From positions 1-64,000 of the forward strand of contig NC_017073.1 of the NCBI RefSeq assembly GCF_000284095.1: 64,000 bases of DNA, written 5' to 3'. The notes below the pieces were generated by a model. The model was not told the DNA's origin. It searched no databases and worked only from the letters and a program-made list of their open reading frames with translations. A program made the translations under genes and the position numbers. This DNA is from Selenomonas ruminantium subsp. lactilytica TAM6421 (GTDB taxonomy: Bacteria; Bacillota; Negativicutes; Selenomonadales; Selenomonadaceae). Numbering within the stretch: position 1 is the stretch's first letter; each line of letters begins with the position of its first letter. Of the stretch, positions 1-64,000 are shown one piece after another.

Positions 1-762
1 ATGATTACAGTAGTTATCAGCAATAAGAAGGGCGGCGTTGGCAAAACAACCACGGCATATAACCTTGCAGCCGGATTAAGAAAAAGAGGTAAGTCCGTCC
101 TGGCTATTGATCTTGATCCACAGTGTTCCCTCACGAAGTTCTGCGGAGTAAACAAAAATGGCCCTACGTCCTTCGGCGTTATTACCAAAGAAGTAAACAT
201 CAATTCTGCGATTCTTAAACTGGAATTCTTTGACCTTATCCCTGGCAGCCCTCTACTGAACAGTGCTGACCAAAACTTACCAGAGTCCGTCAATAAACTT
301 ATGCGAATTCGTGAAGCACTCTCTGAACTGGCCACAGATTATGACTACTGCATCATGGACAATGCCCCGGCTCTCGGCGTGGTCACTGTCAACGCATACA
401 TGGCCACGGATTATGTGGTAATCCCCGCAGAGGCCAACGAACTTTCCACAGACGGTATCGCCAATGTATTTGAATCCGTACTTGATGTTCGGAAATATGT
501 AAATCCCAATATTCAAATTGCTGGTATCCTGCTCACGAGATTCAAGCCCAATACTGTACTGAACAGAGAATATACCGATATATTCAATGAATTGGCCAAA
601 GGCATGGGAACCAAAGTGTTTAAAACGGCAATCCGTGAAAACGTTAATCTCGCAGAACTGCCATCTATCCATGTGCCTATCTTCGACTATAAGCCGAATT
701 CCACCGGAGCCGAAGATTATAATAAGTTCATCGATGAATTTATCAAAGGAGTAGAAAAATAA
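1..762 (+). CDS. parA: ParA-type partition ATPase
   Basis: Deviant Walker-type ATPase of the ParA/MinD family (253 aa), which drives segregation of low-copy replicons by forming dynamic nucleoid-bound patches. The deviant Walker A motif KKGGVGKTT lies at residues 9-17, a Walker A' IDLDPQ at about 37-42 and a Walker B-like CIMDNAP near 117. There is no N-terminal HTH, so this is a small (type Ib-like) ParA that usually works with a small RHH centromere-binding protein, and such a gene follows directly with a TAATG overlap. The ATG is the first base of the window, so the promoter is not visible. Family assignment is certain. A role in phage-plasmid maintenance is inferred from the neighbouring RHH gene and the dispersed octad arrays. 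Confidence 0.96.
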   Translation: MITVVISNKKGGVGKTTTAYNLAAGLRKRGKSVLAIDLDPQCSLTKFCGVNKNGPTSFGVITKEVNINSAILKLEFFDLIPGSPLLNSADQNLPESVNKLMRIREALSELATDYDYCIMDNAPALGVVTVNAYMATDYVVIPAEANELSTDGIANVFESVLDVRKYVNPNIQIAGILLTRFKPNTVLNREYTDIFNELAKGMGTKVFKTAIRENVNLAELPSIHVPIFDYKPNSTGAEDYNKFIDEFIKGVEK

Positions 763-1151
763 TGCCAATCAATAGAAGCGAACAATTCCACAAGCGGAAA
801 TCCGATGCGTTGCGGCAGATAACAGGAGCCATAGAAAAAGCCAAAGAAGCCCCGGAGCCGGAAATCGTAGAAGCGCTCAAAGATGCGTCTGCTCCTTCCA
901 CGCCTATCATTAAAGCACCTCCGGCCAAACCGCAGATTAAACAGGAACCACCAAAGGAAGAAAACAAAGAACGTCGTGATAAACGTGTGACTCTTTATCT
1001 CACCCAGGACGAATATGATATGTTCCGCGAACAGGCATATCGCCGCCACAAGAAGCTGAATGAGGTCATCGTAACCGCTGCGAAGAAAAACATCGGCAGA
1101 CCTCCTGCTCCACCGAAGAAATTTATCGAGGAAACAGAGGAAAATCAATAA
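762..1151 (+). CDS. RHH partner of ParA (ParB-like centromere-binding protein)
   Basis: 129 aa. Residues 1-65 are polar and rich in Pro, Glu and Lys (apparently disordered). A ribbon-helix-helix type segment follows: beta strand RDKRVTLYLTQDEYDMFREQ at about 68-87, then the helix LNEVIVTAAKKN. The tail is basic and Pro-rich. This architecture (disordered arm plus RHH) is usual for ParB/omega-type centromere-binding proteins encoded after small ParA ATPases. The start overlaps the parA stop (TAATG), so the two are translationally coupled. Its likely DNA targets are the 8-bp repeat arrays found in five intergenic places in this window, the nearest only 120 bp downstream. Binding is inference. 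Confidence 0.8.
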   Translation: MPINRSEQFHKRKSDALRQITGAIEKAKEAPEPEIVEALKDASAPSTPIIKAPPAKPQIKQEPPKEENKERRDKRVTLYLTQDEYDMFREQAYRRHKKLNEVIVTAAKKNIGRPPAPPKKFIEETEENQ

Positions 1152-1162
1152 AATAAGCCTTC

Positions 1163-1204
1163 AAGCCCATAGGCGCTCTCACGCTTCGCCTACGGGCTTT
1201 TTCT
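1163..1204 (+). terminator. Intrinsic terminator after parA operon
   Basis: Stem AAGCCCATAGGCG / CGCCTACGGGCTT (13 bp, one mismatch) with an 11-nt loop, followed by TTTTC. It closes the parA-RHH operon. Confidence 0.88.
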
Positions 1205-1212
1205 ATGCAATG

Positions 1213-1226
1213 CAATAGTTTATATA
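1213..1226 (+). repeat. Dispersed 14-mer GCAATAGTTTATAT, copy 1
   Basis: Exact 14-mer also present at 54418-54431 (+) and 28956-28969 (-). In all three places it lies just downstream of a GTAGG-containing hairpin in intergenic DNA. Function unknown. Confidence 0.6.
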
Positions 1227-1274
1227 GGAATGATATTTCACGGCCCTTCACGGCAATCCTACGCGGTCATGTTT

Positions 1275-1322
1275 TACAACGTTATAATTGTATACATGTG
1301 TAATGGTATAATGGCATAACAA
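1275..1322. repeat. Octad array A (candidate centromere/operator)
   Basis: Six consecutive 8-bp units in exact phase: TACAACGT, TATAATTG, TATACATG, TGTAATGG, TATAATGG, CATAACAA. The same degenerate octads recur in phase at 5690, 30470, 40666 and 54295. The array lies immediately downstream of the parA-RHH operon. Confidence 0.75.
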
Positions 1323-1433
1323 GGTAAGCATTATTTTTTCAGTGAATTCATTTCTTGGAATCCATGTTATTTGTTATCTTTTAATTGTAAAAGTAAACGC
1401 CAGTGCCAAAAAATATGGCAGAAAGGATTTCAA

Positions 1434-1712
1434 ATGGAAAGTTACGCTTTAATCGTAAAGACCGCCTGGGCAGCTCTGATGCACGGAACCTGGGGGCAAG
1501 TCGGCGAGGTCATTATTTTAGGAATTGGCCTTCTGTTAGTTGACAAACTGTGTACGATAATCCGCTACGGTGTTTATCTGCTTATCTTCATTGATATCGT
1601 CGTAGCAATGGTCTATCTATGTCAGCCCAGGAAGCGGAGAAGGGCGATTATCTGTATAATCGTTCTCATATTCATCATCGCACTGTATTATTACCTATCC
1701 CAAAAAGGGTAA
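1434..1712 (+). CDS. Small membrane protein, function unknown
   Basis: 92 aa, starting MESYALIVKTAW. The start was chosen for the GAAAGGA Shine-Dalgarno 6 nt upstream; the reading frame is open further upstream without an SD. Two clear hydrophobic helices are seen at about residues 48-65 and 72-90, plus a weaker one at 27-40, separated by a basic loop (QPRKRRR). It stands alone between octad array A and a terminator shared with the convergent polymerase gene. Not recognised; a holin-like or superinfection-exclusion role would be guesswork. Confidence 0.7.
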   Translation: MESYALIVKTAWAALMHGTWGQVGEVIILGIGLLLVDKLCTIIRYGVYLLIFIDIVVAMVYLCQPRKRRRAIICIIVLIFIIALYYYLSQKG

Positions 1713-1722
1713 AAACGAGAAA

Positions 1723-1753
1723 GCGCAGGAGCATCATAGCCCCTGCGTTTTTT
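1723..1753. terminator. Bidirectional terminator between convergent genes
   Basis: Stem CGCAGG / CCTGCG with T6 on the + side and a T-rich tail on the - side. It separates the small membrane gene (+) from the DNA polymerase gene (-). Confidence 0.75.
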
Positions 1754-4700
1754 ATGCGGTCACAAGTTGCGCATCGATGATAATGCCTTTGTTGCTGCGG
1801 ATAAATTCATAAGTCAATCCTTTGGCCACTTTGATTCCCCGCTGCCAACCGCGATATCTATCATAGTATTTATCTTTGTTCCATGCCGATGCAAATACAA
1901 TGCCATCGAATTCACCGTATGGCGTATCGAATATCAGCTTGGCCATAGTTTTTCCTCGCTTATCCTGGAACTCATAGACGCTCTTGGCCACCCCCGTAAG
2001 CACCTTTGGAAGTGACGAGAAGGAAAAGGACAACACGGAAATTTCACCGGCAATCTTATCATACTTCTTTGCTGCGGACTCCTTGAAATCCACATCAGCC
2101 AACTTTGCCTGCCACTGGTCAATCATGCGTTGTGCCTTGGCCCGGCCCTTATCATCTATGGCCATGTCATATTGGTCCTGGTAATACTCAATGCGTTCCT
2201 CACAATGAGCCTTGCGCTGCAAGATTTCCTTGGTGGATTGCAGATTGGCCAGCATCCAGCCTCGGTCTTTCCCCAGGTAATCCAGTGCCCCGGCCTTGAT
2301 AAGCCCCTCGGTAATTAACTTATTATTGGCTCCGGCCACCGTATGCCAATCATTGCTCTGGACCAGCGTAAGGTTCGCCCCTACGCCTTTGATATAACAT
2401 AAGCCGACACGGATCGCATCGCCTTCCACGGCCCATTTACGGTTGCCCTTGGATAAATCCGGAGGAAGCAGCTTGATGCCCATACGCTTACATTCTTCGA
2501 TATACGGCAAGAGTTTCTTGTGGTCCGTCCGGGAATTAAGCAAAGCGCACATGTATTGGACCGGGAAATGCGTTTTGAGAAACGCGGTCTTATATGAGAG
2601 TTTAGCATAGGATACCGCGTGGCTGCGGTTGAATACATACCGGCCAGCGGCTTCAATCTGCGCTGCCACCGCCGCTGCTACCTCATGTGAATAACCGTTG
2701 GCCTCACATGCGGCAATGAAATCAGCCACGGCAGCCTTGATTTTCGTGAGCTCTTTTCGCCCAATGACTTTACGGAGGGCATCAGCTTGACCAAGGTCGT
2801 ACCCGGCCATCTTCATGGAGATAAGCATAATCTGTTCTTGGTACACCAGAACGCCATATGTTTTCCCTGCGATTTCCTTCATGGCCTCGCAAGGATATTC
2901 CACGGTAATCTTGCCGTTCTTAGCATCGACATATTGTTGAAGCATACCAGAGTCAATCGGCCCCGGACGATACAAGGCAACCAGCACGGCCAGGTCATCA
3001 AAGCGATTCGGCTTCAATTCCTGGGCAACTTTCTGCATCCCAGGGGACTCCATTTGGAATATACCCGTAGTATGGCCACCGGCGTATACCTCGTATGTAG
3101 CCTTGTCGTTCATGGGGATAGATTCAAGGGAAAGCGGAATTTTGATTGCGGAAAGGCACTCGTCGATAATATCCAACGTGCGCAGGCCCAAGATGTCCAA
3201 CTTCAAGAGGCCCATGGCTTCCAGTGTGTGATATTCAAAGGCGGCCACACGCACATACTCGCGCTTACCAGTGGACGTATCTGTGGAAGTGCAGCCTTCT
3301 ACCGGACAATATTTTTCTACGGCATCCGGAGTAACCAGGATTGCCGATGCGTGAACCCCCATCTTATCAATGCGACCAGCGAAATGCTGCGACACATCAA
3401 GGAGACGTTCACGTTCTTCCTGGCTGAAAGCACTGTTTATCGTGAGGATTTCGTCGAGGGATTCTTGCAGGTCCTTAGTTACCACGAGCACCCTTTCCCT
3501 GGTCCATCGCATACCAGTGTCCTGCTTGTCCCTTTTACGACGGTCAACCTCTGCGCGTTCTTCCTCGGTCAATGACAGATATTCTTCTTTCTCCAATGCC
3601 TGCTGCGCCCGAAGAACCGCCTGTTTACCAACATCGGGTTTGTCGGGATTTTTGGTATAGCCATACGTCGTAACCTTGTAGACTGTACCGTAATGTTCCC
3701 GGATATAATCAATGATTTTCCCTCGATTATCCGTGGATACGTCTGTATCGATATCCGCCGGGCTTTGTCTCTGTGGATTACAAAAGCGGAAAAATGCGGT
3801 ATCGTATTTGATACTATCGACTTTATGAAAGCCCATGAGGTAACCAATGAGGCACCCGGCAGCAGAACCACGGCCTTCGCCAACGGGGATATTATTCTTT
3901 ACGCACCAGTTTACCAGGTCCCAGATGATAAGCAGGTAATTGAGATAGTTGGCTTTTTTGAGGTCAACCATTTCTTTTTCAAAGCGTTCCCCGTACTCCT
4001 TGTACTTGCCTTTAGGAACCTTGGCCCGCCAATTCTCTCGGCAGATTTCCCGGATAACTTCTTCGGCATCGCGCTCTGTGTACGTCGGATAGTGCATACC
4101 GCCGAATTCAATGGTTACATTGCAGCGCTCGGCAATGGCGGAGGTATTCGCAATGGCTTCCTCTTTCACATCGTCCGGTATCCAGAGCGTTTCCCGGATT
4201 TCCTGCTCGGACCAGAGATAGTTTTCGTTATCATGGTATCCATTGCCATGAATTTGCAGCCACAAGAAATGATAGGGCTCGTCCTCGGCCTTGGCATAAT
4301 GAGCATCCGTAGTGACCACCAGAGGGACGTTGTGCTTCCTGGCCAGACCAATGACCTTATCGTTGTATTCCCATTGCCGGTCAATGTTCAATGGCTGGAT
4401 TTCAGCGTAGAACCTGTCCCCAAAGATTTCCTTGAACTTTACAAACCAATCCTCGCCGGTATCCGTATTGACGATGGAAGCCATGCACGCGGACAGACAA
4501 ATTACCCCCCCACTATGCTTTCGCAGGTCTGATTCGTCGATACGCGGTTTGTAGAACATGTGGTCCTCGCGGTAAGCGATGGAGTCCAGTTCTTTGAGGT
4601 TCCTGTACCCTTCCTCGTTCATAGCCAAGAGAACCAAATGGTGCGTGAAGGAACGGTCACGGATGCTTACGTCTGGGCAAAAGTAGAACTCGCAGCCGAT

Positions 4701-4883
4701 GATAGGCTTGATATCCTGGGCCACACATTCCCGGTAAAATTCTACGATACCACGCATAGTCCCATGATCTGTGAGGGCCACCGCAGTCTGGCCAAGTTCC
4801 TTCACCCGGCCAACAAGTTCTTTCATAGTCTGATACCCGTCCATGATTGAAAAATCCGTGTGGTTATGGAGCGAAATATACAT
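1752..4883 (-). CDS. dnaE: DNA polymerase III alpha subunit, DnaE type
   Basis: C-family replicative polymerase of 1043 aa. The PHP domain starts at residue 1 (YISLHNHTDFSIMDG, ALTDHGT). The palm follows, with GEGRGSAAGCL (about 335-345), the catalytic acidic pair in ADIDTDVS (about 380) and a third Asp in LKLDILGLRTL. Fingers include GYDLGQADALRKVIGRKE, and an OB-fold-like segment lies at the C-terminus (about 960-1040). It is shorter than host DnaE (about 1150 aa) because the C-terminal clamp/tau-binding region is reduced. A strong SD (GGAGG) precedes the ATG. It lies downstream of a 71-aa gene and a consensus leftward promoter at 5162-5190. It probably makes phage/episome replication independent of host DnaE. 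DnaE- rather than PolC-type is clear from the absence of an exonuclease insertion. Confidence 0.96.
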   Translation of the reverse strand: MYISLHNHTDFSIMDGYQTMKELVGRVKELGQTAVALTDHGTMRGIVEFYRECVAQDIKPIIGCEFYFCPDVSIRDRSFTHHLVLLAMNEEGYRNLKELDSIAYREDHMFYKPRIDESDLRKHSGGVICLSACMASIVNTDTGEDWFVKFKEIFGDRFYAEIQPLNIDRQWEYNDKVIGLARKHNVPLVVTTDAHYAKAEDEPYHFLWLQIHGNGYHDNENYLWSEQEIRETLWIPDDVKEEAIANTSAIAERCNVTIEFGGMHYPTYTERDAEEVIREICRENWRAKVPKGKYKEYGERFEKEMVDLKKANYLNYLLIIWDLVNWCVKNNIPVGEGRGSAAGCLIGYLMGFHKVDSIKYDTAFFRFCNPQRQSPADIDTDVSTDNRGKIIDYIREHYGTVYKVTTYGYTKNPDKPDVGKQAVLRAQQALEKEEYLSLTEEERAEVDRRKRDKQDTGMRWTRERVLVVTKDLQESLDEILTINSAFSQEERERLLDVSQHFAGRIDKMGVHASAILVTPDAVEKYCPVEGCTSTDTSTGKREYVRVAAFEYHTLEAMGLLKLDILGLRTLDIIDECLSAIKIPLSLESIPMNDKATYEVYAGGHTTGIFQMESPGMQKVAQELKPNRFDDLAVLVALYRPGPIDSGMLQQYVDAKNGKITVEYPCEAMKEIAGKTYGVLVYQEQIMLISMKMAGYDLGQADALRKVIGRKELTKIKAAVADFIAACEANGYSHEVAAAVAAQIEAAGRYVFNRSHAVSYAKLSYKTAFLKTHFPVQYMCALLNSRTDHKKLLPYIEECKRMGIKLLPPDLSKGNRKWAVEGDAIRVGLCYIKGVGANLTLVQSNDWHTVAGANNKLITEGLIKAGALDYLGKDRGWMLANLQSTKEILQRKAHCEERIEYYQDQYDMAIDDKGRAKAQRMIDQWQAKLADVDFKESAAKKYDKIAGEISVLSFSFSSLPKVLTGVAKSVYEFQDKRGKTMAKLIFDTPYGEFDGIVFASAWNKDKYYDRYRGWQRGIKVAKGLTYEFIRSNKGIIIDAQLVTA

Positions 4884-4899
4884 ATTGAATTACCTCCGT

Positions 4900-5115
4900 T
4901 TATGCTTCAAGGTCTAATGTATAATCCGCGACAGTAACTTTGACTCTTTCATCAGGAGTGTCGCCACCGGTCAAATTATCTTCCATGGTTTCCTTTAATA
5001 TCCCAGGTAATGTTTCATCCTCTTTTGCCCTGACAAAACCCTCGATAATTTCCTTGTCAGCCTCGTTATCAAAATGCTCATTGATTTCAACTTCGTACTT
5101 GATGCTTAACTTCAT
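4900..5115 (-). CDS. Small acidic protein upstream of dnaE
   Basis: 71 aa, acidic, predicted alpha/beta, with no recognised domain. The ATG is preceded by GAGGT. It is the first gene after the promoter at 5162-5190 and is co-transcribed with the polymerase 16 bp downstream. Function unknown; the position suggests an early or replication-linked role. Confidence 0.7.
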   Translation of the reverse strand: MKLSIKYEVEINEHFDNEADKEIIEGFVRAKEDETLPGILKETMEDNLTGGDTPDERVKVTVADYTLDLEA

Positions 5116-5161
5116 TTGCTATACCTCGATTCTTCTGTGTAATATCTTGACAACACAATAT

Positions 5162-5190
5162 ATTCTACTCTCGTTAAATATAATTGTCAA
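5162..5190 (-). promoter_or_regulatory. Leftward sigma-A promoter for dnaE operon
   Basis: On the minus strand TTGACA, 17 bp, TAGAAT. It is bracketed by TTGACAA (5147-5153 on +) and TTGTCAA (5184-5190), an inverted pair 37 bp apart centre to centre. A similar pair brackets the promoter at 7369-7397, suggesting a shared operator. Confidence 0.8.
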
Positions 5191-5195
5191 GTGAT

Positions 5196-5237
5196 AAAAA
5201 AAGGAGTCACTGGCAGCATAAAAATACCAGTGACTCC
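5196..5237 (-). terminator. Strong intrinsic terminator (minus)
   Basis: Perfect 11-bp stem GGAGTCACTGG / CCAGTGACTCC followed on the minus strand by T7. It ends the antirepressor operon before the dnaE promoter. Confidence 0.92.
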
Positions 5238-5241
5238 ATGG

Positions 5242-5427
5242 TTAATCATTCGGCAATATAGATTTTTCGATGAAATCCAGGGTTTCATTGTCAACCCATT
5301 GGCTCTTGGATTTCCCGATATAGACCAGGGAAATATTCTTGTGCGTCGATGCGATGACTCCGGTGACTCTTTTTCCCGTTTCCCGGTCATAAATAGGAAC
5401 CGTAGCTCCAACGTTGTATGCTCTCAT
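5242..5427 (-). CDS. Small basic protein, unknown
   Basis: 61 aa. It begins MRAYNVGATVPIYDRETGKR, probably a small beta-rich SH3/KOW-like fold judging by the alternating pattern VPIYDRETG...VTGVIAST...ISLVYIG. The SD GAGGTG is well placed. It is the last gene of the leftward operon that ends at the terminator directly downstream. No specific function can be assigned. Confidence 0.7.
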   Translation of the reverse strand: MRAYNVGATVPIYDRETGKRVTGVIASTHKNISLVYIGKSKSQWVDNETLDFIEKSILPND

Positions 5428-5441
5428 TTTGCACCTCGCTT

Positions 5442-5651
5442 TCAGATTTCCAAGGCCAGCGATGGACTAGGGATATGCCCCATGCTATTCCACGCTGACA
5501 GGAACCGGAACAACTTATTTGTGTCCTCCGCAGCCTCGCGGGGAACATACGAGATAATATTCGGTACAGAACGCTGCTCTCTAAGCTGAATTTTCTCGAT
5601 CTGTTCTGCAATATCATTGATAATCATAGTTTCATAGGTCCTTTCGTACAT
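5442..5651 (-). CDS. Small helical protein, unknown
   Basis: 69 aa, mostly helical, beginning MYERTYETMIINDIAEQIEK. The SD (AGAGGAAAA) is rather far from the ATG (about 12 nt). It lies between octad array B upstream and the 61-aa gene downstream (14 bp gap). Not recognised. Confidence 0.6.
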   Translation of the reverse strand: MYERTYETMIINDIAEQIEKIQLREQRSVPNIISYVPREAAEDTNKLFRFLSAWNSMGHIPSPSLALEI

Positions 5652-5689
5652 TTTTAAGGGGTTTTCCTCTGTAACACTCTAGGAGCACT

Positions 5690-5745
5690 TACACCGTTAT
5701 AATGGTATAACGCTATACAATTACACCATTACGCCATTATAACGC
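5690..5745. repeat. Octad array B (candidate centromere/operator)
   Basis: Seven in-phase octads: TACACCGT, TATAATGG, TATAACGC, TATACAAT, TACACCAT, TACGCCAT, TATAACGC. It lies between two leftward genes with no ORF across it. Confidence 0.8.
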
Positions 5746-5754
5746 TCTTATAGG

Positions 5755-5928
5755 TCATTTTAGGCGTTCATTTTTATAAACTATCGGTAAATCATCCCTT
5801 AACCGGTAGATTTCTCTATGACACCTCTCGATTTCCTTCTGGTAACTCAATGCCACGCCTCGGATAATCCATAGCATCATCCAGGACAGGACAAGGAACG
5901 CACCAAGGAACAAATCTATGGTATCCAT
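5755..5928 (-). CDS. Small single-pass membrane protein
   Basis: 57 aa, short and easily missed. It has an N-terminal hydrophobic helix (residues about 5-27, LFLGAFLVLSWMMLWII) followed by a charged helical tail. Its ATG lies 1 nt after the antirepressor stop (TAACATG), with GAGGG upstream, so the two are coupled. Octad array B begins 10 bp after its stop. Function unknown. Confidence 0.65.
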   Translation of the reverse strand: MDTIDLFLGAFLVLSWMMLWIIRGVALSYQKEIERCHREIYRLRDDLPIVYKNERLK

Positions 5929-5929
5929 G

Positions 5930-7090
5930 TTATGCCCTCGCTAAATCCTTCTGATTTCCCTGGATTTTCTTTAATTCTTCTTCGACACGCATACGGCCCT
6001 TGACTGTGAAATAATCACGAGTAATACCAGGAATAGCATCTTTAGTTTCCATATATCCCTCGGTAACTACCCATTTGTAAGCCTTGTAGCCATTGCCCTG
6101 CTTATAGCGCCAACCAAGAACATCGTCAACAACGTAACGCAGCAGATTTTCTTTGACATTCAATTCTTTTGCCAGGGCTCTTATTCCAATCAGATGGCCT
6201 TTTTCGATATACTTTGTCGTCTGCTCTGCCAAAGGTGTCAATTCCTTAACCTCGGCGGCCAGGGCCATGCGTTTTTCTTCCTCCTTAATCCACGCCTTTG
6301 CACGTTCAATGGGATCATCAATCATGTAGCTATCCATAGGCTTTACAACGTACTGTCCGGTCTTACGAATTTCTTTGAGAATTTCCTTGACCTTCTTCTT
6401 AAATTGCTTTGCAATGGGCTTGCGACTCTGCATGAGCACTTCATAGAGGCCATCTTCGGTAAGGAACCACATTTCACGGTTTTGACCTGATAGGAAGATT
6501 GTTCCTGTCAGCTTTTCATCTTCATCAACAGTCCTCAACATCCGCGACACATCACGGCTTACTTGCTTGGAATTAGCCCAAGCATAATCAATCCATTCAG
6601 CTACGTCCTTCGCCAAGAACAACGGCTGCTCTACTGTGCCATACATGCGGAACTGTTTACCTAATACTTCCTGTTCGTTGATAACTGCTAATTCATTTTC
6701 CATTTTCGTAACCTCCATAAAATCTTTTTGACGTCTATGTAGCTCCGGGATAACCTCGTCCTTCAAGAAGGAATCTATCGTCCGGCCATTGCAATCCCAC
6801 GATGACGGTTCCATTTGCATGATACCAGCCTCGTTGATAAGGTGTATCTGCATCGCATCGCCATGGATGTCCTCGGTCAGTTCGATGTGGTCAACCAGGC
6901 CAACCACAGGAGATATGACTTTGCCATCTTTGTCCAAAACAAATTTACAATCCGGACTCACATAGTAATCACCGGAGCCATATCCGAACATATCCATGAC
7001 GCTTTCCCGGACTAACCAGATATTGTCCTGGGTAACGATGAACCGGATATTGGAGAATGTTATAACCTTTGATTTAGTCACACTGTACAC
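5930..7090 (-). CDS. Antirepressor with two BRO-N-like modules and a KilAC-like C-terminus
   Basis: 386 aa. Residues about 1-120 form a first degenerate BRO-N-like module. Residues about 130-245 are a well-preserved BRO-N/Bro-type antirepressor domain (LFLAKDVAEWIDYAW, LTEDGLYEVLMQSRKPIAKQ, VKEILKEIRKTG). Residues about 275-386 resemble the phage antirepressor KilAC domain (GIRALAKELNVKENLLRYVV ... TRDYFTVKGR). Proteins of this class bind and inactivate phage repressors. An in-frame internal ATG at 6703 has a very strong GGAGG SD, so two products (386 and 257 aa) are likely. The start overlaps the preceding gene by 17 bp. The domain call is confident; the dual start is inference. Confidence 0.85.
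   Translation of the reverse strand: MYSVTKSKVITFSNIRFIVTQDNIWLVRESVMDMFGYGSGDYYVSPDCKFVLDKDGKVISPVVGLVDHIELTEDIHGDAMQIHLINEAGIMQMEPSSWDCNGRTIDSFLKDEVIPELHRRQKDFMEVTKMENELAVINEQEVLGKQFRMYGTVEQPLFLAKDVAEWIDYAWANSKQVSRDVSRMLRTVDEDEKLTGTIFLSGQNREMWFLTEDGLYEVLMQSRKPIAKQFKKKVKEILKEIRKTGQYVVKPMDSYMIDDPIERAKAWIKEEEKRMALAAEVKELTPLAEQTTKYIEKGHLIGIRALAKELNVKENLLRYVVDDVLGWRYKQGNGYKAYKWVVTEGYMETKDAIPGITRDYFTVKGRMRVEEELKKIQGNQKDLARA
6701..6717 (-). promoter_or_regulatory. Internal ribosome binding site in antirepressor gene
   Basis: Minus strand GGAGG, 8 nt, ATG at 6703, in frame inside the 386-aa ORF at residue 130. It lies precisely at the boundary before the conserved BRO-N domain, and is a better SD than most true starts nearby. 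Confidence 0.65.
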
Positions 7091-7328
7091 CCTCCGTTAG
7101 TTTCTCAATGGTATCAATGAGTTCTTCGTATTGAGCATGGTCCCCGCGACGATAAATCTTCGCCTTTTCCTTTTGGCTGCAAAAAACAGATTCTACCGTA
7201 GATGCCCCAAGCACGTTCACGCGCCAGGTACATGGGCACTTTGGAATTCTTTGATTATTTCTGTATGACCGGGCAAGTTCAACCCCATGGCCATCTTTTG
7301 TTGTAACAATGTATTTAACATACTTCAT
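7074..7328 (-). CDS. Small protein preceding antirepressor, unknown
   Basis: 84 aa from MKYVKYIVTTKDG. The longer ATG at 7397 is excluded because the promoter -10 (7369-7374) lies inside that extension, whereas AGAGG sits 8-9 nt before 7328. A basic N-terminal half and two Cys-containing segments (KCPCTW, VFCSQKE) could bind metal, but no family is recognised. It is the first gene of the antirepressor operon. Confidence 0.7.
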   Translation of the reverse strand: MKYVKYIVTTKDGHGVELARSYRNNQRIPKCPCTWRVNVLGASTVESVFCSQKEKAKIYRRGDHAQYEELIDTIEKLTEGVQCD

Positions 7329-7368
7329 TTCTTTTAACCTCTTGTGAAATATTTTTGACAACATGTAC

Positions 7369-7397
7369 ATTATAGGACTGTTATTTTTATTTGTCAA
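7369..7397 (-). promoter_or_regulatory. Consensus leftward promoter for antirepressor operon
   Basis: Minus strand TTGACA, 17 bp, TATAAT (perfect consensus). TTGACAA (7355-7361) and TTGTCAA (7391-7397) on + form an inverted pair 36 bp apart, as at the dnaE promoter. The shared downstream string TGTTGTCAA, followed by ATATT at a slightly variable distance, supports a common repressor. Confidence 0.85.
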
Positions 7398-7414
7398 TCG
7401 TTAATCCATAAAAA

Positions 7415-7453
7415 CAAAAAAACGAGGCCACCAAGGATTGCTCCTTAGTAGCC
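7415..7453 (-). terminator. Terminator after lysis cassette
   Basis: Minus strand GGCTACTAAGGA / TCCTTGGTGGCC stem (12 bp with two G-U pairs), GCAA loop, followed by CTCG and T7. Confidence 0.88.
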
Positions 7454-7460
7454 CCAAAGT

Positions 7461-8033
7461 TTAAAGTAACGCTGCTGCCAAGCCTACTCCGGCCCCGGCA
7501 AGGAAAGACTGAAATTCCCTCTTGTGTCGCTTATGTTTTTCTTTTTTCATATTCTCGGCATGAGTCTTATTTAATGCTTCGGTATTCTCTTTGACCGCAG
7601 CCTGTACCTCCCTGTTAACAATAGGAGTTACATCAAGTACGGCTTCGGATTTCTGCTCTACCTGTAGTTTTCCCTGGTCAAACTTTTGCTTCTCCGTGGT
7701 CAGACCATTGAGTTCCGTTTTTTCGCCATTGTAAGATACCGCGATGGCTGGTGCAGGACTCTCAATCTGCACATCGGCATCCGCAGGAGAATCCTTTTCT
7801 ACATACTTAATCACGGTATCCCCTTTGACTTCCACGGGAATCTGCACTGGAACAGGCTTCTCCACTTCCACAGTCTGTACTTCGGTCTTGGTAACTACAT
7901 TGGCTCCAAAGTGTTTGCAGGCGAACCAACCACCAGCGAACAATGCCATGGCCAGCGCAGCAACACCGATATACTTCGCATGACTTTTGATCCACCGAAG
8001 TACGCCAAAGAAAATCTTACTTACTTTTGCCAT
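7461..8033 (-). CDS. Spanin-like membrane protein of the lysis cassette
   Basis: 190 aa. One N-terminal transmembrane helix (about 21-40) is followed by a long periplasmic-type Pro/Val/Glu-rich stalk (VEVEKPVPVQIPVEVKG), a charged helical segment and a short hydrophobic C-terminus (GAGVGLAAALL). It lies 6 bp after the endolysin as the last lysis gene, with GGAG at 13 nt from ATG. In a host with an outer membrane, this position and topology fit an i-spanin or unimolecular spanin. The cysteine at the end of the TM region lacks a good lipobox. Function is inferred from context. Confidence 0.6.
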   Translation of the reverse strand: MAKVSKIFFGVLRWIKSHAKYIGVAALAMALFAGGWFACKHFGANVVTKTEVQTVEVEKPVPVQIPVEVKGDTVIKYVEKDSPADADVQIESPAPAIAVSYNGEKTELNGLTTEKQKFDQGKLQVEQKSEAVLDVTPIVNREVQAAVKENTEALNKTHAENMKKEKHKRHKREFQSFLAGAGVGLAAALL

Positions 8034-8039
8034 TCCACA

Positions 8040-8627
8040 TCACTCCTCATTTCTATACCAATTGGCTTTTCCGCGCAATACATCGCCACCACGAGATCCA
8101 TCGGTGGCCCAGGGATTATACTTAGGACTTTCATCGGTCCCCAGATATTCCAGGTCCCAACGCTCCACCGTGGTTTTAGGCCCGTAGCTATCATGCGTCC
8201 ATAGACCGTCCTCGTTATCCGCGGCTTCACCATGCGTCAAAACGTGAGCCTCGTCAATGGTTAACCAGAGTCCATCCGCTACTGCAACAATGGCCTGGGC
8301 CATGGCTTCAATCTGCGCTGCCGTTGGAGGTTCCGGACCAAGGTCAGCAGAGGTAGCGTTATAGCAGCAACACAGAGAAATCCCCACCGCGCCGGTATTT
8401 CTGCGCCAGGTATGAGCCTTGATTTCATCGAGGTCACCGGTTACATAGATTTCACCGTTACCCGTGATATTCACATGATAATCGTCAAAGACGGTTTCAT
8501 AATGTCCAGCGCTCCAATGCAGGTAAATCTTAGGCTCCCTGCCATATTCCTTGGCCTGTGCCCAGATGCTTTCCCTGGCATCCTCGGCCATCTGCCGTAG
8601 TTCTTCAATAGTCACTTTTCTTGCCAT
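8040..8627 (-). CDS. Endolysin, N-acetylmuramoyl-L-alanine amidase (Amidase_2/PGRP fold)
   Basis: 195 aa starting MARKVTIEELRQ. An ATG 18 nt upstream is less likely because AAAGGA sits 8 nt before 8627. Amidase_2-type features: the first zinc His in YLHWSAGHY (about 37-45), the core HTWRRNTGAVGISLCCCYNA, and a second His region VLTHGEAAD with WDLEYLG near the C-terminus. It cleaves the peptide-glycan amide bond of peptidoglycan. There is no signal peptide, so export depends on the two upstream holin-like proteins. It overlaps the preceding holin gene by 23 bp. Confidence 0.85.
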   Translation of the reverse strand: MARKVTIEELRQMAEDARESIWAQAKEYGREPKIYLHWSAGHYETVFDDYHVNITGNGEIYVTGDLDEIKAHTWRRNTGAVGISLCCCYNATSADLGPEPPTAAQIEAMAQAIVAVADGLWLTIDEAHVLTHGEAADNEDGLWTHDSYGPKTTVERWDLEYLGTDESPKYNPWATDGSRGGDVLRGKANWYRNEE

Positions 8628-8808
8628 ACACATCATCCTTTCCATGCTCTACAACTCCACGAGATAACCACCCTATCAATCCAGAGGCTATCGAAGTCTG
8701 TAAATCCTTGTTTTCTCCAATAAACATAGATAAAAGAAGGGCCAGCACCAGGCCAGCCCCTACAATCTTATCCAATGTTATCCAGCGCAAAAGCGTTGCA
8801 TATTTCAT
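8605..8808 (-). CDS. Putative holin
   Basis: 67 aa starting MKYATLLRWITLDKIVGAG; the ATG overlaps the stop of the preceding gene (ATGA), and GGTGG lies upstream. One clear TM helix (about 14-32, IVGAGLVLALLLSMFI) and a weaker hydrophobic stretch (SIASGLIGWLSRG) precede a charged tail. Size, topology and location between an XhlA-like protein and the endolysin support a holin. No sequence family is recognised with certainty. Confidence 0.65.
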   Translation of the reverse strand: MKYATLLRWITLDKIVGAGLVLALLLSMFIGENKDLQTSIASGLIGWLSRGVVEHGKDDVYGKKSDY

Positions 8809-9050
8809 CGCATTACCACCCCCGCAATAGCTATGGCCACCGCGATTGCCCAAGCAATAAATTCGCGGACACCAAAGACTTTTGCCGACGATTCCTCTAG
8901 CTTACCAAGCCTTTCATCGTGCTCGTCAATGATTGCCCTTAAACGGGTATTTTCTGTTTCCTGGGTAACTAACATTGTTTCAATACGAGCAATTCTTTCG
9001 GAAACCTCTGATAGTTTCTCATAAAGTTTAATAACTTGTTCGTCGGTCAT
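8805..9050 (-). CDS. XhlA-like lysis accessory protein
   Basis: 81 aa. The N-terminal coiled coil (about 5-55, LSEVSERIARIETMLVTQE) is followed by a C-terminal transmembrane helix (FIAWAIAVAIAIAGVVM, ending in Arg). This is the layout of haemolysin XhlA-type phage proteins that act with a holin. It is the first gene of the lysis cassette; the stop overlaps the holin ATG. Confidence 0.75.
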   Translation of the reverse strand: MTDEQVIKLYEKLSEVSERIARIETMLVTQETENTRLRAIIDEHDERLGKLEESSAKVFGVREFIAWAIAVAIAIAGVVMR

Positions 9051-9097
9051 TTACATACTTCCCATTCCAAGATTTTACCATTAACATCACCTCGTTT

Positions 9098-12000
9098 TTA
9101 TGCGTAAGCAGGGATAACATATTCAGAGGAAGTCATCGCATCCACTTCGTCACTAGCGATAATACTAACATTGATGCTACATGCTTTATTCGCAGAAAGC
9201 CAATAGCAGAATCGATATTCCTTACCTGGCGTTATATCAACTACGACTCCATTGTTAATCCCCTTTACTTGGATTTCCTTTGTCCAATCCGAATCAATAA
9301 AGCAAAGATAACTACTATTGGTAACAAATGCACCGTTATTTGTCGTTGCCTTTATTAAAACCTTTTTACGTCCACTCGGTCCTTTAAACATACAATCATC
9401 ACCAGCGCTCCAATCCTCTACTTTGTCGCTATCAAAGGATATGGATTTCTGATAGATACTACCTTCAACCGTGGGTGTATCCGTAGATGGATTCGATGGA
9501 TTATCTGTAGACGGGTTATCCGTCGAAGGTTTGTCCGTGGACGGGTTATCTGTTGATGGATTGTCTGTCGAAGGTGTATCCGTGGAAGGATTATCAGTAG
9601 ACGGGTTATCCGTCGAAGGCTCGTCCGTGGACGGGCTATCTGTTGAAGGTGTAGGCGCACTCGGAAGCGTTATCTTCGTACCGCTAAGATTACATTCAAT
9701 CGTCGTGGGAAGAATATTTCCAGAATGACCAAAGTATCCATTTTTAAAAGTGCGGAATCTGTAGAAATCAACGTTATCAACCTTGATAATCCACTTTCCA
9801 CTAGCATTGCATTTCGTTGGAACATCAGTGCCGCCTTCCCAGAAAGCAAATACATCACCACCGGCTTTCATGTTTGTAGTAATGTTCTGCAAAACAATCT
9901 GTGATGGCATTTCCAGTTTTCCATCGAATACACATTTATAAGAATTATCACCAACGTAAACAATATCCCCTAAGTTATACGACGTGTTAGCCTTCCATTC
10001 TGTTCCTTGCTTAGACGAAGAAATCCATTCCCAGATTATATCACCATCAACGCAACGAGCATTACTATTTACAGGAATTCGGCCACTCGTCGTACCGTCC
10101 TGGTCCACCAATTTGTATACTCGTTCTACTCCGTCATTACCTTGGGAAATAACATAACTATCCTTTTCCCACCAAGTTTTAGGGAACCAGTCTTTGCCAA
10201 TGAAACCAAGTTTTGCCGTTCCCCAATCGAAGCTGCCATGCCAAGCCGTGTCAATCGGAGGCTTATCAGAAAGAATACCTTCTTTGAGGACTTTGTAAAG
10301 ACGATGATCCGCATAGATAATATCGTTCTTAGCCACTTCCATGCTCGGAGAAAAAGTCTTTGTAACGAACTTTTCTTTGGTATCAACGTATTCCCAATAG
10401 CAGGCATCAAGGCATTGCGGATATGTGTCAACACCTTCAATAACTTTGCCGGACGTATGTACCGGGCGATAACCATTGGAATGACCAGCAGAAATACATT
10501 CCCAACAAGTCAACGGCTTCCAGGAAGATTCACTGGTATAGCAGCAATCACCGACGGAATAATCTTTGTTTGCCTGCCACTCGTTCCATTCGACATATTT
10601 TACCGTCGCACTACCAAGAGAAAACTCTTTACCACTAAGGTCACTGGGTTTATTATCCTCACTAATCGTCGGAATCTTACCGCCCTTAGTTACGAAAAAG
10701 ATATTCGTATTATAGAAGGAGGTCAAGCCACTAGCATCAACGGAGCGATCAAACGTTCTAATGAACTGTCCACGGGATACACTTCCATCACCGGTATAAG
10801 CCTCTGTCCAGTCAATGCCCCGACCAAGGAGTTTCCAGCGTAATGTTCCCTTATCATCATTGCCGGTATCTTTGCACTGACCAACAACTGTCGTAGGAGC
10901 CTGCCCAGAGGTCTTGCAATATCTTTTCCCTGCAACCATAAAGTAAACCAGATATGTATCCGGTTCATAACTATGGAAATTGCAATCTCTAATCGTGATT
11001 TCCGGGAACTTATGCGTATCCAGCGTGCTCACGGCTTCTTTGTTAAAGTCGATTTTGCAAACATCGAATTCTTTCCCGCCTGGTTTCTTCAACCAAGCAT
11101 CACAATTCTCAATGACAACCCGGCCCTCAAAAATTCGCCCATACGTCGTATTAAACTCAAGGATATGTGCATTAGGATAACTATCGTTAGGCAATTCGTT
11201 GACATAGAAATTGCTATTAGTAATCTGACAAATACCACGGCCCTCACCAATCTGAATTGCATGATTAAAGAGGTTACAGTGGTCGATATACAAATTTTGG
11301 AAATAATTATGAATATCAAGACGGTTTGCATTGACTCGCTCAATATGAATATCCTTGACGCAGTTCATTGCCGTAGCGCCCCAATATCCTTGCATTGAAA
11401 CATCGTGAATGTGGAGGTCAAGACAATTCGTTGCACGAATCATGTAGCCGGAAGTACCATTGGAGCTACCCTGCATTTTACCGGCAGCATTGAAACCAAC
11501 GATATCAGAGATTTCTGTATTATAGCAACCCCAGACATAAATCATCGTATTCTTAAATACTGTGTTGTGCATTTGATTACTGTCTGGATAGAAATTAAAT
11601 CCACGGATATGAGCGTTATGAGTCTTGCACCAGAGCACGGAGCAATACTTATTCGCGCTGGTAGCCAATTTTACATTACAGCCCACGAATTCATAGTGCG
11701 TCGATGGAAGCATATTGTAAGAAATTGTGAATTTACTATTTACAGTCTGCGTAGATGCTGCATGGCCTTCATAGCTTGACAGAGAGGATTTGATTTCCAG
11801 GCCACCAGCGTTATTCCAATCGTATGTAATTGGATTAGCCAGCACGCCATCTGTCGTATGCAAGAGTAATTCATATCGTGGCTCTGAATAAAGATAACCG
11901 GAGTCATCGCGGACCGCATACGGTTCCTCTTGTAGAAAAATCAGAGCATTTTGTTCCAAGTGGGACTCTTTGCCTTCTGTCCCAATAACAAAGTTATCCT

Positions 12001-13555
12001 TCGTATATGTTTTCTTAGAATCATCCGTGGGTTCATAGGACCAATAATCTGTTTCGTTGTCACCCCAAAGGTAAAAGCCAAACCAGGTTGCATTACAATC
12101 CTGTACATATAACTCGGAACCAGACAGGTCGATGTTTCCATGACACTGGATAGGTTCATTGTTATCTTTCCGTATAATGCCCTCGTGATTTTCCAGCTTT
12201 ACATAGTAATGCTTACGCTTAGAAATAGGCTCTATACTATAGTTTGACGATTGATAACGGTGTGCCATCATAATAGCGTCGTAATCATCAGTTTTACCAT
12301 CAAGTTTAGCACCGAACATTCTATAGTTAATAACTTTTTCATCAAGTAAAGCATAAAGTTTCTTATGAACTTCCTTGCCATTATCGTCAAGTACAGGGAT
12401 TTTTGCCCCTTCGGTATCCGTTTCAAAAATGTAATCCCCATTTTCGTCCAAAACCGGAGTGCCATTGATATCCTTTTTGATTTCATATTCAACTTCATCA
12501 GTTTCGCAAAGGTAAATCGCCCAAGGTTTAGAACTAACGTCCGGAACATAGCTACAAATATAGTTAGCACCGCCGCCATCACCAGGCTTATAATAACCTC
12601 TAAAACGTATTCTATCGTTTTCCTTCGCTTCAATCTGGTCATTTTCAAGGTCTGCTATTTTATCAAAGGTCAACCCATCACCCTGGGAAATAACTGTGGT
12701 CGGCCCGGAAGGTTCCGTGGAAGGATTTTCATTCGGCGGATTAGTGGCCCATTGGTCTGACATTTTCTTTACATAATCAGCATATTCTTTTGCCGTGGAT
12801 ACCTGTGTAGAAAGATTCGTAAGCAAAGAAGAAACGTCCTCTTTGTATTTATGCGTAGCAGACTCGGAAGCCTTTGCATTATCTTCGGAAATCTTCGCAT
12901 TATACTCGGAAACTTTAGCATTGGCTTCGGAAGTCTTAGCATTATTCTCACTATCTTTGGCCTTGGTTTCCGATAACTTTGCATTATCCTCGGAGGTTTT
13001 AGCACCGGTTTCAGAGTTCTTTGCATTTCTCTCGCTTGTAGCACACCGGGTAACACTTTTCTCTACCTCGGAAGCCTGGTCATCAATCGTCGCAGCCTTG
13101 GTGTCGATGTCAGTCTGAATATCCTGGATTTTTGTCAAGATCTCTTTGATTGTACTGATATCAACCTTCAATGGCGCAATGTTTTCTTCGTTATACGCCT
13201 TCAAATCATTGTATGCCTTCGTAGCTTCTTTGGCCTTATCCGTGGCAATACCGGCCTGTTCTTTGGCAATATCAGCCTGTTCCTTGGCATCAGCAGAAGA
13301 AAAAGAATCATCTGTGAGCAACTTATTATAAATCTCTTTTACTTCATCACGAATCGTAGAAAGTTCTTCGACGCTCGTCGCTTTATTTAGGTTTTCTTCA
13401 AGAACTCTAAGATTTTCCGCGATAACATCATAAATACCAGTGTTATCCGCAGTAGTGAAGGGGCTTTCCTTAGAAACAACCCCTTCTTTCACAATATTAT
13501 CGTCTTTATCTCTTTGTTCTAAATATTGGAATCCTGCATTTAAAATAGCAATCAA
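9098..13555 (-). CDS. Tail spike/fibre with coiled coil, beta-helix and carbohydrate-binding-like modules
   Basis: 1485 aa. The N-terminus is presumably a virion anchor (LNAGFQYLEQ). About 70-260 are coiled coil, including tandem 7-residue repeats of the kind AKxSExN. About 300-520 contain a head motif (KPGDGGGANYIC, FGAKLDGKTDDYDAI) typical of pectate-lyase/tailspike proteins. About 590-850 form a right-handed beta-helix. Two CBM5/12-like segments follow (NEWQANKDYSVGDCC; WKANTSYNLGDIVY). About 1300-1355 are a low-complexity STDNP linker, then a final beta domain. It probably recognises and may depolymerise surface glycans. The start is uncertain: GGAG abuts the TTG at 13555, and an ATT at 13546 would have better spacing. 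Confidence 0.85.
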   Translation of the reverse strand: MIAILNAGFQYLEQRDKDDNIVKEGVVSKESPFTTADNTGIYDVIAENLRVLEENLNKATSVEELSTIRDEVKEIYNKLLTDDSFSSADAKEQADIAKEQAGIATDKAKEATKAYNDLKAYNEENIAPLKVDISTIKEILTKIQDIQTDIDTKAATIDDQASEVEKSVTRCATSERNAKNSETGAKTSEDNAKLSETKAKDSENNAKTSEANAKVSEYNAKISEDNAKASESATHKYKEDVSSLLTNLSTQVSTAKEYADYVKKMSDQWATNPPNENPSTEPSGPTTVISQGDGLTFDKIADLENDQIEAKENDRIRFRGYYKPGDGGGANYICSYVPDVSSKPWAIYLCETDEVEYEIKKDINGTPVLDENGDYIFETDTEGAKIPVLDDNGKEVHKKLYALLDEKVINYRMFGAKLDGKTDDYDAIMMAHRYQSSNYSIEPISKRKHYYVKLENHEGIIRKDNNEPIQCHGNIDLSGSELYVQDCNATWFGFYLWGDNETDYWSYEPTDDSKKTYTKDNFVIGTEGKESHLEQNALIFLQEEPYAVRDDSGYLYSEPRYELLLHTTDGVLANPITYDWNNAGGLEIKSSLSSYEGHAASTQTVNSKFTISYNMLPSTHYEFVGCNVKLATSANKYCSVLWCKTHNAHIRGFNFYPDSNQMHNTVFKNTMIYVWGCYNTEISDIVGFNAAGKMQGSSNGTSGYMIRATNCLDLHIHDVSMQGYWGATAMNCVKDIHIERVNANRLDIHNYFQNLYIDHCNLFNHAIQIGEGRGICQITNSNFYVNELPNDSYPNAHILEFNTTYGRIFEGRVVIENCDAWLKKPGGKEFDVCKIDFNKEAVSTLDTHKFPEITIRDCNFHSYEPDTYLVYFMVAGKRYCKTSGQAPTTVVGQCKDTGNDDKGTLRWKLLGRGIDWTEAYTGDGSVSRGQFIRTFDRSVDASGLTSFYNTNIFFVTKGGKIPTISEDNKPSDLSGKEFSLGSATVKYVEWNEWQANKDYSVGDCCYTSESSWKPLTCWECISAGHSNGYRPVHTSGKVIEGVDTYPQCLDACYWEYVDTKEKFVTKTFSPSMEVAKNDIIYADHRLYKVLKEGILSDKPPIDTAWHGSFDWGTAKLGFIGKDWFPKTWWEKDSYVISQGNDGVERVYKLVDQDGTTSGRIPVNSNARCVDGDIIWEWISSSKQGTEWKANTSYNLGDIVYVGDNSYKCVFDGKLEMPSQIVLQNITTNMKAGGDVFAFWEGGTDVPTKCNASGKWIIKVDNVDFYRFRTFKNGYFGHSGNILPTTIECNLSGTKITLPSAPTPSTDSPSTDEPSTDNPSTDNPSTDTPSTDNPSTDNPSTDKPSTDNPSTDNPSNPSTDTPTVEGSIYQKSISFDSDKVEDWSAGDDCMFKGPSGRKKVLIKATTNNGAFVTNSSYLCFIDSDWTKEIQVKGINNGVVVDITPGKEYRFCYWLSANKACSINVSIIASDEVDAMTSSEYVIPAYA
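9476..9652 (-). repeat. Tandem 15-bp repeats coding an STDNP linker
   Basis: About eleven imperfect 15-bp units (Ser-Thr-Asp-Asn/Lys/Thr/Glu-Pro) inside the spike gene. Pro/Thr-rich flexible linker; unit number is likely to vary between relatives by slippage. Confidence 0.85.
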
Positions 13556-13560
13556 CTCCT

Positions 13561-16500
13561 TTAATTAACAACAGTATAAAATTTATTCGTATCGGCCAAA
13601 ACGAAAAACGCTGCCGTACCAGAGCCATCAAGTTTTTCTGTGGACGCTACATCGAAATCAGCCGAATTAACATAGATGGCCCAATTGTGGTAAACATCGT
13701 AAGGCCATGTTTTACAAAACATTGGGGCGATATCTAGTGTTATTTCTACTGGTTGACCTGCTACGACAGGGAATTCAACAGAAACAATGTCTATAGATGA
13801 AATATAACCATAATCATTATAACTTCTACTATTATGAGCATATGGATCTGTACCTATTCTTAATTGAGAGCATCTTTGTCTATCAAAGAAAGCACCTTTA
13901 TAAACTTGCCGACCACCGCATTTCACAGTCATCGTATCGCACCCTTCGTCAAACTTTATACCACAATCCGGTCTATAATAGCTATTACCGTTTCCAGCAT
14001 CTTTCCCCATGCCACATGTGCAATACAATCTTACTTTATTACATGTAACAGGAGGATAAATTGTAAATGTAGTGGTATAGTTTTCTGCCCTACCCCATGA
14101 ATACTTAGGGCCACCTCCACGTTTCATTGTCCATGCGACGGTATCTTTGATTGCGCTATGTGAATGAGCACCTTCAATTTCTGAATAAGCATGTACTCGG
14201 AAACCTTTTTTGCTTATTTCATCAGCATAGCATTTCAGAGAAATATTTGACGTTGAATACTCACTAGAACCTGTCAAGACATTCTGCGGAGTTACAATGA
14301 CAGACGGAGTAACCGGCCATGGCTTAGTAAACTTGATATAATCGCCATTCTTTGCCACGCCCATAAGCATATGGGAAACATTGGAAAACTCATTACCATT
14401 CTGGTCAGCAAAGGTCATGCCTCCTGCACCAAAGGTAACTGTTTCTCTCGAACCGGAAACATGAAGGCCGCTTACATCAAGGAGAACAGAGCCACCTTGT
14501 ATACCTTGATTTCCCTGTAAGGCAATAGTGTTTGCACTCAATTTATCTGCGGTAATAGCCCCAGCCTTAATCATGCCACCAAAGATAACATCATCATCAA
14601 ACTTCGTCGTACCGGTGATATGCAGATAATCACCGCTAATCGTAGTCCCCAATGGAGTCATATTAATCTGATTAATAATATTTTTACCATTGAAATCCTT
14701 CGTTGCAACTCGCATATTTATATTGTCTTTCATCTGCGATATAGAACTATAACTGCAATTCTCCGGTGACTTCGATAACTCGGTTACAATGCTGCTGATT
14801 TTATCTCCTTGGATTTCCAATTGAGAAGTAGCATCTTTGAGTTTGTCTGCAACGTTAATATCAATTTCATTGGATAACTGTTTAATCTGTGATGCGGTCC
14901 TGGTTTTTAAATCTGTAACTGTACTTTTGATTTCTCCGTCAGATTTTTCCAATGCCGTGATTGACTCGTTGATTTTCAGAAGGTCTTTTGCAGTATCCTT
15001 GGCTTTTTTCAATGATTCTGCAATGCTCTTATCAACCTTATCCAACGAAATGCTTTCATCGTCAATCCACTCGCTTTTAAATGTAGGACTAATCGTGAAA
15101 CTATACTCATGGGATACATTGCCCTCGCCAATCCGGTCTACATAACAAGCCTTCAACGAATAAACATCCGGCTTGCCTTTGTATTCATAGATAGCATTGA
15201 TTGAATCAATTGTATCCGCCGTATAAGCACCGGAAATATAAAATCTTACCTTATCTGCACCAGGCGGGAACGATGGAACTTTAATGGCTATTCCTCTTGG
15301 CGTATCCTCGAACTTAACATAGGATGGCGCATTAGGCTTCGGATAACTCCATTCACACGTTGCCGGATACGAATGTTTCCCTTGGAAATTCACCGCATAT
15401 AAATACGCTTTACCGGTACGGTCACTGATGGAAACTTCAACGCTCCTGTCCGTTGTTCTCCCAAGAAGTCCATTGGGATTACCTACTTTTTCATCAGTGC
15501 GTAATTCATAGTATTTTACATCGCTATCCAGAATATCGTCCCACATAAACAAGAAGCTATCCGAGAAATCATAATGAAGATTCTGTGGGGAAGCCGGGAC
15601 CGTTCTTCTAGGCTTTACGGTGCAATTACAATGGGGCGCGGTGGCCTCCGATGAAAGCAGGCCCTCGTCCGACTTAGCCTGGACCATAAATTCATATTCA
15701 TCGCCAAGATGAACATTAGGAATAAGCATTGTCCCCTGTGATTCCCCTGCGGATTTCCACCCAGACAGATAACCAAGTTGGCTGATAGATACATCAGATG
15801 GAACATTCTCCAAGTCACATGCTACCGTACTATTAGTCTTGTAATATACCATTGCGGTATTTACGTCGTATCTCTCCGGCAATTTAAAGGACACCGCAAT
15901 GTCATAGCCAACACTTGCGTCCGGGCGCGTTCTATACCGTGTAACCGCCGTTAAATCGGTAACATGGCCAGGTCTACGACGCTCCGTGGAAATGGAGTCA
16001 GCATCGGCAGGGACATAGTTATACCAGCTTATGCCACCGCCTAAATCGTCATTGTAAAGGTCCGGGTTATACTGCCTGCCGGAGATTGTAAACTTATGGT
16101 CCTCGGTTTCCTTGATTTCCGCGATGCGAATAGGCAAATCCTTGAATACATCATGATAAGTTACCGTGACTACATCGCCCGGTTCCAGGTGCATAGCCTG
16201 GTAGCCGGTGGTGAAACTAAGCTGCAACGGGCAAGCCAGGTTATAATCTCGGTAGAACCGGGCCAACCGCAGCGCTTGATTCTGTGAAGTCACACCGTTC
16301 AACTGTACTTCCTTAGTAACAATCTTTCCGCGTTCCTTCTGATCCGAAAAATCTTCACATAGGCAACACGTCGATTGCCAATTATTCCGTGGATCAATGA
16401 TTTTCACACTGTATTTATTCGGCGTTTCCGATAATCTCAAAGGAGCCACGGATAAATCGGAGCAATTACTATCGTTAAACCGGTAAGATACTTCCTCTTT

Positions 16501-18042
16501 TTTCTCGATTTTCAGACTGAATTTACCATGAGCAATTGTAAGATAACCGCAGAAATTAGCAAGGATTTCTTGTAACCAGTTAATAGCAGAATTACTCTGG
16601 TCAATAACCATGTTTAATTCATAGCGTTTTGCCTTGACCACTACGTTATCTGAATTATGGAATTCAATGACTTCATCGCAATAATCCGCAGCTTCACGCC
16701 AGGAATCATCGTCCAGGTCATCTTCGGTAATCCATTTGCCCATGCCATAGCGCTTACTAAGCATAAAATCACGCAAGCATAAAGCAGGGTTCGTAGAATA
16801 CTCCGTCTTGCCGGTTCGCATATCATATACTTTTTTACCGCGAATAATCGCAGATACTGTAGGATTACCATTGAGTTCTGCCGACGTATTGAAGTGCATA
16901 TCCAACCAGGCCAACTGCGGATACCCGCCGACTTCTTCATAGTTATCCGGTGGTTCACAATCATGGAATACATACTTTGTTCCACCTTTTACCGTATCAG
17001 CCTTGACCGCCACAGGATTCATATAACAACCTTTGTCTGTTGCGGTAATTGTCTTATAGAACTTACCATCAGAATAACTTGTGATGCCATATTTCTTCTT
17101 TAGCATATTCCTGCCAAATTCTACGTTCTTGACATTGCCACCCATGATATTTCCGTTCCAAAGGTCAAGATACTCCGAATACTGACTATCTGATATCTTT
17201 TCATCGCAATCAGCAGAAGTACCAATGCTAACCTTTTTCTGATAACTCTTGGTTTCAATCTTTAAGTCACCAGGATATTTCGTTGTAGTTGCCGTAGGGA
17301 ACGCTTCCCAACCTTCACCTTTACGATTGATATAAGAAATCAAAGAAGAAATATTCATCTGCCATTCATAGAATGAGCCATTTCCACTCGCATCATCTTT
17401 ATTACAAAGATAGATCTTATCTGTTTTATTATCCGCGGTTAAATAAAGATATTTACTTTTAAGTTCTACCGTCGCATCTTCGTATTTCCGATTTTGGATC
17501 GTGAATACTGCGCCTTCCTGTTGTCCCTCTGTTGGGATCAGCAGGTCATTGGCGCATACGCTTTCAATACCATCAATGCCGCCTTCGCACAAAACAACAT
17601 GTTTATGCAATTGATTTGCTTCGCTATCCGTTTGATGATAGGTCTGATTTCCTGTTATCTTACGATAACCATAGATAACGGGAATAAGGCCATCAGAGGA
17701 CATTGTTTCCTGTGCCCTATCAAACCGTTGTACGTCCGGAGAACCGCCTCCTACGTCCATATTGGGGCGGTTAATCGCGGTCCATACCGTAGATGCCAAA
17801 GCTGCGCCCATGACACCTGCTGCGATGCTTACACCATGAGCAGCCGTGATACCAAACATGGCCGGGTTACAGAAACCAATAGCTGCAAAGCCAAGAGTAA
17901 GCAAAACCTTGCCTACGCCTTTACCACCGCTATGATGACCAAACAACTGTAAATCTATTTTAAAATCTTCCGGCACAAATGGCTTCAAAAGATTTTCTTC
18001 AAATTTTTCATCAGAGATTATATTCTTTGAATTGAAATCCAC
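13561..18042 (-). CDS. Tail tip / host-specificity protein, lambda J-like
   Basis: 1493 aa, starting at a GTG with AGAGGTGAG upstream. A glycine/hydrophobic N-terminal region (about 35-100) resembles the lambda gpI/J hub segment. It is followed by the hallmark GLIPVIYGYRKITGNQ and HKHVVLCEGGIDGIE of J-like tip proteins, then baseplate-hub folds and fibronectin III-like domains (about 670-950). A coiled coil (about 1000-1060) and a C-terminal receptor-binding part with an IKAGAITADKLSANTI motif follow. It is the central fibre that contacts the receptor and starts DNA ejection. It lies in the canonical M-L-K-J order with the genes upstream, 6 bp from the spike gene. Confidence 0.93.
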   Translation of the reverse strand: MDFNSKNIISDEKFEENLLKPFVPEDFKIDLQLFGHHSGGKGVGKVLLTLGFAAIGFCNPAMFGITAAHGVSIAAGVMGAALASTVWTAINRPNMDVGGGSPDVQRFDRAQETMSSDGLIPVIYGYRKITGNQTYHQTDSEANQLHKHVVLCEGGIDGIESVCANDLLIPTEGQQEGAVFTIQNRKYEDATVELKSKYLYLTADNKTDKIYLCNKDDASGNGSFYEWQMNISSLISYINRKGEGWEAFPTATTTKYPGDLKIETKSYQKKVSIGTSADCDEKISDSQYSEYLDLWNGNIMGGNVKNVEFGRNMLKKKYGITSYSDGKFYKTITATDKGCYMNPVAVKADTVKGGTKYVFHDCEPPDNYEEVGGYPQLAWLDMHFNTSAELNGNPTVSAIIRGKKVYDMRTGKTEYSTNPALCLRDFMLSKRYGMGKWITEDDLDDDSWREAADYCDEVIEFHNSDNVVVKAKRYELNMVIDQSNSAINWLQEILANFCGYLTIAHGKFSLKIEKKEEVSYRFNDSNCSDLSVAPLRLSETPNKYSVKIIDPRNNWQSTCCLCEDFSDQKERGKIVTKEVQLNGVTSQNQALRLARFYRDYNLACPLQLSFTTGYQAMHLEPGDVVTVTYHDVFKDLPIRIAEIKETEDHKFTISGRQYNPDLYNDDLGGGISWYNYVPADADSISTERRRPGHVTDLTAVTRYRTRPDASVGYDIAVSFKLPERYDVNTAMVYYKTNSTVACDLENVPSDVSISQLGYLSGWKSAGESQGTMLIPNVHLGDEYEFMVQAKSDEGLLSSEATAPHCNCTVKPRRTVPASPQNLHYDFSDSFLFMWDDILDSDVKYYELRTDEKVGNPNGLLGRTTDRSVEVSISDRTGKAYLYAVNFQGKHSYPATCEWSYPKPNAPSYVKFEDTPRGIAIKVPSFPPGADKVRFYISGAYTADTIDSINAIYEYKGKPDVYSLKACYVDRIGEGNVSHEYSFTISPTFKSEWIDDESISLDKVDKSIAESLKKAKDTAKDLLKINESITALEKSDGEIKSTVTDLKTRTASQIKQLSNEIDINVADKLKDATSQLEIQGDKISSIVTELSKSPENCSYSSISQMKDNINMRVATKDFNGKNIINQINMTPLGTTISGDYLHITGTTKFDDDVIFGGMIKAGAITADKLSANTIALQGNQGIQGGSVLLDVSGLHVSGSRETVTFGAGGMTFADQNGNEFSNVSHMLMGVAKNGDYIKFTKPWPVTPSVIVTPQNVLTGSSEYSTSNISLKCYADEISKKGFRVHAYSEIEGAHSHSAIKDTVAWTMKRGGGPKYSWGRAENYTTTFTIYPPVTCNKVRLYCTCGMGKDAGNGNSYYRPDCGIKFDEGCDTMTVKCGGRQVYKGAFFDRQRCSQLRIGTDPYAHNSRSYNDYGYISSIDIVSVEFPVVAGQPVEITLDIAPMFCKTWPYDVYHNWAIYVNSADFDVASTEKLDGSGTAAFFVLADTNKFYTVVN

Positions 18043-18054
18043 GCTCTCACCTCT

Positions 18055-18849
18055 TTATCTATAAACGCTCTCAAAGGGGATAGCCGGGAATCCACTGTAA
18101 TGTTTCATATTTCCATATGCTTTGCACCGTTCCACCGTCTTATTGCAGCCTCGGACAACCTCTGCTTGCTTGCCAACGATATCATGGGCGAAACCAACGT
18201 TCACAACGATATCTGCCCCGCTGGAACTAGAAATAACCCTGGACTCTCCTTCGACGGTAATTACTCCGTCTTTCCAGTAATCTTCCTTGTAATCCATATC
18301 CAAGGTAATCGTGCTTCCCTGGACATTCGTAACCATTACGTTTTCTTTTCCCAGATCCATGCAGCACTCTGCATCGCCAAACTCACTATTGCAGGCCAGA
18401 CGATAATTCCGGTTCGGACAATTGATTTCCGGGAGCCGGGCATTGATTTTCGCGGACAACACACCATCTGAAAACGTCGGCTCGTCAATGAAGCCAGAGA
18501 ATACCAACTGCAATGCGTTGGGATTAGACAGGCTTTCCGGATACTGAATTCGGACAATCGTCGCAGAACAACCACGGAAATCAAAGCCGTTCATCACGAA
18601 TTGCAGCATTTCATGGGAGCAATCAGCCACGGATATATTGACAGAATCATTGATTGTATCCAGGTTCCGGGCAATGTCCCCTCTCTGGAAGGGAACTGCG
18701 AGATAAGTTGCACCGGCGAACTCTATGTTTTCATCACAGGCAGCCAACCGGGTAATCCCGGTCCGCAGGTTCAAAATGTATAACTCGATGAAAAATGGGT
18801 TCCCACTTTCTTTGGCCTTAGCCATACATACCGGTAAAACTACGCTCAT
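18055..18849 (-). CDS. Tail tip protein, lambda L-like (DUF2163/BR0599 family)
   Basis: 264 aa. The N-terminal domain (about 20-140) is followed by a Cys-rich segment (NCPNRNYRLACNS, DAECCMDL) and the C-terminal signature RGCNKTVERCKAYGN...FPAIPF of this family. Lambda gpL binds an iron-sulfur cluster through four Cys; several candidate Cys are conserved here (near 148, 157, 165-166, 232 and 239). It overlaps the K-like gene upstream by 4 bp (ATGA) and precedes the J-like protein. Confidence 0.88.
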   Translation of the reverse strand: MSVVLPVCMAKAKESGNPFFIELYILNLRTGITRLAACDENIEFAGATYLAVPFQRGDIARNLDTINDSVNISVADCSHEMLQFVMNGFDFRGCSATIVRIQYPESLSNPNALQLVFSGFIDEPTFSDGVLSAKINARLPEINCPNRNYRLACNSEFGDAECCMDLGKENVMVTNVQGSTITLDMDYKEDYWKDGVITVEGESRVISSSSGADIVVNVGFAHDIVGKQAEVVRGCNKTVERCKAYGNMKHYSGFPAIPFESVYR

Positions 18850-19262
18850 GCGTCATTTCTCCGGAACCCATACTTGAAGCATTGAGTCCACATACCGCGA
18901 TGGTAAATCGTAGACTTACTCTCGCCCTCTACCGCCGGGACCTCCATGGCCAATAGCTTGCCATATTCCAGGTAAATTCCCAGGTGTATGCAGCCGTTAA
19001 TCTCAAACACTACAACGTCACCAAAGGAAAGATCCTTGTAATCAACCTCCGTAAAATTCCGCAGAAGGTATTCGTAGAGCCTACGCCAATACTTAGGCTG
19101 CGCGTATTCGTCCTCCGTTGGATAGGGCTTACCATCGTCAAAGGACTGGGACCAGCCATGTTCCTTATAAAACAACTGGACCAGGCCAAAGCAATCACAT
19201 TTATCAAAGTCAGCACCAGCATACTTATGAGTTATGCCAATGTATTTTCCAATATCTTCCAT
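18846..19262 (-). CDS. NlpC/P60 peptidase, lambda K-like tail tip protein
   Basis: 138 aa. NlpC/P60 cysteine peptidase core: catalytic Cys in KCDCFGLVQLFY (about 22-33), FGDVVVFEI before the catalytic His in CIHLGIYL (about 90-97). It locally degrades peptidoglycan during infection or acts in tail-tip assembly. It starts within the stop of the M-like gene (TGATG). Confidence 0.9.
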   Translation of the reverse strand: MEDIGKYIGITHKYAGADFDKCDCFGLVQLFYKEHGWSQSFDDGKPYPTEDEYAQPKYWRRLYEYLLRNFTEVDYKDLSFGDVVVFEINGCIHLGIYLEYGKLLAMEVPAVEGESKSTIYHRGMWTQCFKYGFRRNDA

Positions 19263-19948
19263 CAGTCAACTACCTCCAATTCCATTTGACATTCATAGCC
19301 GATAATGTTTTTCAGTTCTCTTTTATCCTTGATCTCCAATTTATCCGGGAAGATAACTTTTAACGTTTCCCCGTTATACCGGAAGGTCAATGGAACCCTG
19401 CAATGGGAATTAAAAAGCCGGATCATTTTATCTCTCTCCGGTTTCAGACCAGACCACTTCCCTGTAATTGTTCGCGTAGGCTTCACCTGCTTTTCCATAC
19501 GCTCGCTACGTTGGCCCATAGATACTACGTTGGTATGCCAATCAACTATCTGGTCAGTGTCACCGTATGGACCAGGTAATACATCTGTTTCCTGGGCCGT
19601 GGGATAATTAGTAAGCTGGTGGTCAACTTCCAGGGCCACACCACAGGAATACGCTTTGATTATCCCGTTCTCTCGTTTGCACTTCGGATTTATAGCCTGG
19701 GCGAAATAGCAAACCTCTGTAATCCCATCGTAGGTAAAATAAAAAGGCTCCTGCAAGCCTTTATGGTCATTATAGAATTTTACCAGGGCTGCCAGGTCAA
19801 GTCCGCTTATCTCAAATGAATACGTTTTCTTGGCTCTCACCCTGCGTCTATAGTATTGCTTCGTGTAATCTTCAAAACTCATAGCCTTGGAGTTCCATTC
19901 ATAGGTGATACTCACATCACCATATGGCGTAAACCTAAATTCCTCCAT
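19262..19948 (-). CDS. Minor tail protein, lambda M-like
   Basis: 228 aa from MEEFRFTPYGDVS; this start has GGAGG 7 nt upstream, while the ATG two codons earlier is too close to the SD. It contains two related halves with DUF2460/M-like features (MSFEDYTKQYYRRRVRAKKT, FYFTYDGITEVCYFA; RVPLTFRYNGETLKVIFPD). Gene order (tape measure ... M, L, K, J) supports a tail-tip adaptor. Confidence 0.75.
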   Translation of the reverse strand: MEEFRFTPYGDVSITYEWNSKAMSFEDYTKQYYRRRVRAKKTYSFEISGLDLAALVKFYNDHKGLQEPFYFTYDGITEVCYFAQAINPKCKRENGIIKAYSCGVALEVDHQLTNYPTAQETDVLPGPYGDTDQIVDWHTNVVSMGQRSERMEKQVKPTRTITGKWSGLKPERDKMIRLFNSHCRVPLTFRYNGETLKVIFPDKLEIKDKRELKNIIGYECQMELEVVD

Positions 19949-20120
19949 GGACATACCTCCGTTTCTTCAATGTTATACAATGGATATTCTTTGCCCCCTA
20001 CCCCATAGCTTCCTCACAATTTCCTAGAAAAGAAACCATGTATACTATGGAAACATGGCAAAGAAAAGAAATCAGAGCATAGGGACTTGCACCCTACACC
20101 CATAATAAAAAAAAGCAGGG

Positions 20121-20150
20121 TTTTCACAACCCTACTTTGGAAAAAAATTT
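20121..20150 (+). repeat. 30-bp repeat, copy 1 (27/30 to 41781-41810)
   Basis: Begins TTTTCACAACCCTACTTTGG and runs into an A7 tract. The second copy lies 21.7 kb away, in the non-coding region at 41.8 kb. It sits in the 270-bp gap between the divergent M-like and lipoprotein genes. The rest of that gap has CCATGTATACTATGG at about 20036 (possible operator) but no convincing promoter. Confidence 0.55.
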
Positions 20151-20222
20151 TATATTATGCAGGACTTCTTGATAAATTTGTTGAATACCCCATTGAAATT
20201 GAATTAAGGAGGGAGAAACAAC

Positions 20223-21053
20223 ATGAGTTTAAAAAACACTTTAGCTACCATGGTTTCCATAGCAGCAATCTTCGCACTCGTAGGCTGTGGCGGTCCTAAG
20301 ACAGTGCAGAATCAGCAAGTTACCTTATCTTTAACCTACGGAGATAGGGCAGGAGTATACACTGGGGAGGTCAATGAACAAAACATTCCCAATGGCAAGG
20401 GGAAATTTGAAACCAAGAACTCCGCTGGTCAGACCTGGGTATATGAAGGCACATTTAAGGACGGTCATTTTGATGGCCAAGGTAAGACAACATGGCAAGG
20501 AATCAACCAGTCAGAAGAAGGCACATACTCCAATGACCGTTTAAACGGTCAGGGAAAAAGGACCTTTAGCGTAAATGGAAAACCGGAAACATACGAAGGT
20601 AACTTTGTATCTGGTATACCTATGAAGGCCGAAACCGTTGGCCTTAATACCGACGTTTCTTACGCCGATTGGACCTATAAAGTTACCGCCGTAAAAACAC
20701 AGAAATCTGCGGGTAACAAACAGGCATCGGGCCAATTCCTTATTTTAACAATGGATACCCAGAACAATGGCCAACAAACCCGTCAGCCCGGCTCTGGTAA
20801 TTTCTATGTACTTGCCGATACCAGCAATGGTAGGATTTACAAGATGGATAACGATGCTCCTGCGCAAATCCGCATAACGACCAAGAATTTTAACAATCCT
20901 TGGTATCTGTCAGATGTTAATCCTGGGAATAAAGCAAATGGAATCCTTATTGTTTTTGATATTCCAGATGATGTTAACGTCAACAATCTTGTCCTCATTC
21001 CAAATCAAAGTCAAACCAAGGGTGATGTAACTCCTATAAAATTACAAATGTAA
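20223..21053 (+). CDS. MORN-repeat / DUF4352-like lipoprotein (lysogenic-conversion moron)
   Basis: 276 aa. Signal peptide with lipobox LVGC (Cys22), so a membrane-anchored lipoprotein. Three or four MORN-like repeats (about 45-130: YTGEVN..IPNGKGKFET, YEGTFKDGHFDGQGKTTW, EGTYSNDRLNGQGKRTF). A DUF4352/telokin-like beta domain follows (about 145-276, SYADWTYKVTAVKTQKSA ... FLILTMDTQNN). GGAGG SD. It is the only rightward gene in the leftward late region and has its own terminator, the usual moron arrangement. Probably expressed in the prophage state and altering the host surface or excluding superinfection; this role is inference. Confidence 0.85.
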   Translation: MSLKNTLATMVSIAAIFALVGCGGPKTVQNQQVTLSLTYGDRAGVYTGEVNEQNIPNGKGKFETKNSAGQTWVYEGTFKDGHFDGQGKTTWQGINQSEEGTYSNDRLNGQGKRTFSVNGKPETYEGNFVSGIPMKAETVGLNTDVSYADWTYKVTAVKTQKSAGNKQASGQFLILTMDTQNNGQQTRQPGSGNFYVLADTSNGRIYKMDNDAPAQIRITTKNFNNPWYLSDVNPGNKANGILIVFDIPDDVNVNNLVLIPNQSQTKGDVTPIKLQM

Positions 21054-21057
21054 ACGC

Positions 21058-21088
21058 AAAAAAGCCCCATCACTTAGATGGGTTTTTT
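21058..21088 (+). terminator. Terminator of lipoprotein gene
   Basis: CCCATC ACTTA GATGGG stem extended by A-T pairs, then T6. Confidence 0.85.
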
Positions 21089-21103
21089 GTTTTAGTCTTT
21101 GAA

Positions 21104-21307
21104 TTAACCTTTGATAGATGACAGAACTTCTTCGGCGGACAGATTGTTAGTAACCATGTATTCCATGAGTTCCTTATAATCCTCCTTAGCCTTAGCAGAT
21201 TTCAGTTCACCTAGTTTACCTTTGAGAGCCTTGATTTCATTCTGCTTCTTCTCGATCTTTGCTTCGAGAGCACTGATTTTTTCTTCGTAATTCACTTTTC
21301 TTGCCAT
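21104..21307 (-). CDS. Small coiled-coil protein
   Basis: 67 aa, beginning MARKVNYEEKISALEAK. Residues 8-45 form a strong coiled coil rich in Lys/Glu, followed by a short C-terminal helix. SD AGGAGG. It has its own promoter at 21340-21368. Similar small coiled-coil proteins are common in Firmicute phages, with no known function. Confidence 0.75.
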   Translation of the reverse strand: MARKVNYEEKISALEAKIEKKQNEIKALKGKLGELKSAKAKEDYKELMEYMVTNNLSAEEVLSSIKG

Positions 21308-21339
21308 TGTAAAATCCTCCTAAAAATAATATATCATAT

Positions 21340-21368
21340 ATATTACATTATTCGTTAGTAATTTGCAA
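21340..21368 (-). promoter_or_regulatory. Leftward promoter for small coiled-coil gene
   Basis: Minus strand TTGCAA, 17 bp, TAATAT, about 35 bp before the SD. Confidence 0.6.
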
Positions 21369-21408
21369 GCAACACATGACTAAGTTACCAGGTAATATAC
21401 TTGTATAT

Positions 21409-21924
21409 TTACTGTTTTTCTTTATTGTCTGGCAAAGAAAATTGCTCTCCGCACCGCATACACTTATAGCCAGACTTCCAAACTTTTAATTTCTCACACG
21501 CCTCCCTGTATCCATCTTTGTGTAATGCGTGATAGGAGAACCCCAAAATCATAAAAACTGCACCTACGCCAAACGCGGTCAATCCATCTTTTGTAGATAG
21601 CGAAAGCAATAAAAACATAGTTCCCAATATATAAAAAGATACATATTTTGTTTTATATGATTTATATGTAGGCTTCTTTTCTAATATCCTCAATGCTTTG
21701 ATATCTTCCGATTTACATTTAGGACATTGATAGTCTGGATTTCCTTGATTAATTATATTGATATTTGCTCCATCGTAATTATTGGTTACATATGTATTAT
21801 AGTTATTAATTGCCTTCTCGGTTATAAAAGCAGTTCCACAATGCTTACAAATTCCAGCCTCCTTAGTATCATCTACTTCTATCGCAGCCCCACATTGAGT
21901 GCATCTAGCCGGTATGAACCCCAT
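21409..21924 (-). CDS. Zinc-ribbon membrane protein
   Basis: 171 aa. Cys pairs CTQCG and CKHCG (about 8-30), a middle pair CPKCK (about 68-72), two adjacent TM helices (about 92-130) and a final CMRCGEQF zinc knuckle near the C-terminus. It is a membrane-bound protein with several zinc ribbons, similar in layout to host zinc-ribbon stress proteins. GGAGGG SD. Located between the tape measure and the moron; likely another accessory gene. Function unknown. Confidence 0.75.
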   Translation of the reverse strand: MGFIPARCTQCGAAIEVDDTKEAGICKHCGTAFITEKAINNYNTYVTNNYDGANINIINQGNPDYQCPKCKSEDIKALRILEKKPTYKSYKTKYVSFYILGTMFLLLSLSTKDGLTAFGVGAVFMILGFSYHALHKDGYREACEKLKVWKSGYKCMRCGEQFSLPDNKEKQ

Positions 21925-22002
21925 GTATATCCCTCCATTCCTAGAACCCCAATATCCTTTTGCTATTTTCTACCTTTCTCTTTTGATTTCCTCCCCACAA
22001 AC

Positions 22003-22039
22003 AAAAAAATGACCTCCAAGGATTTCTCCCCAGAGGTCA
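22003..22039 (-). terminator. Terminator after tape measure gene
   Basis: TGACCTC / GAGGTCA stem with a 16-nt loop and T7 on the minus strand, a few bases after the tape measure stop codon. Confidence 0.85.
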
Positions 22040-22045
22040 AACCTA

Positions 22046-25000
22046 TTACCGGAATCCCATCCGCTGATTCCTTCCCAGAATAGCATTGAGAGCCCGTGGA
22101 TTCTCTGCCAGTGCTTTCATCACCTGCTCCGAAGATGCCTGCGTATTGAGCACCACCAGGCCACCACCGTTCCCGTCTTTGCCCATGTTCCGCAACAAGT
22201 CAGTTTGCTGCGCCATGAGGCTTTCCATCTTTGCATTGGGATTATCGCGGTTAAGGACCGCCGCTTTCCTCGTTACATTGGCGGAAATATGGGGAACATA
22301 CGGAGTGGGGGCAATAGCACCGCCATCAGCGTATTTACCATAGTTCATCTTGTCAAGTGTATCCTTGCCGATGCGCTTAGTAGCTTCGGCGGTCATCACA
22401 TATTCGCCATTGGACAAATATACGAATCGATCTTTGTTACCGATGTAAGCCAGGATACTATCACTGGTTCCCGTTCCGGCCCCGGTGATTGCTCCTGCGG
22501 TTTGACCACCGGACGCATAGCCAGGAATCGTGCCTCCCGTGGCCCTTCCTGGGATATCGCCGCCATCAGCGAACTTCATACCAGCGCGGACCAACAAAGC
22601 CCTTAGCTGGATTTTCAAGAGTTGTTGCAATGCAAATTTACCAATGTCAGCCCAAAGTTCCTTGAAGGAATCTTTGAAGGATTTACCCTCGGCCAACACA
22701 TTGGTAAACATGTTGGTCATGCCATTGAGAATCATGTTATTGAACTCTAATTCTACTTTGTTTATTTCCTTCTCTTTATCCTGGAGGGCCTTTGTGGTTT
22801 CATTGACTTCTTTCCGGGTATCCTGCTCGGCCTGGGTTCCCACGTTAGCCAGGGAATTCCACTCTTGACTAAGGCGTTTGACTTCGGCCTCCTGCTTGGC
22901 TATATCGTCGTTTAACGTTGCTCCTTTGCCATTACTACGGAGGTCAGCAAGTTTCGCAGAAGCCTTCTCGTATTCCTCTAGCTTTTGCTCACGAAGAATA
23001 TCTCCTTCCTCCTTGGCTTCTAGGGCCGCAGCCTTCTTACGTTCTAGCTGGTCACGCAGGATATCCCTCTGGGCTTCCAAGACATCCTGTTTCCCCTTGG
23101 GGTTTCCATCGCCATACGGGTGGGCCAATTCATAGTCAGTATCCATTTTATCAATGAGATACTTATCCATGTCATCCTGGTTCATAAAGCCCGCAGCCTT
23201 TTCCCATGCCTGGCGTTGGTCCTCAATGGCCTTCGTGGTTTTTACCACCTTCTGCCGGATCTTTTCTTCGGCCTCTACCTGCTTCTTAAAGGAACCATCA
23301 GCATCATTGGTAAGCTCGGCCAATGCTTTACGCTCTGCCGGGACAAGTTCTTCCCAAGTTTTTCCCTTTTTAGCAAGGGCCACACCGATTTCCTTATGAG
23401 AATCCAAGTACGCCTTGATATTCGCCTGCGTAGAACTAAGGGCATTTTCCAGTTCACCCTGGGACCACTTCAACATATTCAGCTTCATATCGGCCACCGC
23501 TAAGTTTACTCTGTCCTCCGCAGACTTTCCACCGTTAAGAAAATCTATCGACTTAGCTTTCCAGGTTTTTGTATCCGCGTTCTCATAAGCCATCTGCTCT
23601 TTATAAAGAATTTCCTGATATCTATCCGGCTGGAAATCATTGATACTCTTTGGGGCCTTCTTCCGGCCACCGATACTTTGCGTATACGGTTTCCCTGCCA
23701 AGGTATTTACCGAGATTACACCTTCAATACCAGTGTCAGCAAAAGCGGTTTGCCAGTTCGTAGTATAATAAGCGGATACGCCTTGGTTGCCACCGGCAGC
23801 ATAGTAACCTTCACCGTTGGGGCCAATCATGATTACATGGCCTGCCTTGCCTCCGTTGCCATTCGTGTTCGTCAATGCGATATCGCCGGGACGGACGGTG
23901 TACTGACCGGAGGTAATCTCCGAATAAGGATGGAAAGCATAGCTGGCTGCCTGGCTCCAATTCGTCGCTACCGGTGAAAGATTATCAACGGTCTGCTGAT
24001 CTACCCCGGCATTGACAAGCGCCTTCTGGATAAACGTTGTACATACCTTTCTGCCAATATCGCGCCAATCGCCGCCACCATAGGGCTGACCTAATTCTTC
24101 CTTGGCTCCGGCGAGAACCTGGTCATTGAAAGAGGTGTAACCGCCAAAGTTATTATTATCGAAAGACCAGGAATTTAATTGTGCTTGTCTAAGGGCCATG
24201 ATCTTGTCCCCATAACCAGAGCTCATGTCCCCGAAATACGCATTTAAAGCAGCCTTTAAGTCAACATGGCCATCGCTGGTCTTGGTATAGTCCGCCTTTT
24301 CAGCAAGGAGTTTTACTGCGGTCATAGCATTGTTAAGCGGATTAGAGATATCTCCTGTACCAAAGCGGTCAGCGTCGGCCTGTTGCACCTGGAACATACC
24401 AAAGTGTCCAGAGTGCATATAATCTTCCAGTAGGCTTCCATCGCCATTGTACTGCTTAATCGTAGTATCACCACCGGACTCATGGGCAGCTATGGCACGA
24501 AGCAAAGGTTCATCAAACCCGTATTGCTTTGCGGTTTCGGAATTTGCTGCGGCCCGGATAGCCATGGACAGATCATCGGTCAGCTTTTCATCAGCCTTCG
24601 GTTTTTGATGGCTAGTACGCGGGTGAGGCGTTCTTTCGTTGCCATACTTATTATTATCCGGAAGGGAATTCTGATGATTTTCCTCGGCCTTTTCCCTGCC
24701 CTCTATCAGAGCAGCCCTTGTAGCGGCTTCGGAAGCAAGATTTTCCTCTTTCTGCTCTTTTTCTTCCAGGCTTCCCAGATTACCTTGTTCAGTTTTCAGA
24801 TAATCTTCTATAGGGCCAACGTTGCCAATCTTCCCGGCTTCTTCCACGGCCTTATCCATATCCCCTTGAGCTTTGGCTATTAATTCATCGGCTTTTGCAA
24901 TTACTGCATCAGTACCGCCATTCCATTTCACTTCCAAGTCATTAAACCAGCCCATGATTCCGCCTAGTTTTCCATAGTTCTCTGCTGCGTCTTTCATCTT

Positions 25001-28000
25001 TTGAGCACTTTCCAAAGTAGCCTTTGCAGCATCGTATTTGCCCTGGTTCATCACACGGGCCAACCAGTTCCAACCTTCGCCGTTTCTCTTAACCTGCTTT
25101 AGTTCTTCCTGTAATGCCTCTATTCTGTGCCTCGTACTCTCAATTTGCGCCTTAGTAGCCTTAGCGTTCTCCTGTGCCGTGTTTGCTATATTTTTTTGCT
25201 CCTGGATACTTTTGCTTTTCTCTGTACCCATGTAATCCTTGATGGCCGTTAACTTAAACCCGTTGTCATCAAGGAATTGGCCAGCGTCAGTATGTAGGAT
25301 TTCAGCGACGGTTTCTTCCATGTCCTTCAACTGCTCCTGCTTCGCCTTGTATTCCTCGCTGCCTTCGCTGACCGTAGCAAGACTCTCTTTGACCTTGTTA
25401 TACGCTTCGGCCACCTGCAATACTGCGGTTTCCCGGCGCTCTGCCTGGTCATACTCCTGCTCTGCCGTGTCGATTTTCTCCTTGATAGCATCGGCAGCAT
25501 CATGGGCAGCATTGGCTTCCTCGCCTTCTGCCATAGCGGTCATAAGGAGGTCTGCACCCATGGTAGCAGCGATTGTAGCAATGATGGTCATAGGACCACC
25601 AAGGGCCGATATTGCCGTGGTCAAGGTACGAGAAGTAACCGTGGCCACACGCTCTGCCGCTGCAAACGCAGAAGTAGCCAAAGCACCCGCACGAAGGACA
25701 ATGTTCTTCCGGCCTACTGCTGCCGTTCCTGCGGTTTCTGCAACGGCCTCCCCGGTGGCAGCGCTGGCGTTTGCAGCTTTGCTTGCGGTATTAGCTGCGG
25801 TAGCTGCGGTATTTGCCGTAGTAGCTGCGGACTCTGCATGTTTAGCAGCCGTTGACGCACCAGTGCTTGCTGCATTGGCCGTTTCCGAAGCCGTATTTGT
25901 AGCCTTGGAAGCCGTGTTCGCCCCGGTCTGTGCCGTGTTAGATGCCTCGGCTGCTCCGTTGGTCCGTTGTGCCGCACTGTTTTGCTGCAACGCTATGGTT
26001 TCTTCCCGGATTTTCTGCGTATGTTCATTTCGTTCTTCGATGTCAGCACCGCTTCCCATGGTGCTCCTGCCGGTTCCCAGGGCCGCAGCACGTTCCGCAC
26101 CTTTGGCTCGGCCTTCCTCCTTAGAGTCAGCGTACATATTACCGAAGAAACCTTCTGCCCGGTCACCTTTGCGATAATCCTCACTCATTCCCCAGGTAGT
26201 TCTTGCGGCTTCCTGCGCGGATACAATCTTGCCTAATGCTGCGGATGCAACCTTGATTGCTCCCAAGCCTGCTACAACGTATCCTAGATACTTAGCCAAT
26301 ACAAGGACATTCGTCTGGCCTTTCCCGGCTTCCTCGGTCATTTTACGGAGCCCTGTGGTTATATCCCGGATCTGCGTTGCCAGCCACTTTAAGCTATCGA
26401 AGCCTCCCTGCTGACCAAGCGTAGCCACGAAATTCACGGCTTCTGCTTTGGCCTGTTCAAATTTACGCTTGATGGTATCCATTTGTACGGCCACCTGCGC
26501 ATCAGCAAACCCTTTGGTTTGACCATCGTTAAGAACACCCTGCATACGCAGAATTTCTTTGTAGTTTTTGAGGATTGCTGCAATTTTCGAGTATTGGTAC
26601 TTGCCCCCAGCGAGAGTTGAAAGGAACTTCGTAGTATCCTTGCTTGTACTGCTCACGGCCAAGGATACATCGAGAATCTGCTTTTCCAGGGAACGCACAT
26701 GCTCTACGCCATCGGTTCCCAATTCTCTCGTTTTAATGCCCCAGAGTTTCAGCGCCTTATCAGCCTTGCCGGAACCCATGGTTACAAACAAGGACTTTAA
26801 TGCCTGTCCAATCTCATTACCGCTGCGGGCCGTAGTACGAACACCGGTTTCCACGAGCGATGTAAAGAAGGAGAAGGACACGCCAGCCTGGGCTGCCGAC
26901 GCACCAGCGACCTGGATTGCCTGGGAAATATCCTGGCCGGACGCAGCGCCGCTATGAGCAGCCCTGGTCCAGATATCAATGATTTCCGAAGAACGGGTAA
27001 GCAGATCATTGGTATTTTCCGTCTGTAAATTCCACTGTGACATGGCCGCTTCCAGACCTTTCGTTGCTTCTTCCATGGAGAACGCATCGGCAACGGCCAT
27101 CTTTGCTGCTTGGTCCGTGAAAAGTTTTGTATTGACCACACCATTTTCACCCTGTCCATACATACGACCAATGGAACGAGCAGCCTCTAATACCTCATCG
27201 GTGCTCTGACCATACTTACCAGCAATGCTGATGAAATCCGTCATAGCCTTGTTCATCTTCTCTGTTTCTTCGGCAAAACCTACGGCATCGGAGGCTTTCA
27301 TATTCGGATTAGCTTCGATGGACGGGATAACCTGCCGGATAGCAGCCATGCGATAATCAATGTTGGTCATTTCGTTTTCCGCCAACGTAGGAACACCGGC
27401 AGCAACGCCAATGGCTGCACCCGTGGTAATCCACTGTAAATGCGACATTGCTTTACGAGCAAATTCAGATTGAGTACGAGAAGCTCCCTGGATGCTCCGC
27501 TGATATCTATCGTATTCCCTTTCGGTCTGTTGGAGTGCGCGACGAGTTTCTGCGAAAGCCTGTAGATTCTCCTGCGTAGGAGCTTTGCGATACGTCGCGT
27601 ACAGAGATTCACACCGGGACTGTAACCGGCGAAGTTCCTGCTCATACGAGCGTACTTCTGTGGTCTGGTTACCAAGATTCTTGCCAAGGGCCGAAGCGTC
27701 CCTGGCCGCCGTAGATGCTGCATTGAAAGACTTTGCGTCACTAAAGCCAATCACCGGATTGACCGGAGCCACTTCCAACGCTCTCTTACCGCCAAGAACG
27801 CGTAACTGTTCCCGGTACTCTCTGGTTACCCGCTGCGCTGCCTGCAATTCTTCGTCTGTAAGCTGCCTGCCGCGGGAAATCGCAACATTCCATTTTTCCG
27901 CATCGGCTTTTACCTTGTCCCAAACCTGGCGAAGTTCCTTGCTGCCACCATAGTTCCCGGCCAGGGCATCGTTTCTCGCATTGATGACGCTACGGTTATT

Positions 28001-28888
28001 AGCGACGTTTCCACGCACCGTATCATTGATTTTCTTGCGGTTCGCCTTCTCCGTTGCCTCGGCAATGGCTTGCTCTTGTTCCAGGATTTTCTTCTGGTTC
28101 GCAATTTCAGCCCTCTGCTTTGCAAGGATACCTTCGTGAATCTTAGCAATGTTCTCCTTGACCTCGCGCAACTGGTTACTCTCGCGGACCTCTTTAGCAT
28201 AGTTTACCCATCCGCCCTTTTTAGCATAAGGATTTTCCACGGCTTCCAGGCCATAGTTTTCCAGCGTCTTATTGGCACTGTTAATCATAGAGCGATATTT
28301 GTTAAACGTGCTCTGGGCCAGGGCCTTATGACGCTGCATGGACCGGTCATAGGCTTTCAGTGCGCTTTCCTGTGATTTAATCGCTGCGGTTACTTCGTCA
28401 AACTGTGCTTTAGCCTTGGCTCCCAGGATATTATTAAGATCCAGACTCTTAATACGCTGCATTTCATCTTGGACCATCTTAATCTGGGAAAGAACCATGT
28501 CCAGGCTCTTGGTTTGCTTGGAGTCAGCAAAACGAATGATACCGCCACGCATAAGATGCTCTTTTTCTGCATTTAACTCTCGGAGAATCTTCCGAAGTGA
28601 AACCATGTTATTCGTGAGGTCAGTGAAACCTTCATCTACGCCTTTGCCTTTCAGATCCAGCTTGCCTATTTCATCGCCAACACTTTTTACCGCCTTGGCA
28701 AATCTATTTGCTCCACCAGTAGCCGCATCGAAGCCATCTTTGCCCCCGAACTTGGTTACTTCATGGTTGAGTTCCTTGAACGTGCTCTCGAAAGCCTTTG
28801 TGTCATTCCGGATGCTCTCTAAGCGCCGTTTGAAGTAATCAACGTCAAGTTCGACTGTATATTTCAATGTTCTATCGTTATCAGCCAA
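22046..28888 (-). CDS. Tail tape measure protein with transglycosylase and NlpC/P60-type domains
   Basis: 2280 aa, TTG start with AAGGAG upstream. Order: N-terminal coiled coils (1-480), TP901-type tape measure core (about 520-800, including TTKFLSTLAGGKYQYSKI), Ala/Thr-rich repeats (about 970-1060), and a hydrophobic segment (about 1095-1125). A soluble lytic transglycosylase-like domain follows (about 1450-1590, LLRAIAAHESGGD, HFGMFQVQQ), then an NlpC/P60- or CHAP-like peptidase (about 1600-1740, catalytic Cys in RKVCTTFIQKAL, His in AGHVIMIGP), then C-terminal coiled coil. It sets tail length and carries two muralytic activities for entry through the cell wall. At about 0.15 nm per residue it predicts a long flexible tail, at most roughly 300 nm. 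Confidence 0.96.
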   Translation of the reverse strand: MADNDRTLKYTVELDVDYFKRRLESIRNDTKAFESTFKELNHEVTKFGGKDGFDAATGGANRFAKAVKSVGDEIGKLDLKGKGVDEGFTDLTNNMVSLRKILRELNAEKEHLMRGGIIRFADSKQTKSLDMVLSQIKMVQDEMQRIKSLDLNNILGAKAKAQFDEVTAAIKSQESALKAYDRSMQRHKALAQSTFNKYRSMINSANKTLENYGLEAVENPYAKKGGWVNYAKEVRESNQLREVKENIAKIHEGILAKQRAEIANQKKILEQEQAIAEATEKANRKKINDTVRGNVANNRSVINARNDALAGNYGGSKELRQVWDKVKADAEKWNVAISRGRQLTDEELQAAQRVTREYREQLRVLGGKRALEVAPVNPVIGFSDAKSFNAASTAARDASALGKNLGNQTTEVRSYEQELRRLQSRCESLYATYRKAPTQENLQAFAETRRALQQTEREYDRYQRSIQGASRTQSEFARKAMSHLQWITTGAAIGVAAGVPTLAENEMTNIDYRMAAIRQVIPSIEANPNMKASDAVGFAEETEKMNKAMTDFISIAGKYGQSTDEVLEAARSIGRMYGQGENGVVNTKLFTDQAAKMAVADAFSMEEATKGLEAAMSQWNLQTENTNDLLTRSSEIIDIWTRAAHSGAASGQDISQAIQVAGASAAQAGVSFSFFTSLVETGVRTTARSGNEIGQALKSLFVTMGSGKADKALKLWGIKTRELGTDGVEHVRSLEKQILDVSLAVSSTSKDTTKFLSTLAGGKYQYSKIAAILKNYKEILRMQGVLNDGQTKGFADAQVAVQMDTIKRKFEQAKAEAVNFVATLGQQGGFDSLKWLATQIRDITTGLRKMTEEAGKGQTNVLVLAKYLGYVVAGLGAIKVASAALGKIVSAQEAARTTWGMSEDYRKGDRAEGFFGNMYADSKEEGRAKGAERAAALGTGRSTMGSGADIEERNEHTQKIREETIALQQNSAAQRTNGAAEASNTAQTGANTASKATNTASETANAASTGASTAAKHAESAATTANTAATAANTASKAANASAATGEAVAETAGTAAVGRKNIVLRAGALATSAFAAAERVATVTSRTLTTAISALGGPMTIIATIAATMGADLLMTAMAEGEEANAAHDAADAIKEKIDTAEQEYDQAERRETAVLQVAEAYNKVKESLATVSEGSEEYKAKQEQLKDMEETVAEILHTDAGQFLDDNGFKLTAIKDYMGTEKSKSIQEQKNIANTAQENAKATKAQIESTRHRIEALQEELKQVKRNGEGWNWLARVMNQGKYDAAKATLESAQKMKDAAENYGKLGGIMGWFNDLEVKWNGGTDAVIAKADELIAKAQGDMDKAVEEAGKIGNVGPIEDYLKTEQGNLGSLEEKEQKEENLASEAATRAALIEGREKAEENHQNSLPDNNKYGNERTPHPRTSHQKPKADEKLTDDLSMAIRAAANSETAKQYGFDEPLLRAIAAHESGGDTTIKQYNGDGSLLEDYMHSGHFGMFQVQQADADRFGTGDISNPLNNAMTAVKLLAEKADYTKTSDGHVDLKAALNAYFGDMSSGYGDKIMALRQAQLNSWSFDNNNFGGYTSFNDQVLAGAKEELGQPYGGGDWRDIGRKVCTTFIQKALVNAGVDQQTVDNLSPVATNWSQAASYAFHPYSEITSGQYTVRPGDIALTNTNGNGGKAGHVIMIGPNGEGYYAAGGNQGVSAYYTTNWQTAFADTGIEGVISVNTLAGKPYTQSIGGRKKAPKSINDFQPDRYQEILYKEQMAYENADTKTWKAKSIDFLNGGKSAEDRVNLAVADMKLNMLKWSQGELENALSSTQANIKAYLDSHKEIGVALAKKGKTWEELVPAERKALAELTNDADGSFKKQVEAEEKIRQKVVKTTKAIEDQRQAWEKAAGFMNQDDMDKYLIDKMDTDYELAHPYGDGNPKGKQDVLEAQRDILRDQLERKKAAALEAKEEGDILREQKLEEYEKASAKLADLRSNGKGATLNDDIAKQEAEVKRLSQEWNSLANVGTQAEQDTRKEVNETTKALQDKEKEINKVELEFNNMILNGMTNMFTNVLAEGKSFKDSFKELWADIGKFALQQLLKIQLRALLVRAGMKFADGGDIPGRATGGTIPGYASGGQTAGAITGAGTGTSDSILAYIGNKDRFVYLSNGEYVMTAEATKRIGKDTLDKMNYGKYADGGAIAPTPYVPHISANVTRKAAVLNRDNPNAKMESLMAQQTDLLRNMGKDGNGGGLVVLNTQASSEQVMKALAENPRALNAILGRNQRMGFR

Positions 28889-28955
28889 CTTTTATCACTC
28901 TCCTTATATTCTTGTCCACGAGGTTCGCCCATATAGCCCTTCTACGCTATCACCT

Positions 28956-28969
28956 ATATAAACTATTGC
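28956..28969 (-). repeat. Dispersed 14-mer GCAATAGTTTATAT, copy 3
   Basis: Minus-strand copy about 70 bp upstream of the tape measure gene, preceded (minus) by GCCGTAGG...CCCGTAGAGCG as in the other two copies. Confidence 0.6.
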
Positions 28970-29033
28970 GTCCACCTCTAAAATCGCTCTACGGGCCTCC
29001 TACGGCTTCTGTGAGCATTTCCGGGTAAAAACC

Positions 29034-29062
29034 TTGCATTGCTAAAAATACAGTGCTATAAT
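29034..29062 (+). promoter_or_regulatory. Rightward promoter for 58-aa gene
   Basis: TTGCAT, 17 bp, TATAAT. It is followed by a 220-nt leader to the ATG at 29285 that holds short hairpins (for example around 29222-29236) but no recognised riboswitch. Confidence 0.6.
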
Positions 29063-29284
29063 ACTCAATGTTGTCACACTTAATTTCATATTGCGACCAT
29101 GAATCATTTCACGCTAACATAAGCGGATTAAAAACTCCTACTTATGAACCCGGCATATAAAAAATGCGGGGGGTATTTCAAATTGCTGACTGTGGCCTTG
29201 TACCCTTGCGCTCAACCGAAAAACCGCAACGCGGTAAAGGACATAGGAAGCACAAATATTTTTTATTCTCTTGGAGGGATTCTC

Positions 29285-29461
29285 ATGGAAAACATGAATA
29301 ACGTCGCAATTGTAAATGAAATTAAGGGTAAACTTATCGGAGCCGAGCAAATTCTTTTTTTGCTCAACCAAAACGGCACCAATGATGACTACGAGGACGT
29401 TATTGAAATTGTCCGTAATACTCTCTCAGATGCCATGGAGCTTACTGATAAAATACTGTGA
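29285..29461 (+). CDS. Small acidic helical protein
   Basis: 58 aa from MENMNNVAIVNEIKGKL, with GGAGGG 6 nt upstream. The frame is open further 5' but without an SD. It is acidic and all-helical, a pattern (NLLxxNGTNDDYEDVIEIVRN) seen in small regulatory or adaptor proteins. It has its own promoter and terminator and points against the leftward structural operon, so it is probably a second moron or a prophage-state regulator. Confidence 0.7.
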   Translation: MENMNNVAIVNEIKGKLIGAEQILFLLNQNGTNDDYEDVIEIVRNTLSDAMELTDKIL

Positions 29462-29470
29462 CGAACTAAA

Positions 29471-29499
29471 GGTACGATGGTTAACATCGTGCCTTTTTT
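29471..29499 (+). terminator. Terminator of 58-aa gene
   Basis: GGTACGATG GTTAA CATCGTGCC stem (one G-U) and T6. The last T overlaps the stop codon of the frameshifted tail chaperone on the opposite strand. Confidence 0.85.
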
Positions 29500-30093
29500 A
29501 TTCGCCAAGTAATGCCCGGATAGCATCGTCACCTTCCAAAACTTCTCCGGAAGAATCACCGTTTAATTCCGCTTGTTCTTTTTCTGCATTTTCGCTAAGG
29601 CCAAGCAATAAATCTTCCATCTGGTTAATCCTTAAATTCTCGATATCCTCCATTGTGAGGCTTGTGTTTTTAACTAAGGACGCAAAAAGATTACGCCAAT
29701 GAGTTTCTTCGCCCTTCTTTATTTCTGTTTTTTTTTAAAGGTGGATAAACCAAGAAGCAATTCCACAATCTGCGCTGCCGTTTCTAGGTCCAACCATTCG
29801 TTAATCTGTTCCTTTGTTTCCCGGTAATCCAATGCTAACTCTACGATTTCCATCACATCATCAGCAAAGCCATTATCGAAGTTTATCCTCCCATCCGGCA
29901 GGGTTTCTACTTCGCCATCTTCGCCAATAACCGGGGCCATAGCATAGAGGGCAAAAGAGCCCGGATCATACTTCGTCGTAAAATCGGTTACCGTTTGAAT
30001 ATCTTTGAATCTCGCGCTGAATACCTTGTGCTTTTTTCCGTATCTATCACGGACAGTCCGATAAACAGATACACTATTTTCTTCCTGTTCCAT
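29498..30093 (-). CDS. Tail assembly chaperone, -1 frameshift fusion (gpGT-like)
   Basis: 198-aa product formed if ribosomes slip -1 on the A9 run read from 29736 to 29728. The -1 frame stays open for about 75 codons (TEIKKGEETHWRNLFASLVK ... DAIRALLGE) and ends at 29498. The +1 frame closes after 12 codons. The 596-nt span plus one slipped base divides exactly by three. The position between the major tail protein and the tape measure, with length ratio 124:198, matches the conserved G/GT frameshift of long-tailed phages, where the chaperone coats the tape measure before tail tube polymerisation. Confidence 0.85.
29719..30093 (-). CDS. Tail assembly chaperone, zero-frame product (gpG-like)
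   Basis: 124 aa from MEQEENSVSVYRT (SD AGGAG). An upstream in-frame start lacks an SD. It is a helical acidic protein ending STFKKKQK, where the three Lys codons are the slippery A9. In lambda the unextended form is made in large excess over the fusion. It lies 24 bp downstream of a leftward terminator hairpin, so its expression may be attenuated relative to the major tail protein. Confidence 0.85.
   Translation of the reverse strand: MEQEENSVSVYRTVRDRYGKKHKVFSARFKDIQTVTDFTTKYDPGSFALYAMAPVIGEDGEVETLPDGRINFDNGFADDVMEIVELALDYRETKEQINEWLDLETAAQIVELLLGLSTFKKKQK
29728..29736 (-). promoter_or_regulatory. Programmed -1 ribosomal frameshift site (A9)
   Basis: Minus strand CTTT, then A9, then CAG. 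A AAA AAA is a classical bacterial slippery sequence. The zero-frame stop follows two codons after it. Confidence 0.85.
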
Positions 30094-30112
30094 ACAATCA
30101 ACTCCTATAAAT

Positions 30113-30137
30113 GAAAAAAGACACCTCACAGGTGTCT
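30113..30137 (-). terminator. Terminator/attenuator between major tail protein and chaperone
   Basis: Perfect 8-bp stem AGACACCT / AGGTGTCT with a 3-nt loop followed on minus by T6. The chaperone gene starts 20 bp further on, so some read-through is required. Confidence 0.8.
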
Positions 30138-30201
30138 AAAATATGTTATACTTATTAAGTTGCCACAACCTTCCATCAAGGGTTAATCCGGCGAGGAAGG
30201 A

Positions 30202-30237
30202 GGGAACGATATGTTTACTCACGAATTTTGGCTTTCG
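30202..30237 (+). repeat. Direct repeat DRa of Fst-like locus
   Basis: About 36 bp spanning the SD-to-codon-9 region of the toxin gene. It matches 30388-30423 at most positions, including the shared core CACGAATTTT. Confidence 0.75.
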
Positions 30238-30300
30238 GTGTTAGCAAGTGCTATCGGCGGCATAATTGTCGAAGTTGCCTTGCGTTGGTTAGGTATGTAG
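30211..30300 (+). CDS. Fst/Ldr-like type I toxin peptide
   Basis: 29 residues, MFTHEFWLSVLAS followed by AIGGIIVEVALRWLGM, one predicted transmembrane helix, with an exceptionally strong SD (GGAAGGAGGG). The pattern (short polar start, hydrophobic helix with G/V/I, terminal W/R-L) matches Fst-type plasmid toxins that damage membranes when antitoxin RNA is lost. The locus layout supports it: a convergent RNA from 30420, a shared two-way terminator at 30337-30383, and a repeat at both 5' ends. A TATACT -10 lies at 30147-30152 with a weak -35. It would enforce episome retention. Family membership is inferred from size, topology and architecture, not strict identity. Confidence 0.72.
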   Translation: MFTHEFWLSVLASAIGGIIVEVALRWLGM

Positions 30301-30335
30301 CCGATACCATGTGTGGTAATTAGCCAGACACCAAT

Positions 30336-30420
30336 CAAAAAAGGCCCCCATGCTAGTCCATCACCACTAGCGGGGCCTTTTTCTTTTGGGTAACATATGT
30401 ATACCCACGAATTTTTAGCT
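30336..30420 (-). ncRNA. Candidate antisense antitoxin RNA (RNA II-like)
   Basis: Predicted start about 30420 from the promoter at 30427-30455, end at the shared terminator; about 85 nt. Its 5' end is complementary to the direct repeat that covers the toxin start codon, and its 3' end is complementary to the toxin mRNA terminator, exactly as RNA II of the pAD1 par system pairs with RNA I. Confidence 0.68.
30337..30383. terminator. Bidirectional terminator shared by toxin and antitoxin RNAs
   Basis: GGCCCC-cat-GCTAGT / ACTAGC-GGGGCC with T5 on + and T6 on -. Confidence 0.88.
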
Positions 30421-30423
30421 ACG
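30388..30423 (+). repeat. Direct repeat DRb of Fst-like locus
   Basis: Second copy of the 36-bp repeat in the same orientation, located at the 5' end of the leftward RNA. Confidence 0.75.
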
Positions 30424-30426
30424 TTT

Positions 30427-30455
30427 AATATATCACTTCGCGCCGTAAAAGTCAA
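30427..30455 (-). promoter_or_regulatory. Leftward promoter of antitoxin RNA
   Basis: Minus strand TTGACT, 17 bp, TATATT. It lies 15 bp from octad array C. Confidence 0.8.
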
Positions 30456-30469
30456 TAATTTCATAATTT

Positions 30470-30549
30470 AACAATGGTATAATTGTATAACTGTGTACCA
30501 TTACGCCATTACACTGCTATACAATTACACCATTACAATGGTGCAATAT
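30470..30549. repeat. Octad array C (candidate centromere/operator)
   Basis: Ten in-phase octads: AACAATGG, TATAATTG, TATAACTG, TGTACCAT, TACGCCAT, TACACTGC, TATACAAT, TACACCAT, TACAATGG, TGCAATAT. This is the longest of the five arrays, lying between the toxin-antitoxin locus and the major tail gene. Confidence 0.8.
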
Positions 30550-30589
30550 AAGAAAAACGGGCCTGGCTACGAAAGCCAAGCCCCATTCC

Positions 30590-31333
30590 TTAGTCAGCCA
30601 CCTTGGAAACCGTGATAACTGCAAAGTCATCGTGACCATCACCAGGATCAAGGATATTGACCGTAAGCTGCGGCGTAGATGCCTTATCACGAGCCGTTTC
30701 AATATCGAATTTACCATCGCAACGCACACGACGAGCATAGATATCAACCTGGTACTTAGTACCGTCGCTGGATTCCGTCTGGAACATCCAGTTGAACGTA
30801 GCGACTTCCGGCATTGCGTTTTTCAGCATGGAAGCCTGCACTGCGGAAGCATCGTCAGCCTTGTACCATACTGCATATTCGCCTGCTTCTGCACCTTCGG
30901 CAAAAGTTACTTTACCGTCAGCACTTACAGTTACCTTGTCAGACTTTGCACCGTCCGGACCAAGAATTGCGATGACTTCAACACCGGACAGAGTTTCGCC
31001 TTTCATAAGTTCCGTAGATTCCGTGGTCAGCAAAACACGATTCGTGCGCTTATTTCCGGAAGCCTGCAAATTAACGCCCTGGGCTACCGTAAGCTGCGAG
31101 AGGGAAAATTCCGCATTGGTAATCTCAATGTTACCTTCCTTCTTGCTGATGAAAGTGTAAAGCGGGAACAGAGAATCACCACCGTACTGGTCCTCGGTAG
31201 TCGCATTGACGTTCAGCTTCATGCTCTGGCTCGTAGTCAGTTCCAGGAGTTTACCGGAAACAGTGTTCAGAACACCTTTGCCGATACCATGGAGTAACAA
31301 GCCTTTACCTAAAATGTTGTTCAGATTAGCCAT
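30590..31333 (-). CDS. Major tail protein
   Basis: 247 aa from MANLNNILGKGLLLHG. The frame opens at a GTG 12 nt earlier, but the same leader (AGAAAGGAATGTGATGT, then 5 nt, then ATGGCTA) precedes the capsid gene, where only the ATGGCT start is possible. The N-terminal tail-tube beta-sandwich (about 1-90 and 170-247) is interrupted by a C- or mid-inserted Ig-like domain (about 105-160, SGVEVIAILGPDGAKSDKVT ... AEGAEAGEYAVWYK). It forms the tail tube. It is followed by octad array C. Confidence 0.85.
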   Translation of the reverse strand: MANLNNILGKGLLLHGIGKGVLNTVSGKLLELTTSQSMKLNVNATTEDQYGGDSLFPLYTFISKKEGNIEITNAEFSLSQLTVAQGVNLQASGNKRTNRVLLTTESTELMKGETLSGVEVIAILGPDGAKSDKVTVSADGKVTFAEGAEAGEYAVWYKADDASAVQASMLKNAMPEVATFNWMFQTESSDGTKYQVDIYARRVRCDGKFDIETARDKASTPQLTVNILDPGDGHDDFAVITVSKVAD

Positions 31334-31354
31334 GTTATACATCACATTCCTTTC

Positions 31355-31783
31355 TTAGTTGAATACCAATGGCATAAATTCCAATCGGTATTTAAATATA
31401 TCTTTGATTCCAGAGGTTTTCTGTCCTTCGGAGCAAACTCGCTCGTCAAAATACTCGTGCATAAGGTAGACAATTCTCTCTCGTATGTTACCGACTTCTG
31501 ACCGGTTTTTCGTATAAATATCAATTCTTAGAATTCCCTTATTCATATAAGCATTTTTCGTGGTGCTTGCATCGACAAAATAAAACGCAATGAAATTCAA
31601 ATCCTTTGGTTCATATTCGTCTACTTCTTGGTCCCTTCTGCGGAACTTCAAAGAAAAATTCTTGTCTTTCGCCGGACAAAATGAAGCATCATTTTCCGGC
31701 CTTTTTATTTTGAGGTATCTTTGTAAATCCTCGTCGCTGGTGAGCACATTAGCCAGCTTTTCTGTGTATTGAAAAGTGTTCAC
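31355..31783 (-). CDS. Tail terminator / tail completion protein
   Basis: 142 aa with a GTG start overlapping the upstream stop (GTGA). The order connector - gp10-like - this gene - major tail protein is that of gpU/HK97 gp11-type tail terminators. The sequence (YLKIKRPENDASF ... RIDIYTKNRSEVGNIRERIV) fits a small alpha/beta fold. Assigned by position. Confidence 0.65.
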   Translation of the reverse strand: MNTFQYTEKLANVLTSDEDLQRYLKIKRPENDASFCPAKDKNFSLKFRRRDQEVDEYEPKDLNFIAFYFVDASTTKNAYMNKGILRIDIYTKNRSEVGNIRERIVYLMHEYFDERVCSEGQKTSGIKDIFKYRLEFMPLVFN

Positions 31784-32361
31784 TTTGGTTCACCTCGCAT
31801 AATATATCTGTCAGCCATAGCCCCCAGCGCATTGAAAATATCATCTTCCATTACGGCTATCCTTGCCGATTTACCAGAAGAAGCGGTGACATTTTCCTTG
31901 ACAATATGCTGACCTTCAATGGGACGTACTTTGGCCCATGGTTTACCACCGCCAGCCGTTTGCCATTCCAGGTTTAAACCATGAGGCATAGCTGCGGAAG
32001 AACCTTGATGCCAATTTCCATCTAAGTCCTGATAAGGGCCACGGGTGCGGATTTCTGTGCCGCTTTCATCGTTACCAGGTGGCTTTCCACGCTCTTTATT
32101 CCACAACTCACTACGTTTATAAGCCGGTAAATCCGGGTTTTCTTTTGCATTATCCATTTTTGAGCCGGAGCCGTGTTCCAAAATCCACATCTTTTGGCCG
32201 CTCGCGACGTATTCACCACGCACAACATCGTAATCATCTTTGACTATATGAAAGTCAATCTCGGCGTTGCCCTCTGGCCTTTTATGCTTTGACCAGTCAG
32301 ACCGGATATCATCCATGATCCCCCTCGCCGTTTTCTGCATCACATTCGCCAGTTCACTCAT
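31780..32361 (-). CDS. Head-tail connector, HK97 gp10-like
   Basis: 193 aa. It begins with an amphipathic helix (LANVMQKTARGIMDDIRSDW) and contains GQKMWILEHGSGSKMDN, the W-x-x-E-x-G-S pattern of gp10-family (gpZ-like) connectors. It starts in the upstream stop (TAATG) and ends overlapping the next gene. Residues 70-140 form an unusually long polar insertion. Confidence 0.75.
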   Translation of the reverse strand: MSELANVMQKTARGIMDDIRSDWSKHKRPEGNAEIDFHIVKDDYDVVRGEYVASGQKMWILEHGSGSKMDNAKENPDLPAYKRSELWNKERGKPPGNDESGTEIRTRGPYQDLDGNWHQGSSAAMPHGLNLEWQTAGGGKPWAKVRPIEGQHIVKENVTASSGKSARIAVMEDDIFNALGAMADRYIMRGEPK

Positions 32362-32918
32362 TAGCGGTTATCCTCGGATACCTGGACTTCAAAAAGATTT
32401 ACATACTTGGCCGTATCTACGTTTACCACGTTATAGTTTCTCCCGTTCAATCTGATTCGATATAGGAGGTCAATATCAATGTTCGGCTGCATGATGATCT
32501 TTTTTACCGTCGTTTGCAGGATACCAGCGTCATACTGCTTCATCGCTGCGGATATATCAGAGAAATTTACCGGGACATTCTCGGCAATAGTCACTGGTCT
32601 CTGTTCAATCAGTTCATAGTCCTCATAAATGTCCTCAAACTTGATTACCTCGATATATCCGTTGATCCGTCGCCCTTGCATCTGCACTGCATCGGCGGAC
32701 CGTTGCTTTGCAATGATAAGGAACTTCTCGCCGGACACCTCGCGGGTAATTAGCTCGCCATCGGTAATCTCTGTGTCTGTATTGGTTACTATAACCTTGC
32801 CATCAGCAATAGTCTTTGGAGCCATAGACTTACCACGGCGAAGCACCAAGGCTTTCTCGGTTTTATCACGGAACGTAAGCGGTTCCAGGCGGTCCGCATA
32901 GAACTGTAAGACATTCAC
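32361..32918 (-). CDS. Head-tail joining (stopper-like) protein
   Basis: 185 aa, GTG start in a GTGA overlap with the upstream adaptor. A beta-rich sequence (EPLTFRDKTEKALVLRRGKS ... IIMQPNIDIDLLYRIRLNGR) in the connector cluster. Position second after the capsid-side adaptor fits a stopper. Assigned mainly by synteny. Confidence 0.6.
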   Translation of the reverse strand: MNVLQFYADRLEPLTFRDKTEKALVLRRGKSMAPKTIADGKVIVTNTDTEITDGELITREVSGEKFLIIAKQRSADAVQMQGRRINGYIEVIKFEDIYEDYELIEQRPVTIAENVPVNFSDISAAMKQYDAGILQTTVKKIIMQPNIDIDLLYRIRLNGRNYNVVNVDTAKYVNLFEVQVSEDNR

Positions 32919-33481
32919 TGCACCTGCACCCCGTCCAGAATCCGCTTTACTTCCTCGGTCATAACACCGTCATTACCAAGCGTAACCTTGATATCATAGT
33001 CATCACGGGACTTCCACCGCAAAATACCGCCCATCTGCTTGATATTGCAGGCGAGAATCCCGCAGGCACGTTTTACGTCCTCCGGAACCTCCGGATATCC
33101 GCTGGTATACTTCACCGTGATAAACTTAGGCGTGCTCCGGAACATCAAGGACCGGGGCATGTAGAAGGAGAAATACTGCGACGTATCGCCATCGAACTCT
33201 AAGCACTCCGGTTCCAACTCCAAAGAATCAGTACCAAAAGGGCTGCGGGTTTTCGCAGATACCTTATCTATGGATATCCTGGGATAATGAATCAGCTTCC
33301 CACGGGTTTCCTCGGTAGTCCTGCGATAAGTCAAGTCAACTCGTTCTGTATATTCCACCGGACCAAAAGAGCAGCCTTTATATGCGTCAATGAGGACACT
33401 TGCTGCCTCGATGTGATCCATGGTCACACCAACGGTCAAACCGCAATACTTCGTGAGTTCATCTTCGGTAATGTATGTCAC
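32915..33481 (-). CDS. Head-tail adaptor, gp6-like
   Basis: 188 aa. The N-terminal helix pair (MTYITEDELTKYCGL ... DHIEAASVLIDAYKG) and the C-terminal segment KYTSGYPEVPEDVKRACGIL are the signature of HK97 gp6/SPP1 gp15-type adaptors, which bind the portal ring. ATGA-type overlap with the gene downstream. Confidence 0.85.
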   Translation of the reverse strand: MTYITEDELTKYCGLTVGVTMDHIEAASVLIDAYKGCSFGPVEYTERVDLTYRRTTEETRGKLIHYPRISIDKVSAKTRSPFGTDSLELEPECLEFDGDTSQYFSFYMPRSLMFRSTPKFITVKYTSGYPEVPEDVKRACGILACNIKQMGGILRWKSRDDYDIKVTLGNDGVMTEEVKRILDGVQVQ

Positions 33482-33651
33482 TTGATATACCCCTCCTTGC
33501 GCAGATGCTCCGCAAATTCCGTAGACACATTAACTTTCCCATCTTTAATGGGGATTTCCACAGAATTTGCCAGGAAAGACCTGCATTTCTTATATGCCTC
33601 TGCTACCTCATACCCGGTAACTTCGGCCTCTGTTTTCTTCTTAGCTGCCAT
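33478..33651 (-). CDS. Small head-region protein
   Basis: 57 aa from MAAKKKTEAEVTGYEVA, with GGGGGTGAG 3-8 nt upstream; a longer start 8 codons earlier lacks an SD. Basic N-terminus, then a helical domain ending HLRKEGYIK. A short gene between capsid and adaptor is common in HK97-like phages (head fibre or Rho-N-like proteins). Function unknown. Confidence 0.7.
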   Translation of the reverse strand: MAAKKKTEAEVTGYEVAEAYKKCRSFLANSVEIPIKDGKVNVSTEFAEHLRKEGYIK

Positions 33652-33713
33652 GCTCTCACCCCCCATCAATCTCATGCCCTAATTAAGCCCTTCAAGGGTA
33701 GGGTATTTTGGTA

Positions 33714-33741
33714 AGGGCGTGGGATTACTCCTCACGCGCCC
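33714..33741 (-). terminator. Hairpin after major capsid gene (possible partial terminator)
   Basis: GGGCGTG / CACGCGCCC stem. It lacks a good T-tract, so perhaps an mRNA 3'-stabilising or processing element between capsid and downstream genes. Confidence 0.45.
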
Positions 33742-33759
33742 TCCCTTGAAAGGCATGGA

Positions 33760-34827
33760 TTAAGCCGTGGGATTAACGGTCTTAGTCAGAATGAAGTGTG
33801 CGCCGGTCTGTGCTCCGTGTACGATGTAGTTGGAGAAATCCAGTACAAACTTGTCCGTCAGCAGACGGTCATTTGCCAGCGGGGTTTCCGGATTAGCAAT
33901 CTCGTAAACCTGCGGGCCATCATTGAACAACCAGATACGGTCAATCATTTCCGTATTGAGTGCGACAATCTTATGCGTTACTGCGCCGGTCTTTTCATCG
34001 ACTTCCGGTTTAATAAACGGAGTGAGGACAATCGGCAGAACACCCATCGGAGTGTAGAAGCCAGTCACCTTTACGCCAGGCAGGATTTCAGCCTCGATTT
34101 CACGATGGTAAATCTGGCGTTTCTGTTCCTCTTTTACCAGCACATCGTAGGTGGCATGGTTCATCGCAATGACATTCGGCTGGCCTTTGTAATCAAGACG
34201 GGCCATGAGATTGGCGATCTTGGTATTCAGAGCATCGGAAATCGTAGTATTATCGGCAATCGGAGTTACATCGGTAATCTGGGAAAGCACACCGCAATAC
34301 TCGAAGGAGTCCGTTGCATCCAGAGCCGTCTTGCCGTTCCAGAAGTCATTGGAAGTCTTACGAGCGAAATCAACAAACATGTCATTGTAATCTTTCGTAG
34401 TCAGATCCTCGAAAGTACCGTAGTTCTTCTCCATCTGGCGGGTGAAGAAGTCATAGCGGATACCAGTAGCATATGCACGCGCAAAAGCCTGCTTCCAGTT
34501 ATCACGCTTATAATCGTTGTCCAGAGCCTTCGGACGGTAGGACGGATTTTCCTTCGTGCCAAAGCCCGCGCGGGGATCAATGGCTACCGTGTTTTCCGGA
34601 ATTGCCATCTGCTCATTCCAGGTGTGGGGGTAACCTTTTGCCCGGACAGAGTTCACTTTCAGACCAATGGCGAAGTCACGTTTCAGATAATCATGGAGCA
34701 CAGAATCATAGTCACCAACAACGAGCATATGATCTTCGTTGTATACGGTCACCGGGTTACCTGCGGACTTAATCAGCGTACCGTCCATACCGGTAGCCAT
34801 AGCCGCTGCGAATTTTTCTCTAGCCAT
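33760..34827 (-). CDS. Major capsid protein (HK97 fold)
   Basis: 355 aa. Features of HK97-fold coat proteins: helical N-arm, spine region (FFTRQMEKNYGTFEDLTTKD), NVIAMNHATYDVLVKEEQ and a C-terminal P-loop (VYEIANPETPLANDRLLTD). The ATG is fixed by an in-frame TGA just upstream. The leader is shared with the major tail protein. Downstream of protease/scaffold, upstream of connectors. Confidence 0.92.
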   Translation of the reverse strand: MAREKFAAAMATGMDGTLIKSAGNPVTVYNEDHMLVVGDYDSVLHDYLKRDFAIGLKVNSVRAKGYPHTWNEQMAIPENTVAIDPRAGFGTKENPSYRPKALDNDYKRDNWKQAFARAYATGIRYDFFTRQMEKNYGTFEDLTTKDYNDMFVDFARKTSNDFWNGKTALDATDSFEYCGVLSQITDVTPIADNTTISDALNTKIANLMARLDYKGQPNVIAMNHATYDVLVKEEQKRQIYHREIEAEILPGVKVTGFYTPMGVLPIVLTPFIKPEVDEKTGAVTHKIVALNTEMIDRIWLFNDGPQVYEIANPETPLANDRLLTDKFVLDFSNYIVHGAQTGAHFILTKTVNPTA

Positions 34828-34872
34828 GTTTCACATCACATTCCTTTCTAAAAAAGAGCCAATCCCGAAGGA

Positions 34873-35328
34873 TTAGCCCTGCATACGAAGTTTCGTAATC
34901 TCTTTAATTTTGTCCATGGGACTCATTGCAGATGCCTTGATTTCGGCCATCTTAGCTTCCCGGTCATCATCGCCCACCAGCGGATTGCCTGCTACATGCT
35001 GACCAGCCTTCGGAGTGGGGATTTCCTCTTTGGAACCTTTCATCGGTTCCGGCTCTTTGCCTTCCTCGCCATCTTCCGGTTCGCCCTCGCCCTTTTCCTC
35101 GGCTGCTGCCTTGATTGCGTCAACGTCGTTCTTGGCCTGCTCTGCGGCAGCCTTGACTTTATCAATAGATGCCTTGATATCGTCCAGATCCTCTTTGGAT
35201 ACCTGTGCTTCCAGAGAAGCCTTGATTTCGCCCTGGGTTTCCTCGATGCTCTTAATGCGCTGCTCCATGGATTCAGCCACAGAAGCCGCAATCTCTTTTA
35301 CCAGTGCGTCCTTTTCCTCTTTCGTCAT
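34873..35328 (-). CDS. Scaffold protein nested in the protease gene
   Basis: 151-aa in-frame internal product starting MTKEEKDALVKEIAASVAES, with AGGAG 9 nt before the ATG. It corresponds to the coiled-coil, Glu/Lys-rich scaffold half of the 338-aa protein, like lambda Nu3 inside C. It directs prohead assembly and is then degraded. Confidence 0.75.
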   Translation of the reverse strand: MTKEEKDALVKEIAASVAESMEQRIKSIEETQGEIKASLEAQVSKEDLDDIKASIDKVKAAAEQAKNDVDAIKAAAEEKGEGEPEDGEEGKEPEPMKGSKEEIPTPKAGQHVAGNPLVGDDDREAKMAEIKASAMSPMDKIKEITKLRMQG

Positions 35329-35889
35329 TTCCACATCACTCCTATTTGCTTTTGCTGCTGCCAGTTTTTCAATGAACGTGTCACTGAAAGCTGCACAGTT
35401 CTGCCAAAGGATTGCACAACCACAACCCTCGAATTTGTCCATATAAATAACTTCCTCGTCCTCATGGGTGGCCGTTGCATACCATTCCAAGGAGAAACCC
35501 AGGGAACCAGCGCCATTGAGGATCATGTACGCTTCATCCGGATATTTCTCTTTCCACACAACGATTTCAGCCATGAGGTTTTCGCCTTCTGCATGAACTT
35601 CTCGGATATAACCGATGTTCACATTGCCGTGGTCCGTGAATAAATCCTCCGTATCCTCGTACCAACTCGGATATACGCAATTCAGCGGCATCCCTACAAA
35701 GGACTGTGCGCAGGCGTCCACAGACTCCTGCGTAAATGCTACGAGCTTACCACCGGCCCCACACGGCGAACCAGACGATGCCTTGCCAATCGTAGCAATG
35801 CAGCCGGTAATTACCATTTTGTGTGCTTCCGTGGACATCACAACATTAGAGAGCGATGCTTCAATCTTTGTCTTTTTCGTTGCTATCAC
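34873..35889 (-). CDS. Prohead protease-scaffold fusion
   Basis: 338 aa. Residues about 20-175 are a serine protease domain of the phage prohead type (GKLVAFTQESVDACAQSFVG; catalytic His likely in LFTDHGNVNIGYI; catalytic Ser in NGAGSLGFSLEW). Residues about 188-338 are the coiled-coil scaffold with an internal start. It matures and removes the scaffold. The GTG at 35889 is very close to its GGGG SD, so the true start may be slightly downstream. It overlaps portal by 29 bp. Confidence 0.87.
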   Translation of the reverse strand: MIATKKTKIEASLSNVVMSTEAHKMVITGCIATIGKASSGSPCGAGGKLVAFTQESVDACAQSFVGMPLNCVYPSWYEDTEDLFTDHGNVNIGYIREVHAEGENLMAEIVVWKEKYPDEAYMILNGAGSLGFSLEWYATATHEDEEVIYMDKFEGCGCAILWQNCAAFSDTFIEKLAAAKANRSDVEMTKEEKDALVKEIAASVAESMEQRIKSIEETQGEIKASLEAQVSKEDLDDIKASIDKVKAAAEQAKNDVDAIKAAAEEKGEGEPEDGEEGKEPEPMKGSKEEIPTPKAGQHVAGNPLVGDDDREAKMAEIKASAMSPMDKIKEITKLRMQG

Positions 35890-37174
35890 CCCCTTCTGTA
35901 TTAGTAGTATCCTTTATATTTCCGTTCCCATTGAATCCACCAGCAATACCAAGGTCAACATTGATATTCGCCGTTTTCTCCGGGTAGGTCATATTGGCAT
36001 AATCAGAGGTGCTTTCCTCGTAGCCCATGATTCTGCGGACTTCGTTTTCCGTAAGCACTCCCTTGTAGTATTCATCCACCACACGCTTGGATTTTACGGA
36101 TTTCTGCATTTCAGAATCCTCGAAGATATATCGGAATTTCAGTACACCGCCAAGGCCCATGTTGGCAATCACATAGTTGTTATACAGGTCCTCCATCATC
36201 GCTGCATAGGGCTTAATGAGTTCCTGTGTCATAGCGTTTTCCTGGTCCTCACCGGTGCTCCTGTCATTTGCAATGACCAGACCAAGTTTTTCCGGTGGGA
36301 TGCCAAAGGCCACACCGACAATCTGCGTCAACTTTTCAAGCCACTGCAAATACAGGCCATCACTGTTGATTGCCTTGATCTGCTTGGTTTCCACAGACTT
36401 GGAACCGGCCACAACCGGGATACGTCCAGTGCCTTCGATATCGTTCTTCATGTATTCGATGAATTTCTCTCGTTGTTCGGAGTTGATTCCTTCACCCAGG
36501 GAAATCAAGAACTCTGCCGTAGCGTTGGTGGCCTTCTCGTTGGCCTGCTCAATGGAGTCCAGGTAAAATCTCACATACTGGTAAGCCATCATAATCGGAG
36601 ATAAGCCATAGGGCTGATATGTGAAGTAGGACCGCTGCATATAAGCAATGTCCTTGGCCGTGAAATACTTCATGCCATCTTCCTGCTGCTGCATATACCG
36701 TACTGCGTTATCGTCCGTGTAATCGTATGGAACCACCATCTGAATCGTCGAACCATCCACCGGATAAAGGTATACAGGGTGCTTCGTGGACCGCGCCTTG
36801 GCCACCTCTGCGCACATAGCGTCAAGCACCATGGCATCATCCAAAAGCCGCTTCGTGAACGAACTACGGCTATCCACAAGATTAGGATGCTCAATGCAAT
36901 TCTGTACCGCTGCAATCTCCCGGATTTTCTTTCCCCGGCCACCAATCACATCAATGGTATACGGCTGCCGGGCCAAGGAATCCTGGACAATGGTTATCGC
37001 CTTCCGCACGATTGGATCACGACTGAAATTCCGTAACTGCCTTACCGTGGGATTTTTCGGGAGCACTGACTTGCGCTTATTATCCCGTGGCATCCAACTC
37101 ATGTACATCTGGTTTGGAAGGAGCCTAGCGAGGGGACCTTTGCTTGCCAAAAACTTTTTTACGTTGTCAAACAA
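35861..37174 (-). CDS. Portal protein (HK97 family)
   Basis: 437 aa with a TTG start (GGGGTGAG upstream). Portal features: FSRDPIVRKAITIVQDSLAR near the N-terminus, DVIGGRGKK, YMQRSYFTYQPYGLSPIMMA, and VAFGIPPEKLGLVIANDRST preceding the C-terminal crown. It forms the dodecameric DNA channel. It sits between terminase and protease as expected. Confidence 0.93.
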   Translation of the reverse strand: MFDNVKKFLASKGPLARLLPNQMYMSWMPRDNKRKSVLPKNPTVRQLRNFSRDPIVRKAITIVQDSLARQPYTIDVIGGRGKKIREIAAVQNCIEHPNLVDSRSSFTKRLLDDAMVLDAMCAEVAKARSTKHPVYLYPVDGSTIQMVVPYDYTDDNAVRYMQQQEDGMKYFTAKDIAYMQRSYFTYQPYGLSPIMMAYQYVRFYLDSIEQANEKATNATAEFLISLGEGINSEQREKFIEYMKNDIEGTGRIPVVAGSKSVETKQIKAINSDGLYLQWLEKLTQIVGVAFGIPPEKLGLVIANDRSTGEDQENAMTQELIKPYAAMMEDLYNNYVIANMGLGGVLKFRYIFEDSEMQKSVKSKRVVDEYYKGVLTENEVRRIMGYEESTSDYANMTYPEKTANINVDLGIAGGFNGNGNIKDTTNTEGGDSNEKDKD

Positions 37175-37188
37175 TGTTTCTCACCCCC

Positions 37189-38823
37189 TCATTTAAAAAA
37201 ACCGAAGGGCGTATTTGCCATTCGGTTCCTGTTTTTATTCATATTCATTCTGCTTCCTCCGGCATCAATGCTGCCAAAGGAGAAATTTGCTACCGATGTT
37301 TCAAGCAATGGCTTCAATGCCATTTCTAAGCAATCAGGGCCGTCATCATGGCCCTTTGGATAATTCCGAAGCTGACTAAGTAATATCTTCTGCCCGGCCT
37401 TAAACTTGATATGTCCCTGCCGAACATGGGGAACCAGGCTCTCGATACGGGCAGCCTTGCTATCGCCATTGGTATGGCATACGTCAATCCAGTCAAGGTA
37501 AATCCCTGCCTGCACCAGTTCACGCTGCAAAGTCGAAGAAAAAAACAACTGCATCTGGTTCGTTTCACAGACAATCTTCGGATTATGCGGATAATACTTA
37601 GCGATTATCGCCTTTGCGTCCTCTATGATTTCCTCCGGCCTCCGCTTTTTGAGGTCAGCGTCCAATACATAGAAGTAATTGTCAGAACACCGAGCCACCG
37701 CGATAATAGCGGAAAAGTCGTTCATGCGCTTACCACCGATGGCCGGATCAATCGCAATGCAAACCTCTTTGATTTCCGGACAATCAACGTAGCGGTTATT
37801 CTCCAACCACTCTGTCTTGAACGTCCGTGTATTCTCGGTCTGTGGATCGTTTTGGAACTCGCTGGCAAACCCTTCCTCGGACGCTATCCTGCGCTCCATC
37901 AAATGCTCATACATATCTGGGCGCTGGTTCGGCCAAAGGACTTCCGTACCGGCCAGCATTTCTTCCTTGTGCTTCCGGTAGAAGGCCATAGCATCTGAAT
38001 AAGCATGGTCACCACGGGTTAAGTCCGTCATTATATTTTCCCATTCACTCCATAGCGGACTATCGGAAAACTTAATGACCGCCTGGAACGTCTTGCGCAC
38101 CCAGGAGGAATACTCCCCATCATTCAGCATATGATAAAGCAGCGCATCATATGAAAGCACTGTACCAATGTAAAAGAAGGAACACGTTGGACACCCCATA
38201 GGCATCACATCAGAATTGAACCACTGTTTTAGTGAGGCGTTCTGCGATGGACTAGCCACCTGCTCCGCCGTTTCTAAATCGTCTAGGATTACCAGATCCG
38301 GGCGCGTACTATTAAATTTCATGCCGCGCATCTGTGCTCCTGCGCCTTTCGACGTGAGAAATACTTTGTTTCTCGTGTAGATTTCGTTGGAATTCCAGAT
38401 ATCATCATTCTTCATTTCACCGAAATCATTTTTGATTCGCTCATTGAATTCCAATTCGTTACGAATATCAATGATGAATTGCTTTGCCACCGGCCCCGTC
38501 GCGGATATAATCACGATGAAGCGCTTGTAACCATAGCAAACACACCAGAGTACAAACGCGAATGAAATCAGAGTTGACTTCGCATGGCCACGCGGGGCAG
38601 CCACAACGTTCCTGGTTTCTTCATCGCTATGATTAAGGATTACATCTTCTACCTTATGGATCAGCCAAAGGTGGAATTTCTCGGACCACTCTGACTTGAA
38701 AGAATCTGCGAGATAATACTCGCAGAACCGCTTGAAATCATGGGCGCAAATGTCACGCATACTTTGGTTATCCCCTTCTCTACGAAGTGAACCACCAAAA
38801 ATCTGCCTCATTGCATTTGCCAT
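37189..38823 (-). CDS. terL: Terminase large subunit
   Basis: 544 aa. Walker A APRGHAKST (about 76-84), Walker B LVILDDLE (about 174-181), C-motif IGTVL (about 220), and a RuvC-like nuclease domain beginning CIAIDPAIGGKR (about 350). A central nuclease Asp is not obvious; a C-terminal Asp lies in GHDDGPDCLEMAL. It powers DNA packaging and cuts the concatemer. Confidence 0.94.
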   Translation of the reverse strand: MANAMRQIFGGSLRREGDNQSMRDICAHDFKRFCEYYLADSFKSEWSEKFHLWLIHKVEDVILNHSDEETRNVVAAPRGHAKSTLISFAFVLWCVCYGYKRFIVIISATGPVAKQFIIDIRNELEFNERIKNDFGEMKNDDIWNSNEIYTRNKVFLTSKGAGAQMRGMKFNSTRPDLVILDDLETAEQVASPSQNASLKQWFNSDVMPMGCPTCSFFYIGTVLSYDALLYHMLNDGEYSSWVRKTFQAVIKFSDSPLWSEWENIMTDLTRGDHAYSDAMAFYRKHKEEMLAGTEVLWPNQRPDMYEHLMERRIASEEGFASEFQNDPQTENTRTFKTEWLENNRYVDCPEIKEVCIAIDPAIGGKRMNDFSAIIAVARCSDNYFYVLDADLKKRRPEEIIEDAKAIIAKYYPHNPKIVCETNQMQLFFSSTLQRELVQAGIYLDWIDVCHTNGDSKAARIESLVPHVRQGHIKFKAGQKILLSQLRNYPKGHDDGPDCLEMALKPLLETSVANFSFGSIDAGGSRMNMNKNRNRMANTPFGFFK

Positions 38824-38832
38824 GAAATCACC

Positions 38833-39792
38833 TTACTTTAAATGGTATTTACGGAAATGCTCTTGGATTTTCCGTAACCGAGCCTTGGTATAGCCTGGAT
38901 GCTTCGGATACCAATCTGATAATGGGATAAGCCCCTTGGCTCCGTTGCAATCAGTACAAGCCGGGACAATGTTCTCTATGAGGTCAACTCGTTCCGGGGA
39001 CACCTTGGCCATCACCGATTGAGGAACCAGGTGCTCCGGGATAAGAGCCACATGCTCTTTACCGCAATAAGCACATTTATGACCGAACTCCTTTTTAATC
39101 CGTTCCCATTCCACAGTATTACCAAAGACACCATTGAGGGACACCCACCGCCCGGTCTGACTCCGGATAATCGTTTTGGACTCAATACCAACCACGAACT
39201 CTGTCATTACCTCCATAGGCACATGCTCCAAAAGCCATTCCTTGACCGTGATATTGATTGCCGAAGAATATGGAACTGTAATTCCAAACCACTCACCAAT
39301 GGCATCATAGAAATCCCTCGGTCTGTTGCCAGGAACCGCACCGATATACCGAGACATGAGATTATCAAAGGTATAACGCGGATTTACAAAGGGCTTGACC
39401 ACTCCAGATTGCATAAGCAAATCCTTTAGGTCATCCAACTGTTTACCAACGCTATCCACGGCAATCTCATGTCGGCTATCCTGGGACACCAGCGGAAGCA
39501 CATCATGCGTTACCCACCGTTGGTATTCCTTGGCCGTTCCCTTCCGGCTGCTGAAAATCAACCGGTAAATACCAGGAAGGCTTACTGCGTTCATCTTCTG
39601 GGGGCCACCAGGCGTATCCATGGTTATCATCCTGCGTTCATCGGCATCTAACCGGGAAACCGCATCGCGACTATTATGGATATCCAGGGCCTCGCATACG
39701 TCATTTGCGACGTACCACCGCAAAGGGCCTATTTTCTGACTCCGGACATCATCAAAGATGCCAGAGCCAAACATAGATACTTCATTGTTCAT
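38833..39792 (-). CDS. BRO-N / HNH endonuclease fusion
   Basis: 319 aa from MNNEVSMFGSGIFDD. This ATG overlaps the stop of the 42-aa gene upstream (ATGA); a GTG start 36 nt earlier lacks an SD. Residues 1-110 are a BRO-N domain (LRWYVANDVCEALDIHNSRDAVSRL ... LPGIYRLIFSS). The middle (about 150-230) is unassigned. The C-terminus (about 240-300) is an HNH module: CAYCGKEH, IPEHLVPQS, and NIVPACTDCNGAKG. HNH proteins next to terminase often take part in packaging or cos cleavage. The fusion to BRO-N is unusual. Confidence 0.85.
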   Translation of the reverse strand: MNNEVSMFGSGIFDDVRSQKIGPLRWYVANDVCEALDIHNSRDAVSRLDADERRMITMDTPGGPQKMNAVSLPGIYRLIFSSRKGTAKEYQRWVTHDVLPLVSQDSRHEIAVDSVGKQLDDLKDLLMQSGVVKPFVNPRYTFDNLMSRYIGAVPGNRPRDFYDAIGEWFGITVPYSSAINITVKEWLLEHVPMEVMTEFVVGIESKTIIRSQTGRWVSLNGVFGNTVEWERIKKEFGHKCAYCGKEHVALIPEHLVPQSVMAKVSPERVDLIENIVPACTDCNGAKGLIPLSDWYPKHPGYTKARLRKIQEHFRKYHLK

Positions 39793-39917
39793 CGTGTCTT
39801 GTGATTGAAAATTTCTTTTCTCGCCCACCGCTTATCGTCCCGGTCCTTTACATGTCTGCGAAGGTCCTTGGCTTTCTTGACGTGACGCGGATGGCGCTCT
39901 TTTTCTTCCATGCTCAT
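39789..39917 (-). CDS. 42-aa basic protein coupled to the HNH gene
   Basis: A very basic helical peptide (MSMEEKERHPRHVKKAKDL...) rich in Lys, Arg and His, with GGGAGA 8 nt upstream of its ATG. Its TGA overlaps the HNH gene ATG, indicating translational coupling. Not recognised; possibly DNA-binding. Confidence 0.65.
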   Translation of the reverse strand: MSMEEKERHPRHVKKAKDLRRHVKDRDDKRWARKEIFNHKTR

Positions 39918-39931
39918 TTTTGAGTTCTCCC

Positions 39932-40573
39932 TTACAAATTACTCGGCGCTATCTTCCGCAGCGACTCAATCAGCATTGGATTCTCACGGAACGCCTTCAT
40001 AATTTCTTCATAAGATTCATTGTCTAAACGTACTCGAAGAATATCGTTGATGATATTCATTGCTTTTTCCACGGTCTTATAGCAGTACACTTTCTCCTGG
40101 ATCGCTCCGATCTCGGAGGAAAGCGTTTGTTGCCGCAGCGTCATTTTGTCGAGCATATCAATGACCTGCTTCAAATCTGAAACCTCTACATCACCATTAC
40201 CCACTCTCCGGTCCAGTTCATCGAGCTCAACCGAGATAATGTCAACCGCGTTGTTTACGAGATTCAGCGCCTTGACCTTGGTTCCATAGACGTTTACCAC
40301 CTGTTCATCGGTGGGCGCGGTCATGTCACCGCCAAGGCCATTGTCCCTGCACCACCGAGCAATTGAGTTATGGGAAATCTTGTAGCCGTTGGGAATCAAG
40401 TTCCCATCGTTGATTTCCTTCGTGATGTCACGGTAACTCTTGCCCTTTAGTCGCTTATCGCGAACCAGTTCACACAGACCGAACTGTTCTACCAGGGAAC
40501 CCATGGCCCCGTTGGTATGCAGCCGGTCCGGGGCTTTGTTTCCCGGTGGTGGCGCAGGATGATTCCTTGCCAT
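39932..40573 (-). CDS. terS: Terminase small subunit
   Basis: 213 aa from MARNHPAPPPGNKAPD; GGAG lies 8 nt upstream, while the GTG three codons earlier is too close. An N-terminal HTH region (KGKSYRDITKEINDGN ... ISHNSIARWCRDNGL, about 45-85) is followed by a long helical oligomerisation region. It recognises the packaging site. It starts only about 30 bp after the terminator of the large non-coding transcript, leaving no room for a separate promoter. Confidence 0.85.
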   Translation of the reverse strand: MARNHPAPPPGNKAPDRLHTNGAMGSLVEQFGLCELVRDKRLKGKSYRDITKEINDGNLIPNGYKISHNSIARWCRDNGLGGDMTAPTDEQVVNVYGTKVKALNLVNNAVDIISVELDELDRRVGNGDVEVSDLKQVIDMLDKMTLRQQTLSSEIGAIQEKVYCYKTVEKAMNIINDILRVRLDNESYEEIMKAFRENPMLIESLRKIAPSNL

Positions 40574-40601
40574 ACCAAACACTCCTTATTTTGTTTGTAT
40601 T

Positions 40602-40632
40602 AAAAAAGGAGCACCAGCCGCAGCTATGCTCC
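40602..40632 (-). terminator. Terminator of the large ncRNA, immediately before terS
   Basis: GGAGCA / TGCTCC stem (with inner pairs) and T6 on the minus strand. Read-through would transcribe terS and the structural genes. Confidence 0.8.
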
Positions 40633-40665
40633 CCGGCACCTCCCCGCAGGTACTATGCCTATTCT

Positions 40666-40721
40666 TATACATTTACGCCATTACACCGTTATAACTGTAT
40701 ACCTTTACAATGGTATAATGT
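40666..40721. repeat. Octad array D (candidate centromere/operator)
   Basis: Seven in-phase octads: TATACATT, TACGCCAT, TACACCGT, TATAACTG, TATACCTT, TACAATGG, TATAATGT. It lies between the tRNA-like element and the terminator. Confidence 0.8.
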
Positions 40722-40735
40722 CGTATATTTTCATG

Positions 40736-40805
40736 TGGCAGTCAAAGGAGTCGAACCTTTACCTCTGCTGGAATCGCAGTGTTCCTACCGTTAAACTATC
40801 CCGCC
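40736..40805 (-). tRNA. tRNA-like element at 3' end of the large ncRNA
   Basis: 70 nt. Acceptor GGCGGGA / GACTGCC pairs except for a tandem G-A/A-G step at its base; D arm GTTT/GAAC with AACGGTAG loop; anticodon stem CTGC/GCAG with loop GATTCCA; T arm AAAGG TTCGACT CCTTT. Position 33 is A if the anticodon is TTC (Glu), so the decoding identity is doubtful (TCC/Gly is the alternative by loop shift). CCA is not encoded. It could be a working phage tRNA, a decayed one, or a structural mimic. Confidence 0.6.
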
Positions 40806-41537
40806 ATAAAAGGGGCCTGCGCCCCATTCCCGTTTAGGCCACGGGCAAGACCTCTGCAATCAAACCTACAACTCATTGCAGCCCTTAGTTGTCGTATAAG
40901 GTTTTTAGACCACGAGCAGAGGAACATCGAACATACCAGCTACTAGTGCGAACACCTATCTGTAATGCTCTATGAACCCTTGTTCTCTTGTGGCAAACTA
41001 GGTACGGTAGCTACACTTCTTTTTTAAGAAACCTATTGACTTTCCTGGCTCCCAGGTTATACTTTCTTGATTTCCAGGAAACGGCTTCGGGCAGACTATC
41101 CCCTGCAAAGGAGATAGATTAGACTGTCCGTAGATACTTTCCGTCATTCCGAGGTATCCGTATCCGTGGTGCTCCTGCCAACCAATGAAATCATCGGTCA
41201 GCCATAGCCTATCAGTCAATTACGCCCCAGACTGTCCCAGGTTTCCCCGGCAAGACTATGAACCCTTCCCACCACCGTTATCGTGGCAGTCAAGCGATTA
41301 ACCCTCCGCGCCCTATTTTTAACCATGGCTTTCGCTTTAGGCTTAACGAGGTCTTGCAGCGCTTTTCAACCCCTTTGGTAACTCCCCAATAGCACCGAAC
41401 AGACCAGGGAGGCCCCGCATATTCTCTGCATCAGCTATGCGACACTGGCAATTTATATACCGCAGGCAGCGGATAGGAACCAGGCAGCGAAATAACGTAT
41501 GCCACCGGGAACCCCTTCGGCTCACACCGACAAATAT

Positions 41538-41566
41538 ATTGTACTCTTGTTAATCTATATTGTCAA
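41538..41566 (-). promoter_or_regulatory. Leftward promoter of large ncRNA / late operon
   Basis: Minus strand TTGACA, 17 bp, TACAAT. It is strikingly similar over 34 bp to the dnaE-operon promoter at 5190, sharing TTGACAAT, TTAAC, AGAGTA and AATATATT in register. Confidence 0.82.
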
Positions 41567-41671
41567 CACTGAAATATATTGGTCATTCAATGTATAACTA
41601 TGGTTGCTTAGGTATTCTATGATAACTAAGTAACTCCTAAGTAAGTACCAAGGATAAAAGTGGTATAGGTA

Positions 41672-41704
41672 TGAGCGAAGCGAATACCAAGTGAGCGAAG
41701 CGAA
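41672..41704 (+). repeat. 13-bp direct repeat TGAGCGAAGCGAA, two copies
   Basis: Exact copies at 41672-41684 and 41692-41704, 20-bp period; iteron-like. Confidence 0.6.
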
Positions 41705-41780
41705 CTTCAAACCACTGGATTCAATGATATACTATGTTACCCCCCTACCCCCCGTACATATATAATATGAAAATCGACAC

Positions 41781-41810
41781 TTTTCACAACCCTATTTTGA
41801 AAAAAAGTTT
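41781..41810 (+). repeat. 30-bp repeat, copy 2
   Basis: 27 of 30 bases identical to 20121-20150, starting TTTTCACAACCCTATTTTGA. Confidence 0.55.
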
Positions 41811-42051
41811 AAAAATTTTTTCTTGGGAGCTCCGGAGGGCCTTCGGCGGGGCTTTGGTATTTCCAGAAGCACCCAAGTGATGCTCTGGTATTCTATGTAT
41901 ATACCTATGGAGAAATATGGAGAAAATTTTTCTCTGGTTGGCCTTTAGATCCACAAATGCTCTCTGGTCAGATTCTTTGCACCCCTGGTATCGCCTTCGC
42001 GGGCCTTAGTATGCCTGGTCCTTTATGCTTTTTGTCTGGTCAGCTATGGTT

Positions 42052-42185
42052 TTCTATGTATCACTCCTATGAACCCTTATGGGACAAGGCTTCACACTGG
42101 TTTTCTATGGTAACCTATGTATATTTCTTCTGTATCACACCCCAGGAAGCCTTATGTAGCAAGGGCTGACGCTGGTTTTGCTATG
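42052..42185 (+). repeat. 57-bp imperfect tandem duplication, 75-bp period
   Basis: Copies 42052-42109 and 42127-42185 share TATCAC, CCTTATG, CAAGG and CTGGTTTT...CTATG blocks in the same order. Confidence 0.55.
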
Positions 42186-42410
42186 AAAAAATTTGGAAAT
42201 GGCGTCGTTACGAACTTGGGACTATGCCCGCGCCCGGAACCCCAGAAAAATCGGCATTGGAAGCCCTTTTCGCACCCCGGCCCCATTGCCAGGACAAGGC
42301 AGCCCCATTTTTCCCAGGAAGGGCCCCGCCGGAACAAACGCCAAACACGCGGCGACGCTGAAAAGCCGGGACCCCCCCGCCACACAAGGCCCCGCGCCTA
42401 TTCCCTGCTA

Positions 42411-42436
42411 TGTGACTTTATATGTATATAGTCACA
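42411..42436. repeat. Inverted repeat hairpin TGTGACT / AGTCACA
   Basis: Perfect 7-bp arms with a 12-nt A/T loop inside the non-coding region. It has no T-tract directly after the stem. Confidence 0.5.
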
Positions 42437-42840
42437 TTTTATAGGGTAAAACGTCCATTTTTTCCGGGAAAAGGCCCGGAAAAGGCCATACAAACCCCAT
42501 AGAGGCCATTTAAGCCCTTGCCTATGTAATTATACCTATCAACACATAGAAGGCCCTTGCAGGCCCCATAAGGCCGTATAAATCCGTGGTATGGTATTTT
42601 GCTATTGTTCCCTATTCCCTGCATAATTCTGCGTATATTCTGCGTATAATCCTAGCGCCTCCCAGCCATCCCAGGACAAAAGAGGCCCTTGTATGATCTC
42701 CCATCCTGCCATACTATGTATAACTTTGTTTTTTCTTTTATATTGAAGGTTTTTGTATATGACTATACTATGTATTAATTTTTTTTAACACTGTAAGCCC
42801 GCGCCACGCAAGGGCCCGCGCTGCACACATGATAATAAAA

Positions 42841-42892
42841 GTGACTTTTTGAAAAAATAGTGCTTGACTTTGTACCCATACAAGCGTAATAT
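42841..42892 (+). promoter_or_regulatory. Rightward early promoter with conserved upstream box
   Basis: TTGACT (42864-42869), 17 bp, TAATAT (42887-42892). The box GTGACTTTTTGAAAAAATA directly upstream, then one variable base and TGCTTG, is identical at the recombinase promoter (52253 on). A 157-nt leader follows to the first ATG, containing the CGATA...TATCG hairpin; no known riboswitch recognised. Confidence 0.85.
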
Positions 42893-43049
42893 AATAACTG
42901 TCAGAGGGACAACAACAAAACACCGATAGCGCCGGGACTTATCGCCGTAACTGTAAAAGGGGAGGGATTAAAGCCGGGGCAGGCAAAGTAGGGTTGACCA
43001 ATGACAAGCCGATATTAACAGTGTAGAACAATGGAGAGAGGTTATCGCA

Positions 43050-43607
43050 ATGAAAAAAACATATTTTGTATGGCGTGATGATGAAGGAAAAATTTTTGAC
43101 AAGGGCTTTTCAATCGAAGCAAGCGCAAAAGATGACGTTGCAACCATGGAGGCCGTAGCAAAGTATTTTGAAGCCCTCTATGATGAAAATGTAACCTATA
43201 TTGACGGTGTGATCCGTGTTCATTGCGGTGCTGATATCCGCGGGATTGACTTGCGCGTGTTTAAAGCTGAATTCAATGAAAACTATAAAGCAGCAAAGAA
43301 CCATGTAGCCGAATATAAAGAAGAATACACCGAACCGGAACCGGCTACCGACGTTGAACCAACCACGGAACCGGAAAAGGTGGAACCGGCCAAAAAGGTT
43401 CGCCGTCGTAATCGCCAGATCATAAAAGCAATGGCAAAATGCTACGGTAATAAACATGCAAAATTGCAGCTTTTTGGCAAAGGTAAACTCTCAACACATA
43501 AAAATTATCGTGGTTATTGTCGTAGTTATACCGCCTATAAAGATTATAAAAAAGGCGGATACTTACCAAAAACATTGGTAACAAAATATTTTCCTAGTGT
43601 AGCATAG
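43050..43607 (+). CDS. Early protein 1, unknown
   Basis: 185 aa. The N-terminal domain (about 1-90) begins MKKTYFVWRDDEGKIFDKG. An acidic Pro/Thr/Glu linker (EPEPATDVEPTTEPEKVEP) follows, and then a strongly basic C-terminal domain (KKVRRRNRQ ... YKDYKKGGYLPK), probably nucleic-acid-binding. GAGAGG SD. First gene of the long rightward operon. Not recognised. Confidence 0.75.
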   Translation: MKKTYFVWRDDEGKIFDKGFSIEASAKDDVATMEAVAKYFEALYDENVTYIDGVIRVHCGADIRGIDLRVFKAEFNENYKAAKNHVAEYKEEYTEPEPATDVEPTTEPEKVEPAKKVRRRNRQIIKAMAKCYGNKHAKLQLFGKGKLSTHKNYRGYCRSYTAYKDYKKGGYLPKTLVTKYFPSVA

Positions 43608-43673
43608 ATTTATATTTTTTTACCTTGCGTGTTAATTATAATAGTCAATTGTTAATTTATGGAGGCTTTAACA

Positions 43674-43901
43674 GTGAATAATAACAACGTTATAGCGGTA
43701 AAAGCTGACAGTGCTTTTACAGGAATTCAAATACATAGTGTTATCTATGATATAGACGATAAAATTTGTTTTTCTTATTGGATTGAAGGCCAGGACAAGG
43801 CAAGAAAAGCAACGTCAAAAATTCGCTATACGGCAGCAGGCCGGGCCTATTTTATGAGTCGTAACCATCGTCAATACTTAGATGAATTTATGCGTGTTTA
43901 A
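43674..43901 (+). CDS. Early protein 2, unknown
   Basis: 75 aa from a GTG start; GGAGG lies 8 nt upstream, whereas the in-frame ATG at 43659 overlaps that SD. A small alpha/beta protein (AFTGIQIHSVIYDIDDKICF). A -10-like TATAAT occurs in the gap at about 43636. Not recognised. Confidence 0.65.
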   Translation: MNNNNVIAVKADSAFTGIQIHSVIYDIDDKICFSYWIEGQDKARKATSKIRYTAAGRAYFMSRNHRQYLDEFMRV

Positions 43902-43909
43902 TGGTATAC

Positions 43910-43932
43910 GGGGCCGGGGCCTTCCCGGTCCC
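43910..43932 (+). repeat. Intercistronic GC hairpin 1
   Basis: GGGGCCGGGG cctt-type loop CCCGGTCCC, just before the SD of the next gene; related hairpins at 44186 and 44642. Confidence 0.6.
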
Positions 43933-43956
43933 AGGACAAGAAGGGAAGGAAAAACA

Positions 43957-44178
43957 ATGGTAATGACAGTGGAACGTGATGGATTTTATGATCTCTATAA
44001 TAATTCGTGGTCCGGTGCTATTCCGGTGCTAGATGAAATTGAAAAGCAGGGCCGGGAGAACGAAGCAATGGATATAATCGAAAATACCTTTGCCGGGGAG
44101 ATCCCGACGGATACACAAGTTAACGATTTTATATGGTTTGACCTTGCGGATATTATGGGCGGTTTATTTGATTTATAA
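43957..44178 (+). CDS. Early protein 3, unknown
   Basis: 73 aa from MVMTVERDGFYDLYNNS, GAAGGA upstream; acidic and helical. An ORF extending upstream lacks an SD and crosses the GC hairpin. Not recognised. Confidence 0.65.
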   Translation: MVMTVERDGFYDLYNNSWSGAIPVLDEIEKQGRENEAMDIIENTFAGEIPTDTQVNDFIWFDLADIMGGLFDL

Positions 44179-44185
44179 TAGTGAC

Positions 44186-44205
44186 GGGCCGGGCCTTCCC
44201 GGTCC
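44186..44205 (+). repeat. Intercistronic GC hairpin 2
   Basis: GGGCCGGG / CCCGGTCC stem (8 bp, one G-U) with CCTT loop, 5 nt before the GGAGG of the next gene. Confidence 0.6.
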
Positions 44206-44223
44206 TATGGAGGGAATAAAACA

Positions 44224-44622
44224 ATGTATGTAAAGATGGAGAACGGCAAAAAGATCAGTGTTTACAATGGCAAAATATGGGGCGCTAATATTTCACAATA
44301 CGCCATGGAACACAAAAATCTTGATTATAAATCAATGATTGACGCGATGACATATAACGAATTCTTTGATTGTGGTAACGTGTTTAATGTCGTGGACGAC
44401 TGGGAATGTATAACTGGGAACGATTACGACGACGAAACAGGCGAATATTATGAGATTTTCTGTTATTACCTTGTGAGCGCAAGGGCAGTGGAAAACTTGC
44501 AGAAATACACCGACGAAATTGTGTTTTATTCGGAAAAACTAGACTTGTATGTGTTCGGTGTAACTCATTGGGGAACGTCCTGGGATTATGTGTTAACAGG
44601 TTATGAGATTGTAGGCGAATAA
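44224..44622 (+). CDS. Early protein 4, unknown
   Basis: 132 aa, acidic, GGAGGG SD. It begins MYVKMENGKKISVYNGKIWG. Aromatic- and Asp-rich with several Cys (DCGNVF, DDWECITGN). No family recognised. Confidence 0.7.
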   Translation: MYVKMENGKKISVYNGKIWGANISQYAMEHKNLDYKSMIDAMTYNEFFDCGNVFNVVDDWECITGNDYDDETGEYYEIFCYYLVSARAVENLQKYTDEIVFYSEKLDLYVFGVTHWGTSWDYVLTGYEIVGE

Positions 44623-44641
44623 TAATCATTGGTATAGGCAC

Positions 44642-44661
44642 GGGGCCGGCGGTCCGGTCCC
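44642..44661 (+). repeat. Intercistronic GC hairpin 3
   Basis: GGGGCCGG CGGT CCGGTCCC, 2 nt before the GGGGAGG SD of the next gene. Confidence 0.6.
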
Positions 44662-44678
44662 TGGGGAGGTAAAGTGTT

Positions 44679-44870
44679 ATGAAAAGAGTAAACACGTTAA
44701 TCATTGATTTGATTATGTATGTAATCGGTTTATATAGCCGTAAAAAATCAGTGGTAACTTGTAATGGTGTGTTTTGTGGTTATGCTTATAGTTCTTTTCC
44801 GGTCCGCCGTTACCTATATACAATCATGTTTATCCTTGCTTTTGTCCTGGGCTTAATCATTGGTGAATAA
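44679..44870 (+). CDS. Small membrane protein, early operon
   Basis: 63 aa. One TM-like helix near the N-terminus (LIIDLIMYVIGLY) and one at the C-terminus (YTIMFILAFVLGLIIG). GGGGAGG SD. Not recognised. Confidence 0.7.
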   Translation: MKRVNTLIIDLIMYVIGLYSRKKSVVTCNGVFCGYAYSSFPVRRYLYTIMFILAFVLGLIIGE

Positions 44871-44886
44871 TGGAGGGAATAGAAAA

Positions 44887-45414
44887 ATGTTTGCACATAA
44901 TATCATGGTTTATATCAATGGAACGCGGGAAAAATTCTGTAAGGAAACCTGGGAAAAGATAACAAGCGTTGACGCGGTTTATCCGGACGATATCGACAAG
45001 GAAAAGAAAATGGAACGAAGTGAGTTAACGGACCTATACAGTGAAGTGGTCCCGGTAAATGTGAACGGCATTACATATATGATTGATGTGTACTATGTTC
45101 CGGCTATTGTAAACGGCGAATATATGGAGGTCAAAACAGTAGAAAACGTGGTTTTACAAATGAATATAAATGGCCATTATAGTGAAAAAGAATTTCCTAA
45201 TTATGATAGTGCTTTTAATACAATGTTAAAGAAGCAGGAAAGTATGGAAAAAGAAATAGGCATTATCACGCCATATATCCGGGATAAGCATGGACGTATA
45301 AAAGCAAGTAATGGCCTGTATTACGAATGTAATTGGACGATGTACACCGCGACTATTTACGACGATAGACACAACCAGATTATGTGGTCGCATATTGTGG
45401 AGGACTGGGATTGA
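44887..45414 (+). CDS. Early protein 6, unknown
   Basis: 175 aa from MFAHNIMVYINGTREKF, with GGAGGG upstream; an ATG 27 nt earlier lacks an SD. Mixed alpha/beta with KASNGLYYECNWTMY near the C-terminus. Not recognised. Confidence 0.7.
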   Translation: MFAHNIMVYINGTREKFCKETWEKITSVDAVYPDDIDKEKKMERSELTDLYSEVVPVNVNGITYMIDVYYVPAIVNGEYMEVKTVENVVLQMNINGHYSEKEFPNYDSAFNTMLKKQESMEKEIGIITPYIRDKHGRIKASNGLYYECNWTMYTATIYDDRHNQIMWSHIVEDWD

Positions 45415-45415
45415 T

Positions 45416-45727
45416 ATGGGATATACAGTGAAAAATTTACCGCTATACCGTGGAATAAAAGGTATTAGGTTTATAAGCCATGGTATGTGGTCCGATGCGG
45501 AATTAGTTTATAAAGGTTATGTGTTCAACTATAACGATATAGAAGGCGCATTATGGGAAAATTTCTTAGAGGATCAAAACGAAGTGGAGGCGCATTATCT
45601 GGATCGGACCGGGGCGGACGAACAAGAAAAACGTTTTAATCAGTGGTTAGAAAATGGAAGGCCCGCGCAAAACTATTTAGATGATTGTATTTTTGGCAAG
45701 TGTTATACAGGTTATTTTTACCGGTAA
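45416..45727 (+). CDS. Early protein 7, unknown
   Basis: 103 aa from MGYTVKNLPLYRGIKGI, starting 1 nt after the previous stop, GGAGG about 14 nt upstream. Contains WLENGRPAQNYLDDCIFG near the C-terminus. Not recognised. Confidence 0.65.
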   Translation: MGYTVKNLPLYRGIKGIRFISHGMWSDAELVYKGYVFNYNDIEGALWENFLEDQNEVEAHYLDRTGADEQEKRFNQWLENGRPAQNYLDDCIFGKCYTGYFYR

Positions 45728-45749
45728 ACAATGGATGGAGGTCTTGAAA

Positions 45750-46469
45750 ATGTCATTAGAAAAGTATATCGAAAACATGCTGCCCGCTGGCAGCGGTATT
45801 AACGGGGAATATTCCATAGAGTTCAAGGAAAATAAAATCGTTGTAAAAAATTCCTGGGATAACATGAATGAATTAGGCTATTATGATGGCGTTTTCAAGT
45901 TCTCCATCACATACCGCCTTGACGGTTCCATGATGTTACATTTCCATGGATTGACTAGGAACGAATACAGGAAAATTGAAAACGAAGGTTTACGGGATTA
46001 TTTAGAATCATTGTTTTATGAGTTTATCCCTGCTATGGTAGCAATTTTAAAAGGTGATATTCCGGCATATAAAAACAACGCGGACCGGGATAAGCTGGAA
46101 CCGCTGGAACGTGGATTTTTAGAAACAATGGTACAGGATGCAGCTTATAATTATCAGGATTATGCACCGGAAAACATACCGGAAAACATATATAAGGCCG
46201 TCCGGGATTATCCCTTTACTATTGAGAATATCGACGATAAAGCACTGGAAAACGCGCTGCAAGTGATCCAGGAAGCTGGCAAGGGCCTGCCGGATAACGT
46301 GGATAGATACGATTTAGGCGGCGAAATATACCTGGCTATTTGTTACGGTGAAACGGAAAATAGCATAGCGAAGGAAATTGCAAAAAGTGGTAAATGGCAG
46401 CAATTTGCCGACGCAAGCAAGGAAATTTCCATGGATTATTGCGGAAAATATCGTGTAGTCGTTGAATAA
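45750..46469 (+). CDS. Early protein 8, unknown
   Basis: 239 aa from MSLEKYIENMLPAGSG (GGAGG SD). The N-terminal half is beta-rich (EYSIEFKENKIVVKNSW ... MMLHFHGL); the C-terminal half is helical and acidic. Not recognised. Confidence 0.7.
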   Translation: MSLEKYIENMLPAGSGINGEYSIEFKENKIVVKNSWDNMNELGYYDGVFKFSITYRLDGSMMLHFHGLTRNEYRKIENEGLRDYLESLFYEFIPAMVAILKGDIPAYKNNADRDKLEPLERGFLETMVQDAAYNYQDYAPENIPENIYKAVRDYPFTIENIDDKALENALQVIQEAGKGLPDNVDRYDLGGEIYLAICYGETENSIAKEIAKSGKWQQFADASKEISMDYCGKYRVVVE

Positions 46470-46484
46470 TGGAGGGCACAAAAA

Positions 46485-47153
46485 ATGAGAATTGAAAAGA
46501 AAATTATCCCGGCGGTATATGTTCCAGCACATATTGAAACCATGAAAATCTATGAATATAGCGAATTAGCGGACGACGTAAAAGATAGATTGAGAAAAGA
46601 GGCTTTTGATAGTTTAGATATTTACGATATTATGGATTCATGGGAAAACACTGTAAAAGCTATTGGAAAATTGATTGGGGCCGAAAAGCCTAGCTATGAG
46701 ATTGGATATTGCTGCCATAATTATCTAAGATTTATCTTTGACGAACTGGAGGGAGAAATAAGCGGCCCGCGTGCTATGGCGTGGATACAAAATAACTGGA
46801 TTGATAAAGCATATAAGGGGAAATACTTTTCAACGCCATTTAGAAAATGCGAAAAAAGCAAAGAGCACCCGGCAGGAATAACCTATAAATATCGGTATAG
46901 TAAAATCATGGTGGCCTTAGATAATTGTCCTTTTACTGGTGTATGTTATGATTGTAATTTTGGCGAAGCATGGACCGAATTTAAGGAAGGAATCCGGCAG
47001 GGAAAACAATTAACAATAAATGACTTTTTGGAAATATTGGAACAAAAGCTGGTCAGTGATATTTCACAGGAAATTGATTACAGATTTTCTAACGAAGGCA
47101 TTGACGAAGAATTAAGTGAAAATGAATACTATGAAAACGGGGAGGCCGTATAA
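46485..47153 (+). CDS. Phage early protein of the 'YEYSELxDxxKDRLR' type
   Basis: 222 aa. MKIYEYSELADDVKDRLRKE at about 20-39 followed by a DIMDSWENTVKAIGKLIG segment matches a widespread, uncharacterised phage protein family in which the same opening (Y-x-Y-x-E-L, then K-x-x-x-R/E) precedes a beta domain. Family function is unknown. GGAGGG SD. Confidence 0.65.
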   Translation: MRIEKKIIPAVYVPAHIETMKIYEYSELADDVKDRLRKEAFDSLDIYDIMDSWENTVKAIGKLIGAEKPSYEIGYCCHNYLRFIFDELEGEISGPRAMAWIQNNWIDKAYKGKYFSTPFRKCEKSKEHPAGITYKYRYSKIMVALDNCPFTGVCYDCNFGEAWTEFKEGIRQGKQLTINDFLEILEQKLVSDISQEIDYRFSNEGIDEELSENEYYENGEAV

Positions 47154-47840
47154 ATGAAAACGTTAGCAAGTAAGGTGCTGGAAGTAATCAATGATAATTC
47201 CATGAATAACAATGCAAAGGTGGAATATATCAAGGAAATTTGCGAAAAAGATATTTTCAACGAAAACAGGGATAAACTTTGTACTAAAACGGAAAAGAAA
47301 AGACTTTCCACCATTGAAAAATTCTTAGATAAAGCGACTTATAAAGAAGTTTGCAAGTATATCTTGTTAGAAAATGGCAAAGCTATTTATACAGATTGTC
47401 ACGTTGAAGCAATTATTCCGGAAAAATTCATTGATAACATTGATAAAAAATATATCCTTCCCAATGGTCAAAAGTATTTACCTTATAAAAAAGTTATTCC
47501 TACGTTATCCGGTGATATTGCAACCTGTAAAATTACCTACGGTGAACTAATGGCCTTTGCAAAGGTGGCGAAGGCGGCCAAAAAAGGCCTGCGTGGATCA
47601 GACCGGGATTTAAAAGACGACATAAGCCTTGCCTATTCCGACGGACTATATCGTGATTACAATGTGAACTATTTGATCCATTGCTGCAACGTGGCCGGCG
47701 TTGATGAAATGACATTGAAGGCCCCGGCAGGACTGAAAAACGTATTTATCCCGGCAACGATTGAAACAGAAAACGGCTGCAAATTCATCGTGGCAGGCTG
47801 CCGGGGAGAACACACGAAAACAGGAAAGAAGGTGGCCTAA
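47154..47840 (+). CDS. Possible sliding-clamp-like protein
   Basis: 228 aa, starting directly after the preceding stop. Residues about 75-120 (LENGKAIYTDCHVEAIIPE ... YLPYKKVIP) recall the second-domain motif of beta clamps (TDGHR..., YPDYRRVIP), and ITYGELMAFAKVAKAA could be the next clamp helix. About two thirds the usual clamp length. The call is tentative; a phage DNA polymerase III alpha is present at the other end of the window. Confidence 0.4.
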   Translation: MKTLASKVLEVINDNSMNNNAKVEYIKEICEKDIFNENRDKLCTKTEKKRLSTIEKFLDKATYKEVCKYILLENGKAIYTDCHVEAIIPEKFIDNIDKKYILPNGQKYLPYKKVIPTLSGDIATCKITYGELMAFAKVAKAAKKGLRGSDRDLKDDISLAYSDGLYRDYNVNYLIHCCNVAGVDEMTLKAPAGLKNVFIPATIETENGCKFIVAGCRGEHTKTGKKVA

Positions 47841-48001
47841 TGAAGCTGGAACCACGACGGAAAACCACAAAGAACGGCTATTCATGGGCCGTATGGGATA
47901 AATTAAATAATTCATGGTTCGCCGCTGCAATGGTTATGGATTATCCCTGTAAAAAAGATTGTATCTATGCTATCCGGTATTTGTTAAAAGAGGGTATTTA
48001 A
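47840..48001 (+). CDS. 53-aa protein, paralogue of the 52021 product
   Basis: Starts in the previous stop (TAATG). MKLEPRRKTTKNGYSWAVWD resembles MTKYEPRQRTTGGKTWWEPW encoded at 52021-52191, also through a TAATG coupling. Trp-rich and basic, predicted AP2/beta-sheet-like fold. Not otherwise recognised. Confidence 0.65.
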   Translation: MKLEPRRKTTKNGYSWAVWDKLNNSWFAAAMVMDYPCKKDCIYAIRYLLKEGI

Positions 48002-48002
48002 A

Positions 48003-48518
48003 ATGAAGGCTTATAAGTTATTCAAGATAAAAGATGGTCAGCTTTTCCCGCTTTATGTCAACGCATCCACGCCGGTCCCTTTGGGGACCTGGCTAGAGGC
48101 GGAGGCCGGGCCGCTGGCTGCCGACGGTAAGCACGTTAAATCTAAACTAGGTAACCTGGCTTATCGCCCTGGCTGGCATTGTTCGGATTATCCCGTGGCG
48201 CTTCATATTGGCGAAAAGAAAAATCCGACGGATAAGCTGCCTAGTTACCGGCCCCGGTCCCAGGTATGGGCCGAAGTAGAAGTAATGGATCGCGTAAACT
48301 GGCAGCAGGAAGCGAACAAACAAGGGAAAAACCAACGGGATAAACAATTAAAAGTGGTCCCGGTAAATGGATACTATGAATATAAAACGAATCCAAACAT
48401 GTATGGCCGCTGGATCATTGCCGGGAATATCCGGGTAAATAAAATCCTAAGTGATGATGAAGTAAAACAGATTAACAGTAAGATTGATGTGGAGGACCTT
48501 CCCAGGAAGGCAGCATAA
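48003..48518 (+). CDS. Conserved phage protein of the 'KAYKLFxxxxG...GxWLEAE' family
   Basis: 171 aa. MKAYKLFKIKDGQLFPLYVN, PLGTWLEAE and LAYRPGWHCSDYPVALHIG form the signature of an uncharacterised family common in Firmicute phages and plasmids. Function unknown. GAGGG SD. Confidence 0.75.
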   Translation: MKAYKLFKIKDGQLFPLYVNASTPVPLGTWLEAEAGPLAADGKHVKSKLGNLAYRPGWHCSDYPVALHIGEKKNPTDKLPSYRPRSQVWAEVEVMDRVNWQQEANKQGKNQRDKQLKVVPVNGYYEYKTNPNMYGRWIIAGNIRVNKILSDDEVKQINSKIDVEDLPRKAA

Positions 48519-48535
48519 GAGAGAAGGAAAAAGCA

Positions 48536-49108
48536 ATGAATACCGTTTTATTGTCGTGGAAGGACGCTGAAAAAATCTTTAAGTGGGCGTATGAAAATAA
48601 ATCTATGATGTATCAATTTCCGGAACCGTTGAAAAATATTCGACTGGTTATCGAAAAATGGGAAGCCAAAATCCAGCGCTATGGAAACAAGGTAAAAATC
48701 CATCACTGGTATGATGGTAAGGCCAAAGGAACCCAGGAATTTAAATTAGGCATCCCCATTACCATAATTGACAACAAAACGGATTTTCGCGGGCCGGATA
48801 AAATGACAATGGTAGCGACTTATGCAGCGCTTATGGCCTATATGGTATATGCACCAAAGGAAATTATAAAGGAACCGGCAAAGATGGCCGTACACGCCCC
48901 AGGAGGCCCCAGGAAGGCCGGAAAAGGGTACACCTATATACTACATAGGATAAGCAATAAAGCACCGCAGGGAGGCCACCACAGAAGTCCGCAGGGAACC
49001 TTCACGGTCCGCGGCCATCACAGACATTATAAGAACGGTAAAACAATCTGGATTAGAGAATATACAAAGGGCACTGGGGAAAACAAGGAAAGGACATATA
49101 AGCTATGA
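48536..49108 (+). CDS. Early basic protein, unknown
   Basis: 190 aa. The helical N-terminal domain is followed by a His/Gly/Arg-rich basic C-terminus (GGHHRSPQGTFTVRGHHRHY). Probably nucleic-acid-binding. Overlaps the next gene by 4 bp. Not recognised. Confidence 0.7.
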   Translation: MNTVLLSWKDAEKIFKWAYENKSMMYQFPEPLKNIRLVIEKWEAKIQRYGNKVKIHHWYDGKAKGTQEFKLGIPITIIDNKTDFRGPDKMTMVATYAALMAYMVYAPKEIIKEPAKMAVHAPGGPRKAGKGYTYILHRISNKAPQGGHHRSPQGTFTVRGHHRHYKNGKTIWIREYTKGTGENKERTYKL

Positions 49109-49323
49109 TTAAATGGGAAAAGGAACACGCTGCCATTGTTGTTCTAAACATGGTTAAATTCTATGTGAAATACAGGCAGGAACGTGAGAAGGAAATTACG
49201 GCTAGTTATTCCGGGAAATTAGAGGGATATATTCAAGGGATTACATTTGCTGACAAAACCTATGCGTTATACCTTCATAGATTAGCGAATTGGTACACTA
49301 AAAGATTATTGCGGAGGAATTGA
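49105..49323 (+). CDS. Small basic helical protein
   Basis: 72 aa, ATGA overlap with the upstream gene; helical, basic C-terminus (LANWYTKRLLRRN). Not recognised. Confidence 0.65.
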   Translation: MIKWEKEHAAIVVLNMVKFYVKYRQEREKEITASYSGKLEGYIQGITFADKTYALYLHRLANWYTKRLLRRN

Positions 49324-49325
49324 AA

Positions 49326-50075
49326 ATGGAAAAAATTGTAAAACCTGGCATGTTTAACGAATATCAGAAAATTGCTTTTTACCATGGAGAAAACATGGTA
49401 AGAATCGATAATTTTGAAAGTGGTAATATTGAGATCCCGGAAGGGTGGGAAAAGGCTATAAGTGGCTATACCTATGAAGCTAATTCGTTCCGGGCTCCGA
49501 AAGGGATTGTATTTGATAGCGAAAATTTCCAGGTACGGAACGCGCGTAAATTGAATCTGGCAAAGAACGACCTGTTCACCATCAAAGAGTATGACAATGT
49601 GGACCGGGAAGGCAAGCGCGTGTTGTATATCCCGGCGGAAATTGAACCGGCTGGCGAAGTAAAGCAATGTGAATCTAAATTCGGTTACTATCTTTACAAG
49701 AAAACGAAAGTAAATTGCCCTATCAAGGTTACTGTCTGGCTGCGCGAAGTGGTAAGCAAGGAAAAAGCCGACGAATGTTTCAAACAATGGAACGGGAAAA
49801 GATACGAAGAAAAGCCCGGCGTTGCCCATGAAGTAAAACATAGACAGTCTTTTGATGGAACACAGGATGATTATATTATCGTGCATTACATTGATATTAT
49901 TGTTCCATGGTTTTACCTGCTGACCTTTGATAAAGTCGTATATAGTGAATACTATGAACTCACGGATAAATTGGCCGGTAAAATGAATGAAGTTCTGGGA
50001 GGCAAAAGCCTTTCCCACTATGACATTGATAAGCTGCTGGAACACTTTGATATTACTGAAAAAACGGAGGCGTAA
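49326..50075 (+). CDS. Early protein, unknown
   Basis: 249 aa from MEKIVKPGMFNEYQKIA; GGAGG is 8 nt upstream, so the TTG two codons earlier is not used. Alpha/beta, with VKVTVWLREVVSKEKADE-like strand-helix pattern at about 137-156 and IIVPWFYLLTF near the end. Not recognised. Confidence 0.7.
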   Translation: MEKIVKPGMFNEYQKIAFYHGENMVRIDNFESGNIEIPEGWEKAISGYTYEANSFRAPKGIVFDSENFQVRNARKLNLAKNDLFTIKEYDNVDREGKRVLYIPAEIEPAGEVKQCESKFGYYLYKKTKVNCPIKVTVWLREVVSKEKADECFKQWNGKRYEEKPGVAHEVKHRQSFDGTQDDYIIVHYIDIIVPWFYLLTFDKVVYSEYYELTDKLAGKMNEVLGGKSLSHYDIDKLLEHFDITEKTEA

Positions 50076-50078
50076 ACC

Positions 50079-50342
50079 ATGGAAAAGAAAACAAGAGAAA
50101 CGACGCGGGCCCGCTGCTATAATTTCCTGGCAATGAATTGTGATGGCTTATTAAAGACAAAGGCATCTAAGATGTTTAACTGGAAAGAAGCCTGTAACAT
50201 GTATGAAACAAGGATTTTCCTGTTATGCGAAGTTCTAAAAATTGATAGTTCCCAATTGAATTATTATGGGACCGTCAAGAAATACCGTCCGGATTTATTT
50301 GAACAAGACTTTTACAACGATGTTCGTAAATATGTGAAGTAA
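50079..50342 (+). CDS. Small early protein, possibly HTH
   Basis: 87 aa with GGAGG SD. ARCYNFLAMNCDGLLKTKAS and FNWKEACNMYETRIFLLCEV are helical, and the latter resembles a DNA-binding helix pair. Low-certainty suggestion. Confidence 0.6.
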   Translation: MEKKTRETTRARCYNFLAMNCDGLLKTKASKMFNWKEACNMYETRIFLLCEVLKIDSSQLNYYGTVKKYRPDLFEQDFYNDVRKYVK

Positions 50343-50356
50343 CGGAGGAAATAACC

Positions 50357-50776
50357 ATGGTAATTATAGATAAAAAGCATGAGCAGAAAATCAATGAGAT
50401 ATTGAAGGGAGGGCAGGGAAAATCAACCGCAAGAACCATTGATAATGCAGAAGAATTGATTAGTTTAGTGGAGAAATACAAATCAAACCTGCCGCCTATT
50501 CCAAAAGCCCATTTAAACCATTGCAAGCTGATTATATTTGTTGGTGCCGGGCACTTTGCAAACGCTTATAAGTATATACCAATGGGAACGCAGGTAACGA
50601 TTGAATTTGGAAGGGATGGATTAGGGCGCCTAGTTTCTGTTAGTCGAACCAATGTAAAAGGGGCAAAAGAATATAGTTTCATGCTTACCAAAGAAGCTAA
50701 GCAATCGGCGCTAAGGTGTCTCAATATATTACCTTGTGATTACGATAAAGACAAGGATTGCTGGAAAGCCTGCTAA
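50357..50776 (+). CDS. Early protein, unknown
   Basis: 139 aa with GGAGG SD. Helical first half and beta-rich second half (LIIFVGAGHFANAYKYIPM, QVTIEFGRDGLGRLVSVSR). Not recognised. Confidence 0.65.
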   Translation: MVIIDKKHEQKINEILKGGQGKSTARTIDNAEELISLVEKYKSNLPPIPKAHLNHCKLIIFVGAGHFANAYKYIPMGTQVTIEFGRDGLGRLVSVSRTNVKGAKEYSFMLTKEAKQSALRCLNILPCDYDKDKDCWKAC

Positions 50777-50796
50777 GTCAAACGGAGGAAATAACC

Positions 50797-51024
50797 ATGA
50801 GAAAATATAGGAAGGTTACCATGTTTGTGGCTTTTGATATTCCGGACGATATACCGGAGGAATCCCAGGAACGCATGGAGGAAGATTTTGATAGCACGTT
50901 GCTTGTTGACCTTGATAATGTCAATTACGATGCAGAACTGGATTACTCATATGAGTACGACGTGGAGGAAACAACGTCGGAAAAATTAAAAGAAGAAAAT
51001 AGCTTTATGTTTGGGAGGATTTAA
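50797..51024 (+). CDS. Small acidic protein
   Basis: 75 aa from MRKYRKVTMFVAFDIPD, strongly acidic (Asp/Glu/Tyr-rich). Upstream ORF extension lacks an SD. Possibly a DNA-mimic-like or inhibitor protein, but nothing specific supports that. Confidence 0.65.
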   Translation: MRKYRKVTMFVAFDIPDDIPEESQERMEEDFDSTLLVDLDNVNYDAELDYSYEYDVEETTSEKLKEENSFMFGRI

Positions 51025-51026
51025 CC

Positions 51027-51284
51027 ATGGATAGACTTGAATACGAAAAGAATAATATTACTTGGTGCATTGCGAAGCTGAATAAATTGTGTGACTATGC
51101 GTATATCCAGCGTTGCACTCACGCCGCTGGCAATCCATTGGAAAAGCCACACTATCAAATTGTTATCAATGGTTACGCCATTGAATCGTACCACGGTTTT
51201 GATGAACTGGCTGGCCGTATATCTGACTTTGTAAATATCTTTGAAGCTGGCCATAGGGTGGCCCGTGGCATGGATTGTTTGTAA
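51027..51284 (+). CDS. Small early protein, unknown
   Basis: 85 aa with GGGAGG SD; begins MDRLEYEKNNITWCIAKLNK and ends ARGMDCL. Its last residues resemble those of the next gene (FGLDCL), and both stops are followed by a GGGGG SD. Confidence 0.65.
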   Translation: MDRLEYEKNNITWCIAKLNKLCDYAYIQRCTHAAGNPLEKPHYQIVINGYAIESYHGFDELAGRISDFVNIFEAGHRVARGMDCL

Positions 51285-51296
51285 GGGGGCATAAGC

Positions 51297-51530
51297 ATGA
51301 AATACTATGAACTTATTTTCGGAAATTATAAAGAGAATCCCGATTGGTCCATCGTTATCAAAGGAATTCGTAAGCCCACTGTTATAGAAGCTAATGAGTT
51401 TTGCGCGAGTGATGTTGCTTACTATGGCGAGGTAACAGAAGTTTTCGATATTTCCGAGGACGATGTATACACTGACTTTCATACTGAGAATATTGACAAC
51501 TGGCCAGTATTTGGCTTGGATTGTTTGTAA
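51297..51530 (+). CDS. Small early protein, unknown
   Basis: 77 aa, begins MKYYELIFGNYKENPDW; acidic alpha/beta (VTEVFDISEDDVYTDFHTE). This pattern is shared by many small phage proteins. GGGGG SD. Confidence 0.65.
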   Translation: MKYYELIFGNYKENPDWSIVIKGIRKPTVIEANEFCASDVAYYGEVTEVFDISEDDVYTDFHTENIDNWPVFGLDCL

Positions 51531-51544
51531 GGGGGATAATTACA

Positions 51545-51751
51545 ATGAGAAAAAGCGAATTTGTAAGGCTGCACATCCAGCTTGCAGGGATCAAAACAGG
51601 TACAAGGATTAGGCATGGCGTCCATGCTCCATACGTTCAATACAGAGGTATTCCGCGGTATAGGCAGCTAGTTAAGCTGGCGAAGCGCAAAGAGGCAATC
51701 AAGGCCGGGGATAAGTTTTATCCGTATGATGACAATTTCTGGAACGCATAA
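51545..51751 (+). CDS. Small basic early protein
   Basis: 68 aa from MRKSEFVRLHIQLAGIK, basic, ends DDNFWNA; GGGGG SD. Not recognised. Confidence 0.65.
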   Translation: MRKSEFVRLHIQLAGIKTGTRIRHGVHAPYVQYRGIPRYRQLVKLAKRKEAIKAGDKFYPYDDNFWNA

Positions 51752-51766
51752 CAGGAGGAAACAACA

Positions 51767-52021
51767 ATGAAAATTTATACGCTTCATCACTGTGACGAAT
51801 GGTGTACCTGGGATAGCATGGAAATGGCCGACGAATATTTCCGGGATAACGAGGAAGGCCGGAGGAAATTACTGGAACGAATCACGGAAGAAATCGAATC
51901 CGGTTCCATTGAACTCATTGGCGACATTGGTTTTCTGAACCTTGATATTAGCTGCGGCAATATCCGGAACGCTAACGATAGACTGAAATACGCTTATATT
52001 AATACTATGGAGGCTGCATAA
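51767..52021 (+). CDS. Small acidic early protein
   Basis: 84 aa, GGAGG SD, begins MKIYTLHHCDEWCTWDSMEM; acidic helical. Not recognised. Confidence 0.65.
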   Translation: MKIYTLHHCDEWCTWDSMEMADEYFRDNEEGRRKLLERITEEIESGSIELIGDIGFLNLDISCGNIRNANDRLKYAYINTMEAA

Positions 52022-52191
52022 TGACAAAGTATGAACCCAGACAAAGAACCACCGGCGGGAAAACGTGGTGGGAGCCCTGGAACCCCAGGACTAACCGCTA
52101 TTCTACACTAACTGCCCTTGGCAAGTATCGAACCCAGAAGGGCTGCGCTGCTGCAATTAAATTCTATGAACGGTGCTATGGAGGAATCTGA
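52021..52191 (+). CDS. 56-aa protein, paralogue of the 47840 product
   Basis: Starts in the previous stop (TAATG). It shares the EPR-x-(R/K)-TT opening and Trp-rich middle with the 47840-48001 product. Last gene before a weak terminator hairpin. Confidence 0.65.
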   Translation: MTKYEPRQRTTGGKTWWEPWNPRTNRYSTLTALGKYRTQKGCAAAIKFYERCYGGI

Positions 52192-52219
52192 AATCGTAGG
52201 GCGTATTAAGTAAAACATA

Positions 52220-52241
52220 AGTGGGACTCTATGGCCCCACT
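52220..52241 (+). terminator. Weak hairpin at end of early operon
   Basis: AGTGGG / CCCACT stem with a 10-nt loop; only a short T/A tail, so termination may be partial. Confidence 0.5.
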
Positions 52242-52252
52242 GTTAACAATAA

Positions 52253-52304
52253 GTGACTTTTTGAAAAAATAATGCTTGCAGCGGTATTTCCTCTATGTTA
52301 TAAT
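52253..52304 (+). promoter_or_regulatory. Promoter of recombinase operon with conserved upstream box
   Basis: TTGCAG (52276-52281), 17 bp, TATAAT (52299-52304). It has the same box as at 42841 directly upstream. Confidence 0.85.
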
Positions 52305-52326
52305 GGAGGAAAAGGAGGAAGGAAAA

Positions 52327-53136
52327 ATGATGGATTACACAGAATTCCTAGAAGAAGTACGAAAAACGCGCCGGGAATCAACCTGGAAAAGCTATTGCAT
52401 GGCCTTGGAAAAGTTTCCGGAAGGAACCGAAGAAGAAATCATTGATTACATTGATAAGTCACCGCATCAGGGCAGCACTAAGAAGGCCAATTTGCGTATC
52501 CTGCGTTTGGCCCTGGATTACAACGGGGCTTTAACCAAAGGAATCAAGCGCATTATCAAGTCATACCGTCCGGATGAATCCTTGCAGGAATGTCCCACGG
52601 ATAAGCAGGTTGAAAAGATCTGGGACCATCTTAAATCCTTCCGCGAAAAGGCAATGTTCTCCCTCATGGCTTATATGGGCTTTCGTGTTGGCGAAGTCCG
52701 GAACCTGAATCTCAATGACATTACGGAAAATGGCATGATTATCATCCGTAAATCCAAAGGTCATCGCCCGGACATTATGCCGATGGTCCACAAGCGGGTA
52801 TATGAATCACTTAGATCCTACCTGCATGAGCGTCGAAACACAGATAACCAGGCATTATTTACCGGTCCCCATGGCAGGTTATCCCTGGGATATATTAAGA
52901 ATATGTTTATCAATGAATTCAAGAGTAATGACCTCCCACAATTCCACTGTCATTCCCTCCGGAGATACTTCGCAAACTCCATGTATAACAATGGCGTATC
53001 CTTGTTAGATATGCAGGACAACATGAGACATAAATCCCCGGAAACCACGAAACGCTATTTGAACCTTGGTCAGCAGAATCGTATCGACGCGATGCGGAAA
53101 ACCTGGGGCGACAATGTTTCAAAAATGTTTGCATAA
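52327..53136 (+). CDS. Tyrosine recombinase
   Basis: 269 aa from MMDYTEFLEEVRKTRRES (GGAGG SD). An N-terminal core-binding SAM-like domain (1-95) is followed by the catalytic domain with all usual residues: Arg in MGFRVGEVRNL, Lys in IRKSKGH, His-x-x-Arg in CHSLRRYF, His in MRHKSPE and the nucleophile Tyr in TTKRYLNLG. Small like XerC/D-type enzymes. In a genome with parA it may resolve multimers or integrate/excise the phage; no att site was recognised beside it. Confidence 0.93.
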   Translation: MMDYTEFLEEVRKTRRESTWKSYCMALEKFPEGTEEEIIDYIDKSPHQGSTKKANLRILRLALDYNGALTKGIKRIIKSYRPDESLQECPTDKQVEKIWDHLKSFREKAMFSLMAYMGFRVGEVRNLNLNDITENGMIIIRKSKGHRPDIMPMVHKRVYESLRSYLHERRNTDNQALFTGPHGRLSLGYIKNMFINEFKSNDLPQFHCHSLRRYFANSMYNNGVSLLDMQDNMRHKSPETTKRYLNLGQQNRIDAMRKTWGDNVSKMFA

Positions 53137-53155
53137 TGATAGGGAGGATAATTCA

Positions 53156-53212
53156 ATGATACATATTCTTTGTGTGACAATTGGTGTGTTTTGGTTACTT
53201 TTGAAATTATAA
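53156..53212 (+). CDS. 18-aa hydrophobic micropeptide
   Basis: MIHILCVTIGVFWLLLKL preceded by GGGAGG at ideal spacing, lying in a 90-bp gap of an otherwise tightly packed operon. A single short membrane-spanning helix. Coding status rests on the SD only. Confidence 0.45.
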   Translation: MIHILCVTIGVFWLLLKL

Positions 53213-53227
53213 AGGAGAGAAAAATAA

Positions 53228-53830
53228 ATGGCAACCGGCGAAAGATATTATACTGACAAAAAAGAAATTCTCGTGCTTAAAAGCGAAACGGCTGAATACG
53301 AAGAAAACAAGGACTTTAATCCGTTTGATCCTGAGAGTGATGATGGAACGCCGGACAGTTTTTGGGACGGAATGAGAGAATATCAATCGCATATTCGTAA
53401 GATTACTAAGGAGTTAAAGACCGACTGGGTTGATAACTATACATCCGATGGAGAGACATTAGATCCCGATGCTGGCAATGAAGCATGGGAGAAACTAATG
53501 GAGGAAATACCGATGCTGACCAACGGAAGTCTTGTGCAAGCATTGGAAGCAGAAGAATGGAAGAAATTGGTAAAGCAGATAAATAGGTATGCGTGGAGAT
53601 ACGTTGACCGGCTATCCCAGATAAAATCAAATGCAGCTTACGAAGAAGATAGACTCGGATATACGCGCTGCACTGAATATACGCCAGAGGAATTTGTAAA
53701 AGAATATAAGCCGGAGCTAGTTGACGGGAAAATATATATTAAAAATCCTAAGAATATGACCTATGCTTTAAGAGGGTACGTTGAAAAGCATAGGGAAGAA
53801 ATCGAAACATTGATAAACGGAGGAGAATAA
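53228..53830 (+). CDS. Acidic helical protein, unknown
   Basis: 200 aa, GGAG SD, begins MATGERYYTDKKEILVL. Acidic with alternating helices; a basic Tyr-rich patch (RYAWRYVDRLSQIKS) lies in the middle. Not recognised. Confidence 0.7.
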   Translation: MATGERYYTDKKEILVLKSETAEYEENKDFNPFDPESDDGTPDSFWDGMREYQSHIRKITKELKTDWVDNYTSDGETLDPDAGNEAWEKLMEEIPMLTNGSLVQALEAEEWKKLVKQINRYAWRYVDRLSQIKSNAAYEEDRLGYTRCTEYTPEEFVKEYKPELVDGKIYIKNPKNMTYALRGYVEKHREEIETLINGGE

Positions 53831-53832
53831 CA

Positions 53833-54111
53833 ATGGGAGATTTAGAGCATGGTTACTATGGTTATGACCAGGAAGCTGAAATTGAAAAGACTTTATCTGA
53901 ATATGATGATACCATTGAACCGAAGCCGACAATTATTCCAGCCAAAAAAGCAAGGGCAAAGGATTATGATAAGGTTTGCCATGAGCTAGGGTTTAATCCG
54001 GGCGTAAAGTTTATAAAGATAACCACTCGTGGGACCATAGGTTTCACATGCGGTAAGCCAGAGGAATTTCGCCCAGGCCGCGTAAAATGGACATATGAAA
54101 AGGAGGGTTAA
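53833..54111 (+). CDS. Small protein, unknown
   Basis: 92 aa, GGAGG SD. The acidic N-terminal third is followed by KARAKDYDKVCHELGFNPG and VKFIKITTRGTIGFTC. Not recognised. Confidence 0.65.
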   Translation: MGDLEHGYYGYDQEAEIEKTLSEYDDTIEPKPTIIPAKKARAKDYDKVCHELGFNPGVKFIKITTRGTIGFTCGKPEEFRPGRVKWTYEKEG

Positions 54112-54115
54112 AAAA

Positions 54116-54286
54116 ATGCTTACCGCAAGGGGAGAATATGAAAATAAAAAGGAGCTTCTGCTTTATCAGATCTATTCAAAAGTTGGTATGTCCCCAGGGC
54201 CCTTGGAATTGAAGGCATGTCTTGAGGCGTTCTCGGATAGATTCATTGACAAACTTAGAGAGAAAAACCAGGCAGGGCAAGAATGA
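54116..54286 (+). CDS. Small helical protein, last of rightward operon
   Basis: 56 aa from MLTARGEYENKKELLLY, with GGAGGG upstream. Helical. Followed by octad array E and a two-way terminator. Confidence 0.65.
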   Translation: MLTARGEYENKKELLLYQIYSKVGMSPGPLELKACLEAFSDRFIDKLREKNQAGQE

Positions 54287-54294
54287 TGCTCGTT

Positions 54295-54350
54295 TACGCC
54301 ATTATACATGTATACCATTGTACCATTACACCATTATACAGGTGTAAATG
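54295..54350. repeat. Octad array E (candidate centromere/operator)
   Basis: Seven in-phase octads: TACGCCAT, TATACATG, TATACCAT, TGTACCAT, TACACCAT, TATACAGG, TGTAAATG. Confidence 0.8.
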
Positions 54351-54365
54351 TACAGAAATTCATAT

Positions 54366-54407
54366 AAAAATCCCGTAGGCGCTCTACATGGCTCTCTACG
54401 GGATTTT
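54366..54407. terminator. Bidirectional terminator between convergent operons
   Basis: AATCCCGTAG / CTACGGGATT stem, T4 on + and T5 on -. Same family as the terminator at 1163, including the GGCGCTCT loop sequence. Confidence 0.85.
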
Positions 54408-54417
54408 CTATGTCTGT

Positions 54418-54431
54418 GCAATAGTTTATAT
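54418..54431 (+). repeat. Dispersed 14-mer GCAATAGTTTATAT, copy 2
   Basis: Exact copy downstream of the terminator, with TTTCTATG a few bases before, as at 1213. Confidence 0.6.
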
Positions 54432-54472
54432 GCGTTGTCTATTCGATGGCCCTCTATGGGCTTTCTAGACGT

Positions 54473-54820
54473 TCATTTTTCTAACTCACCACGATAAAGT
54501 TGTAATGCCTGTGTCGCGGTCAGTTCATCGAAGGAATTTTCCAGGCTGCCTAACAATTTCATAGCTTCATCGCTGGCCATGCCTGTGTTTTTCATGGCAA
54601 GGACAATATAAGCCAGAACAATGTCATTGAAACGGCCCGTGTCGAAAAGTTGGCAGCTATTATACTCAGCTTCATCCAATGTTGTCATCGGTTTCACTTC
54701 GGATAATCCTTTGAGTGCTTCCTTCAAGGCTTGCTTGATGCTTTCCGGGGACCGATCCGGGTATTTCTTAGAAAACATTTCAAGTAGTTCTGCTAAGTTT
54801 TCTAACTGTGTATGATTCAT
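54473..54820 (-). CDS. Helical protein, unknown
   Basis: 115 aa from MNHTQLENLAELLEMF, with AAGGTGG upstream; longer frames lack an SD. All-helical, acidic. Last gene of the large leftward operon. Not recognised. Confidence 0.7.
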   Translation of the reverse strand: MNHTQLENLAELLEMFSKKYPDRSPESIKQALKEALKGLSEVKPMTTLDEAEYNSCQLFDTGRFNDIVLAYIVLAMKNTGMASDEAMKLLGSLENSFDELTATQALQLYRGELEK

Positions 54821-54864
54821 GATTTCCACCTTATTTGCGTTTATGCTTGCGCTTACTTCTATCT

Positions 54865-55068
54865 TTACGATAAGCAGACGTAAGCATTGTAATCTTTCCA
54901 TCGGTATTTTTTTTCAATGGCTGCATCCACGGCAATAGTAGACTGCCTTATGATATTAGTTTCTAGTTCGACAATCATGCTCCTACCATTTAGGCCACAT
55001 TTTTCGCCATATTCATCCATGAAATCGTGTAATAAAAAGAACAGTTTATCCAAGTCGCGGAGCTCCAT
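54865..55068 (-). CDS. Small protein, unknown
   Basis: 67 aa; begins MELRDLDKLFFLLHDFMDEY, helical, GGTG SD. Not recognised. Confidence 0.6.
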   Translation of the reverse strand: MELRDLDKLFFLLHDFMDEYGEKCGLNGRSMIVELETNIIRQSTIAVDAAIEKKYRWKDYNAYVCLS

Positions 55069-55077
55069 AAAAACACC

Positions 55078-55146
55078 TCACTTATCAGATTTGCGACGGT
55101 AACAATTCCGACAGAGTATTTGACAGTTTTCTTTATTAGTTAGCTC
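55078..55146 (-). pseudogene. Possible HNH C-terminal remnant
   Basis: An open stretch without a start codon encodes EDNYELTNKENCQILCRNCY followed by RRKSDK and a stop. N-x-x-x-LC-x-x-C-x-x-K is the end of HNH endonucleases. Too short for proof; it may be the leftover of a second HNH gene. Confidence 0.3.
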
Positions 55147-55150
55147 ATAA

Positions 55151-55579
55151 TTATCCTCTAATCTTCAATTCGTATCCAAGAATATCCAGGACCACTTGTA
55201 ACTCATTAACCTTAAATGTTTCATGGTTAACCTTATAGGCAAATGTGGGCTGCACAAACTTGGCCCCGGTCCTTTCGTTAAATATCCTTCGCACATCCTC
55301 CTTGGTTACCCCATTGGCTTCAAAGATGGACTCAATGACCTCTTTCAATGGAGTCATTGGCAATTCAACGTTTCCCTTGGCGATAACCGGGGAGAATCCC
55401 AGAATATCACAAACCACCTGTAATTCATTGGCCTTCAATGTTTCCTTGTGGATCTTATATGAAAATGCCTGCTGCGTGAAAACCGCCCCGGTCCTGGCGT
55501 TGTATTCCTCCACCATTTTCCCCAGGGTAATCCCCTTGGCAGCTATCATATTTTTTACAGTTTGTTTTACTTCAATCAT
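55151..55579 (-). CDS. Protein with two tandem HTH-like repeats
   Basis: 142 aa. Residues about 6-65 and 80-139 are copies of one another: (K/E)xxIxAxGxTxxxxxxxxN(A/E)RTGAxF, QxxFxYKxxxET and NELQVVxDILGxxx appear in both. Each half looks like a small XRE/HTH-type DNA-binding unit, so the chain is a covalent pseudo-dimer. Candidate regulator; operator unknown. GAGGA SD. Confidence 0.75.
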   Translation of the reverse strand: MIEVKQTVKNMIAAKGITLGKMVEEYNARTGAVFTQQAFSYKIHKETLKANELQVVCDILGFSPVIAKGNVELPMTPLKEVIESIFEANGVTKEDVRRIFNERTGAKFVQPTFAYKVNHETFKVNELQVVLDILGYELKIRG

Positions 55580-55591
55580 TGTATTCCTCTT

Positions 55592-56086
55592 TTACTCTAA
55601 AAGTCCACATAAATACTTAAAATCACCGGGGTTAATCGCGGAATATGTTTTCTCTAAGGTTTTCATATCTGCTTTCTCCTTTGCTTTCGCTATCACCTGT
55701 GATGTAATTATTACAGTCGATGGATTATTTACCTCGGATTTTCCCCTCGATGTCCATTCTGCTTCCTTACCATTTAGAAGTACGGTTCCATTCTTGTAAT
55801 GAGAAGCAACAAGTGATTCATAGTAATTTCTTGTCTGCGTATTAAAATAACAAAGTAATATCTGGTAATCTATATTTTCACTATTATAATTAGCTGGATA
55901 GGCCATCTTTGCCCAGAAATAAATCCCTTGCATTTTCCCATTTTGCCAGAAAAGTTTTATGGAATCTTCATCGTAATATTCTGCTGGACAACTTACATCA
56001 TTGTTAACCTTAATCCAATGGGCGGCCATAGCCATATTCGTGGATAATCCAATGAATAGAACAAGCATCATTATAATTTTTTTCAT
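55592..56086 (-). CDS. Exported protein, possible moron
   Basis: 164 aa with an N-terminal signal peptide (KKIIMMLVLFIGLSTNMAMA, cleavage likely before AHW). The mature domain is beta-rich with Cys33 and the C-terminal CGLLE, perhaps one disulfide. Resembles small surface-adhesin E-like periplasmic proteins of Negativicutes in length and layout. Located among regulatory genes; may alter the host surface. Function inferred weakly. Confidence 0.7.
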   Translation of the reverse strand: MKKIIMMLVLFIGLSTNMAMAAHWIKVNNDVSCPAEYYDEDSIKLFWQNGKMQGIYFWAKMAYPANYNSENIDYQILLCYFNTQTRNYYESLVASHYKNGTVLLNGKEAEWTSRGKSEVNNPSTVIITSQVIAKAKEKADMKTLEKTYSAINPGDFKYLCGLLE

Positions 56087-56154
56087 TGCTAGTCACTCCC
56101 TCTCTATATTATACCAAAGAAACCGCCAGGGATAAACCTTGGCGGCCATTTTTA

Positions 56155-56697
56155 TCATGGTTTATATTTGCATTTTTCACAATAGCAGCAGCAGGTTTCA
56201 TTGTCCCCAAAGGCTTCCTCTAGGTACGCTGGTATCCTGCATTTGCGTTGATTCTTCATTGCTGCATCCATCGGATATGCCACCTTTACTACCGGGCTTC
56301 CGGCCTCGTATACCGGTGAATCCCGGCGAAGCAATTCGTCTAATCCCTCGGCATATTTCCGAATCGTTTTCAGATGCTTGCTCACGGCCTGCTGCGAAAT
56401 CCCCAGGTGCTTCCCGATTTCCTCATAGGTCAATCCCTTGGAAATCATCACAATGATGTTCCAGTTATCTTCCGAGAGGCGTTTCCGAAGTTCAACCAGG
56501 GCATCTTCAAGGCCCTTTTCCCTCTCGTGCTCTACCAGGACATCCGCCGGATCTCTGGGAACCTTCATGTAATCTTCCGGTAAAGGCTTTTTATTCTCGC
56601 TCCAATCCAGGAACTCTAGGCGGTTCAAAGTATCGCCCAGAGTTACCCGGCCAGCGTTGTAATCTTCCACAAGCTGACGGAGATAATCAACGGCCAT
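56155..56697 (-). CDS. Sigma-70 region 4-like regulator with C-terminal Cys cluster
   Basis: 180 aa. An N-terminal helical part is followed by an HTH of sigma region 4 / LuxR type (about 95-130, ISKGLTYEEIGKHLGISQQA, VSKHLKTIRKYAEG). The C-terminus carries CRIPAYLEEAFG and the cluster CCCYCEKC, likely a metal site. Such ArpU/sigma-like proteins activate late transcription in Firmicute phages. Overlaps the upstream gene by 11 bp. Confidence 0.75.
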   Translation of the reverse strand: MAVDYLRQLVEDYNAGRVTLGDTLNRLEFLDWSENKKPLPEDYMKVPRDPADVLVEHEREKGLEDALVELRKRLSEDNWNIIVMISKGLTYEEIGKHLGISQQAVSKHLKTIRKYAEGLDELLRRDSPVYEAGSPVVKVAYPMDAAMKNQRKCRIPAYLEEAFGDNETCCCYCEKCKYKP

Positions 56698-57001
56698 TGG
56701 CGATTACCTCCCTTGCGTCCCTAGCTTTCTTAATCGTGTTCAACTTATATTCAGACGTGGCAAATCTCATATTGTACCCGACCTTAGAACCAAAGAACTG
56801 GCACCGGCGAACAACGGAACCGTCGGCCAAAACTCTGATCCCTTTGTCTTTCTTCCCTGGCTCCTCCTTGGCATCCACATAGCGGACATCATCGGAGTAT
56901 TTGAGAAGTTCTTTAAGAGTCCTGGTAAGATTGTCTGATTCAATCAACAGGCGGTAAAGGTCACCGCCGTTGTTCAAATCCATGAGTACGGAGTAAATCA
57001 A
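56687..57001 (-). CDS. Small protein downstream of dUTPase, unknown
   Basis: 104 aa starting at a TTG that overlaps the dUTPase stop, with GGGAG 8 nt upstream; an ATG six codons later lacks an SD. Mixed alpha/beta, basic C-terminus. Not recognised. Confidence 0.6.
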   Translation of the reverse strand: MIYSVLMDLNNGGDLYRLLIESDNLTRTLKELLKYSDDVRYVDAKEEPGKKDKGIRVLADGSVVRRCQFFGSKVGYNMRFATSEYKLNTIKKARDAREVIANGR

Positions 57002-57417
57002 ACTCCGGTACTCCCAAAGCCGCCACGGTCCTTGCTGCCAAGGTCCTCGCGAATACTGAATTTAACTGACTTCATCACCGGTACGACACGGAACTGCGCG
57101 ATGCGGTCTCCCTTTTTGATAACTCCGTCCTCCATGGCCAGAGCCGGGAACTGCCATTCATCGCCGTTGCCACAATAAGCATTATCGATGATACCCGTGG
57201 AATTAACCAGGAGAATCTTGTACTTCTTAAACGTAGAACTGCGGGGAAGCAGGTGACCTTCGTACTCCTGCGGCAACTTCATGGCCACGCCCAGGGGAAT
57301 CATCAGGAAATCCCCTTTGTTATATTTCACGGTCATACCGGCTTTTAAATCAATCCAATCACCATGGCGTTCCGGCAGGGAACCGGGGCGAATCTCTTTT
57401 ACCTTAATGTTAATCAT
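56998..57417 (-). CDS. dut: dUTPase (trimeric)
   Basis: 139 aa. The five dUTPase motifs are seen: GVAMKLPQEYEGHLLPRSST (motifs 1-2, PRSS at about 58-61), NSTGIIDNAYCGN (motif 3, catalytic Asp), GDRIAQFRV (motif 4) and RGGFGSTG (motif 5). It hydrolyses dUTP to dUMP and diphosphate, supplying the ThyX-like enzyme nearby and keeping uracil out of DNA. GAGG SD. Confidence 0.95.
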   Translation of the reverse strand: MINIKVKEIRPGSLPERHGDWIDLKAGMTVKYNKGDFLMIPLGVAMKLPQEYEGHLLPRSSTFKKYKILLVNSTGIIDNAYCGNGDEWQFPALAMEDGVIKKGDRIAQFRVVPVMKSVKFSIREDLGSKDRGGFGSTGV

Positions 57418-57419
57418 TG

Positions 57420-57716
57420 TTATTTATCCTCCAATTTCACATATTCTGTGACTTCGACCATCTTCTTGACTTTCTTGACCTCATAGGGCTGTTCGTAGAA
57501 TTCGTTTTCCTGCATTTCGGTATTGCCGCGTGACCAATCAACGGCAAACAGTCTGTCTCCCATAGAAAACACTGACTGCACAGGAGTAGACCAGCGTTGG
57601 GGTTCACCTACATGCTTTTCCTCGCCGTAAGCGTATACTAGTTCTTCTATTTCTTCTTCGTCAAACTGTTCACCAGCGTCATAGCGTCGTAAGAACTCAT
57701 TATCATCATCAATCAT
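57420..57716 (-). CDS. Acidic protein, unknown
   Basis: 98 aa, GGAG SD, begins MIDDDNEFLRRYDAGEQFDE. The second half (RWSTPVQSVFSMGDRLFAVD ... YEQPYEVKKVKKMVEVTEYV) matches an uncharacterised family common next to phage nucleotide genes. Function unknown. Confidence 0.65.
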   Translation of the reverse strand: MIDDDNEFLRRYDAGEQFDEEEIEELVYAYGEEKHVGEPQRWSTPVQSVFSMGDRLFAVDWSRGNTEMQENEFYEQPYEVKKVKKMVEVTEYVKLEDK

Positions 57717-57728
57717 TGTTATATCTCC

Positions 57729-57860
57729 TTAATTCTCAAATAAGAAAGCCAAAAACCAAGCCATAAGCGAAGTCCAAAACATTGCTGCATATATTTCTTC
57801 CAACGGCGAGATAATCAGAAATACCATCGCCAGCAGGAAACATCCTTTTCTTACTTCCAT
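57729..57860 (-). CDS. 43-aa membrane protein coupled to the ThyX-like gene
   Basis: Begins MEVRKGCFLLAMVFLIISPL; two hydrophobic stretches (residues 7-18 and 28-40). Its ATG overlaps the ThyX-like gene stop (TAATG). Confidence 0.6.
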   Translation of the reverse strand: MEVRKGCFLLAMVFLIISPLEEIYAAMFWTSLMAWFLAFLFEN

Positions 57861-58480
57861 TAGTCGCACACTCCTAATTCCTTTGCATAGGGCAGGGAAG
57901 AAATAAATTCCTCGCAGAACCAACGCCACTGCGGAAGGCGGTGGGTTTTGCGCTGGTAATACATCGTCCGAAGCTGCGCATAGTTCGTGGAAATCCCGGC
58001 TGCTAAACAAATCCCCTCCGGCATATTCGCCTTGACACGCAACAAGTTTTCTTCCGTGGGGTTCAAGGTATAATCCTCGACAATTCCCTCGAACAAGGCC
58101 AGGATCTTATCGTCCACGGCTGCATCGGCCATACGGCGGTAATCCAGCGCCTTGCCCCGGTGCATCGTGCTCTGGGAATTTTTCGACGTAAATACACCGT
58201 AGGTATCGAACTGCTGCCAGAAGTAACGTGGGGCCAATACGTCGAATGTAACCGGTATCTGCCGAAGGAACTTATCATCCCCATGGCCAATTGGGGAGTG
58301 CCCCAGGTTACTGCCCAATCGCAGCATATCTTCTACAGTGCGTTTATCCAGTGTCATATCCTCGTTGACCACCGTGGCCATCGGATAACCGGCGCGGATC
58401 AGCGCTTCCCGGATACCATACACATTCACATTGAACACCTTGAATAATCTATCAGTCATCTGCATATCGTATTGCCTCAT
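57860..58480 (-). CDS. ThyX-like flavin-dependent thymidylate synthase family protein
   Basis: 206 aa. Phage ThyX-like signature: LAPRYFWQQFDTYGVFTSKN followed by SQSTMH, and the C-terminal NYAQLRTMYYQRKTHRLPQW with FCEEFISSLPYAKEL. The classical RHRxxSxNExSxR motif is only partly preserved, so catalytic ability is uncertain. The start may be the ATG at 58465, which has GAGG 9 nt upstream. With dUTPase and the reductase nearby, a dTMP-supply role is likely. Confidence 0.65.
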   Translation of the reverse strand: MRQYDMQMTDRLFKVFNVNVYGIREALIRAGYPMATVVNEDMTLDKRTVEDMLRLGSNLGHSPIGHGDDKFLRQIPVTFDVLAPRYFWQQFDTYGVFTSKNSQSTMHRGKALDYRRMADAAVDDKILALFEGIVEDYTLNPTEENLLRVKANMPEGICLAAGISTNYAQLRTMYYQRKTHRLPQWRWFCEEFISSLPYAKELGVCD

Positions 58481-58628
58481 TTCTTACCATTCGTTTTACA
58501 CCGCTTCTCATTCTGACCTCACAGGCCCCTGGCTGCGCTTTCGTGACAACTCCCTGGAACATATAGGGAAGTCCCGTGGTGGGCAGCTTTTCTTTCCACT
58601 GAACCGTGGCCCCAATCTTATATCTCAT
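58452..58628 (-). CDS. 58-aa protein, unknown
   Basis: Begins MRYKIGATVQWKEKLPTTG, beta-rich KOW/SH3-like, basic. It overlaps the ThyX-like gene start by up to 29 bp and the preceding gene end by 11 bp. Confidence 0.6.
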   Translation of the reverse strand: MRYKIGATVQWKEKLPTTGLPYMFQGVVTKAQPGACEVRMRSGVKRMVRNEAIRYADD

Positions 58629-58839
58629 GGTTTAACTTGACCACCTGGGAAGCGTCTTTCCATTTTTCAGAGTCATCCGTGAACATAATTTTGATTCTCT
58701 GCCTTTCGGCTCCGTTCTCGTCAAAGTCCCATTTCATTGCAGCTATGTTGCCCTTATGCGGGTAAATCGTATTTCGCAATGTTGGAATGATTACCTCGTC
58801 CAGCAAAGAAAGTTTATTGTTAGCCATATCTGTAAACAT
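58618..58839 (-). CDS. 73-aa protein, unknown
   Basis: From MFTDMANNKLSLLDEVI, with GGAGG upstream. Contains RQRIKIMFTDDSEKWKDASQ. Not recognised. Confidence 0.65.
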   Translation of the reverse strand: MFTDMANNKLSLLDEVIIPTLRNTIYPHKGNIAAMKWDFDENGAERQRIKIMFTDDSEKWKDASQVVKLNHEI

Positions 58840-58841
58840 TG

Positions 58842-59021
58842 TTAGTCCTCCGTATGTTCCCTTTTTAACCATCTGTCTGTGGCAGTTGCACATTCTCCGT
58901 CGCAAACTCCGGTATCGTACTCCGGACATAAGTCACAAGAGTCACAAGAGAGTATGTAGTCAAGGAAAATGGCAAGTTCCAGGTCAGACATTGAGCGAAT
59001 CCAGTCTGCATTAGTTTTCAT
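58842..59021 (-). CDS. 59-aa Cys-rich phage protein
   Basis: Begins MKTNADWIRSMSDLELAIFL; six Cys in C-x2-C-x2-C-type spacing (SCDSCDLCPEYDTGVCDGEC). This matches a small, widespread family of phage proteins, in which NADWIRSMSDEELAEFL is typical, of unknown function; probable zinc binding. Confidence 0.7.
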   Translation of the reverse strand: MKTNADWIRSMSDLELAIFLDYILSCDSCDLCPEYDTGVCDGECATATDRWLKREHTED

Positions 59022-59023
59022 AG

Positions 59024-59158
59024 TTACCTCTCCGTTTTATCTGGGCGTTTTGGCCTGGTAGTCAATACGCCACCTGCGTTACCTTTGCTGCCCCCGTAAC
59101 CGGCCACCATACAGGCGGCGATTACAAGGAAAACAAAGAATAAATCTATATCATTCAC
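59024..59158 (-). CDS. 44-aa membrane micropeptide
   Basis: GTG start, MNDIDLFFVFLVIAACMVAG (one TM helix) followed by a basic tail (TTRPKRPDKTER). It lies between the reductase and the Cys-rich gene without gaps. SD weak. Confidence 0.5.
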   Translation of the reverse strand: MNDIDLFFVFLVIAACMVAGYGGSKGNAGGVLTTRPKRPDKTER

Positions 59159-59160
59159 AA

Positions 59161-61392
59161 TCATTCACAAGCATTGTACCCGCAATTATCGCAGGTCCAG
59201 CACTTTGCCTCTGGTCTAAGCGTGTGCTTATGGCACTCCGGACACTCTCGCAGGCCATCGTCCTCCGGCGGTTCCTCGGTGGGCAATTCCGCTGGTGCAC
59301 TGGTTAACTCTCGTTTCATGGATAATTCCATGGCATCGGCAATAGCATTGCTGCAAGACAAGGAAACATCTTTGCCCTGCCGACGAAGGACCTGGCAGGC
59401 CGGGCATTTATTGGCCCTAAGTTCATCAATGATTTTCGACACCTTCACGCCGGAACGCAGGGCCAGGGAAATCAACCGGGTAATCGTGTTGATATTGCTC
59501 TTGCACCCACCGGACGGATTCGTGAATACCTCGAATACATGGCCATCATCGGTCTTATTCGTTGTGACATACATGGAACTTACGCAAGAGGTCTGTTCCC
59601 GTACCGTGGAACCATTGACAACCTTGACTTCTCTACGACTTTCCTTTGGCTCTATGGTGTCATAGTCCGGAGTTTCGGTTTCCTCCGGCTTATCGCTGAC
59701 ACCCAGGATATTTCCTCGCTTGCAGCCATCGCGGAACACCGTAATCCCTTTGAGGCCCTGTTTCCAGGCTGCCATATAGATTTCCTCGATTTCTTCCACC
59801 GTGGCCGAATTCGGCAGGTTTACCGTGGAGGAAATAGCATTATCAACGTAATCCTGTAAGATCCCCTGGAACGCCACACGCTCCATCGGCGGTACTTCAT
59901 GGGACTCAATGAGGAAGGGGAATTTCTTCTTGGCTTCCTCCGGGGAAATCCCTTCTAAGCCATGGAATTTCAGCAGGTCAGCAACGCCACGGGCATATAC
60001 CGTGAAGGTCTTGCCACTGTCCTCCATGCTATGAGAAGTCCTCTGATAAGCAATCTTATACATCGGCTCGATGCCACCAGTAAAACCACCAGCGAACAGA
60101 GAAATCGTGCCGGTAGGAGCAATGGAAAGCAGCGTGCCGTTACGCAGGCCATATTTCTTAATCAAATCGTGAGCTTCTGGATATGCCTTGATAACCGGTG
60201 ATGCCATGGTTTTCTCCAAGTCAAACTTGCGGAACGCACCTTTCTTGGCAGCCAGAGAAGCAGAAGTCAGCAATGCCTGTTCCATGATGATATCCATGAT
60301 ATCCGAAGCCACCGCGCGAGATTCCTCGGAGCCATAACGAATTCCCATAGCTACAAAGGCATCTGCCAGGCCGAACACACCCAGGCCAATGCTGCGCCAG
60401 TCAGCGATGGTTTCCCGGTTTAAATCCAAAGGCTGCATATCATAACCATAATCCAGGATTTCATCAAGCATACGAACTGCGGTATCCGTAATCATGCGAA
60501 GATGTGTTTTGTCAATCGTTGCATGATCCGTGAATTTATCCTTGATGGCGTTGTAAACATTGATAGAGCCAAGGTTACAAGAGTTGCCGCCGTTCCCAAA
60601 GAATTCCGCGCATGGATTCGATACGTCAATCTTGTACTCCAGATAACCAGAGAGCAAATTGAAATTCCTTACTCGGTCAATGAAGATTGCCCCAGGATCG
60701 CCCCAATCCCATTGCGTTTCACAGAACTCATGGAAGAAGGAACGCGCATCAATGGTTTTCTCAATGTGGCCCGTTTCCGGACTATCATAGACCAACTGGA
60801 ACGGCTGATTCTTTTCCACGGCTTCCATAAATTCATTGGTGAACTTGATGGAAATATTCATAGAAGATAACTTAGAGCCGTCCTGCTTGATTCGCAGGAA
60901 TTCTTCGATGTCCGGGTGGTCACACCGCAGGCCAACCATAAGCGCTGCTCTGCGACCATTCTGGCCAATGGTTCCGCCGGTCACATCAAAGATATTCAGG
61001 AAGGACACGGCCCCGGTGGAGGTCATCGCACTGTTATTCACCGGCGCTCCTTTTGGGCGCAGGTTATCAATGGCCAACCCGCAGCCACCACCATAGGAGC
61101 TAATGCGGGCAATCTTCTTGGCCGTATCAAAGATGGATTCGATGTTATCCTTCGGTGTGGGCAGCACATAACAATTACTCATGCTAACCTTACGCTTACC
61201 CTTGTAACCAGCACCGAATAACGTGCGGCCAGCCGGGAGAAAATCTGCGTTTTCCAGGACCTTCTTGGCTTTCGGCTTTAATTCATCGCTAAAGATAGAT
61301 GCCACGCGGCCAATGAACTGCTCCGGTTTCTCGCCTTCATGCAGATACTTTCGTTCCATGATGCCCATGGAAACTTCATTGTCATACCACAT
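59161..61392 (-). CDS. nrdJ: Class II (adenosylcobalamin-dependent) ribonucleotide reductase
   Basis: 743 aa from MWYDNEVSMGIMERKYL, overlapping the upstream stop (TAATG). Conserved parts: FLPAGRTLFGAG, SMSNCYVLPTPKDN (first redox Cys), SYGGGCGLAIDNLRPKGAP, SNPCAE (thiyl-radical Cys) and GNSCNLGSINV. A C-terminal region with CKSN, CPACQVLRRQG and a terminal zinc ribbon (CPECHKH ... CWTCDNCG) follows. It reduces ribonucleotides to deoxyribonucleotides with B12. Two CxxC pairs suit thioredoxin-type reduction. No B12 gene is present, so cofactor must come from the host. Confidence 0.95.
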   Translation of the reverse strand: MWYDNEVSMGIMERKYLHEGEKPEQFIGRVASIFSDELKPKAKKVLENADFLPAGRTLFGAGYKGKRKVSMSNCYVLPTPKDNIESIFDTAKKIARISSYGGGCGLAIDNLRPKGAPVNNSAMTSTGAVSFLNIFDVTGGTIGQNGRRAALMVGLRCDHPDIEEFLRIKQDGSKLSSMNISIKFTNEFMEAVEKNQPFQLVYDSPETGHIEKTIDARSFFHEFCETQWDWGDPGAIFIDRVRNFNLLSGYLEYKIDVSNPCAEFFGNGGNSCNLGSINVYNAIKDKFTDHATIDKTHLRMITDTAVRMLDEILDYGYDMQPLDLNRETIADWRSIGLGVFGLADAFVAMGIRYGSEESRAVASDIMDIIMEQALLTSASLAAKKGAFRKFDLEKTMASPVIKAYPEAHDLIKKYGLRNGTLLSIAPTGTISLFAGGFTGGIEPMYKIAYQRTSHSMEDSGKTFTVYARGVADLLKFHGLEGISPEEAKKKFPFLIESHEVPPMERVAFQGILQDYVDNAISSTVNLPNSATVEEIEEIYMAAWKQGLKGITVFRDGCKRGNILGVSDKPEETETPDYDTIEPKESRREVKVVNGSTVREQTSCVSSMYVTTNKTDDGHVFEVFTNPSGGCKSNINTITRLISLALRSGVKVSKIIDELRANKCPACQVLRRQGKDVSLSCSNAIADAMELSMKRELTSAPAELPTEEPPEDDGLRECPECHKHTLRPEAKCWTCDNCGYNACE

Positions 61393-61850
61393 TAGGCAAG
61401 CAGACTCCTTCTCTGTTCGCAAAGCTGGTTGATTTTCTCGTTAATCTCACCAATCTTCTTTGCCTTATCGACGGAAACAATGTGGCCTTTGAAGATCTCT
61501 GCATATTCATCGCAGCCAAGTTTTTCCCCGTTATCATCCATGATATTCCCGTCATTTGCCATGTAGTAAGGAGAACAGTAGGTCTCACCGGTATCCGGAT
61601 CAACCAGGGCAAAGGCTTCACCAGCCTTGATTCCCATGGCGTCCATGATACGCTCACACTTGGTCAGCTTTTCAATCTGAACATCGGTATATTTTACGAT
61701 ATTGTTATTATCGTCCCACCGTACTTCGTAAAGGTCATCACCGGTATAGCCGGACTTACTCACCGAAATCACAGTGCCGTATTCGTCGCTCTTAATTCCA
61801 TACTGGAAGCCAACTGGCTTCACTCTTTCTCCTACTTTAAACATATTCAT
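61392..61850 (-). CDS. KOW/SH3-like paralogue 1
   Basis: 152 aa. N-terminal beta barrel (MFKVGERVKPVGFQYGIKSD), a middle D-x-hG-(x)EG/AGEAF-type segment, and a C-terminal helix. Paralogous in layout to the next two genes. Unknown function. Confidence 0.7.
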   Translation of the reverse strand: MNMFKVGERVKPVGFQYGIKSDEYGTVISVSKSGYTGDDLYEVRWDDNNNIVKYTDVQIEKLTKCERIMDAMGIKAGEAFALVDPDTGETYCSPYYMANDGNIMDDNGEKLGCDEYAEIFKGHIVSVDKAKKIGEINEKINQLCEQRRSLLA

Positions 61851-61857
61851 GCTGCTA

Positions 61858-62385
61858 TCAATCCTCCATTAAATCTTCGCGAATCTGATTGAGTTCTTCG
61901 GCCAATTCGTCGATTTCTTCGGTAAGCGTTTCGATTTTCTGTAAAATCTCTTGCGTATCATCATCGGCAACAGGGGCAGAACCATTTTGGAACAAGTATT
62001 TAAGTTCATCGACAGTCAAATCATCATGGTTACCATCGTAAACTTCGCCGTTCTCTAAGGTGTAAGGCCCCCAACCATAAAACTCTCCATCGTTGCGTTT
62101 GATTTCAAAGGGAACTCCCTCACGAACTCCTAACGCATACAAGGCCGTTTCCTTTTTGCTCAAAGGCTCCAACTTATCAACGTTAACCATCCAGCAACTA
62201 TCTTTCTCGCGAAGCAACCCGGCATCACCAAGTCCCCCGTTATGTCCTGGGAAATCACCGTAGAATTCAACCAACGGGGCCTCATTGTTACCACCAACGA
62301 TGACACCAACCTTGCCCTCTAACTGTACCTCGCTGGTATCTTTCTTTACCCGCACATGCTGACCAATGTATAACTTATCGCTCAT
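61858..62385 (-). CDS. KOW/SH3-like paralogue 2
   Basis: 175 aa from MSDKLYIGQHVRVKKDT (GGAG upstream; longer frame overlaps paralogue 3). N-terminal barrel, middle ETALYALGVREGVPFEIKRN, C-terminal coiled coil. Confidence 0.7.
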   Translation of the reverse strand: MSDKLYIGQHVRVKKDTSEVQLEGKVGVIVGGNNEAPLVEFYGDFPGHNGGLGDAGLLREKDSCWMVNVDKLEPLSKKETALYALGVREGVPFEIKRNDGEFYGWGPYTLENGEVYDGNHDDLTVDELKYLFQNGSAPVADDDTQEILQKIETLTEEIDELAEELNQIREDLMED

Positions 62386-62392
62386 AGTGTTA

Positions 62393-62920
62393 TCATGCTC
62401 CTTTTCTGATTCTCGCCAATTCGTTTTCTTTTTCTTCAATCTGGCCCTGGAGAACGCAGATTTCCTCTTTCAACTGCATTTCTCTGTCACTGAGGATTTC
62501 AATGTGCCCCGTCATCAAGGCTTCGTATTCATCCGGTGCTAGTACGTCATCATTACAGTCAACGAAATCTTCTCCGTCAAACATGAACGGGCCATTTTCC
62601 ATAACATTGTCGTATTCATCGTAAATATCGAACCACTGCCCCTCATAGAGCCCCAAGGCATCTACGATTTTTTCCATGCCCGTCAAGGGTTCGATTTCTT
62701 CATCATTAATGTAGAAGCACGAATCCTGTTCGGGATTCTTACGCTGATCTTGGGAAACAGAAGATGCTCCGGTGTGCATCCCAGTGTTTTTCTTATCCCA
62801 GTCAACCAAGATGGCTCCACTGCATTTACCAATTACAGTTCCATAGCACGGATTCTCCATATGAAAATCCATCTTGTTCGTGGCTTTTACGCGCTGACCA
62901 ATGAAAAATCTATTACTCAT
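62393..62920 (-). CDS. KOW/SH3-like paralogue 3
   Basis: 175 aa from MSNRFFIGQRVKATNKMDF. Middle MEKIVDALGLYEGQWFDIYD aligns with the paralogues; C-terminal coiled coil (ILSDREMQLKEEICVLQGQI). Confidence 0.7.
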   Translation of the reverse strand: MSNRFFIGQRVKATNKMDFHMENPCYGTVIGKCSGAILVDWDKKNTGMHTGASSVSQDQRKNPEQDSCFYINDEEIEPLTGMEKIVDALGLYEGQWFDIYDEYDNVMENGPFMFDGEDFVDCNDDVLAPDEYEALMTGHIEILSDREMQLKEEICVLQGQIEEKENELARIRKGA

Positions 62921-63314
62921 GTTTCCAACCGTCCCTTTCTTCGTCATACCGACGAATAACACATTCTACCCTCGGATTCTGCCGGTCAATATCGAAATCA
63001 ATGTACCGTGGTAAAGCCCATCGGTCATTATCGAATACTCCTGCGTGTTCCAAGGCGTCAAAAATCGCCTTTCCTTGGTTATCAACATCACGCTTCCTGG
63101 CATCCGGCCAATATGTCATAATGTCGATGACCACCTTAGTTCCTTCAGTGGTTTCCCACCCCTGGTCCTCCATGGCCCCGGCAATGATTTCCTCCGCAGC
63201 AGCGAACCACTCTTTCGCCTTTTTCGTGCGGATTCTCTTGCCAAACTTCGTCGTAAAGTACAGGGCGTTAATGGAGGGAACCGGAGGTAGTACCACTTTT
63301 AGGACATCGGTCAA
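62913..63314 (-). CDS. RusA-family Holliday junction resolvase
   Basis: 133 aa, TTG start overlapping the previous stop (TTGA), GAGG upstream. RusA signature KRDVDNQGKAIFDALEHAGV followed by FDNDRWA (about 72-98), with the catalytic Asp residues, and the N-terminal PPVPSINALY strand. It resolves recombination or replication intermediates before packaging. Confidence 0.92.
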   Translation of the reverse strand: MTDVLKVVLPPVPSINALYFTTKFGKRIRTKKAKEWFAAAEEIIAGAMEDQGWETTEGTKVVIDIMTYWPDARKRDVDNQGKAIFDALEHAGVFDNDRWALPRYIDFDIDRQNPRVECVIRRYDEERDGWKHE

Positions 63315-63520
63315 TCAGTAACCTCGTCCAGCATATTAGCTATGGCCTCGGCCACTTCAATTTCATCATCCGTAGCATCATCACATTCAACGGCAAAAAG
63401 GAACTCTTTAAACAACTTAGCTTCCTCATATGACATACGAATGGAAACATCCTCGTTCTTACTTTCGGGGCCTATGCCCTTAATATAGCGCTGAATCCCC
63501 GCTGCTCGTACTGTAATCAT
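63311..63520 (-). CDS. Small acidic protein, unknown
   Basis: 69 aa; ATGA overlap with the gene upstream. Begins MITVRAAGIQRYIKGIG; acidic second half. Not recognised. Confidence 0.6.
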   Translation of the reverse strand: MITVRAAGIQRYIKGIGPESKNEDVSIRMSYEEAKLFKEFLFAVECDDATDDEIEVAEAIANMLDEVTD

Positions 63521-64000
63521 GCAAATGCACCCTCGCCGGTAAAGTCATCGTCCGGCACATCGGTTTCCGGAGAGATACGATAGTCAGCATCGTTCTTAAC
63601 CAGGGAATACCAATAGAGGTACTGCTTTGCCTTATCGTGGTCAGACTCGGCCTGGCCCTTGTGCATCGCTCTCATGGTATACTTGACGAAATTACCAAGC
63701 AGGAAGCCTTTGAACTGCTCCGGAGTAAAGAACGTCTGCATTACTTCAAGAGGCTGCATAGCGGACGCCTTATAATGCTCTTGGTCACTTGCCAGCCCCG
63801 TGTTTTCGCTCGGCTCAATCAAAGTGACATGCTTCGGGCTAAAACAGTAGCCGGATGCTCCTTCAAGGTTAACGAAGCTAATTCCAGCATCAGATACCGT
63901 CATTTCTTCTCCACAATACCGTCTCATGCTCGTTGCGAAACAAGGAACTGTATCAATATCGCCATCATCGTCAGTGCCAAATTCTTCTTTCATGGAATCC
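63517..64000 (-). CDS. DUF3310 protein, 5' end cut by window edge
   Basis: The C-terminal half has the DUF3310 signature (HYKASAMQPLEVMQTFFTPE, GNFVKYTMRAMHKGQ, KAKQYLYWYS). DUF3310 proteins (SaV-like) are small phage proteins related to nucleotide kinases by annotation only. The N-terminal part (MRRYCGEEMTV ... YCFSPKHVTLIEP) is a KOW-like domain often fused to DUF3310 and appears truncated. An ATG exists at 63993 but the true start probably lies beyond the window. Confidence 0.8.
   Translation of the reverse strand, partial: DSMKEEFGTDDDGDIDTVPCFATSMRRYCGEEMTVSDAGISFVNLEGASGYCFSPKHVTLIEPSENTGLASDQEHYKASAMQPLEVMQTFFTPEQFKGFLLGNFVKYTMRAMHKGQAESDHDKAKQYLYWYSLVKNDADYRISPETDVPDDDFTGEGAFA

Follow-up and report, generated by a model that had tools for sequence, protein, structure and literature searches.

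GOLLD and ROOL are the described systems closest to the locus analysed here. Both form nanocages, GOLLD as a 14-mer and ROOL as a homo-octamer; only a small number of such giant, ornate phage RNA classes has been described, and what they do is an open question. The passages of the nanocage report on which we draw (PMC12286853) describe GOLLD as a phage RNA near tRNA islands, in many cases longer than 800 nt, with a conserved 3' region and a looser 5' region, and ROOL as a large phage RNA, likewise near tRNA islands, whose 5' and 3' regions are intertwined. Both are presented there as RNA-only nanocages with a variable linker inside, which in GOLLD sometimes holds tRNAs, and the authors add that whether cages are common among large RNAs remains to be determined (PMC12286853). 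A separate family with the same layout, carried on an apparently complete circular phage-plasmid, would be an independent comparison for these two, and the features common to unrelated families (a phage, tRNAs, a variable linker and a conserved 3' region) would then be a pointer to what matters.

We analysed a stretch of 64,000 bases (the window), with which a contig of 73,380 bases begins; the contig belongs to the 3.63-Mb genome of a host that is probably a member of the Selenomonadaceae, and it is also recorded as IMGVR_UViG_2513237213_000004. Its first bases are the ATG of a gene for a ParA-type ATPase (window 1-762), and at its end stands a ribosome-site-like sequence for parA, with no overlap between the two contig ends, from which we infer a complete circle cut at parA; it is probably a complete circular phage-plasmid. 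The phage further encodes a ribonucleotide reductase large subunit (59161-61392, minus strand), a phage-integrase-family protein (52303-53136, plus strand) and a DUF3310 protein (63517-63993, minus strand). The element under study lies between plus-strand genes, which begin at 43050, and minus-strand late genes, and stands directly before a putative terS (terminase small subunit; 39932-40582, minus strand), named from its place before the large subunit. In Pfam, the putative TerS matches only Recombinase, at 20.8 bits (below the cut-off of 21.1), and its PHROG match is of unknown function; the genes that follow it encode a BRO-N/HNH protein, TerL and the portal. A first-pass annotation of this DNA had proposed, upstream of terS, a structured noncoding RNA of large size that contains a tRNA-like element, and this proposal gained support from covariation in a conserved core and from an Rfam tRNA match.

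The predicted RNA occupies 40602-41531 on the minus strand, ~930 nt including the tRNA-like element and the terminator, and was delimited from its promoter, its terminator, the lack of a coding signature and a two-sequence fold with a related 80-kb phage contig, L029. At its 5' end stands a sigma-70-type promoter, TTGACA-17-TACAAT (41538-41566, minus strand), with 11 of 12 consensus matches, and transcription of the minus strand would be expected to start near 41531. Reading L029 from its sequence and the alignment, we found TTGACA-18-TATAAT at 3938-3967, in register and directly 5' of the homologous RNA. At the 3' end lies an intrinsic terminator (40602-40632, minus strand), in which, by sequence, GGAGCA (40632-40627) pairs with TGCTCC (40613-40608) and is followed by T6 (40607-40602); the outer stem also forms in the two-sequence fold, and the terminator was absent from the list of a simple scan, probably because of its 13-nt interior. 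The promoter and terminator that the annotation had placed around ~927 nt without a credible ORF were thus both found, on the minus strand between 41566 and 40602.

The longest ORFs on the RNA strand encode 73 amino acids (TTG start, 40998-41219) and 60 amino acids (GTG start, 41343-41525), and an overlapping ORF of 82 amino acids (GTG start, 40546-40794) lies on the opposite strand. For translation of the segment, which the annotation had set as the counter-case to an RNA, no coding signature was found: we compared with L029 the 18 stretches, on both strands, that run for 30 codons or more without a stop, and no frame stood out as preferentially conserved. The similarity extends over many frames at once, as expected from DNA identity, and several alignments pass through stops. 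A 36-codon stretch starting MVKNRARRV is ATG-open in both the window and L029, with 58% identity; it was rejected as coding, its substitutions falling 7, 10 and 12 times on codon positions 1, 2 and 3 (counted by eye), with no coding signature.

The annotation had also described an elaborate fold, and here too the sequence agreed with it, the single-sequence fold of 40600-41540 reaching -328.8 kcal/mol versus -305.5 kcal/mol for shuffled sequences (z -3.28), with 0 of 20 shuffles as stable. By inspection, the sequence also shows the internal repeats AAGGGTTCATAG and TTGACTGCCAC, each in two copies. Another repeat, inside the transcript at 40665-40720 (minus strand), has BLASTN matches elsewhere on the contig and belongs to a short repeat family of the GGTATAATGG type, which is scattered in both orientations over the phage and its relatives; further copies lie at 1274-1313, 5689-5743, 30455-30542 and 54293-54347 of the window and at 73245-73309 of the contig. 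Upstream of the promoter, we noted a promoter-like block (41730-41812, minus strand) that reads GGGTTGYnAAAA and later TATTATATNTG, with TTGTGA-16-TATTAT in the window; it recurs in contigs L007, L029, L033 and L031, less clearly in L008, and in L036 and L024 with its last part only. It is followed by a G-rich motif, GGGGGGTAGGGGGG (41740-41753), and similar motifs were seen by eye in L007, L029, L033, L031 and L008.

The phages related to this one were gathered by TerS and TerL searches, and duplicates were not recounted (L006, L009 and L026 equal the window's contig, L015 and L028 equal L007, L085 equals L031 and L086 equals L029). Besides the window, six related contigs (L007, L029, L033, L031, L032 and L008, of which L031 and L032 are close to each other) carry a conserved core of the RNA upstream of the putative terS; L027 and L030 start downstream of the site and are therefore uninformative. 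L029 holds the whole element, its 5' half at 3983-4430 (74% identity) and its 3' half at 4860-5072 (72%). L007 holds the 3' domain only (83%), followed by a tRNA-like element, a 158-aa ORF and then a terminator; the ORF bears an NPPY motif and appears methyltransferase-like by eye, with no Pfam family. In L033 the core follows a tRNA of unassigned type and precedes a tRNA-Tyr, and a DNA methylase gene lies upstream; L031 and L032 show in succession a tRNA-Tyr, a tRNA-Met, the core and a hairpin with a T-run, and L008 shows a tRNA-Met remnant, the core and a tRNA-like element.

The 3' domain of the RNA (40805-41021, minus strand) is 83% identical to L007 4940-5154 and 72% to L029 4860-5072, and it ends in the conserved core, 109 nt at 40805-40913 (minus strand) that were defined from seven sequences and two models, R1 and R2. 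The core consists of hairpin a (4-5 bp around ACGA), hairpin b (6-7 bp), hairpin c (4 bp, around UGGCCUAAA in the window) and hairpin d (5 bp; the loop is of GNRA type in four of the seven sequences), after which comes a UUAUG spacer (UUUUAAUG in L033). R1 was trained on the window, L007, L029 and L033 and searched over 51 sources. Among sequences outside its training, it matched L031 (52.3 bits), L032 (50.4 bits) and L008 (21.7 bits) at the syntenic place; these three cores had been spotted by eye before the search, and the L008 score is no better than that of a chance-like hit in L033 (21.5 bits). R2, trained on six sequences with L008 left out, gave L008 49.2 bits. Other model hits were taken as chance, namely a second one in L033 (12.9 bits) and one each in L071 and L029 with R1, and one in L035 with R2.

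When the seven cores were aligned by hand, 141 of 147 cells were paired and 13 of the 21 pairs had changed on both sides. Restricted to the six rows whose helices differ, the alignment was shuffled 5000 times: no shuffle had as many paired cells, 4 had as many two-sided pairs and 955 as many pair types. The model-fitted alignment of the seven sequences, which leans toward structure, was 97.1% paired, and 13 of its 21 pairs had changed on both sides, values that 0 of 500 shuffles attained (slid controls had 0-4 two-sided pairs); its covariation score was 0.644, compared to 0.220 in shuffled and 0.025-0.186 in slid alignments, while 81 of the 500 shuffles had as many pair types. An unfitted alignment of four core rows was 88.0% paired and had 7 two-sided pairs; 0 of 500 shuffles attained either value, and 94 attained its number of pair types. 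The 3' domain alone, compared in two sequences, gave a weak signal, with a z of -1.7 and 6 two-sided pairs where the shuffles had 7 at most.

The 5' domain (41064-41531, minus strand) is defined by its similarity to L029, in which 3983-4430 is 74% identical to 41523-41064. Between 41530 and 41077 the comparison with L029 yielded a z of -5.4 and 21 two-sided pairs, versus a mean of 8.2 and a maximum of 15 in 60 shuffles, and two TerL coding controls of equal length gave z values of -0.9 and -1.0, with 5 two-sided pairs each against shuffle means of 4.8 and 5.9. Among the relatives, L029 is the only one in which this domain can be recognised from its sequence, and its covariation is therefore that of two sequences; a profile of it found no match below an E-value of 1 in L031, L033 and L008, the L007 record has no match to it at an E-value of 0.1 or less, and in L007 and L033 the core is present without a recognisable 5' domain. 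Folded over its full length with L029 (the L029 linker left out), the element reached -183.9 kcal/mol versus -127.9 kcal/mol (sd 9.0) in 20 column shuffles, which are the fair comparison since RNAalifold rewards two-sided pairs, and 32 of its 196 pairs had changed on both sides, versus a shuffle mean of 19 and maximum of 26. The covariation analysis over homologous phages that the annotation had called for thus yielded covariation in both the core and the 5' domain. We conclude that the element, as predicted from these comparisons, is a real structured RNA.

The same data bear on the proposal that the locus is not an RNA at all, but a DNA site (pac, cos or a replication element) beside terS. 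Packaging sites are often near terS, and a G-rich motif and repeats lie nearby; yet base pairs covary in hairpins with conserved loops, and a promoter and a terminator stand in register, and we consider this proposal very improbable.

A further feature in the annotation was a perfect 10-bp helix across the element. The helix exists, its 5' arm GCAAGACCTC at 41348-41357 (minus strand) being the complement of its 3' arm GAGGTCTTGC at 40845-40854 (minus strand), 1-2 bases from where the annotation had placed them; taken alone it does not exceed chance, as simple arithmetic predicts ~0.4 perfect 10-bp matches for a sequence of 931 nt. In L029 nine of the pairs are kept, one as G-U, with no two-sided changes. 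L007 keeps GAGGTCTTGC without the 5' arm, indicating that the long helix is dispensable in some relatives.

Between the 5' and 3' domains lies a variable linker (41022-41063, minus strand), which in the window is 42 nt long and holds no tRNA. In L029 it spans ~430 nt and holds two small ORFs (hydrophobic by eye; no Pfam family), and in L031 and L032 a tRNA-Tyr and a tRNA-Met stand between a well-folding upstream region and the core. The 365 nt before these tRNAs, compared between L031 and L032, gave a z of -4.3 and 4 two-sided pairs, where shuffles had 1.2 on average and 4 at most; by profile, this region is not recognisably homologous to the 5' domain. The 3' domain itself opens with a self-complementary 8-mer, GUAGCUAC in the window, L007, L029 and L033 and GCUAUAGC in L031, L032 and L008. 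The two differ at six of eight positions with the palindrome kept, a swap that, viewed post hoc, would fit a self-kissing contact between RNA copies.

The arrangement before terS raises the main rival to a free-standing RNA, namely a cis-acting late-operon leader: the RNA would form the 5' part of the transcript that carries terS, terL and portal, and its fold would control passage of the terminator before terS; examples of antitermination leaders are the lambda 6S and put RNAs. It is the main rival because the terminator stands directly before terS: its T-run ends ~30 nt 5' of the terS start, shortly before the terS ribosome site. The core, moreover, stands directly before terS and is co-oriented with it in 7 of 7 contigs, a terminator-like hairpin was seen by eye between core and terS in L007, L029, L033 and L031 (in L007 and L029 similar to that of the window, with an apical UGCG and a T-run), and several relatives have a promoter-like block further upstream. 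What a leader accounts for less readily is the near-consensus promoter at the 5' end of the RNA itself, kept in L029, as well as the tRNA genes or ORFs inside linkers, the ORF that L007 places between core and terminator, and L008, in which a clear terminator was not seen by eye. On this balance we regard a leader as unlikely, yet as a rival to be taken seriously.

Directly 3' of hairpin d lies the tRNA-like element (40736-40805, minus strand), which matches RF00005 at 36.3 bits (cut-off 29) and is the sole Rfam match at gathering thresholds in the whole window. ARAGORN at default settings called no tRNA in the window, and at a lowered threshold it called the element a tRNA-Glu (ttc). In a single fold, the element forms five acceptor pairs and D-, anticodon- and T-stems; it shares the T-stem and a 7-nt T-loop with true tRNAs and differs from them in two acceptor-stem mismatches and in a 7-nt anticodon loop, GAUUCCA, without U33, and CCA is not encoded, so that it does not qualify as a functional tRNA by its loop or by ARAGORN's default call. 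The module that follows the core varies among the relatives: it is a tRNA-Tyr in L033, in L007 and L029 its anticodon arm is reduced to a stem of 5 bp and a loop of 3 nt, a 17-bp hairpin serves as anticodon arm in L008, and L031 and L032 have only a 7-bp hairpin with the T-run instead. Single folds show the T-stem in the window and L008, a shifted T-stem in L007 and none in L029; in the two-sequence fold of the window and L029 the acceptor, D- and T-stems pair in common. RNase P and RNase Z recognise the acceptor and T-arm, and the retention of these parts while the anticodon arm is lost favours a processing role for the module. A comparable order, a hairpin, a tRNA-like element and then a tRNA-Thr, was found in the more distant L023 (a Mitsuokella prophage, also present as L039) and L038, where the D and anticodon arms of the tRNA-like element are enlarged, its acceptor has 7 bp and its T-stem 5 bp; neither R1 nor R2 matched L023 (= L039) or L038.

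These degenerate tRNA-like elements, together with the tRNAs in several relatives and the tRNA-Met remnant before the L008 core, seen against L031, could also be read as a decaying tRNA array, in which the structure is left over from phage tRNA genes and their spacers. Such decay sits poorly with a core and a 5' domain that are not tRNA matches and with the compensatory change present, and we give it very little credence.

The annotation's candidate family assignment was not supported, since in the covariance-model search neither GOLLD (RF02032) nor ROOL (RF03087) matched the element up to an E-value of 10. At gathering thresholds (ROOL 99.1 bits, GOLLD 150 bits) both were absent from the window and nine related loci, and at E-values of 10 or less with permissive filters they were absent from the element and from L029, L033, L031 and L008. 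The ROOL model, of 574 positions, had a positive control, scoring 158.2 bits in one of 101 family genomes (G173); the GOLLD model matched in 0 of these 101 and 0 of 14 control genomes, so that the GOLLD negative stands without a positive control. The ROOL RNA of the control lies at 1630-2241 of L084, a 5.4-kb contig of another host-family genome. A 160-nt hit of the throat-1 RNA model, which has 334 positions, to the element scored 18.3 bits (cut-off 124.4) and was taken as chance.

In layout, nonetheless, the RNA resembles both. As in GOLLD, a large phage RNA combines a widely kept 3' part (the core, in seven contigs) with a 5' domain recognisable by sequence in two, and a variable linker carries tRNA-Tyr and tRNA-Met in L031 and L032, the window's own linker being short and without a tRNA; unlike GOLLD, the RNA has no covariance-model match here, the GOLLD model lacking a positive control. 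As in ROOL, the RNA is phage-borne, with phage genes around it, measures ~930 nt, has tRNAs at its site in relatives and contains a variable linker, and a ROOL occurs in the same host family; it differs from ROOL in having no model match and in standing before terS, followed by a tRNA-like element. From what the sequences reveal, it is GOLLD/ROOL-like in layout and is not a detectable member of either. A divergent GOLLD or ROOL RNA beyond the reach of the Rfam models would explain the size, the phage location, the tRNA neighbourhood, the conserved 3' and variable 5' parts and the tRNA linker in relatives; the absence of both models up to an E-value of 10 in the element and four relatives speaks against it, as does, for ROOL, the strong score of that model in a same-family genome, to whose copy (L084) blastn of the RNA gave only one 19-nt match at an E-value of 3.2. 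We therefore hold a divergent member of either family to be improbable.

Searches for further members returned few sequences. With strict filters, R1 matched in 1 of 189 family genomes and R2 in 1 of 189 order genomes, in each case the own genome only, and R2 in 1 of 380 class genomes, again the own genome, with none in the 379 others among the matches listed. The core was not detected by R1 in the more distant L034-L039 (TerL 58-68%), nor by R2 in L034, L035, L036 and L038. DNA-pattern scans of viral contigs gave, beyond the known contigs, only hits judged to be chance, some of them by blastn, another six by R2 and 42 further loci by nhmmer (one weak hit, E-value 0.37). Blastn of the RNA against 50,697 phage records and 72,556 plasmid records gave no match, and TerS relatives were found neither in phages and plasmids nor in genome contigs; 511 nt of L031 had matches in 8 phage records, all at tRNA genes. 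Literature searches found no published description of this RNA.

The reading we prefer, and hold tentatively, is that the element represents a new family of large phage-encoded structured RNAs, a free-standing scaffold RNA that acts in trans late in infection and whose 3' end is made by tRNA-type processing. The RNA would be produced in quantity from its own promoter, and the terminator would separate it from the terminase operon. With its halves tied by the long-range helix, it would fold into an independent scaffold that works like GOLLD and ROOL and acts in trans during lytic growth. The tRNA-like module would serve as a processing tag, cut on its 5' side by host RNase P, and the cut would leave a mature 3' end after the UUAUG spacer; the tRNA mimic thereby offers a direct and cheap test of 3'-end formation.

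A bolder proposal, which we regard as rather doubtful, is that the element adds an independent third class to the giant scaffold RNAs of phages, forming RNA-only homo-oligomers as GOLLD and ROOL do, with a linker that docks tRNAs or small genes and a 3' end made by host RNase P from a tRNA mimic; the palindrome swap at the start of the 3' domain, seen post hoc, would suit contacts between copies. If true, it would be a bacterial counterpart of the eukaryotic MALAT1/mascRNA, in which a tRNA-like element likewise lies directly 3' of a long noncoding RNA; the two differ in organism, sequence and structure, and processing in the present case is predicted.

The related contigs contained several additional features. 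In L031, a Hammerhead type II ribozyme was found at 2052-2127 on the minus strand (40 bits, cut-off 37). In the slot before terS, L038 (4761-5450) and L023 (6047-6273) share noncoding-looking blocks (85% identity over 110 nt and 81% over 85 nt), and in L038 a BRO-N gene lies between these conserved blocks. L024, which is of the phage type of L034, has an in-frame TAG at TerL residue 42 of the aligned reading (9374-9376) and a tRNA-Pyl gene between terS and terL (7518-7605); the terminase of this phage possibly contains pyrrolysine.
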